A DNA stretch of 34,115 bases from Patescibacteria group bacterium (GTDB lineage Bacteria; Patescibacteriota; Microgenomatia; UBA10105; UBA927): positions 1 to 34,115 of the forward strand of contig JAMCTH010000011.1 in the NCBI GenBank assembly GCA_023379025.1, written 5' to 3'. The notes under the pieces are model-generated. The model saw only the letters and a list, made by a program, of their open reading frames with translations. It had not been told where the DNA came from and searched no databases. A program made the position numbers and the translations under genes. Shown in pieces: positions 1 to 34,115 of the stretch (its first letter is position 1; each line of letters opens with the position of its first letter).

Positions 1-1487
<1,487 letters not shown>

Positions 1488-1566
1488 ATACCTCCCCTGC
1501 ACTACTGCGCGCTCTCATCAACCACGACTTCGCCGCTTGCTTTTGCTATCTCTTCTGCCTCTTTTT

Positions 1567-4500
1567 TCACCGTTTCTTCCGAGCGGCATCATCGGTCTGG
1601 CCTGACGATGAGCTGTTTTGCTGTCCCTGCGGCTGTGTCTGGGCCTGGTTTCCGGCTACCGCAAACGTAGGCACCACGTTGAGCGCCAGCGCCTGAAGCT
1701 CCTTTACCAGTACCTTAAACGACTCCGGAACCGTAGAGGCCGGAATATCTATCCCCTTCACGATCGCTTCAAATGCCTTTGCCCGGCCGACTACGTCATC
1801 AGATTTAATGGTCAGCATCTCCTGCAGAATATGCGCGGCGCGATGCGCTTCCAGAGCCCAAACTTCCATCTCTCCGAGCCGCTGCCCGCCCATTTGGGCC
1901 TTACCTCCGAGAGGTTGCTGGGTAACCAGGGAATAGGGCCCGGTCGAACGCGCATGCGTCTTATCTTCAACCATGTGAATGAGCTTCATAATATATCCGA
2001 TTCCTACAACTACCCGTTCCGAATACGCTTCGCCGGTTCTCCCGTCGTAGAGTTTTGTTTTTCCGTCCGTCGGATATCCCGCCTGTTGCAAATGCTCAAT
2101 AATCCGGCTTTCCGCGACGGATTCAAACACGGGAAGGGCAACCTTCATGTTTTGTTTGGCGGCGGCAAGACCTAAATGCGCTTCCAGGAGCTGTCCGAGA
2201 TTCATGCGTGACAGCACGGAAAGCGGAGAGATGATCAGGTCAACGGTAGTACCGTCATCCAGGTACGGCATATCCGCCTGGGGAACTATTTTTGAAATTA
2301 CTCCTTTATTCCCGTGACGCCCCGCAAGTTTATCTCCCACAACGACACGCCGGATTTGTGCAACCTTTACGACTATTTTTCTGTTTGTCCCCGGTTCCAG
2401 CTCATCCCCTTTCTCTTTATCAAGTATTCGTACTTCGATAACTGTCCCGCGTTCGCCATGAGGCATCCTGAGGCTGGTATCGCGTACTTCCCGCGCTTTC
2501 TCCCCGAAGATGGCGCGCAACAGCCGTTCTTCTGCGGTAAGCTCGGTTTCTCCCTTCGGCGCTATTTTCCCGACCAGGATATCATTCGGCCCGACGTCGG
2601 CACCGACCACCACAATGCCCTTCTCATCCAGATTCCTCAGCGCTTCTTCACTCACATTGGGGATGTCACGGGTCGTTTCTTCAACACCGAGTTTGGTGTT
2701 GACAACACTTGCCTCATATTCTTCGATGTTTATCGACGTGAGCATATCTTCCCGTACTAACCGGTCGGATATGACAATCGCGTCTTCATAGCCCAGCCCG
2801 TCAAAACTCATATACGCAACCGTTACGTTGGTTCCGAGTGCAAGCTCGCCTGCGTCGCTTGAAGGGCCGTCTATGAGTACCTGCCCTTTTTTCACCCTTT
2901 CGCCGGTTTTTACAAGAACCCGTTGATTATAGCTGGTAGATTGCGCTGAACGGGTAAATTTCTCCACCTGGTACGTCACCGTCTCTCCGTTTACCCCTTT
3001 CAACACCACCATGGATGCATCCGCGTAGTCAATCACACCGTCATGTTTCGCCAGAATGACCCTTCCGAGCGCGCCGGCAATGGAATCCTCCATCCCGGTT
3101 CCGACGACGGGAGATTGTGGTGAAAACAGCGGTACCGCCTGGCATTGCATGTGGGTTCCCATCAGGGCACGGTTTGCCTCATCGTGTGCAAGGAACGGAA
3201 TAAGCGATGCCGGTGCGCCAACCACCTGACGCGGCACCATGTCTATATATTCGACGACTTCGCTGTCGGCTTCCAGGAATTCCCCCTTATACCGGACCGG
3301 CACCCGCTCGTCTGAGATGACGCCTGATTCGTTCATGCGGATACCTGCATGGGTAATGTAGTGGTATTGCTCATCATCCGCGGCAAGATACACAACGTCA
3401 TTGGTAATATGCATATCCGTTTTCCCGCCTTTCTCTATTTTTTCCACCTTGCGGTAGGGCGTTTCCAGAAAGCCGTATTCATTCACCCGCGCATAGAGCG
3501 ACATATAGGTAACCAATCCGATGTTTGGACCTTCGGGGCTCCGCACAGGGCAGATCCTGCCGTATTGGCTCGCGTTGATATCCCGAATGGAAAATGATGC
3601 GCGCTCGCGGGATATCCCGCCGACCCCCATGACCGTAAGACGGCGGAGATTATCGACCTCGGCTAACGGGTTTGTCTGATCGAGAATCGTCGAGAGCTGG
3701 CTCGTTCGGAAAAAGTCGTTAATCGAGGCAATAATCGGACGTGCGTTGACAAGCTGCATGGGGGTCAGATCAGCTGCAGCCGGCCCCGCAAGACTCATTT
3801 TCTCCCGGACGGACCGCTCGAGACGCAGGAGACCGACCCGGAATGCATTCGTTGCGACGAGTTCTCCTACCCTCCGGACCCGCCGGTTGCCGAGATGATC
3901 GATATCATCCGTATCACCCTGACCGTTGCAGAGCGTTATCAGGTATTTGATGCTGCCGATAATATCGTCCCGGGTTAATACCCAATTTTCTTTTACATTC
4001 GGAACGGATACGCCCAATTTTTTGTTCATTTTGTACCGGCCGACGCGTTCGAGAGAATATCGCCGCGGATCAAAAAACATCGTGCGGAGCAGCTCCTGGG
4101 CATTATCAAGAACTATAGGCTCTCCCGGACGGAGTTTTTTATACAGTTCGAGGGTCGCTTCTGCCTGCGACTTGGTTATGTCCTTTGCGAGGGTCGCTTC
4201 GATATACCGCCGGTCTTTATTGGTATCAACGTCCGCGAACGTATCGATTATCTGCTTATCTTCGGACAAACCGATAGCCCGGAGAAACGTTGTGGCAATG
4301 AACTTGCGTCGCCGGTCAATCCTGACCATGAGAACGTCATTCCGGGTCACGGTAAACTCGAGCCAGCTCCCGTGCAACGGCCGGATCTCCGCTACGTACA
4401 GCATTCTCCCGGTTACCGGATCCACCTGTCCGATGAAGTATATGCCCGGAGAACGGACAAGCTGATTTACCACACATCGGTCAATTCCGTTGACGATAAA

Positions 4501-4863
4501 CGTACCGCTTTCAGTCATTGCCGGAATATCCCCCAAAAATACTTCCTGTGTCACATGGGTCCCGGTCTGCTTATTGGTGAGCGTCGCTGTCACCTTAAGA
4601 GGCATATCAAACGTAAGCCCTTTGACCCGGGCCTGTGCGGGAGTAAGACGCGGCTTGCCAAAATAGTAATCGCCGAATGTCAGTTCCCAGTTCTTTCCGG
4701 TAAAATCCACAATAGGAGAAACCTCTGAAAGGAGTTCGCGGATGCCGTCTTCCAGAAACCACTGATACGATTCCCGCTGCACGAGCGTGAGATCGAGTGT
4801 GGGAAGACTAGGAAAATGCTTGCCCCAATATTGGCGCTGGGTGGTCGTGCCGTCCTTGATCAT
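1567..4863 (-). CDS. rpoB: DNA-directed RNA polymerase subunit beta
   Basis: ORF 1567..4905 contains RpoB motifs (GRICPVRSPEGPNIGL, GDKLAGRHGNKGVIS, GGKAQMGGQRLGEMEVWALEAHRAAHILQEMLTIKSDDV). Start most likely the internal ATG at 4863 (MIKDGTTTQRQYWG). Confidence 0.97.
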   Translation of the reverse strand: MIKDGTTTQRQYWGKHFPSLPTLDLTLVQRESYQWFLEDGIRELLSEVSPIVDFTGKNWELTFGDYYFGKPRLTPAQARVKGLTFDMPLKVTATLTNKQTGTHVTQEVFLGDIPAMTESGTFIVNGIDRCVVNQLVRSPGIYFIGQVDPVTGRMLYVAEIRPLHGSWLEFTVTRNDVLMVRIDRRRKFIATTFLRAIGLSEDKQIIDTFADVDTNKDRRYIEATLAKDITKSQAEATLELYKKLRPGEPIVLDNAQELLRTMFFDPRRYSLERVGRYKMNKKLGVSVPNVKENWVLTRDDIIGSIKYLITLCNGQGDTDDIDHLGNRRVRRVGELVATNAFRVGLLRLERSVREKMSLAGPAAADLTPMQLVNARPIIASINDFFRTSQLSTILDQTNPLAEVDNLRRLTVMGVGGISRERASFSIRDINASQYGRICPVRSPEGPNIGLVTYMSLYARVNEYGFLETPYRKVEKIEKGGKTDMHITNDVVYLAADDEQYHYITHAGIRMNESGVISDERVPVRYKGEFLEADSEVVEYIDMVPRQVVGAPASLIPFLAHDEANRALMGTHMQCQAVPLFSPQSPVVGTGMEDSIAGALGRVILAKHDGVIDYADASMVVLKGVNGETVTYQVEKFTRSAQSTSYNQRVLVKTGERVKKGQVLIDGPSSDAGELALGTNVTVAYMSFDGLGYEDAIVISDRLVREDMLTSINIEEYEASVVNTKLGVEETTRDIPNVSEEALRNLDEKGIVVVGADVGPNDILVGKIAPKGETELTAEERLLRAIFGEKAREVRDTSLRMPHGERGTVIEVRILDKEKGDELEPGTNRKIVVKVAQIRRVVVGDKLAGRHGNKGVISKIVPQADMPYLDDGTTVDLIISPLSVLSRMNLGQLLEAHLGLAAAKQNMKVALPVFESVAESRIIEHLQQAGYPTDGKTKLYDGRTGEAYSERVVVGIGYIMKLIHMVEDKTHARSTGPYSLVTQQPLGGKAQMGGQRLGEMEVWALEAHRAAHILQEMLTIKSDDVVGRAKAFEAIVKGIDIPASTVPESFKVLVKELQALALNVVPTFAVAGNQAQTQPQGQQNSSSSGQTDDAARKKR

Positions 4864-4941
4864 TGAAAATAAATCCTCGGAAAAACGACAAAAAGAAGCG
4901 AACAATGAACGTCCGCCTCCATCAGGCTTAAAGTACTCTTC

Positions 4942-4969
4942 ATTATATAGTGTAACTCTCTTATGTCAA
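4942..4969 (-). promoter_or_regulatory. Sigma70-type promoter for rpoBC: TTGACA-N16-TATAAT
   Basis: Minus strand CTCTTGACATAAGAGAGTTACACTATATAATGAAG; -35 is the complement of 4964-4969, -10 the complement of 4942-4947. Confidence 0.8.
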
Positions 4970-5015
4970 GAGCCCCCTTTGTTTCGGCCTGAACCGCGTC
5001 GTATACTACACTCGT

Positions 5016-5966
5016 ATGATACGCGTATTTGATGATTTTTCTGCCGCGAAGCATCTCTGGGACACCATTACGGGGGCAAACCGTATCACGATACCGTTTT
5101 ATCTCTATGAATGGCATCATGTATGGTGGAATACATTTCAGAGTAACGGAATCCCTTTTCTCGTTTCTCCGACCGATGCAGTGATCGCCCCCTTTATACG
5201 GCAGGGGAATAGCGCGGTGTTTTCCGGAGGCCGGGAAATCGCGGATTACCTGGATATCATCGGACCTGATGCCGTTAAATCAGGCATATGGCCAATGCTT
5301 CTCAGATACCTGAAATCCCGGGGTATACTATCCCTCAGACTCCACAACATACCCGATTCTCCGACACTCTCCTTTTTCCGGCATTTGTCGGAAACCACCT
5401 CAGGAATTACACTATCCCGGGAAGATACGACTCCTACCATACCTCTGCCGCAGTCCCGGGATGCATACCTCAGCCTGCTCGACCGGCGCAACCGTCATGA
5501 ACTGAAAAGAAAGCTCCGGCGTTTTGAACATGAAACCGGCAATGTCTTGTTTATTCGGAGCACATCTCCTTCCGAGGATGTCCATGCGCTCCTTAAACTC
5601 ATGGAACTGGATGAGAAAAAAAAGACATTTCTTACTCCGGCTATGCGAAAATTTTTTCAAAGGCTCCCGGCTGCCTTTCCGGACCAATGTTCCCTGTTTT
5701 GGCTAACTATGGAAAATGAAAAAATCGCTGGCGTCATGGCTTTCCAGTCCGGCACGGATTTTTTCACCTATAACTCGGGTTATGACCGGGAACGGTATTC
5801 AGGCGCTGGGTATTATCTTAAGGCACGCCTCATCTCCTGGGCCATAGAACAGCACTTTCTGACCTTTAATTTTCTTCAGGGAAATGAACGGTACAAATAT
5901 GAGCTCGGAGCAAAGGACGCGTTTGTCTATTCGGTTTCCGCAGAGCTTTCCAGGGCCAGGATATAA
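5016..5966 (+). CDS. GNAT / CelD-BcsL-like acetyltransferase family protein
   Basis: 316 aa; RRNRHELKRKLRRFE..., LMELDEKKKTFLTPAMRKFFQRL, YNSGYDRERYSGAGYYLKARLISWAIEQHFLTFNFLQGNERYKYELGA are typical of the CelD/FemAB-like GNAT fold. Confidence 0.75.
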   Translation: MIRVFDDFSAAKHLWDTITGANRITIPFYLYEWHHVWWNTFQSNGIPFLVSPTDAVIAPFIRQGNSAVFSGGREIADYLDIIGPDAVKSGIWPMLLRYLKSRGILSLRLHNIPDSPTLSFFRHLSETTSGITLSREDTTPTIPLPQSRDAYLSLLDRRNRHELKRKLRRFEHETGNVLFIRSTSPSEDVHALLKLMELDEKKKTFLTPAMRKFFQRLPAAFPDQCSLFWLTMENEKIAGVMAFQSGTDFFTYNSGYDRERYSGAGYYLKARLISWAIEQHFLTFNFLQGNERYKYELGAKDAFVYSVSAELSRARI

Positions 5967-6802
5967 ATATCCTGATAGTCACTGACTCCGACAAATTCCG
6001 CCCTGCCCGCAACAATACTTTCATAGGGCCTGCATGCGCTGCATCCGTCTTTTTTCGGACAGGGAAACCGTTCCAGCCTCCTGGCCAGGGCGATCCGCTT
6101 CCCTGCATCCAGAATATCTTTCCCTGCTGCCGCAGCGTCCGGAAGCGGCATATCTATGGGCGCATCGTCGCGGTCCAGGTACCAATACGCCGCACCGCTG
6201 ACTGCTTTCGTCTGACAGTGAGTAACCAGAAGATAGTAGATCGGAAGCTGGAGGGAATCCGGATCTTCATCATACTTTCCGGTTTTAAAATCGATGATCT
6301 TCACGCTGTCCGTTACATCATTATATTCAAGCCAATCTACTTTCCCGCAGAGCATAATGTTATCTTCCTCGGAAAGCCAGTAGTAGGGCAGGTCGCGCCG
6401 GATTTTAATTGCTTTTTTGGTGAGCGGGCCCGGATGGGAGGATATTCTGGAAAGCATGTCTTCCGCCCGTGATCTGAACCGCATCTCTTCCTCTTGGGAT
6501 ATGAACCCTCCCTTTTTGCCGGCGACCGTCTCCCAAACGGCGTTCAGTCTTGTACCGAGCGGGGTACGGAGACGCTCCTCAACCGGAAGGCGCGAAACGT
6601 CCTCGATCACCCGGTGTACCGCCTGACCGAGAGCCAGTGCCGGCTGCATAAGCATAAGTTTGTGATGCGTTTTGGGATCCCGATAGACATGCTTGAGCAA
6701 GTATGCCCTCGGGCATTTCAGATAATCACTGATGGAGGAGTGCGAAATCCAGACGGCATTGAATTTATCTTTCAGCATACCGGTAGTGTACCCAATCTGC
6801 AC
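5927..6802 (-). CDS. PD-(D/E)XK nuclease superfamily (RecB/Cas4-like) protein with conserved Cys residues
   Basis: SISDYLKCPRAYLLKHVYR, GKVDWLEYNDVTDSVKIIDFKTGK (D..DFKTGK nuclease core), LQLPIYYLLV, C-terminal CPKKDGCSACRPYE, consistent with a RecB-family nuclease. Confidence 0.8.
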   Translation of the reverse strand: MQIGYTTGMLKDKFNAVWISHSSISDYLKCPRAYLLKHVYRDPKTHHKLMLMQPALALGQAVHRVIEDVSRLPVEERLRTPLGTRLNAVWETVAGKKGGFISQEEEMRFRSRAEDMLSRISSHPGPLTKKAIKIRRDLPYYWLSEEDNIMLCGKVDWLEYNDVTDSVKIIDFKTGKYDEDPDSLQLPIYYLLVTHCQTKAVSGAAYWYLDRDDAPIDMPLPDAAAAGKDILDAGKRIALARRLERFPCPKKDGCSACRPYESIVAGRAEFVGVSDYQDIYILALESSAETE

Positions 6803-6909
6803 CGAACCTCATTGTTCCCCGAAACGCGGGAGGAAGCGGTGCCCTTCCGTCGCGCGTACTCCGGCGACAGAAACGGAAGAGCCGTCCGGCAGAGCCCTCC
6901 CTCAGGACA

Positions 6910-7890
6910 TTATTGCAGGTATTTGGCGATATTGGCGTTATGTTCTTCGATAGTTTTTGCGTAATGCACAGCCCCCGATGCGTCATGGAGGTAATACCAG
7001 TAGTCCGACGGCTGATAGTAAATCACCGCTTGTATCGAAGAAAGCCCCGGGTTGGCGATCGGTCCCGGCGGCAGTCCCGTGTGCAGGTAGGTATTATAGG
7101 GGGAATCTATTTTTTTATCCTCATCCGTCAGCGATTTTTTCCACCAGGTCTTTTCCTCCGGCTGATAGCCCAGGGCGTACTGCAGGGTTGCATCCGCCTG
7201 AAGCGGCCAGTCTGCTTTCAGCCGTCTCATAAGGATACCCGCGATCACCGGCCGATCCGCTTCCGTTCTGCCCTCCCGCTCGACAATCGAGGCGAGCGTT
7301 ATGACATCCGGAAAGGGCATCCCGAGCTTTTGCGCATCCTGATGCATCCGCGGAGTCACTTTTTTATTGAAATTATCGGTAAACATCTGGACGATTGCCG
7401 CGGCGGTCGCGTTTCTCGGTACGAGATAGGTATCCGGAAACATATAGCCTTCGGCGGCATACTTCAGAAACTCACTTTCCGGTATGTCCATGTCGCGGGC
7501 AAGCTCTGTTGCTATCTCCGTATCCCTCCACCCTTCAAGCGTCGTGATCCAGACATCAAGGATGCCGTGCGTGAGCTCCCGGGCAATGGATGCCGTGTCC
7601 ATGCTCGGGCTTATGCGATAATCTCCCGCCTGCAGTTTCCCGTCGATACCCATGAGCTTCACGAGCAGAAAAAATCCCGTCGGACTTCGGACCAGCCCCT
7701 GTTGGGCAAGGCGTGATGCAATGACCCGCACCCCTTCTCCCGGGTTGATGATGAACGTTTTCGGGATCGTCGCGTATGCATCCACCGGAGAAAGCGCATC
7801 ATGCCACCAGAGGCCGAGGGCTCCGGCAGCCACCAGCACAACGAAGAAAAATAATCCGAGCCTCAGTCCCAATGCAGTAGATGATTTCAT
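6910..7890 (-). CDS. mltG: Endolytic murein transglycosylase (YceG/MltG family)
   Basis: N-terminal TM; LEGWRDTEIA, GYMFPDTYLVPRNATA, ITLASIVEREG, VIAGILMRRLKADWPLQADATLQYALG, SPYNTYLHTGLPPGPIANPGLSSIQAVIYY. Confidence 0.93.
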   Translation of the reverse strand: MKSSTALGLRLGLFFFVVLVAAGALGLWWHDALSPVDAYATIPKTFIINPGEGVRVIASRLAQQGLVRSPTGFFLLVKLMGIDGKLQAGDYRISPSMDTASIARELTHGILDVWITTLEGWRDTEIATELARDMDIPESEFLKYAAEGYMFPDTYLVPRNATAAAIVQMFTDNFNKKVTPRMHQDAQKLGMPFPDVITLASIVEREGRTEADRPVIAGILMRRLKADWPLQADATLQYALGYQPEEKTWWKKSLTDEDKKIDSPYNTYLHTGLPPGPIANPGLSSIQAVIYYQPSDYWYYLHDASGAVHYAKTIEEHNANIAKYLQ

Positions 7891-7891
7891 G

Positions 7892-9148
7892 CTACGTCAC
7901 GCTGTACACGGGTATATTCCGGAGGGAATCGGCTGCCTCCTCAAGCCGCCACCGGTCGCTGCTATAGAGCGTACATAGTATATCATCCTTGTCTACGGTT
8001 TCCTCAATCTTCCGGTTCAGGTACATCCCGGCGCGTTTATCGGTCGGGCACCCTAAAATCCGGCAGATTACGGTAATCTGCTGGTTGTTGATCGCCGAAA
8101 CCCTGCCCCGTTTTGCCGCCTGCAGTTCAAACTTATGGACGCCGGGACGAAGCGCGGCGCTTCCCACATCGGGATCGCCTCCCTGCGCCTTGATAATCTC
8201 CCGCATTTTCCGAAGGGCCTTACCGCTCGTCAGCATATCACGGGCAACCTGTTCCCCGGTCACGTCTTTTTTCCCGTGCATATCTATAAAACAAAGGTCC
8301 AGGAGCTTTGAGGCAAGGCGGAGCGCTTTGGCTTCAAGCGCAAGCGGCCGGTCCCGGTGCTGCTCGAGAACCTGAAAGACATCACGGGCTTCAAGCACCG
8401 GTCCGATGCCCCGGCCGGCGCTCTGGCGCATCTCATTGATATCAGTCACGACATGCACGTGAAAGCGTTTGGCCAGATAGGTAAATTTTTTGGCGATGAC
8501 TTCAGCATCGTGGTAGTGCTGAATTTTCATGGTGGGCCCGACCGGGATATCAAGCACCACGTGATTGGACCCGGAAGCAACTTTTTTGGCCATGATGGAA
8601 ACGAGTATTTTGTCAAACGACTCAAAAGCAAGCGGCTCTTCCACCTCTATAATGACGTCATCTGCAGGGGCCAGACCCAGATGCCCACCCCAGACGATAC
8701 ATCCGCCGGTTTTCCCGACCAGGTGTTCAATCTGCTTCGGCGTGAACGTAACCGGTGCTACTACCTCCATCGTGTCCGCCGTACCTGCCGGGGACGTTAT
8801 GGCGCGGGAAGAATTTTTCGGTATCCGGATCCCTGCGGCGGCAACGATCGGCACGAGTATCATGGTGGTACGGGTGCCGGCAACCCCACCGGTCGAGTGT
8901 TTGTCCGCGACAATCCCTTGGAAATGGAGCCGCGGGCCTGTGGCCACCATGGCTTTCGTCAGATGATAGAGCTCTTCATCATTAAACCCTTCCTTAAAGC
9001 CCGCCGCGGCAAAGTATGTCGTCAGGACCGGGCCGAGTTTCTCCTTGGCAATCTCGTCCATGATGGCAAAAATCTCGTTATACGACAGGGATTTTCCGAC
9101 GAGCTTCTTTTTGATCGCGTTGACGGCGAGCTGTTTTCTGTCTTTCAT
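7892..9148 (-). CDS. AMP phosphorylase / thymidine phosphorylase family protein (archaeal-type)
   Basis: DKHSTGGVAGTRTTMILVPIVAAAGIRIPKNSSRAITSPAGTADTMEVVAPVTF..., IVWGGHLGLAPADDVIIEVE, SIMAKKVASGSNHVVLDIPVG; resembles archaeal AMP phosphorylase (DeoA) more than bacterial thymidine phosphorylase. Confidence 0.88.
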   Translation of the reverse strand: MKDRKQLAVNAIKKKLVGKSLSYNEIFAIMDEIAKEKLGPVLTTYFAAAGFKEGFNDEELYHLTKAMVATGPRLHFQGIVADKHSTGGVAGTRTTMILVPIVAAAGIRIPKNSSRAITSPAGTADTMEVVAPVTFTPKQIEHLVGKTGGCIVWGGHLGLAPADDVIIEVEEPLAFESFDKILVSIMAKKVASGSNHVVLDIPVGPTMKIQHYHDAEVIAKKFTYLAKRFHVHVVTDINEMRQSAGRGIGPVLEARDVFQVLEQHRDRPLALEAKALRLASKLLDLCFIDMHGKKDVTGEQVARDMLTSGKALRKMREIIKAQGGDPDVGSAALRPGVHKFELQAAKRGRVSAINNQQITVICRILGCPTDKRAGMYLNRKIEETVDKDDILCTLYSSDRWRLEEAADSLRNIPVYSVT

Positions 9149-9903
9149 GTTGCCGGAGGGTGAACCAGTTGCGCCCGGACATTGAGGCGTTTCCAGGTGG
9201 TCCCCGGTGGGACACAGGTGACGAGCGTCAGGTATGAATCGTCAAAATCCTGCTCAAGACTCGAAAGGTCAGTCGGGTCCGTTACGACAAGCTGATAGAC
9301 TTTATACTGATACTCTACGCCGTCATACGAGACGTAGATATCATCGCCGGGTTTAAGCGTCGGAAGGGTGGAAAATATCGTCCGGTAATTGTGCGGGTCA
9401 AAAAACTGCGGCAGCACCGAATGGCCGAATACGACGGCAGTCCCGTAATCCCCCGGTATGCCGGTGCCGCCGTAATGCACAAGCGACGTATCCAGGTCAT
9501 TTCCGCCGATCGACACCACGGCATGATCGATGTTGAGCTTGGGAATGGATAGATAATATGTGTTGACGGCAGTCACGACATGCTTCTGGGGCTGGGTCGG
9601 AAACCAGGTATTGGGATTGGACGAATCACCGCCTTCCGACTGGATGATGTCCGGTATGGTTGCGCCGTACGCAACAGGAAGCGCCGTGCCGGCCGGTTTC
9701 TCCGTCAGGCCCGTTTCCGGAATCGGTGCTACAATACCGGAAAGAAACGGTGCACTGAAGACAGAAAATGACACGATAGGCCAGACGACCCACAAAAGTA
9801 TGAGCATCCCCACGCCCATCAGCAGATAGGAATAGAGTTCGTGTCTCACCCGTCCTGCCTTCGCACCCGGCAGACTTGCTTTTACGTACCGATACAGAGG
9901 CAT
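9145..9903 (-). CDS. Sortase family protein (membrane anchored)
   Basis: N-terminal TM; LSIPKLNIDHAVVSIGG, YGTAVVFGHSVLPQFF (catalytic His), YLTLVTCVPPGTTWKRLNVRAQLV (catalytic Cys and Arg). 4-bp overlap with the downstream phosphorylase. Confidence 0.9.
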   Translation of the reverse strand: MPLYRYVKASLPGAKAGRVRHELYSYLLMGVGMLILLWVVWPIVSFSVFSAPFLSGIVAPIPETGLTEKPAGTALPVAYGATIPDIIQSEGGDSSNPNTWFPTQPQKHVVTAVNTYYLSIPKLNIDHAVVSIGGNDLDTSLVHYGGTGIPGDYGTAVVFGHSVLPQFFDPHNYRTIFSTLPTLKPGDDIYVSYDGVEYQYKVYQLVVTDPTDLSSLEQDFDDSYLTLVTCVPPGTTWKRLNVRAQLVHPPAT

Positions 9904-9906
9904 AAG

Positions 9907-12249
9907 TTATTGCTTGTTCTCCGAAATCGTGACGGAGATGTTGTTTGGGTTCAACGGCATGAAACCGCTGAACGGCCACAGATGAAATACCACGCTGATC
10001 TCGCCGACACCGGTTATACCTCCTGCATAGGACTGCACCGCGGCATTACTTTTTCCGGCAATCGCATTGCGTATGGCGGTAGTATCAAGAACCGGCACGG
10101 CGGTTGCCGTATAGGTAACCGGCAGGTTCACGGTCTTGTCCTTCTGTACTTTGGGAGTACCCAATGCTACCGTCAGGTGATCCTCCGGCACGGTATACCC
10201 GGCCGGGATCTTATCTGCTGCGATGGCCCGGAGCAGTGACAGAAGATCCCTGCTGTTGTATGCGGTTCCCGATACCGTCAGGGTTACGGTGCCGTGGAGC
10301 GAGGATGCCTGCTGGTCGAGTTCCTGGTCGAATTTTTTGGAGGATACCGTCGTTTGTACCGTCCCTTCGATGAGCTTGTCTCCGGAACCCACTGCGCCGC
10401 CCAGCTCCTGCGTGGACTTCGCGACTAACTCGTCGGATACGCTTTTGACCAGCGTATCATAATCCGCCCGACTCACGACGGTAACGGTTTTGCTTGAACC
10501 GCCGGCAAGCGCCTGGTCGTTCCGGGCGGTTACGGTGCTTGAAGGGGTACTAACAAAGGAAAACTCCGTTCCGGAAGGAAGATTTCCGCCGGGGCCGATG
10601 GATACCGCCGTCACATCGGCGGTTCCGGTTCCGTATATTCTGGAACCGATGTTTTCGCTTGCGCTGGCTACGGAAACATCTGAATCCAGCGTGAATTTGA
10701 GTGAACCGTTCGTCAGAACCGTCCCTTTCGGAAACACCTGCTCGGTCAGTGATTTATTGTAGATGGTTACCGTACCTTTCGCGGGGTTTCCGATCTGCTT
10801 TGTTCCGGTGACGGCAATGGTTTTCTCCCCGCTCATGGTCGCTTCTTCCGTCTTTCCGGGAATCGTATCCGATGCCGCCGACGGTGATGATGCGGAAGGG
10901 TCGACAGTGACGGGTACGGAATCCGATACGGTCTTTGTTGCGGCAACAATCGTGACCGAAGCGCCCGGTAAAAACCACAAACCGGCAGCGGCGGACGTGA
11001 GGAGGATAAGGATGCCGGCGCCCGCTTTCCATCGGTCCACTCCTCCGGGAAGCCTTGCGTCGGAAAAGATGGTCCTGAGGTTTGGCATGCGCAGCGAAGT
11101 CAACAGAGAGGCAAACCGGGAAACGCCCAAACCCGGCGGGCCCGCCTGATGACCAGGGGGCCGGATGCGCTCATCGGCATATGCTTCCTCCCCGGGCGGC
11201 AGGTCCACGGTTCCGGTTCGTGCCCGCTCGTCCAGGATATCCTCTTTTTTCCGGAATCCCAGGGATTCCGGCTCAACCATAACGACATTGGACGCCTCCC
11301 CGCCGGCTTTCCCGTCCGGCCCGCGCGTTTCATGCCCACACGCCTCCGTTTCGGAATCCGGGGGTTCCTGTTCCTCTCCGTCCTTTGAAACCGCGTACGC
11401 TTCTGCCTCATGCTGCGCAACCGCCCGGACCGCTCCGTGCCCTTCCGTACCTCCCGCCGCAGGACTCTCGTCTGCCGTCTCCGTTCCCATCGCTTTGGCA
11501 AGCTCCGCGGACCCGGCAAAACACACCGAGGTGATGATATCTTTCATGCCGATGATCTCGATCTTCGGAAAATGGAGAAAATTTGCCCTGGTCGGCCAGG
11601 GGTGTTTGAGGAGCTGGGACTGCAGTTCCTCAAGGCGGGTTTTGTTCTGCCCGAACAGTTCGATACGAGACGGCAGCACCTCCGCCTCGGTATAGCTTTT
11701 CAGCGTCTGTTCCAGACGGCCCGCAACGCCGTCGTCCATCTGGAGAATCCGCTGGCCGAGAGCCATGCCGACTTTATAGACGGAAACGGTAAGGGTGTCA
11801 CCTGCGAGGTAAAGGAGGATCACGCTCGGCGGAACTCCTTCATCCGCCTTCAGTTTGTGGATGATGCTCTGCTCAAGGGAAACGTAGCCGATCGGCTCAA
11901 GATCCAGCGTTTTGGTGAGTTTTTTGATGTGCGGTTTTATCTCGGACGATATATCCCCTTCAGACGTAAGGTATGGTGCCGCCAATCCGAGAACCACTTT
12001 TTTGAGCTCCCGTCCGCCTCCCGCCGCATCTATTTTCCCCAGCGCCCGGTCCGTCGCCTCGGTGCGTTCCTCCCAGGTGTCCCCGGCGACGCGCTCTCCG
12101 GCGGCAGTCACAATATCAGGTCTGCCGCTCGAACCAACCGACCAGACCGCCACGGCACAAAAACCCGGATCCAGAAGAAGCGACAGGTACCCATGCGCCT
12201 CTTTCCTGTCTTTATGAAATAGCTGGTCTATGGCGCCGGGCAGGTTCAT
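9907..12249 (-). CDS. Fusion protein: N-terminal PilM/FtsA-like domain, low-complexity linker, single TM, extracellular baseplate-J-like region
   Basis: 780 aa; N-terminal actin-like features (KKVVLGLAAPYLTSEG..., SLEQSIIHKLKADEGVPPSVILLYLAGDTLTVSVYKVGMALGQRILQMDDGVAGRLEQTLKS), TM AGAGILILLTSAAAGLWFLPG, C-terminal Thr/Ser/Val-rich region with IGPGGNLPSGTEF baseplate-J-like motif. Confidence 0.7.
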   Translation of the reverse strand: MNLPGAIDQLFHKDRKEAHGYLSLLLDPGFCAVAVWSVGSSGRPDIVTAAGERVAGDTWEERTEATDRALGKIDAAGGGRELKKVVLGLAAPYLTSEGDISSEIKPHIKKLTKTLDLEPIGYVSLEQSIIHKLKADEGVPPSVILLYLAGDTLTVSVYKVGMALGQRILQMDDGVAGRLEQTLKSYTEAEVLPSRIELFGQNKTRLEELQSQLLKHPWPTRANFLHFPKIEIIGMKDIITSVCFAGSAELAKAMGTETADESPAAGGTEGHGAVRAVAQHEAEAYAVSKDGEEQEPPDSETEACGHETRGPDGKAGGEASNVVMVEPESLGFRKKEDILDERARTGTVDLPPGEEAYADERIRPPGHQAGPPGLGVSRFASLLTSLRMPNLRTIFSDARLPGGVDRWKAGAGILILLTSAAAGLWFLPGASVTIVAATKTVSDSVPVTVDPSASSPSAASDTIPGKTEEATMSGEKTIAVTGTKQIGNPAKGTVTIYNKSLTEQVFPKGTVLTNGSLKFTLDSDVSVASASENIGSRIYGTGTADVTAVSIGPGGNLPSGTEFSFVSTPSSTVTARNDQALAGGSSKTVTVVSRADYDTLVKSVSDELVAKSTQELGGAVGSGDKLIEGTVQTTVSSKKFDQELDQQASSLHGTVTLTVSGTAYNSRDLLSLLRAIAADKIPAGYTVPEDHLTVALGTPKVQKDKTVNLPVTYTATAVPVLDTTAIRNAIAGKSNAAVQSYAGGITGVGEISVVFHLWPFSGFMPLNPNNISVTISENKQ

Positions 12250-12291
12250 ACCTCAAACAGACGGAATCGTATCATACCGCGTTACGCTCCA

Positions 12292-14139
12292 CTAATTCCC
12301 GGAAGCCGCGGGGGTCAACCTGGCATACATTCTCCGGATGCCGGCGCCCGCAGACTCCTCTTTTTGTATTGTAAAGTGGCCGAGCCTGCCTGTAAAGGCA
12401 ACGTGCGGCCCGCCGCAGAACTCGGCGGAAAAAAAGTGTTCCGGACTCCCCACATAATACACGCTTACCCGGTCCGGATATTTGTGGCCGAATTCCATCT
12501 GGGCGCCGATTGTTTCGGCCTCGGCGCGGTCCATCTCCACGCGCGTCACGGGCAGGTTCTCCCGGATGGTATCGTTGACCAGGTTTTCCACCCGGCTGAG
12601 CTCGTCCGGCGTCAGCTTCCTGCCGAAATTAAAATCCATCCGGAGCCGCTCGGCCGTGATGTTACTTCCCCGCTGGCGTATGGACGGATCGATCGCCTGC
12701 TGGAGCGCCGCAAGAAGGAGATGATGGGCGGTATGCAGTTTGGTCGTCTCTTCGCCCTGATCCGCAAGCCCGCCTCTGAACATGCCCGCCGCCGCGGTAC
12801 GGGACAGGGCTTTATGCTTCTCGAACTCTTCTTCAAACCTTCTCCGGTCAGGATGCTGGCCTTTCCCTTCCGCGATCTCTACCGTCATCTCCCAGGGGAA
12901 TCCGTAGGTCTCATAGAGCGTAAAAGCCGTCTGCCCGTTTATCTCTGAGAGTTTTTCTATCTCATGCAGTCCCTTTTCCAGTGATCTGCCGAACCGTACC
13001 GCCTCCTCTTCGAGGATCGCTTTCGTATCCCTCATGCGGGCGCGGACCTCGGGGTAAACGGCATCATATATTTCCGCTACCGGTTCGGCAAGGGTACCGA
13101 CGTAGCGCCAGTCGCCGGACAGGCCCAGCTCCCTGCCGTAAAGAAGCGCACGGCGTATAAGCCTCCGGAGGATGTATCCCTGCTGTTTGTTCGACGGCCC
13201 GACGCCGTCGGACAGCATCATCACCGCGCCCCGGACATGATCGGCTATGATGCGCATGGCCCGGGTGTCGTGCTCTTCCCGGCCGTACGTCCGTTTTGCC
13301 GCCCGTTCAAGCACCCGGATCACCGGCCGGAAGAGATCCGTATCAAAGACATCCGGGGTTCCGTTGGCGGCAGCCACCTGCCGCTCGAGGCCTCCGCCGA
13401 AATCCACATTCTTCTGGGACAATTCCGAAAGGCTTCCGTCGGCCTGTTTCTGGTACTGCATGAATACGGAATTGGCAATCTCAAGGTATCGGCCGCAGTC
13501 GCAATTCGGGTGGCAGGGTTGGCCGTTGTATGGGGACCGTTCGTGCAGACGGAGTTCTTGTCCGAAATCATAGAACACCTCGCTGTCCGGCCCTCCCGGC
13601 TCTCCCGCCGGCATCCTGTCCGGTTCTCCTGCACGGCTCCACCAGTTGTTCTTTGCCGGGTATGCGAAAACCCGTTCCCCTTCTCCGGCGTCAATCCCGG
13701 CACGGGCAAATATATCCTTCCATATCCTGATGGATTCCGTATCCTTGGGGACGGCGCCGTTCCCTGCAAACACGGAAACAAAGAGTTTATGGGGATCTAA
13801 ACCGAGTTCGCCCGTCAGGTAGGCAAACACCCAGGGAAGCTGTTCTTTTTTGAAGTAGTCCCCGAACGACCAGTTGCCGAGCATCTCGAAAAAGGTCGTG
13901 TGGCGGTTGTCTCCTACCTCTTCGATGTCCTGCAGTCTCACCGCCTTCTGGCTGTTTACCAGCCGTTTCCCGAGCGGATGCGGCTCTCCCAGAATATTGC
14001 GGATAAGCGGCTGCATGCCCGCAGACACGAAAAGCGTCGTCGGGTCGTTTGCCGGAACCAGGGGTGCGGAGGGGATTTCCACATGCCCGCGGGCGGTATA
14101 AAAGCCGATAAACTTTTTCCTGATTTCAGACGAATTCAT
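12292..14139 (-). CDS. alaS: Alanine--tRNA ligase (short form)
   Basis: MNSSEIRKKFIGFYTARGHVEIPSAPLVPANDPTTLFVSAGMQPL..., NVDFGGGLER, editing-domain HTAHH and CGGPH motifs; 615 aa, ends just after the editing domain. Confidence 0.95.
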   Translation of the reverse strand: MNSSEIRKKFIGFYTARGHVEIPSAPLVPANDPTTLFVSAGMQPLIRNILGEPHPLGKRLVNSQKAVRLQDIEEVGDNRHTTFFEMLGNWSFGDYFKKEQLPWVFAYLTGELGLDPHKLFVSVFAGNGAVPKDTESIRIWKDIFARAGIDAGEGERVFAYPAKNNWWSRAGEPDRMPAGEPGGPDSEVFYDFGQELRLHERSPYNGQPCHPNCDCGRYLEIANSVFMQYQKQADGSLSELSQKNVDFGGGLERQVAAANGTPDVFDTDLFRPVIRVLERAAKRTYGREEHDTRAMRIIADHVRGAVMMLSDGVGPSNKQQGYILRRLIRRALLYGRELGLSGDWRYVGTLAEPVAEIYDAVYPEVRARMRDTKAILEEEAVRFGRSLEKGLHEIEKLSEINGQTAFTLYETYGFPWEMTVEIAEGKGQHPDRRRFEEEFEKHKALSRTAAAGMFRGGLADQGEETTKLHTAHHLLLAALQQAIDPSIRQRGSNITAERLRMDFNFGRKLTPDELSRVENLVNDTIRENLPVTRVEMDRAEAETIGAQMEFGHKYPDRVSVYYVGSPEHFFSAEFCGGPHVAFTGRLGHFTIQKEESAGAGIRRMYARLTPAASGN

Positions 14140-14154
14140 ACGGCCGATTATAGA

Positions 14155-14448
14155 CTATATTCTGTAGAGCTGGCTATGAGTCCCGATGGCATCAAAATAG
14201 ATAACCGTTCCGTCTGATGTCTCAATCATCCTAAACAACGCCCGCCAATCACCGGTTATGTTTATACTCCGGTAGCGCTCAAGTTGGCCGGTCAACTGAT
14301 GATTATGTAACGTTGGATGAAAAGGATTGGCAAGATAAATTTCACGTCTTTCCCGAAATGCTTCTTGAATAGATAGTGGAGATTTTCTTAATTGTTTAAG
14401 AAACCGTTTTGAATAATCAATGCTTGGCGGATTTTTGTTTTCGGCCAT
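14155..14448 (-). CDS. RelE/YafQ-like mRNA interferase toxin (type II TA)
   Basis: 97 aa: YSKRFLKQLRKSPLSIQEAFRERREIYLANPFHPTLHNHQLTGQLERYRSINITGDWRALFRM...; RelE/ParE superfamily; overlaps the upstream antitoxin gene. Confidence 0.82.
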   Translation of the reverse strand: MAENKNPPSIDYSKRFLKQLRKSPLSIQEAFRERREIYLANPFHPTLHNHQLTGQLERYRSINITGDWRALFRMIETSDGTVIYFDAIGTHSQLYRI

Positions 14449-14725
14449 TAGCTATCATTTTATCAAGAAACGCAAGCTCTTCACCAGATGTATCAAAATG
14501 CATGTACCGTCCGGCTTTTCTGTCTTCCTCCGATTCCCGGAGAGTTTTGAGAAGATACGGAGTCGGTTCTTCATGAAGCGAAAGGTGCACGCTTTTCGTC
14601 CTGATCAAATTCCGTAAATAACTATTGATTACCCCGCTTAAACTGAACCCTAACTCACGGGCAACTTTTCGGGCCTTCAATTTCACTGCGGGATCGGTTT
14701 TAATAGTAATTACCGCCGTATTCAT
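14417..14725 (-). CDS. RelB/DinJ-like antitoxin (ribbon-helix-helix)
   Basis: 102 aa: MNTAVITIKTDPAVKLKARKVARELGFSLSGVINSYLRNLIRTK..., RelB/DinJ N-terminus; directly upstream of the toxin. Confidence 0.82.
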   Translation of the reverse strand: MNTAVITIKTDPAVKLKARKVARELGFSLSGVINSYLRNLIRTKSVHLSLHEEPTPYLLKTLRESEEDRKAGRYMHFDTSGEELAFLDKMIANGRKQKSAKH

Positions 14726-14726
14726 A

Positions 14727-14763
14727 TATATACAAAGTATATACTTATTCTATATATTGTCAA
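14727..14763 (-). promoter_or_regulatory. TA promoter TTGACA-N16-TATACT with overlapping palindromic operator TATATAC-aaa-GTATATA
   Basis: -35 is the complement of 14758-14763, -10 the complement of 14736-14741; perfect 7-bp inverted repeat at 14727-14743 overlaps the -10 and ends 1 bp from the antitoxin start codon. Confidence 0.7.
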
Positions 14764-14781
14764 TATGATATACTTGCATCA

Positions 14782-15354
14782 ATGAAGGTAACGATCTACA
14801 TGGCCGTGACCGCAAACGGCATGATCGCACGGGAAACGGGTGAAACGCCGTTTACCTCAAAAGCCGATTATCGCGCATTCCGGGCCCAGTGCCGGAAGAC
14901 GAAAGCCGTGATCGTCGGAAGACGGACGTTTGAAATCATCCGAAATGATGCGGAGTTTTTCTGGCAGGACTGCCGGTATTGGATCGTGACACGGCACGCT
15001 TCGGATATTGCAGCCCCTCTTCCTCCCAATGTCACTGTTTCCTCAGATACACCGGAAAGGATTGTGAGGAGTGTCGGACGCGCAGGGTTTAACTCCATCA
15101 CGATCATGGGTGGAGCAGGAACGAACACCTCATTTCTTGCCGCCGGCGTGGTCACGGATATCATTCTTGATATCGAACCGTTTGTGTACCTCCGGGGTAT
15201 CCCCCTGTTTCACCCAGAGTTACCCTTGGAGGTTCCTCTCAGGCTTCTTGAGGTAAAACGCCTCAGTCCTCAAACGATCCAACTCCATTATTACGTAACT
15301 CATGGAAACTCGTCCAAACGACAATACCATTCTCGAGAGTACAAAAAAATCTGA
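14782..15354 (+). CDS. RibD C-terminal / dihydrofolate reductase-like family protein
   Basis: MKVTIYMAVTANGMIARETGE..., AVIVGRRTFEII, ITIMGGAGTNTSFLAAGVVTDIILDIEPFVYLRGIPLF: DHFR-like/RibD_C signature. Confidence 0.8.
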   Translation: MKVTIYMAVTANGMIARETGETPFTSKADYRAFRAQCRKTKAVIVGRRTFEIIRNDAEFFWQDCRYWIVTRHASDIAAPLPPNVTVSSDTPERIVRSVGRAGFNSITIMGGAGTNTSFLAAGVVTDIILDIEPFVYLRGIPLFHPELPLEVPLRLLEVKRLSPQTIQLHYYVTHGNSSKRQYHSREYKKI

Positions 15355-15374
15355 AGCCTAAAACTTGCATCAGA

Positions 15375-16358
15375 GTGATAAAAAGCGTAACAATAGATAC
15401 AAGAAAAGGAGGACCTGTGAGAAAAGCCGTCTTTATAGATTATAAGAACGGGGAAATTGCAAGTAACATATTTACCCGACTAAAGATAAATTTTGAAACC
15501 GTGGACTTCTGTCAGCGAAGTGATTCAGATGTGTTAATGAAAGTAAAAGATGCAGATGCATTTTTTGTAAAAATTTCCACTACTGTAGATAAGGAACTCA
15601 TTGATGCTGCACCGGCACTAAAATACATTGGGGTCTGCTCCACAGCATTCGATGCCGTCGATACAAAATATGCTCGATCCAAAGGAGTAAGCGTCTGTAA
15701 CTTGGGCGGGTATAGCACAGAAGCCGTTGCAGAATTTTTCTTCGCGTCGCTTTTTGAAACAATCAGAGATCTCGAACGTGCTAAAAATCAGGCCAGAAAG
15801 GAAGACTATTCATTTGCATCATTTATGGGTCGAGAACTCCAGAATAAAACACTCGGCGTCATAGGAGCAGGAACTATTGGATCCAGAATAGCCACTATCG
15901 GGATTGGCATTGGAATGAAGGTAATCTATTTTTCCAGAAAAAATAAGCCTGCGATAGAAACGCTGGGGGCGGTTAAATATCCTCTTGAAGATATTGTAAA
16001 AAACAGCGATTTTATTTCAGTTAATCTGGCACTCAATGCCGAAACAAAAGAACTGGTATCCAAGGATAAAGTCGCGCTAATAAAAAAGGGCGCTGTACTT
16101 ATTAACCTCGCGCCGCCACCATTACTGGACCAGGAAGCGGTTCTGAAAAAAGCTGCAAGCGGCGACCTAACATATATTTTTGACCATTCTGACGATATGG
16201 ACCCATCTTTAGTCAAACGTTTCCTACAGATCGGCAATTGTATTGTCTATCCGCCTGTTGCCTTTCGTACGATCGAAGCGGATATCAACAGATGGGAAAC
16301 CTTCGTGGGCAATATCGAACACTTCATAAAGGGCGCTCCAACAAACGTGATAAACTGA
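15375..16358 (+). CDS. D-2-hydroxyacid dehydrogenase family NAD-binding protein
   Basis: ELQNKTLGVIGAGTIGSRIATIGIGIGMKVIYFSR (Rossmann GxGxxG), KDKVALIKKGAVLINLAPPPLLDQEAVLKKAASGDLTYIFD. Translation probably starts at an internal codon near 15417 (RKAVFIDYKNGE). Confidence 0.85.
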   Translation: MIKSVTIDTRKGGPVRKAVFIDYKNGEIASNIFTRLKINFETVDFCQRSDSDVLMKVKDADAFFVKISTTVDKELIDAAPALKYIGVCSTAFDAVDTKYARSKGVSVCNLGGYSTEAVAEFFFASLFETIRDLERAKNQARKEDYSFASFMGRELQNKTLGVIGAGTIGSRIATIGIGIGMKVIYFSRKNKPAIETLGAVKYPLEDIVKNSDFISVNLALNAETKELVSKDKVALIKKGAVLINLAPPPLLDQEAVLKKAASGDLTYIFDHSDDMDPSLVKRFLQIGNCIVYPPVAFRTIEADINRWETFVGNIEHFIKGAPTNVIN

Positions 16359-16414
16359 CCGAACGGATTTTTGGTGTTTTTCGATATCGGAAAACGCGCG
16401 GTATGGTCTAACCT

Positions 16415-16639
16415 ATGTCATCCGGTCAATCAGGTAAAACAAACTATAACTTTTTCGTAGAAACCGACACGTCCCGGTTTACCGGTGAGTGGATCGCGAT
16501 AGCGCGGAAAAAAATCCTCGCTCACGGACCGGATGCCAAAAAAGTTTACGAACAGGGAAAACGGAAAGCCAACCGTGCGCGGGTATCGCTTGCAAAAATT
16601 CCGGACAAACGGCACGTCGTCTTCTCCGTTTTCCCATGA
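16415..16639 (+). CDS. DUF5678-like small protein
   Basis: 74 aa: FTGEWIAIARKKILAHGPDAKKVYEQGKRKANRARVSLAKIPDKRHVVFSVFP; matches my recollection of the DUF5678 pattern (WIAI..K.(I/V)AHG.DAK.V). Confidence 0.65.
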   Translation: MSSGQSGKTNYNFFVETDTSRFTGEWIAIARKKILAHGPDAKKVYEQGKRKANRARVSLAKIPDKRHVVFSVFP

Positions 16640-17034
16640 TCACCTTCCGGTATAAAGAAGAGCCTCTCGGCGAAAACGGACAGTCGATCATGCGCCCGGT
16701 TGCAGATGTTTTTCTGAAAACGACCTCCGGCGCATGGATCGAATACCACCCCTACATCGATTCCGGAGCTGATGTTTCCGTCATCCCCCTTTCGCTCGGT
16801 CGCCTCATTGGACTGACGACCGGACAGACTGTCACATCGGATATTGCGGGAGTCTCCGGAAGCATTCCGGTCGTCTACAAATCAGTGCAGATGAAGATAG
16901 GTTCAGCAGGCTTTCCGGTAACCGTCACCTGGGCACTCACGGAAGATGTGCCCGCCCTTCTCGGAAGAACGGATATATTTGACCGCTTTACGGTCACCTT
17001 CCGCCAGTCCGAAAACACGATCACCTTTGCATAA
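16636..17034 (+). CDS. Retropepsin-like aspartic protease (single-domain)
   Basis: MITFRYKEEPLGENGQSIMRPVADVFLKT...YIDSGADVSVIPLSLGRLIGL (DSGAD flap-type active site) ...ALLGRTDIFDRFTVTF; ATGA overlap with the DUF5678 stop codon. Confidence 0.75.
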   Translation: MITFRYKEEPLGENGQSIMRPVADVFLKTTSGAWIEYHPYIDSGADVSVIPLSLGRLIGLTTGQTVTSDIAGVSGSIPVVYKSVQMKIGSAGFPVTVTWALTEDVPALLGRTDIFDRFTVTFRQSENTITFA

Positions 17035-17065
17035 ACGCAACGGAGTAACACTTTACGCACAACGC

Positions 17066-17085
17066 GTTACAGCGACCGCTGTAAC
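17066..17085. repeat. Perfect 8-bp inverted repeat GTTACAGC-gacc-GCTGTAAC between convergent genes
   Basis: Seen directly in sequence; only a weak T-rich tail on either strand. Confidence 0.7.
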
Positions 17086-17151
17086 TTGTTGGATATAAAA
17101 CCAATAATCTGCCGCGGCAGAACACAACCGGACATGGCTACATTATGGGAA

Positions 17152-17547
17152 TTAGGAAGACTGCTTCTTCGGCAGGTTTTTGAAGAGGCGTTTTCTGATC
17201 TCCGCGGTCGTCTTTCTCCCCCGTTCCTGGATGGCTTCTATGTTTGCCAGCGCCGTATCGAGGCTTTCCGTTGCCCCGTCGGTTAACTCTTCCTTTTTAT
17301 CCTCAATCGTATCGATGACCTGTGTTTTGATCTCTTCTCCCTGTTTTGCCAGCTCCTTTCCCTTTTTCTCGAGTTCATCCAGCCGGCTCTCGAGTCCGTC
17401 AATAAAATCCTCACTCTTTTTCTCAAGAAGTTTACCGGTTTTCTTCCCCTCCTTGGTGCCCAAAAAAAAGAGTGTGATCGCTCCGAGAAGTCCCCCGATA
17501 AAAAAGCCTACCCAAAACCGACCGTCATGACGGGATTCTTCACTCAT
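17152..17547 (-). CDS. YtxH-like membrane protein
   Basis: GRFWVGFFIGGLLGAITLFFLGTKEGKKTGKLLEKKSEDF followed by a long coiled-coil: YtxH-type. Confidence 0.7.
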   Translation of the reverse strand: MSEESRHDGRFWVGFFIGGLLGAITLFFLGTKEGKKTGKLLEKKSEDFIDGLESRLDELEKKGKELAKQGEEIKTQVIDTIEDKKEELTDGATESLDTALANIEAIQERGRKTTAEIRKRLFKNLPKKQSS

Positions 17548-17803
17548 CGTTCCCTTCCTTCTGCTTTCTGAGCGCAGTAAATACGGACAGCCCTGCCTTT
17601 ATGCCGCTGACTATCCCGGACATGCCGCTTGCCGTCTCCCCGACGGCGCCCGTAACCTTGCCGAAATCATCAAGCATCTTATTCATCTTCTGGAGGGAAA
17701 TACGGACTTCTTTGAGGATCAGCCAGACCTGGACACCGAGGAAAACAATGAGGATCGTCAGGATAAACGTGACGGCAATGATGGTCAGTTGTACGGCATC
17801 CAT
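17540..17803 (-). CDS. Small membrane protein, DUF948-like
   Basis: MDAVQLTIIAVTFILTILIVFLGVQVWLILKEVRISLQKMNKMLDDFGKVTGAVGETASGMSGIVSGIKAG; TM followed by amphipathic helix. Confidence 0.55.
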   Translation of the reverse strand: MDAVQLTIIAVTFILTILIVFLGVQVWLILKEVRISLQKMNKMLDDFGKVTGAVGETASGMSGIVSGIKAGLSVFTALRKQKEGNDE

Positions 17804-17954
17804 AGGCAGGATGAGCTGAAATTTCCAATGGTTAATCTCTCATTTTTACTATCTCCGATTTCACGCTTCGTCTTTACCGGCGATGTTTCTAGTATCGCCG
17901 ATGCCGGCTGCCGTGTCAACCGGCAAATATCGCGTTTATCCCGCTCTGACCGGC

Positions 17955-18593
17955 TCATGGCCCAAACGACACATCCCGCGTGATGCTTGCCGATTTTCCG
18001 TATCTGCTGGTTGCCACAATCACCACATGGTTGACGCCCGGCTCAAGCGTAACCTGATCGAAAAATTTTCCGTCACTCCGGACCAGCGTCGACACACCGT
18101 TTATGGTCACGGTCGCATCCGAATCGGTCTCGCCGAGGACGTCTATACGCCGCTCCGTTGCAGTATAATTTTCGGCCGGTGAATCTACCGTGAGCACGGG
18201 AGGCGCATTGAGCGCGCGGTACTGAAATACAAAGTATCCCAGAAGAAGGAAAAACATACCGGCCAAAAGCATGGCGAGGAATTTCCCGGGAGTCAGCTGA
18301 AAGAAAGACCGGTTCAGCGGTTCCGTAACGCCTTTGGGTAAAAGCGTTGAGCGCGGAGCTTCCCGTGTCTGCCTCCGGAAAAATGCGAGGACGACAGTGC
18401 TGTTCAGCCCCAGAAATTCGCTGTAATTCTTGAGAAACCCTTTCGCGTACGACTCTGACGGCAGACTGTCGTACCGGTCTGATTCTATGGCCTCGATAAA
18501 CCTGGCGCGTATTTTGGTTGCGCGCTCCACGTCCGTGACTGACAGCCCTTTCCTACGGCGCGCTTCAAGGACCATGGAACCTGCAGTTTTCAT
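17955..18593 (-). CDS. RodZ-like HTH/TM protein
   Basis: MVLEARRRKGLSVTDVERATKIRARFIEAIESDRYDSLPSESYAKGFLKNYSEFLGL (HTH_25), TM, C-terminal Ig-like domain (DSDATVTINGVSTLVRSDGKF). Start placed at internal ATG 18593. Confidence 0.8.
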   Translation of the reverse strand: MKTAGSMVLEARRRKGLSVTDVERATKIRARFIEAIESDRYDSLPSESYAKGFLKNYSEFLGLNSTVVLAFFRRQTREAPRSTLLPKGVTEPLNRSFFQLTPGKFLAMLLAGMFFLLLGYFVFQYRALNAPPVLTVDSPAENYTATERRIDVLGETDSDATVTINGVSTLVRSDGKFFDQVTLEPGVNHVVIVATSRYGKSASITRDVSFGP

Positions 18594-18688
18594 AGACCGT
18601 ATGCACCCCCATTGTAACGAATGGCTCCGGCCGGTATTCGGGGAAACGCATCCGCGCCGGTATCCTGCAGTCAGGCGGTTGACGGACA

Positions 18689-20866
18689 CTATTGTCCGCT
18701 CTGCTGTGCCAGATATTCGTCGGCGTTTTGTACCAGAACATCGCGTGGTTTGGATCCTTCGCCGGGACCGATAATGCCTGCTTCCTCCAGTTGGTCCAGG
18801 ATACGTGCGGCCCGCGCGTAGCCGACGGAAAGCCGCCGCTGGAGAAGCGAGGCCGATGCTTTATCGTGCTGGCAGATGAGCCGGAGGGCATCTTCAAACA
18901 GCGCATCTTTCCCATCCGGCGCTGTCGTACCCCCTCCGGTGCCTTTCTTCCATCCCGAAAGCGGCTGATTCACCACTTCCTCGGTATAGGCAACCGGCGT
19001 ATTTTTGCTCTTGAGGAAATCAACCACTTTGTTTACTTCATGTTCGGACACGAACGTGCCCTGGATTCTGCTCGGTTTGGATTGATCCGGCGGCACATAC
19101 AGCATGTCTCCGCGCCCCAGGAGTTTCTCCGCGCCCGGCATGTCGATAATGACACGGGAGTCGATCATGGAGGAAACGTTAAACGCTATGCGGGACGGGA
19201 CATTTGCCTTGATAAGTCCGGTGATGACGTCAACGCTTGGCCGCTGAGTCGCAAGTACCAAATGTATTCCGGTCGCTCTCGCCATCTGCGCAAGCCTGCA
19301 AATCGAATCCTCGACTTCCACCGGCGCATACGCCATGAGATCTGCAAGCTCATCGATAAGGATGACGATATAGGGCATTGCCTGAAATCCGGAAAGCTCG
19401 TTGAAGCCGTCGATGTTGCGCACTCCGACTTCCGCAAACTTCTTGTACCGGTCTTCCATCTCCGTCATCGCCCACCGAAGCGCCGAGAGGATCTTATCCG
19501 GTTCGACAATCACGGGCGTGAGAAGATGCGGAATGCCGTTATAACCGATAAGTTCGACGCGCTTGGGATCAACCATGATAAGCCGCACTTCCTTGGGGCT
19601 CGTCCGGAACAGGAGAGAGCAGATCCAGGCGTTTATGAGCACCGATTTCCCCGAACCGGTCGTACCGGCCACCAGGACGTGCGGCATTTTCCCGATGTCG
19701 GCAATAAGCGGACTTCCGGATACGTCAAGGCCCAGGGCGACGGCAAGCTTGCTTTTGGCTTTACGCATGGTATCGGAGGAAAGCATTTTCTTGAGTGTCA
19801 CGAACTCGAGCCCCCGGTTGGGAATTTCTATGCCCACGAGACTCCTCCCCGGAATCGGCGCTTCAATCCGCACCTGTCCCGTCGGAGCGGCAAGGGCAAG
19901 TGCCAGATCACTGGAGAGCGAGGTAATTTTCGATACCTTGGTGCCGAAGGATAGTTCCAGCGCATATTGGGTAACTGCAGGACCTGAATTCACTTCTACC
20001 ACCTTGGCACGGATGCCGAAACCGTCGAGTGTTTTTTCTATCGTTGTTGCGTTCCTGCGTACATCTCCTCTGTCCGCTTTCTGCCCCGGGCCGTCGGAAA
20101 GGAGCGAAAGCGGGGGGTACTCCCATATGGCGAGGTCGCTTTCACCGCTTGAGGTAGTCGTGGGGCTTGCGATCCTGAGTTCGCCTTTGGAACCGGAAAA
20201 AGAGGCACCGGGAGCGGCGGGAGCGGGTTTGGCGGGTACCGGAGGGGGTACGATCGGTGCTTTGCCGGACGGCTTCTCATCACCCGATCCTTTAATCGTA
20301 AGACCCCGGTGGCTGTTCTCAAACAGCGGAGCCTCACGCCTTTCTTGCAGCCTGCTGACGAATCCCGTGCACCACTCTCCGAGCGCCTGAAACCCCAGAA
20401 GAAGAAAACCGATAAACCGGTCAAGCGACGTGTTAAAGAGGACGATCAGCCCGATGATGAACACGGAGAGAGACACGAGGACGGCGACTTCCGCAGAAAG
20501 GCCGTCTGCAACGAGCGTCCATAGCCCCATCCCTACCGACCCGGACTGTGTCATGCCGAGGCTTGCGGCAATCATAAGCCCGAGCCCCAGGGGTACGTTG
20601 GGCCGGGCGATGCCGGATTTTATTTTGAAAAACAAAAGGCTGAGGGACAGAAGAAAGATCGGAAGCGTATACATGACCCAACCGAAATGCACGGTTAACT
20701 GGCTCCGGAGTTCAGAGAGCACGGTCCCCTCTCCGAAAAACGAAAGCGCGATGACCCCTGCGATGATCCAAAGCCAGATGGCTCCGACCGTATAGACCGT
20801 CTGTTTCTTAAGCCTGATGCCCAGTTTACTGCGCTTCTTATACTTACGTTTTTTTGAGTGAAACAT
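18689..20866 (-). CDS. ftsK: DNA translocase FtsK/SpoIIIE
   Basis: N-terminal TM helices, HVLVAGTTGSGKSVLINAWICSLL Walker A, ILIDELADLMAYAPVEVEDSICRLAQMARATGIHLVLATQRPSVDVITGLIKANVPSRIAFNVSS, C-terminal gamma-like winged helix. Start at internal ATG 20866 favoured over 20917. Confidence 0.95.
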   Translation of the reverse strand: MFHSKKRKYKKRSKLGIRLKKQTVYTVGAIWLWIIAGVIALSFFGEGTVLSELRSQLTVHFGWVMYTLPIFLLSLSLLFFKIKSGIARPNVPLGLGLMIAASLGMTQSGSVGMGLWTLVADGLSAEVAVLVSLSVFIIGLIVLFNTSLDRFIGFLLLGFQALGEWCTGFVSRLQERREAPLFENSHRGLTIKGSGDEKPSGKAPIVPPPVPAKPAPAAPGASFSGSKGELRIASPTTTSSGESDLAIWEYPPLSLLSDGPGQKADRGDVRRNATTIEKTLDGFGIRAKVVEVNSGPAVTQYALELSFGTKVSKITSLSSDLALALAAPTGQVRIEAPIPGRSLVGIEIPNRGLEFVTLKKMLSSDTMRKAKSKLAVALGLDVSGSPLIADIGKMPHVLVAGTTGSGKSVLINAWICSLLFRTSPKEVRLIMVDPKRVELIGYNGIPHLLTPVIVEPDKILSALRWAMTEMEDRYKKFAEVGVRNIDGFNELSGFQAMPYIVILIDELADLMAYAPVEVEDSICRLAQMARATGIHLVLATQRPSVDVITGLIKANVPSRIAFNVSSMIDSRVIIDMPGAEKLLGRGDMLYVPPDQSKPSRIQGTFVSEHEVNKVVDFLKSKNTPVAYTEEVVNQPLSGWKKGTGGGTTAPDGKDALFEDALRLICQHDKASASLLQRRLSVGYARAARILDQLEEAGIIGPGEGSKPRDVLVQNADEYLAQQSGQ

Positions 20867-20935
20867 AGGACAGGTATGGTACCAGGTTAGTATAGAAGGA
20901 ATTGCCTGTGTGTTCAACCTGAACCCTCTGTTCCC

Positions 20936-22683
20936 CTAGACTTCCACAACCACCGGCACGATCAGGGGGTGTCTCCCGGTCTCTTCGGAAAGAAACCGGC
21001 TCAAATCTTCTTCGATGAGCTTTCTCGCAAACTGCCACTCAAGTATCCGTCCCTTTTTCAGCCTGAGCGCCCGGTTCACGACCTGACGGGATTTTTCTAT
21101 GAGATCGCCGGACTCTTTCATGTAGATAAACCCGCGGGATATGATATCCGGCTGGGCAACCACCCGGCCGCTTGAGCGCTCAAACGGCACCACGACGACG
21201 ACGATGCCTTCTGTGGCAATCGTCTGCCGGTCCCGGAGGACGACGTTGCCGACATCGCCGACGCCCAGTCCGTCCACCATGACATTCTCAAGCTCCACTT
21301 TCTGTATCACTTTCGGCTGCGCGTTCTTCCGGAATTCAAGAATCTCTCCTTCCTCGGGAATGAGCACATCCTGTTTTCTGTACCCAAGATCCTGGGCAAG
21401 CCTCCGGTACTGCATGATGTGCCGGTATGTGCCTCCGATCGGCATGATGTACCTCGGTCCAAGCGCCGAAAGAAGAAGCATGAGATCTCCCTGGCTGCCG
21501 TGTCCGGACACATGGAGATCCTGCATAATGTCGGAGTAAGACACCCGCGCTCCTTTCCGATAGAGCTGCTCAATAAGTACGTTTACGTTGTATTCGTTTC
21601 CCGGTATGGGATCCGCAGAAAAAACCACGGTATCCCCTTCATCCACCCGGACAAACCGGTGGTTGTCATTGGCGATTCTTGCCAGGGCAGATTCCGGCTG
21701 CCCCTGGCTTCCGGCGACGATCAGGAACTGCTTCGTTCTCGGTACGCGCTTAAGATCCCGGTCTCTCACAACTGCCTCACGGCTGAAATGCATATAGCGG
21801 AGCTTCAGCGCTTCTTCCGTATTCTGATCCACACTTCTGCCGAGAAACGTAATCTGCCGGTGATACCGGAGGGCAATCTCTATCGCCAGCTGAATTCTTG
21901 ATATGTTACTCGACTGTGTCGTAAAAAAGAAGCGCCCCTGGCACAGGGACAGCTCTTTCTCGATCGTTTCTCCGACGACCTGCTCCGAGGGGGTAAATCC
22001 GGGCCGTTCGCTCCCCAGGCAATCCGTCAGAAGGCAGAGCACCCCGTTTCGTCCGGCATCATTGATTTTCCCGAGTTCGGATACCTTTCCGTCAAGCGGA
22101 TGGAAGTCAAACTTAAAATCGCTTCCGTGGTAAAACGTTCGATGGGCGATCTGATCACGAGGTTTGCCGTATCCGGAACGGAGTGCGTCATCCGGATGAA
22201 GGACACCGTAAACGGACCGATGCGGAGAATCCGGTCAAAATCGACCGGCTGCACCTTTGCCTGGCTCCGTATCTCCCGGAGCTTGATGTTTGCAAACGCA
22301 GCGGCAAGATTGGTGCCCCACATGGGGACATTGCCTATGTTCGGAAGAAGATACGGGATACCGCCGATATGATCGTCATGCCCGTGCGTAAACACGAGTC
22401 CCCGGATTTTATCCTTCTTCCCTTCCAGATACCGGACGTCCGGAATGACGAGGTCAACGCCGTACATGTCAGGCTCCGGAAACCCGACCCCGCAGTCAAC
22501 GAGGAGGATGTCGCGGAGCGTTCCGTCGTACCGGTACTCATAGACAAACATGTTTTTGGTCACGTTGCCGATCCCGCCCAAGGGGAAAACGCGGACGGAA
22601 TCCTTGCCGGAAGCGGAGGATCCGAGAAATACTTTCCGTGCATGCTGCTTCTTTCGAAAAAAACCCATATCAGTGAAAATCAC
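20936..22683 (-). pseudogene. rnj: Ribonuclease J, split in two frames by an apparent 1-nt deletion near 22132-22135
   Basis: N-part (22027..22683): LGGIGNVTKNM..., FTHGHDDHIGGIPYLL. C-part (20936..22042 and upstream in frame): ...SEQVVGETIEKELSLCQGRFFFTTQSSNISRIQLAIEIA..., HVSGHGSQGDLMLLLSALGPRYIMPIGGTYRHI. Joined reading ...IRSPIERF/YHGSDFKFDFHPLDGKVSELGKIN... is continuous if one base is inserted. Confidence 0.88.
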
Positions 22684-22737
22684 AAAAAATCCGATTACCG
22701 GATCTTCCGGATCCGGGGAGCGCGGGTTTTACCTCCG

Positions 22738-23853
22738 TTAATATACATCAATGTATTCTTTTATATTCTCCGGCGTCACCCGGAATTTCGTTCCTTTTCC
22801 TTCAACAATCATTCTCGCCACCTTCCTGCAGAGACTGTTCATCGTGCGTTCAAGGCTCCTGATCCCTGCGTCATACCCGAGCGGACGCACCAGTTTCGGC
22901 CAGATCGCCGGGTCTATGGACAGATTCTCCGACGTGAGGCCGGACTCGCGCATAAGCTGGGGAAGCACGTAGTCCTTTGCGATGACGGTCTTTTCCTCAT
23001 CCGAGTATGAAGGCATCTGTATGGGTTCGAGACGGTCAAGGACGGCTGTAGCGATATTGGTCGTATTGTTCGCGGTAGCGACAAACAGCACCTCGGACAG
23101 ATCAAAGGGATAATCGAGATAATGATCGGTAAACGCCGCATTCTGTTCCGGATCCAGAAGTTCGACCAGCACTCCCATGATGTCCCCGCGTGCGTGTTCC
23201 GCGACCCGGTCTATCTCATCCAGAAGCATCACGGGGTTCTTGCTCCCGGCAAAACGGAGGCCTTTCAGGACCAACCCTATTTCGGCATCCGGCCGGACAC
23301 GGGACTGGCCCCGGAGATCCAGCGCATCGCTCATGCCGCCGAACGGAATACGGACAAATTTTCTTCCCATCGCAAGGGCAATCGACTTGGCAAGCGTCGT
23401 TTTCCCGGTACCGACAAGGCCGACCAGGCAGAGAATCGGCGCGCGCTTGGCAAGCATCGCATGAGATAATTTCGCCTCATTGGATATCTCCCCGGATGTA
23501 CTTTTCACCGTGGTGGTCGAATCGTTCTGCCAGCGGTCCATGTTAAGTTTGAGGACCGCCAGGTATTCCATAATGCGGTCTTTTACCGGCTGGAGTCCGT
23601 AATGATGCCGGTTGAGAATATCCCGTGCTTTGGTAAGGTCGAGCATGTCCGGCGTTCTCATATTCCACGGCAGATGGACTACCCAGTCGGTATACCGGAG
23701 GATTTGCTCAATATGGACGCGGGCCGTTATGTCGTTTTCCAGGCGCACGATTTCCTCAAGATTCCCGAGGACCCGTACCTCTAACTCTTTCGGGACATGG
23801 GCATCCGCTATTTTTTTGCGGAGGGCACTAACTTCATCGGTCAACTCTGACAT
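22738..23853 (-). CDS. Lon-like AAA+ ATPase lacking the S16 protease domain
   Basis: YTDWVVHLPWNMRTPDMLDLTKARDILNRHHYGLQPVKDRIMEYLAVLKLN, ILCLVGLVGTGKTTLAKSIALAMGRKFVRIPFGGMSDALDLRGQ, VMLLDEIDRV; ORF ends VTPENIKEYIDVY at the end of the AAA+ small domain. Confidence 0.88.
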   Translation of the reverse strand: MSELTDEVSALRKKIADAHVPKELEVRVLGNLEEIVRLENDITARVHIEQILRYTDWVVHLPWNMRTPDMLDLTKARDILNRHHYGLQPVKDRIMEYLAVLKLNMDRWQNDSTTTVKSTSGEISNEAKLSHAMLAKRAPILCLVGLVGTGKTTLAKSIALAMGRKFVRIPFGGMSDALDLRGQSRVRPDAEIGLVLKGLRFAGSKNPVMLLDEIDRVAEHARGDIMGVLVELLDPEQNAAFTDHYLDYPFDLSEVLFVATANNTTNIATAVLDRLEPIQMPSYSDEEKTVIAKDYVLPQLMRESGLTSENLSIDPAIWPKLVRPLGYDAGIRSLERTMNSLCRKVARMIVEGKGTKFRVTPENIKEYIDVY

Positions 23854-24038
23854 ATGTATATCTTATCTCAAACCTAGACACTGTAAAACAGGGGGAAGCA
23901 ACGCACGAAGATTATTGTTCTGAGATACCTGATAAATTGTTATAGACCCGAGAGGTATTATCTTGATTATTTCGGAGCTACGTACGCTGTTTTTTGATTT
24001 AAACAATGTAACAAGGTAACAATACAGAACTTTGTGTC

Positions 24039-26201
24039 TTAAAATCGTCTTCTTCCTCTTCCGAATGACCGGGGCCCGCGGTGGTCGCCGCGGCGTTCCC
24101 GCACCGGGGCTTTTTTGGCATCCTCACCAAACAGCATAGAGAGGTTTATTCTGTGCTGATCGTCAATCTCCATCACCCGTACTTTGACCTTCTGGCCGAG
24201 CGAGACCACATCACTTGGGTCATTTACGTAATTGGTCGACATCTGCGACACATGGACCATGCCTTCCTTGCCCGGAAGTATCTCGACGAACGCGCCGAAC
24301 GGCAGTATCCGTTTTACCTCTCCCTCAAATTCCTCACCGACCTTTACTTCGCGCGTCAGCCCTTCCACCCAGGTTATCGCCTGGTCCACCGCGTCCTTGG
24401 TACCCGAAATGACGACCGATCCGTCATCATTGACGTCAACCGTTGCCCCCGTGGTCGCGATGATCTGGCGGATCATTTTCCCGCCCGGACCGATCACTTC
24501 ACCGATTTTTTCCTGCGGGATCGTGACGACCTGCACCTTCGGCGCGTACTGGGACAGGCTCGTCCTGGGTGCGCCGATGACCGAGAGCATTTTCTCGAGG
24601 ATTTTCATCCGGGCCTTCCGGGCTGCGTCAAGCGTCCCTTCCACGATCTCGTCCGTCAGGCCGTCTATTTTGATGTCAAGCTGTATCGCGGTCACGCCGT
24701 TTTTGGTGCCGGCAACCTTAAAATCCATATCCCCTGCAAAATCCTCGATCCCCATGATATCGGTCAGGAGCGTAAACTTTTTGGCGTCCGACATGAGTCC
24801 GACGGAAATGCCCGCAACCGGCTCCCTGATCGGCACGCCCGCATCCATGAGGGCAAGCGTCGAGCCGCAGGTCGAGGCCATGGACGTTGAGCCGTTACTC
24901 GACATAATCTCCGACACGAGCCGTATCGTATACGGAAAATCAGACTCGGGAGGTATGACGGGAAGGAGGGCCCGTTCGGCCAGCGCGCCGTGGCCGATCT
25001 CCCTGCGCGACGGCGTTCCGATCCGGCCCGTTTCTCCGACGGAGTACGGCGGCATGCTGTAGTGATGGATATAGCGCTTGGATTCTTCTCCGGTCGGGCT
25101 TTCGATAAGCTGCTCAAGACTCGGCGTTCCGAGCGTGGCTACCGTCAATGCCTGCGTTTGCCCGCGTTTGAACATGGCACTTCCGTGTGTTCTCGGGAGA
25201 AGCCCGACCTCCACCTCAAGCGGACGTATCTCGTCAAGCTTCCTGCCGTCAAACCGCTTGCCGTGGGCAAGCACGTTTTCCCGCACCTGCTTCTTAAACA
25301 GTGTATCAAGCGCATCTTCCGCCGCTTTCTGGCTGTACTCCGCTTCGTACGTTTCAACGATTGTCTTGGCCAGTTCTATAAGTTCCTCACCGCCGTTTTC
25401 CTTCTCCGCCTTTTTGGCAAATGCGTCAGTCGTTTCTTTTTTGAAGTCTTTTACGATCTTTGCCATAAGTTCGTCCTTTGAACTCACCTCAGGGACGGAG
25501 ACTTTCTGTTTTCCGACGGCACTCACCAGTTCTTCAATAAGACCGATAATGTTGCCGTTGGCTTCTTTGGCAAGCTTTACCGCTTCAAAAACCATAGCTT
25601 CCGGAGTTTCACAGAAGCCTCCCTCAAGCATAACGGTTTTTTCCTTGGAGCTTGCGACGATGAAGTCAAACTCCGACGTATCCTGTTCTATGATGCGCGG
25701 ATTGACCAGAAACGTGCCGCTCCCGTCTTCCTTGATATACCCCATCCGGACCCCTGACACCGGCCCCTTCCACGGTATGGGGGATATGGCGATGGCTGCC
25801 GACGTCGCAACCAAGCCGAGGATATCGGGATCGTTTTCGCCGTCCACGGAAAGTACGGTTACGACCACCTGGACATCGTGCTTATATGCCTTTGGGAAAA
25901 GCGGCCGGATCGATCGGTCGATCACGCGTCCGGCCAGGACCGCGTCATCGGAGGGCCTTCCTTCCCGTTTGACCCATCGGGACCCTTTGATCCTGCCTCC
26001 GGCATACAGCCGTTCCACGTACTCAACGCTTAGCGGGAAATAATCGAGCGTCGTCTCACGGCCTGATGCCGTCACGGTCGAAAGCACCATGGTGTCGCCG
26101 TAACGCGCGAGCACGGCGGCGCTCGCCTGTTCGGCAAATCTGCCGACTTCAAGCGAAAGCGTCCGTCCGTTTACGTCTATGGATTTTTTTACGATCTTCA
26201 T
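24039..26201 (-). CDS. pnp: Polyribonucleotide nucleotidyltransferase (PNPase)
   Basis: 720 aa; two RNase PH domains, KH (EKIGEVIGPGGKMIRQIIATTGATVDV) and S1 (GEEFEGEVKRILPFGAFVEILPGKEGMVHVSQM). Confidence 0.97.
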   Translation of the reverse strand: MKIVKKSIDVNGRTLSLEVGRFAEQASAAVLARYGDTMVLSTVTASGRETTLDYFPLSVEYVERLYAGGRIKGSRWVKREGRPSDDAVLAGRVIDRSIRPLFPKAYKHDVQVVVTVLSVDGENDPDILGLVATSAAIAISPIPWKGPVSGVRMGYIKEDGSGTFLVNPRIIEQDTSEFDFIVASSKEKTVMLEGGFCETPEAMVFEAVKLAKEANGNIIGLIEELVSAVGKQKVSVPEVSSKDELMAKIVKDFKKETTDAFAKKAEKENGGEELIELAKTIVETYEAEYSQKAAEDALDTLFKKQVRENVLAHGKRFDGRKLDEIRPLEVEVGLLPRTHGSAMFKRGQTQALTVATLGTPSLEQLIESPTGEESKRYIHHYSMPPYSVGETGRIGTPSRREIGHGALAERALLPVIPPESDFPYTIRLVSEIMSSNGSTSMASTCGSTLALMDAGVPIREPVAGISVGLMSDAKKFTLLTDIMGIEDFAGDMDFKVAGTKNGVTAIQLDIKIDGLTDEIVEGTLDAARKARMKILEKMLSVIGAPRTSLSQYAPKVQVVTIPQEKIGEVIGPGGKMIRQIIATTGATVDVNDDGSVVISGTKDAVDQAITWVEGLTREVKVGEEFEGEVKRILPFGAFVEILPGKEGMVHVSQMSTNYVNDPSDVVSLGQKVKVRVMEIDDQHRINLSMLFGEDAKKAPVRERRGDHRGPRSFGRGRRRF

Positions 26202-26229
26202 GAATTGGGGGTCAATCGAAAGAGGATAT

Positions 26230-26284
26230 GAAGTGGGATTGCACGAATCTTTGAACCGTTCAAATATTCATGTGATCTCACTTC
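26230..26284. promoter_or_regulatory. Nested hairpin in rpsO-pnp intergenic region (pnp leader)
   Basis: Outer arms GAAGTGGGAT / ATCTCACTTC (26230-26239, 26275-26284); inner GAATcTTTGAA-ccg-TTCAAAtATTC (26245-26269). Confidence 0.55.
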
Positions 26285-26336
26285 TTCCCGTCTCCTCTCT
26301 CTTGTCCCAACTGCACCTAGTATACCCTATATCCGC

Positions 26337-26738
26337 TTATTTACCAAGCCCTAATTTCTGGCTGATCTCTTTATACCGTTTACTGTCGCGCTTCTCAAGG
26401 TAATTGAGAAGCCGCCGCCGCTTACTGACGATACCCAACAGGCCTCTTCTTGAGTGGTTGTCCGACGGATTGCTCTTGAGGTGTCCCACAAGCTTTTCTA
26501 TCCGCTTGGTCAGGAGTGCAACCTGTACCTCCGGACTGCCGGTATCCCCTTCTTTTACCCGGAACTGTTCGATGATCTCTTTCTTTTCTTCGCTCGGTGC
26601 CGGCTGCGTCGCTGCCTGCTCCGGAGGTTTAGCGCCCCCTTTCACCTGCTTTGTCTTTTTCGGGGCTGCTTTCGCCGCTGGTTTAGCTGCCTGGGGTTTG
26701 GTTTTTACGGTTTTTTTCCTGGATGCTGCCTTTGGCAT
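26337..26738 (-). CDS. rpsO: 30S ribosomal protein S15 with an N-terminal K/A/P-rich extension
   Basis: [61 protein letters not shown] is S15; about 50 extra N-terminal residues. Confidence 0.96.
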
Positions 26739-26801
26739 AGGTTCTGAAAAAAGGGCATTCTCCTGCTCTCTTATTGGTATTTTACCGTATTTTCCGGCCG
26801 T

Positions 26802-27356
26802 TTACAAGATGCCCAAAGCAACGAACGCGTCCCGGACATACCCTTCCTGACCTGCCTGAAGCCCGAACATTTCTATGGCAGTGTACCCGTATTGTGCCGG
26901 TTCGTTCTGTCTGGTTAATTGGAGACTGTCATCAATCAGAAGATTGCATCCGATCAGCGTCGGAAGTTTTGTATGTCTCCAGAGAAGATCATGCGGTACG
27001 GCGTCACGATAGGCCGTGTCGCGCATCGAGGCAATTTCCTCTCTGGAAAAGAGATCAGGATAGCCGAGGGAACAGAGCAGGTCATACACCGCCTTACTCT
27101 CTGCACCGGTCAAAATCCGGAGCCGGATGCCCTGGTCGCGGAGCTCTCTCACCATCGCTGCCATTGCCGGCCGGATAACTTCCCGGGCCGGACCGCCCGA
27201 ATAATCGATAACCGTGAGCGTCAGATTGAAGTCAAATGCAATTCCCGTAAGACCTCCCCGGAGTGCTTCCGGATTAAAAAGGGTGACTTCGTGTCGGGGG
27301 CCGAATACATACGCGGGTATGGCCGAATCGTTCACCGCCGTCTCAAAATCGCTCAT
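26802..27356 (-). CDS. HAD-like superfamily protein
   Basis: GLTGIAFDFNLTLTVID (DxNxT variant), IRLRILTGAES, NLLIDDSLQL: HAD-like motifs I, II and IV; ATGA overlap with the upstream DHH gene. Confidence 0.6.
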   Translation of the reverse strand: MSDFETAVNDSAIPAYVFGPRHEVTLFNPEALRGGLTGIAFDFNLTLTVIDYSGGPAREVIRPAMAAMVRELRDQGIRLRILTGAESKAVYDLLCSLGYPDLFSREEIASMRDTAYRDAVPHDLLWRHTKLPTLIGCNLLIDDSLQLTRQNEPAQYGYTAIEMFGLQAGQEGYVRDAFVALGIL

Positions 27357-28351
27357 GAAGGGGTGCTGGATTTGAAAATTTTTGGTTTGAGCCAGTCTTC
27401 CGGCGGCGCTCCGGGACTTTTTTGGGGCACCGGTGATACGTCTGCCTTTGGCGGTTGCACCGTGGACTGCGGCTGATACGGCGCCTGATAATGCGGCTGT
27501 TTTCCCTGCCCCTTCTCGCCTGCAGATTTTACCGGCGGCTTTTCAGAGGGCTTCACCTCCGGTTCCGCCGGAGGGATAGGCTGCGGCGGAACTGCCGGCG
27601 ATACCGGCTCTTTCATATCGGAAAACCGCTTGCCGCCGGCTTTTATACAGACGGCAGCGACTTCAAATGCGCCTGCGGAAACATTCTGTGTCACGAAATT
27701 ATTGGTTGCGCCGTATACGGCATTGAGGAGGTTGGTTGCTATGTCCGTCGTCAGTTTCACGCCGATCCCCGACAGGAGATGTGCCATGCCTTCGGCGGTT
27801 GCTGATGCTCCGACATCAAGGACGTTTACCTGTCCGTAGCCGGCGTTATTACCGTGCCGGTCGATGTTTATGATCGGACGGCTTGCAAAGATATCCTTAT
27901 TGTCTTCGTACAGTTTCCCGAGGCCGCCGAGATGTACGGTATCGACGGTACAGATCACCTGTGCACTGTTGCCGCCGTAGCTGTAGTGCACCTTGTCCGG
28001 AGAAAACAGTTCGAAGCCGGGACGGGGCTCGATAACGAGATTGAATTTCGCGCCCTCGATATTGTAGCTGACTTTCTCGATCGATCCGTCCACGTAATCG
28101 AGGGAAATGATGAAGTTTTTCTTTCCGAGTTGCGTGACGACTTTATCGGCACCGACAAAATTTGACAGCTCCACGGTGACAGGACTCGGACAAACGACGG
28201 TTACCTTTTTCCCGAGTCCGATAAGCCCCAGCGCAAGCGACAGGGCGCTGCCGATACTGTCGGGCGACGGGTGTTCGTGCGTCAGGATAAGCACTTCTGT
28301 AGCCTTATCCAGGAGTTCTTTTGCGCGGGCTATGTCAGCTTGGTCAATCAT
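27353..28351 (-). CDS. DHH family phosphoesterase-like protein with degenerate motifs and proline-rich tail
   Basis: VLILTHEHPSPDSIGSALSLALGL, RPIINIDRHGNNAGYGQVNVLD, ASATAEGMAHLLSGIGVKLTTDIATNLLNAVYGATNNF: NrnA/DHH-like fold. Confidence 0.8.
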   Translation of the reverse strand: MIDQADIARAKELLDKATEVLILTHEHPSPDSIGSALSLALGLIGLGKKVTVVCPSPVTVELSNFVGADKVVTQLGKKNFIISLDYVDGSIEKVSYNIEGAKFNLVIEPRPGFELFSPDKVHYSYGGNSAQVICTVDTVHLGGLGKLYEDNKDIFASRPIINIDRHGNNAGYGQVNVLDVGASATAEGMAHLLSGIGVKLTTDIATNLLNAVYGATNNFVTQNVSAGAFEVAAVCIKAGGKRFSDMKEPVSPAVPPQPIPPAEPEVKPSEKPPVKSAGEKGQGKQPHYQAPYQPQSTVQPPKADVSPVPQKSPGAPPEDWLKPKIFKSSTPS

Positions 28352-28441
28352 ATGATATAGGGTATTCGTTAGTTCGTCAGTTCGTAAAACAATTGCATAT
28401 TACTTATCGAAGTAACGATTTCTGCGTATAAACGAAATATC

Positions 28442-29986
28442 CTATAAAGTGACGGCTATTATAGCATCTTGGAGCATAAAATCAACTTTTCTGTCAAACA
28501 GGATGCCGCATTCCGCCGGTATTTCGACTTTGGTTACATCATTTTTCCCCTGCTTGAGGGATTTGATTTTTGCGCGTCCGACCTCCGCGTCCTGACGCAT
28601 GATCTTTACCGTGTCCCCGCGCGCGAGTCTGCCGGAAAGGACTTTTGTGCCTGCAATTCTGTCTTTGTCAAACGGAAATTCCGCGATAATCTGCCCTTTC
28701 CCGAGCTCCCGCTCTTTCCGGGTTACCTCTTTGAGGCCTGCGACTACTTCGGCGAGTTCTTCCAGAAGTTCATAAATGAGCCTGTAGCTCCGGTAGACGA
28801 CGCGTTCGGTTTCGGCAAGCTTCCCGGCTGCCGGTCTGACCGGGACGGAAAACCCGACAACCACAGCCTTATTTGCCTTTCCCTCCAGGATATCCGCCTC
28901 CGTGATCTCCCCGATGCCGCTTCTGACCACCCGTACCCGTTCGTCAAGGGATAGTTCGATCGCCTCGATCGATCCCGCCGTATCCGCTTTCAGAATGATG
29001 TTGAGTTTTTGCCGCTCCTGTTCGTCAACCGGTTTGAGAAAATCCGGCATGGCCGGAGGCGCGGGAGAGGCCGCAGCCGGGTGATGACGCTCACCGGCTT
29101 TCGGGGTTTCCGCCTTCGTGCGGATGAGGGATCCGACCGCAGGAAGTGTGCGGAATCCGAGCACCTCCGCGGGCTTTCCCGGAGGTACATCGGAAAGCGC
29201 CGTGCCGTATTCGTCAAACATGGCCCGGACTTTTCCCACTTCGGTAGCCCCCTCATACAGGGTGTCCGCGCGGGTGAGACGGCCGTGTTTGACGATGACG
29301 GAGACTGTCGGCCCCTTTCCCTTATCTACCTTTGTCTCTATGACCACAGCCTCGCATCCGGCTTCGCGGTCATCCGGCAGACGGCATGTTGCGGCAACAT
29401 CCCCTATGGCTGAAAGGAGTGTGTCGATCCCCGTGCCGTTTTTGGCGGAAACCGGTACGATCGGTACGTCCCCGCCGAATCCGGCAACCTGCACGCCCGC
29501 CCGTGCCAGGTCCGATTTCACCTTGTCCGCATTTGCTGCAGGCACATCGATCTTACTCAGAGCGACAATCATGGGAATGCCCGCTTTCTGTATCTCGTCA
29601 ATGGATTCCTTGGTTTGCGGCTTGACGCTGTCATCGGCGGCAACCACAAGGATCGCAATATCGGCGGCACTGGCACCGCGGGAACGCATCTTTGCAAACG
29701 CCTCATGCCCGGGGGTATCGATAAAGGTGATCGCACGCTCTTGTTTTGATACTTGAAGTTTTGGACTTTGAGCTTTTTTAGGGCTTGGGATTTGGGATGT
29801 GGGATTTGGGATTTTTACTTGATATGCTCCGATCTTTTGGGTGATCCCGCCGTGTTCGCGCCCTGCAATATCGGTTTTCCTGATCGCATCAAGAAGCGTG
29901 GTTTTTCCGTGGTCAACGTGACCGAGGACCGCAACGATCGGCGGACGGGAAGAAGGACGCGCTGCTGACTTCTCTGTATCGTTCAT
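28442..29986 (-). CDS. infB: Translation initiation factor IF-2 (short form, insertion in G domain)
   Basis: PPIVAVLGHVDHGKTTLLDAIRKTDIAGREHGGITQKIGAYQV...ITFIDTPGHEAFAKMRSRGASAADIAILVVAADD; C-terminal IF2 domains present. Confidence 0.96.
   Translation of the reverse strand: MNDTEKSAARPSSRPPIVAVLGHVDHGKTTLLDAIRKTDIAGREHGGITQKIGAYQVKIPNPTSQIPSPKKAQSPKLQVSKQERAITFIDTPGHEAFAKMRSRGASAADIAILVVAADDSVKPQTKESIDEIQKAGIPMIVALSKIDVPAANADKVKSDLARAGVQVAGFGGDVPIVPVSAKNGTGIDTLLSAIGDVAATCRLPDDREAGCEAVVIETKVDKGKGPTVSVIVKHGRLTRADTLYEGATEVGKVRAMFDEYGTALSDVPPGKPAEVLGFRTLPAVGSLIRTKAETPKAGERHHPAAASPAPPAMPDFLKPVDEQERQKLNIILKADTAGSIEAIELSLDERVRVVRSGIGEITEADILEGKANKAVVVGFSVPVRPAAGKLAETERVVYRSYRLIYELLEELAEVVAGLKEVTRKERELGKGQIIAEFPFDKDRIAGTKVLSGRLARGDTVKIMRQDAEVGRAKIKSLKQGKNDVTKVEIPAECGILFDRKVDFMLQDAIIAVTL
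29785..29813. repeat. Heptamer tandem repeat (TTGGGAT)x4, one unit with a G substitution, inside infB
   Basis: Plus strand ttgggat ttgggat gtgggat ttgggat tt. Confidence 0.85.
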
Positions 29987-30020
29987 AAAAATCGTACTCC
30001 TCCGGACGCACTGGCATAGG

Positions 30021-31064
30021 TTACTCGGGTGTTGCGTCAGAAGGCTTTGACGTTTTGGGTTTCTTTCCCTCCGCCGGCGGTTCGCCGGCTTCCGGCGTAC
30101 CCCCTTCTTTCGGCGTGCCTTTCCCGCGGATATCGATCTTCCAGCCGGTCAGTTTTGCCGCAAGCCGTACATTCTGGCCGTCGCGGCCGATTGCCAGGGA
30201 AAGCTGGTCGTCAGGGACCAATACGGTAGCTGCCTTTTTCTTTTCGTCAAGCGATACATCGAGGTCCTTTGCAGGCGCAAGGGCCGCAATGATGAACTGG
30301 CGCGGGTCTTCCGTCCACTGGATGATGTCGACCTTTTCGCTCCCGCCGAGTTCGCTGATGACCGCCTGGACCCGCACGCCTTTTTGCCCGACACAGGAGC
30401 CGACCGGGTCAACGCCGGACTGGTTGGAGTAGACGGCGATCTTTGTGCGTCCGCCCGCTTCCCGGGCAATCACCCGAAGCTCTACCGACCCCTGGGCAAC
30501 TTCCGGCACCTCCCGCCTGAACAGCCCCTCGACCAGCCCTTTATGTGCACGCGAGACGATAATTTCGTTGCCCCGCGCCGTTTCCCGGATCCCTTCTATA
30601 TAAAACGTCAGCCGCTGATTCAGGTGATAGCGTTCACCCTGGCTCTGTTCCTGGGGCGGCATGATCGCCTGGGTTCTGCCGATATCGACGATGACGTTGG
30701 GACCGTCAAACCGTAAGACCATGCCGGACACGATGGTGCCTACTTTTGCCTGAAAGTCAGTGAGAACCGCCTGTTTTTCCGCTTCGCGGATGCGCTGGAG
30801 AATGACCTGCTTTGCCGTCTGGGCAGCGATTCTGCCGAATCCCGGCGGGGTAATATCCTTAGTGTCCCGGAATATTTTTGCTTCCCCGGTATCGGGATTG
30901 AGGTCGACGGTCAGCGTCTCGAGCTCGTCGGCGCCATAGTCTTTCCGGTACGCGGCAAGGATGGCCGCCTTGATCGTCTCAACCACGACGGAGGGGTCGA
31001 TCCCCCGCTCGGTGGCGACCTGGTTGAGTGCTAATGAAAATTCGCTTCGTACTATTGCCGGCAT
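30021..31064 (-). CDS. nusA: Transcription termination/antitermination factor NusA
   Basis: MPAIVRSEFSLALNQVATERGIDPSVVVETIKAAILAAYRKDYG..., S1 region, KH domains (DPVGSCVGQKGVRVQAVISELGGSEKVDIIQW; LSLAIGRDGQNVRLAAKLTGWKIDI). Confidence 0.96.
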   Translation of the reverse strand: MPAIVRSEFSLALNQVATERGIDPSVVVETIKAAILAAYRKDYGADELETLTVDLNPDTGEAKIFRDTKDITPPGFGRIAAQTAKQVILQRIREAEKQAVLTDFQAKVGTIVSGMVLRFDGPNVIVDIGRTQAIMPPQEQSQGERYHLNQRLTFYIEGIRETARGNEIIVSRAHKGLVEGLFRREVPEVAQGSVELRVIAREAGGRTKIAVYSNQSGVDPVGSCVGQKGVRVQAVISELGGSEKVDIIQWTEDPRQFIIAALAPAKDLDVSLDEKKKAATVLVPDDQLSLAIGRDGQNVRLAAKLTGWKIDIRGKGTPKEGGTPEAGEPPAEGKKPKTSKPSDATPE

Positions 31065-31122
31065 CGTAGTGTCCGCATGCCGGTCCTGAGTTTTCTCGAA
31101 GGAGCGGCATAGCGGCCTCTAG

Positions 31123-31192
31123 ACCCGCCGGCAATCGCTCTTTGCGCCGCGCTACGAATAGTAGATAAGGCGCAAAGTAAGATGCGGCGGGT
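31123..31192 (-). promoter_or_regulatory. Three-tier nested hairpin in the nusA 5' leader
   Basis: Arms acccgccg (31123-31130)/cggcgggt (31185-31192); ctttgcgcc (31140-31148)/ggcgcaaag (31169-31177); ctac-gaata-gtag (31152-31164). Confidence 0.6.
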
Positions 31193-31209
31193 ACTTTCTT
31201 TAGTTTATT

Positions 31210-31233
31210 AAAAAAGGTGGGTATCTCCCACCT
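31210..31233 (-). terminator. Intrinsic terminator (minus strand AGGTGGG-agata-CCCACCTTTTTT)
   Basis: Perfect 7-bp stem, 5-nt loop, run of six U on the minus strand. Confidence 0.85.
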
Positions 31234-31254
31234 CTTCTCCACAACTTCCTACCT

Positions 31255-31282
31255 ATTATATAGCATCAGGAGGATTTTTCAA
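31255..31282 (-). promoter_or_regulatory. Promoter TTGAAA-N16-TATAAT upstream of nusA
   Basis: -35 is the complement of 31277-31282, -10 the complement of 31255-31260; lies immediately upstream of the 31210-31233 terminator. Confidence 0.65.
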
Positions 31283-31433
31283 GCTCCGAGAGGAGTTCCC
31301 GCTGCCGGCGGGAAAGGTGCGTCGGGATAGAGAGGGTAATTCTCACATATTCATCTCCCCGGCCAGCATCCCAGACATAAGATACATCCCGGACGCGAAG
31401 CTTGATCGAAATTCGCTGCTGAAGAGGGTTTTG
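31270..31433 (-). pseudogene. Orphan DnaJ C-terminal tail (dnaJ relic/partial duplication)
   Basis: Minus-strand translation [55 protein letters not shown] aligns without gaps to the dnaJ tail [55 protein letters not shown]. Confidence 0.8.
31302..31364. repeat. 63-bp perfect direct repeat, copy 1 (in orphan dnaJ tail)
   Basis: ctgccggcgggaaaggtgcgtcgggatagagagggtaattctcacatattcatctccccggcc identical to 32543-32605. Confidence 0.95.
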
Positions 31434-31436
31434 AAT

Positions 31437-32510
31437 TTATGGACAGTTCCCCAACACTTCTGCTTCTCGCCGTAACACTTCGTTGACAAAACGGGTGATA
31501 TATCTCTGAGGGTTTCTGACCCCCTTCACCCCCATAAGAGCTACAAGATGAGCCGAAATTTGTCTATCTATCCAAACCTGCCACTGCGCGTACGTTTTGA
31601 CATCTACCAAATCCGGATTCACGGTCACTATCCCCTTTGTTGACCATGACTGCCAATCTTCAAACTTGGCAAGACTTGAGTCTTTCCTCTTCAATTTCCC
31701 AAACCACTCATTCCGGTCTTCAGGCGCTATTAGTTTCTTAAATTCCGGATATTGATTCATGAAATCGACAAAAACTACACCCCCATCTTTCTGAAAACCG
31801 AAACCCTGAAAATAAAGAAAATGATACCTCTCCAAAAATTTAGATAGTTGCATTCTTGTTTTGACATCGACAAACAGTGTGTCTCGTTCACCTGATCCGG
31901 GAAGTGGCGAATGGGTTCTGTCATCTGCTAAATGAACAATTTCTTGACCAACGTCATCTGTAACTAAAGTCGGCCGGCCGCTTGTCAAACGTACGAAGTG
32001 GGCAAAACTTACATGCCCGGTTTCCGCTCCTGCAATTTTCATATCGACAATTATATCCGGCGCGACACCCTGCCGCTCAAGCGTGGGCCTGATAATGCGT
32101 GCATAACACTCCTCATACGCAGAAAGAGAATATGGCTCAGTCAGCATTCCCCTTTTCCACGCTTTTCTGGCCATAATTTCTGCCGGTTTACCCATATCAT
32201 GAAGTAAAGCACCTGCCTCAATCAGGTTAGCTTGAAAACTCTCTTCTCCGAATATTGCTCGTCCGAGCACACCCGAAGATTTGGCTACTGAAATCATATG
32301 ACCCCCGATATTCGTAAAATCTTCCGTCTCGGGTTCATGGGTAAAAGGATTTTCATACCGGTAAAATTCTGCACTAGGCAGAGTCCCGAGCATCCGCAGT
32401 ATTCCCATTTCCAGAGGATGTTTAGCTTCCAAAAATTGTTGAGCAGTAATTCGATCAATCGGCTGTAATATCTCTCGTACCATAAGGTAAATGGCTCTAT
32501 AAAGATTCAA
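31437..32510 (-). CDS. HD-domain protein (putative phosphohydrolase)
   Basis: [26 protein letters not shown] (HD motif), [11 protein letters not shown]; the ORF start at 32510 is TTG, an ATG is available at 32483. Confidence 0.7.
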
Positions 32511-33385
32511 ATTCCTTTTCCGAGCTCTTCCAAGAGCTCCTTCTGCCGGCGGGAAAGGTGCGTCGGGATAGAGAGGGTAATTCTCACATATTCATCTCCC
32601 CGGCCGCCGCCCCGGAGGTGCGGGACGCCTTTCCCCCGGAGGCGGATAAAGGTGCCCGGCTGTGTCCCGGGCTGGATACGGATGTTGATCCCGCCGTCTA
32701 CCGTCGGGACGCTGACAACGGCACCAAGCGCCGCCTGGGTGAAGGTGATTGCATGATCGATGATAAGGTCATCCCCTTCCCGGCGGTATTTCTTGTCCGG
32801 ACGGACATCAATAACGATGTCAAACTCGTCGAACCGTATGCGGGAACCGGTCGTGACGCCGGCCGGGATCTTGATGGTTTTTTTGACCGAGCCTTCCCCC
32901 GCCCGGCCGCGCGGCAGGTGGATTTCCTTCGTCGTCCCCTTCACCGCATCCATGAACTCAATCGTCAGCTCATACGCTTCCCGCGGCCTCCGCCCTCCAG
33001 CACTCCTCCCGGAAAATCCGCCGCCGAAAAATTGCTCGAAGATCTCAAACGGGTCGATATAGTCACCGCCGCCACCGAACGGCATCCCGCCCTGGTTTCC
33101 GCCGCTACTATAATAGTAGGTAAACGGCCCCTGGCCTGCGGCGCCGTTTCCTGCACCGGGCTGGAACGGAGCGTGTCCGAACTGGTCGTACTGGCTCCGT
33201 TTGTTCTGATCGGAAAGGACGGCGTATGCCTCATTTATCTCTTTGAACTTTTCGTTGGCTTCCGGCTTCTTATTCCGGTCCGGGTGCCACTCGAGCGCGA
33301 GTTTCCGGTAAGCCTTTTTCAGCTCATCCGATGTAGCGTTTTTGGAAACGCCTAATATTTCATAGTAGTCGCGCGTTGTTGCCAT
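32507..33385 (-). CDS. dnaJ: DnaJ/CbpA-like co-chaperone without zinc-finger region
   Basis: J domain [34 protein letters not shown] (HPD), G/F-rich linker, C-terminal substrate-binding domains; no CxxCxGxG repeats. Confidence 0.93.
32543..32605. repeat. 63-bp perfect direct repeat, copy 2 (in dnaJ)
   Basis: Identical to 31302-31364. Confidence 0.95.
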
Positions 33386-33390
33386 ATATC

Positions 33391-33444
33391 GTTCGAGCGC
33401 TAGCGAGAACTCCTACAATATACTTCTCGCTTCGCTCGAAGAAT
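33391..33444. repeat. Palindromic repeat (hairpin) directly upstream of dnaJ start
   Basis: gttcgagcgctagcgagaac ... cttctcgcttcgctcgaagaat; arms TTCGAGCG-cta-GCGAGAA / TTCTCGC-tt-CGCTCGAA. Confidence 0.8.
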
Positions 33445-33467
33445 GTTGTTTACACAGTCCAATGAAT

Positions 33468-33490
33468 ATTGTTCGAACGCTAGTGAGAAC
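33468..33490. repeat. Palindrome half-unit (attgttcgaacgctagtgagaact), 3' flank of GIY-YIG gene
   Basis: Same family as 33752-33775 and 33834-33858. Confidence 0.8.
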
Positions 33491-33494
33491 TATC

Positions 33495-33752
33495 TTATTC
33501 ACTTTTAAATAACAACTCTTTCTTTTTTCTACTGAAATCTTTGATTTGTTTTTCCCTATTTCTAGCCTCAATTAAATCGGAAAATTCCTCTAAATAAACT
33601 AATTTTTTAAAACCGTGCTTTCCGGTAAATTTACTTCCTTGTCCGCTCTTGTGTTGTTCCATTCTCTCGTCTGGATTCCAAGTTAAGCCCGTATAATAAA
33701 ACCCATCCAAACATTCAATAATATAGACAAACCATTTCCATGGTTTCATCAT
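33495..33752 (-). CDS. GIY-YIG nuclease domain protein
   Basis: WKWFVYIIECLDGFYYTGLTWNPDERMEQHKSGQGSKFTGKHGFKKLVYLEEFSDLIEARNREKQIKDFSRKKKELL: single-domain GIY-YIG (YhbQ/URI type). Confidence 0.9.
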   Translation of the reverse strand: MMKPWKWFVYIIECLDGFYYTGLTWNPDERMEQHKSGQGSKFTGKHGFKKLVYLEEFSDLIEARNREKQIKDFSRKKKELLFKSE

Positions 33753-33891
33753 ATTGTTCGAACGGAGTGAGAACTATCTACTTTACTTCTCGCGAAGTTT
33801 ACCCCGAGACTTCTCGCCGAGAGGCTCGAAGAATATTGTTCGAACGCTAGCGAGAACTCATACAATTTACTTCTCACTGCGTTCGAAGAAT
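33752..33891. repeat. Cluster of palindromic repeat units upstream of the GIY-YIG gene
   Basis: attgttcgaacggagtgagaact (33752-), tacttctcgc...gctcgaagaat (33784-33834, interrupted by about 30 bp), attgttcgaacgctagcgagaactc...acttctcactgcgttcgaagaat (33834-33891). Confidence 0.8.
33788..33813. repeat. 26-bp direct repeat (tctcgcgaagtttaccccgagacttc), copy 1
   Basis: Identical to 34090-34115 at the window end. Confidence 0.9.
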
Positions 33892-34015
33892 AAATACAAT
33901 TATATCTCATCCGCTAGCTACAAATAAACGCGCTTCCCGCGCGCCCGCTTTCCTATTGTATCGCTTCTTAAACGCCGGATATCCGGCTAGAAGAAATAAA
34001 AATGTTTACAGTTCC

Positions 34016-34115
34016 TTACCTGATCCGTTCGACGATAGCAATAAGTCCCAAGTAATCTTCATCCCAGTAATCTCGTTGAAGAAATCCACTCTCGCGAAGT
34101 TTACCCCGAGACTTC
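34016..34115 (-). CDS. C-terminal end of an unidentified ORF truncated by the window end
   Basis: Minus-strand reading KSRGKLRESGFLQRDYWDEDYLGLIAIVERIR*; family not recognised. Confidence 0.4.
   Translation of the reverse strand, partial: KSRGKLRESGFLQRDYWDEDYLGLIAIVERIR

Follow-up and report, generated by a model that had tools for sequence, protein, structure and literature searches.

The window, a stretch of 34,115 nucleotides analysed at full length, is the entire contig C11 of a Patescibacteria genome of 1.11 Mb in 12 contigs. Its final 730 bp, upstream of dnaJ (32507..33385, minus strand), hold an array of palindromic arms that interrupts the dnaJ leader and surrounds a GIY-YIG nuclease gene (33495..33752, minus strand; 85 aa; PF01541, E 1.5e-15). 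Two kinds of arm are present: A-arms, with the foot GTTC/GAAC, at 33391-33410, 33471-33490, 33756-33774 and 33838-33857, and B-arms, with the foot CTTC/GAAG, at 33423-33441, 33810-33831 (in a long version starting at 33786) and 33870-33888. A sequence-only reading had counted four A-arms and three B-arms around the gene, one A-arm just past its stop codon and another at its start codon; all of them are there, and no position that it gave is off by more than a few bases.

On the minus strand the arms combine as follows. Unit 1 (33386..33444), a complete B-A twin-hairpin unit, adjoins the dnaJ start codon, and the A-arm directly after the GIY-YIG stop codon (33466..33491) is the right end of the gene-bearing element. 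The left side of that element is unit 3 (33752..33832), composed of the A-arm at the GIY-YIG start codon and the long-version B-arm (33786-33831). Unit 4 (33833..33892) is again a complete B-A twin-hairpin unit. When the two complete units were folded as single-strand DNA, z values of -5.0 (unit 1) and -6.1 (unit 4) were obtained and 0/200 shuffles were equally stable, which bears out the two complete hairpins proposed earlier at 33391-33444 and 33834-33891. A truncated copy of the long B-arm (34090..34115, no strand assigned) lies at the very end of the contig; C11 thus ends within an arm copy, indicating that the assembly broke at the repeat. This truncated copy, unit 3 and seven copies dispersed over the rest of the genome go beyond what the sequence-only reading had listed.

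Filled and empty sites

In the relatives of the window genome, most of which carry dnaK directly upstream, a G+C-rich inverted repeat and a TATAAT-like box stand before dnaJ, and the hairpin array is absent from this dnaK-terminator-promoter-like box-dnaJ arrangement. After a similar inverted-repeat and box remnant (about 33893-33946, minus strand), the window has the array of roughly 500 bp, which leads up to the dnaJ start. Two other sites show the same kind of difference. In most of the relatives read from the Curtissbacteria family, tmk and thyX are adjacent or close to each other, and two genomes carry the element between them; upstream of dinB the element is present in one of eight congeners. 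Presence and absence at orthologous sites show that the element inserts. The earlier reading had named empty sites and a target-site footprint as things to look for: the former exist at dnaK-dnaJ, tmk-thyX and dinB, whereas neither the filled/empty pairs nor the flanks of 45 units revealed a consistent target-site duplication.

Could the hairpins be mainly RNA signals, terminators or elements of mRNA stability around a small self-regulating nuclease gene, with the dispersed copies as ordinary repeats? The arms do adjoin start and stop codons, and the array lies in the dnaJ leader in gene orientation. However, arms with precise ends also occur at unrelated sites a long way from the gene, and both gene and arms are missing from the orthologous sites, which regulation alone does not explain. 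We regard this explanation as very improbable.

Some GIY-YIG genes at other positions deserve separate mention. In the family of the window genome, another genome, G006, has a different, arm-less GIY-YIG gene just upstream of dnaJ (L238). Four GIY-YIG genes, L011 (G000:C3:165835-169038), L050, L051 and L052, each immediately precede a complete tRNA gene (for Gln, Lys, Leu and Gln, respectively), and a lookalike of the tRNA 5′-part is found upstream of the GIY-YIG gene, clear in L011, L051 and L052 and less so in L050. These may represent a separate, tRNA-targeting type of insertion.

Four constant blocks and two stem-loops

The 74 distinct B-A units collected from all fetched loci consist of four constant blocks and three variable parts, arranged as TATTCTTCGA-[stem-loop 1]-GAGAAG-spacer-GTTCTC-[stem-loop 2]-TCGAACAATA or, with the termini included, TATT-CTTCGA-[upper 1]-GAGAAG-spacer-GTTCTC-[upper 2]-TCGAAC-AATA. 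The termini are well kept (TATT in 69/74 and AATA in 67/74), while the inner flanks vary. Within one unit the two upper parts are unrelated; they measure about 7 to 39 nt and differ in length in 61/74. Compared with letter shuffles and half-swaps, they pair strongly with themselves (B, 99 against a maximum of 67 in shuffles; A, 139 against a maximum of 88), and upper 1 and upper 2 are complementary to each other in just one of the 74 units. Because each upper part is self-complementary yet almost never complementary to its partner, each forms a stem-loop of its own, and the idea that an arm pair makes only one long hairpin was dropped. The spacer measures 1-39 nt in gene-free units, and in the gene-bearing form it is replaced by the GIY-YIG gene.

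How the constant blocks pair allows two solutions. Within the arms, the base C of the B foot pairs with G and the G of the A foot with C; in the other solution, blocks 1 and 4 pair with each other, as do blocks 2 and 3, which makes a cruciform, that is a four-way junction, with a C.C and a G.G mismatch and two variable stem-loops. In the folding predictions several units take the branched shape and another one the two hairpins, and the constant blocks vary too little to discriminate between the two pairings.

Most of the arm sites examined (39/45) are B-A doublets, located between genes as far as read by eye at several sites, with no formal scoring. Further inverted outer arms surround the twin-hairpin unit in some genomes and make larger palindromes (L001-L005, L254-L277 and L115); these outer arms read TAGAAGTTATCTCAAAT.. 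/ ..GGAGATGGCTTCTA in the window genome and GTTGAAAACCTTG.. / ..GGTTTTCAAC in genome G116.

Hairpin dispersal and the linked GIY-YIG clade

An exact arm pattern matched only two of 380 Patescibacteria genomes, both of them gene carriers, and proved too strict, so that a looser foot pattern, TATTCTTCGAN{4,34}GAGAAGT, was adopted. Across the whole 1.11-Mb window genome it gives 13 matches against 0 for the reversed control. The core hairpin recurs there at five more sites, two on C3 and one each on C4, C6 and C7, within a larger imperfect palindrome with outer arms, and two additional dispersed copies lie on C7 and C10; no GIY-YIG gene is found near these seven copies. The foot pattern occurs in 51 of 374 genomes of the class, the reversed control giving single matches in few genomes. 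Units are dispersed with differing flanks, two genomes holding 34 and 46 arms. Palindromes equally abundant with and without the GIY-YIG gene would have spoken against an association, but hairpin-positive genomes make up 12/15 of the gene carriers and 39/359 of the others (p 4e-9), and arm variants are visible in the three pattern-negative carriers. The main evidence against a simple one-gene model comes from hairpin-rich genomes without a detected clade gene, namely G443 (46), G488 (23), G432 (19) and also G449, in which the absence of the gene is uncertain because draft MAGs break at repeats.

The linkage of the arms to GIY-YIG genes that had been proposed is firm, and it concerns one clade. 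Arms lie at most 150 bp upstream of the gene in 17/17 clade members and on both sides in 14/17, compared with 0/51 for other GIY-YIG genes, many of which were taken from hairpin-rich genomes (Fisher 5.5e-12). These 17 members comprise two further genes and the 15 loci recovered by a profile search of the 374 class genomes (at least 95 bits, the next score being 82 bits), of which 15/15 have the upstream arm. The clade is mainly found in Microgenomatia, and the nearest protein relatives (60-73% identity), from Curtissbacteria, Levybacteria, Daviesbacteria and one further bacterium, all lie between the same arms (6/6). No arms were seen beside the other GIY-YIG genes of the window genome or adjacent to other GIY-YIG genes in the hairpin-rich genomes checked, and viral contigs yielded only two protein relatives, of 40-42% identity and both outside the clade.

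Read in the direction of the gene, the succession is ATTCTTCGAACGNAGTGAGAAGT - gene - AGTTCTCRCTNCGTTCGAACAAT, and the right arm often overlaps the stop codon or closely follows it. In three members the search pattern detects no right arm: L092 shows a longer variant of it, the right side of L100 is cut by a contig end, and L094 seems truly without one. In the window and in L049 the A-arm of a complete unit directly precedes the gene, instead of a lone B-arm. Arm subfamilies track protein subgroups. On the tree, the arm-bearing set occupies one side of a single branch, and arm presence requires 1 change against 15.3 in shuffles; this branch is weak (84% ultrafast bootstrap, SH-aLRT 0, near-zero length), so that a single origin of the arm-bearing set is favoured, short of proof. 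Decayed copies of the gene were also noticed, with an in-frame TGA in L046 (3007-3252) and in L089, as well as a copy with an internal deletion and intact flanking arms in L117 (1276-1501).

Two explanations would separate the hairpins from this gene. According to the first, the twin-hairpin repeats are older and spread otherwise, and a free-standing GIY-YIG homing gene cuts gene-free units and enters their spacer through arm homology. The exact position of the gene in the spacer, the existence of gene-free units and the many hairpin-bearing genomes without the gene would agree with such a parasite. So would the tmk-thyX site, since its two carriers belong to different Curtissbacteria genera and their genes, which come from different subclades, occupy almost one position, next to a near-identical left spacer; this could reflect a site preference or homing into an existing unit. 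A generic target would nevertheless not require arm subfamilies to differ with protein subfamilies, hairpins are strongly enriched in gene-carrying genomes, and no other driver of the hairpins was identified. We consider homing unlikely.

The second explanation, in which the hairpins are REP-type elements moved in trans by Y1 (RAYT/TnpA_REP) transposases and the GIY-YIG gene is a passenger, is the strongest alternative because REPINs look alike: they too are twin inverted palindromes (PMC3116915). Of 23 hairpin-positive genomes tested, 22 carry Y1_Tnp genes, and the window genome gives six matches, but these genes are nearly as common in sampled hairpin-negative genomes (16/22). Moreover, arms flank none of 20 Y1_Tnp loci whereas they do flank the GIY-YIG clade, and the conserved GTAG/CGTC tag is absent. 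A RAYT as the hairpin driver is hence unsupported, and we judge this possibility improbable. On their own account, Y1_Tnp genes are numerous in G412, G417, G603 and others, as RAYT-like open frames of about 200-270 aa reaching up to 17 per roughly 1-Mb CPR genome.

A probable small mobile element and its known counterparts

The reading that we prefer, with a probability of roughly 0.6, is that of a very small mobile element of Microgenomatia (CPR), a palindrome and nuclease system similar to REPIN/RAYT but built on a GIY-YIG enzyme. Its autonomous form, of about 310-330 bp, would consist of a left hairpin, one GIY-YIG gene (about 80-85 codons) and a right hairpin, and its non-autonomous form, found scattered between genes, of the same hairpin pair separated by 1-39 nt of spacer instead of the gene. 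The enzyme may recognise the conserved foot or the junction of the folded element and cut there, after which break repair or strand capture would place copies of the unit at new sites; the gene-bearing form would be copied in cis and gene-free units in trans, as is thought for RAYTs acting on REPINs. In the window, such an array would have been inserted into the dnaJ leader. The linkage, the conserved structure, the dispersal and the presence or absence at orthologous sites are direct observations; from them we infer that the enzyme cuts the hairpin structures and drives their spread. Clade linkage, genome enrichment and empty sites all uphold the GIY-YIG-associated dispersed palindrome system first suggested by analogy with REP/RAYT pairs.

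GIY-YIG enzymes are hydrolytic nucleases with no known strand-transfer activity, and movement of the element must therefore rely on host repair. The 85-aa protein has the features that define the superfamily, the fold (predicted model, pLDDT 93) and the catalytic-type Tyr, Tyr, Arg, His and Glu, since Y10, Y20, R30, H34 and E67 are invariant in 16 aligned clade members; dN/dS is about 0.22 (eight unsaturated pairs). Sequence and fold match UPF0213 first (1zg2, 1ywl) and then Slx1, a branched-DNA nuclease according to the structure-match entries. ANKLE1, another GIY-YIG enzyme, cleaves cruciform junctions (PMC10287932); by analogy with both, a DNA junction would fit as the substrate.

A bolder version, which we put forward tentatively and at somewhat less than even odds, is that the element represents a class of its own among prokaryotic mobile elements. 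A GIY-YIG nuclease of 80-85 aa would recognise the self-folding four-way junction of its own terminal boxes and spread both itself and gene-free cruciform units; the element would then match REPIN-RAYT with a GIY-YIG enzyme and rank with the smallest self-encoded mobile elements known. A search of the open-licence literature turned up no report of a bacterial GIY-YIG-palindrome system. If the system is independent, partnerships between palindromes and nucleases arose more than once, here on an unrelated, hydrolytic and structure-specific nuclease, and the element would be one of the smallest autonomous ones and a compact model for the spread of DNA by junction-cutting enzymes. It also accounts for some of the repeats in CPR genomes and for assembly breaks there.

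Several known systems share part of this organisation. The double-hairpin elements and GC clusters of fungal and sponge mitochondria are mobile double hairpins of similar size; they differ in sequence and genome, and we know of no fixed nuclease gene within their units. Free-standing GIY-YIG homing endonucleases are exemplified by the Seg family of phage T4. These enzymes, like the GIY-YIG ORFs inserted in CPR rRNA genes (PMC11270868), share with the present system the domain, a selfish-looking distribution and insertion between or within genes. Unlike it, they are not described as bracketed by dedicated palindromes with gene-free derivatives, while here the arms accompany the gene. IS200/IS605 elements resemble the present element in being small, in carrying an imperfect hairpin at each end and in showing no target duplication, but their usual size is more than twice its 310-330 bp or so. 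In addition, TnpA is absent here, GIY-YIG being the only gene between the arms, and the hairpins are inverted relative to each other.

Among bacterial palindrome families with a dedicated enzyme, REPINs are the best described. The likeness comprises an inverted pair of imperfect palindromes, a variable spacer, dispersal between genes and a single dedicated nuclease-type gene nearby (PMC3116915, PMC8266576), and the doublet organisation typical of REPINs is found here too, in the 39 B-A sites and 74 units described above. There are differences as well. The linked enzyme is a GIY-YIG protein and not, as in RAYTs, a Y1 HUH transposase with the features of TnpA_REP (PMC8266576), and none of the 20 Y1_Tnp loci examined is flanked by the arms. 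At the palindrome foot, where REPs are defined by GTAG or CGTC (PMC8266576, PMC3733652), there is no such tag; the units end in TATT/AATA with variable inner flanks, their conserved boxes are TATTCTTCGA/GAGAAG/GTTCTC/TCGAACAATA, and the upper stems of the paired palindromes are unrelated to each other. With two defining features missing, the cis-linked Y1 transposase and the GTAG/CGTC tag, the system is REP-like by organisation and stands outside the REP/RAYT family.
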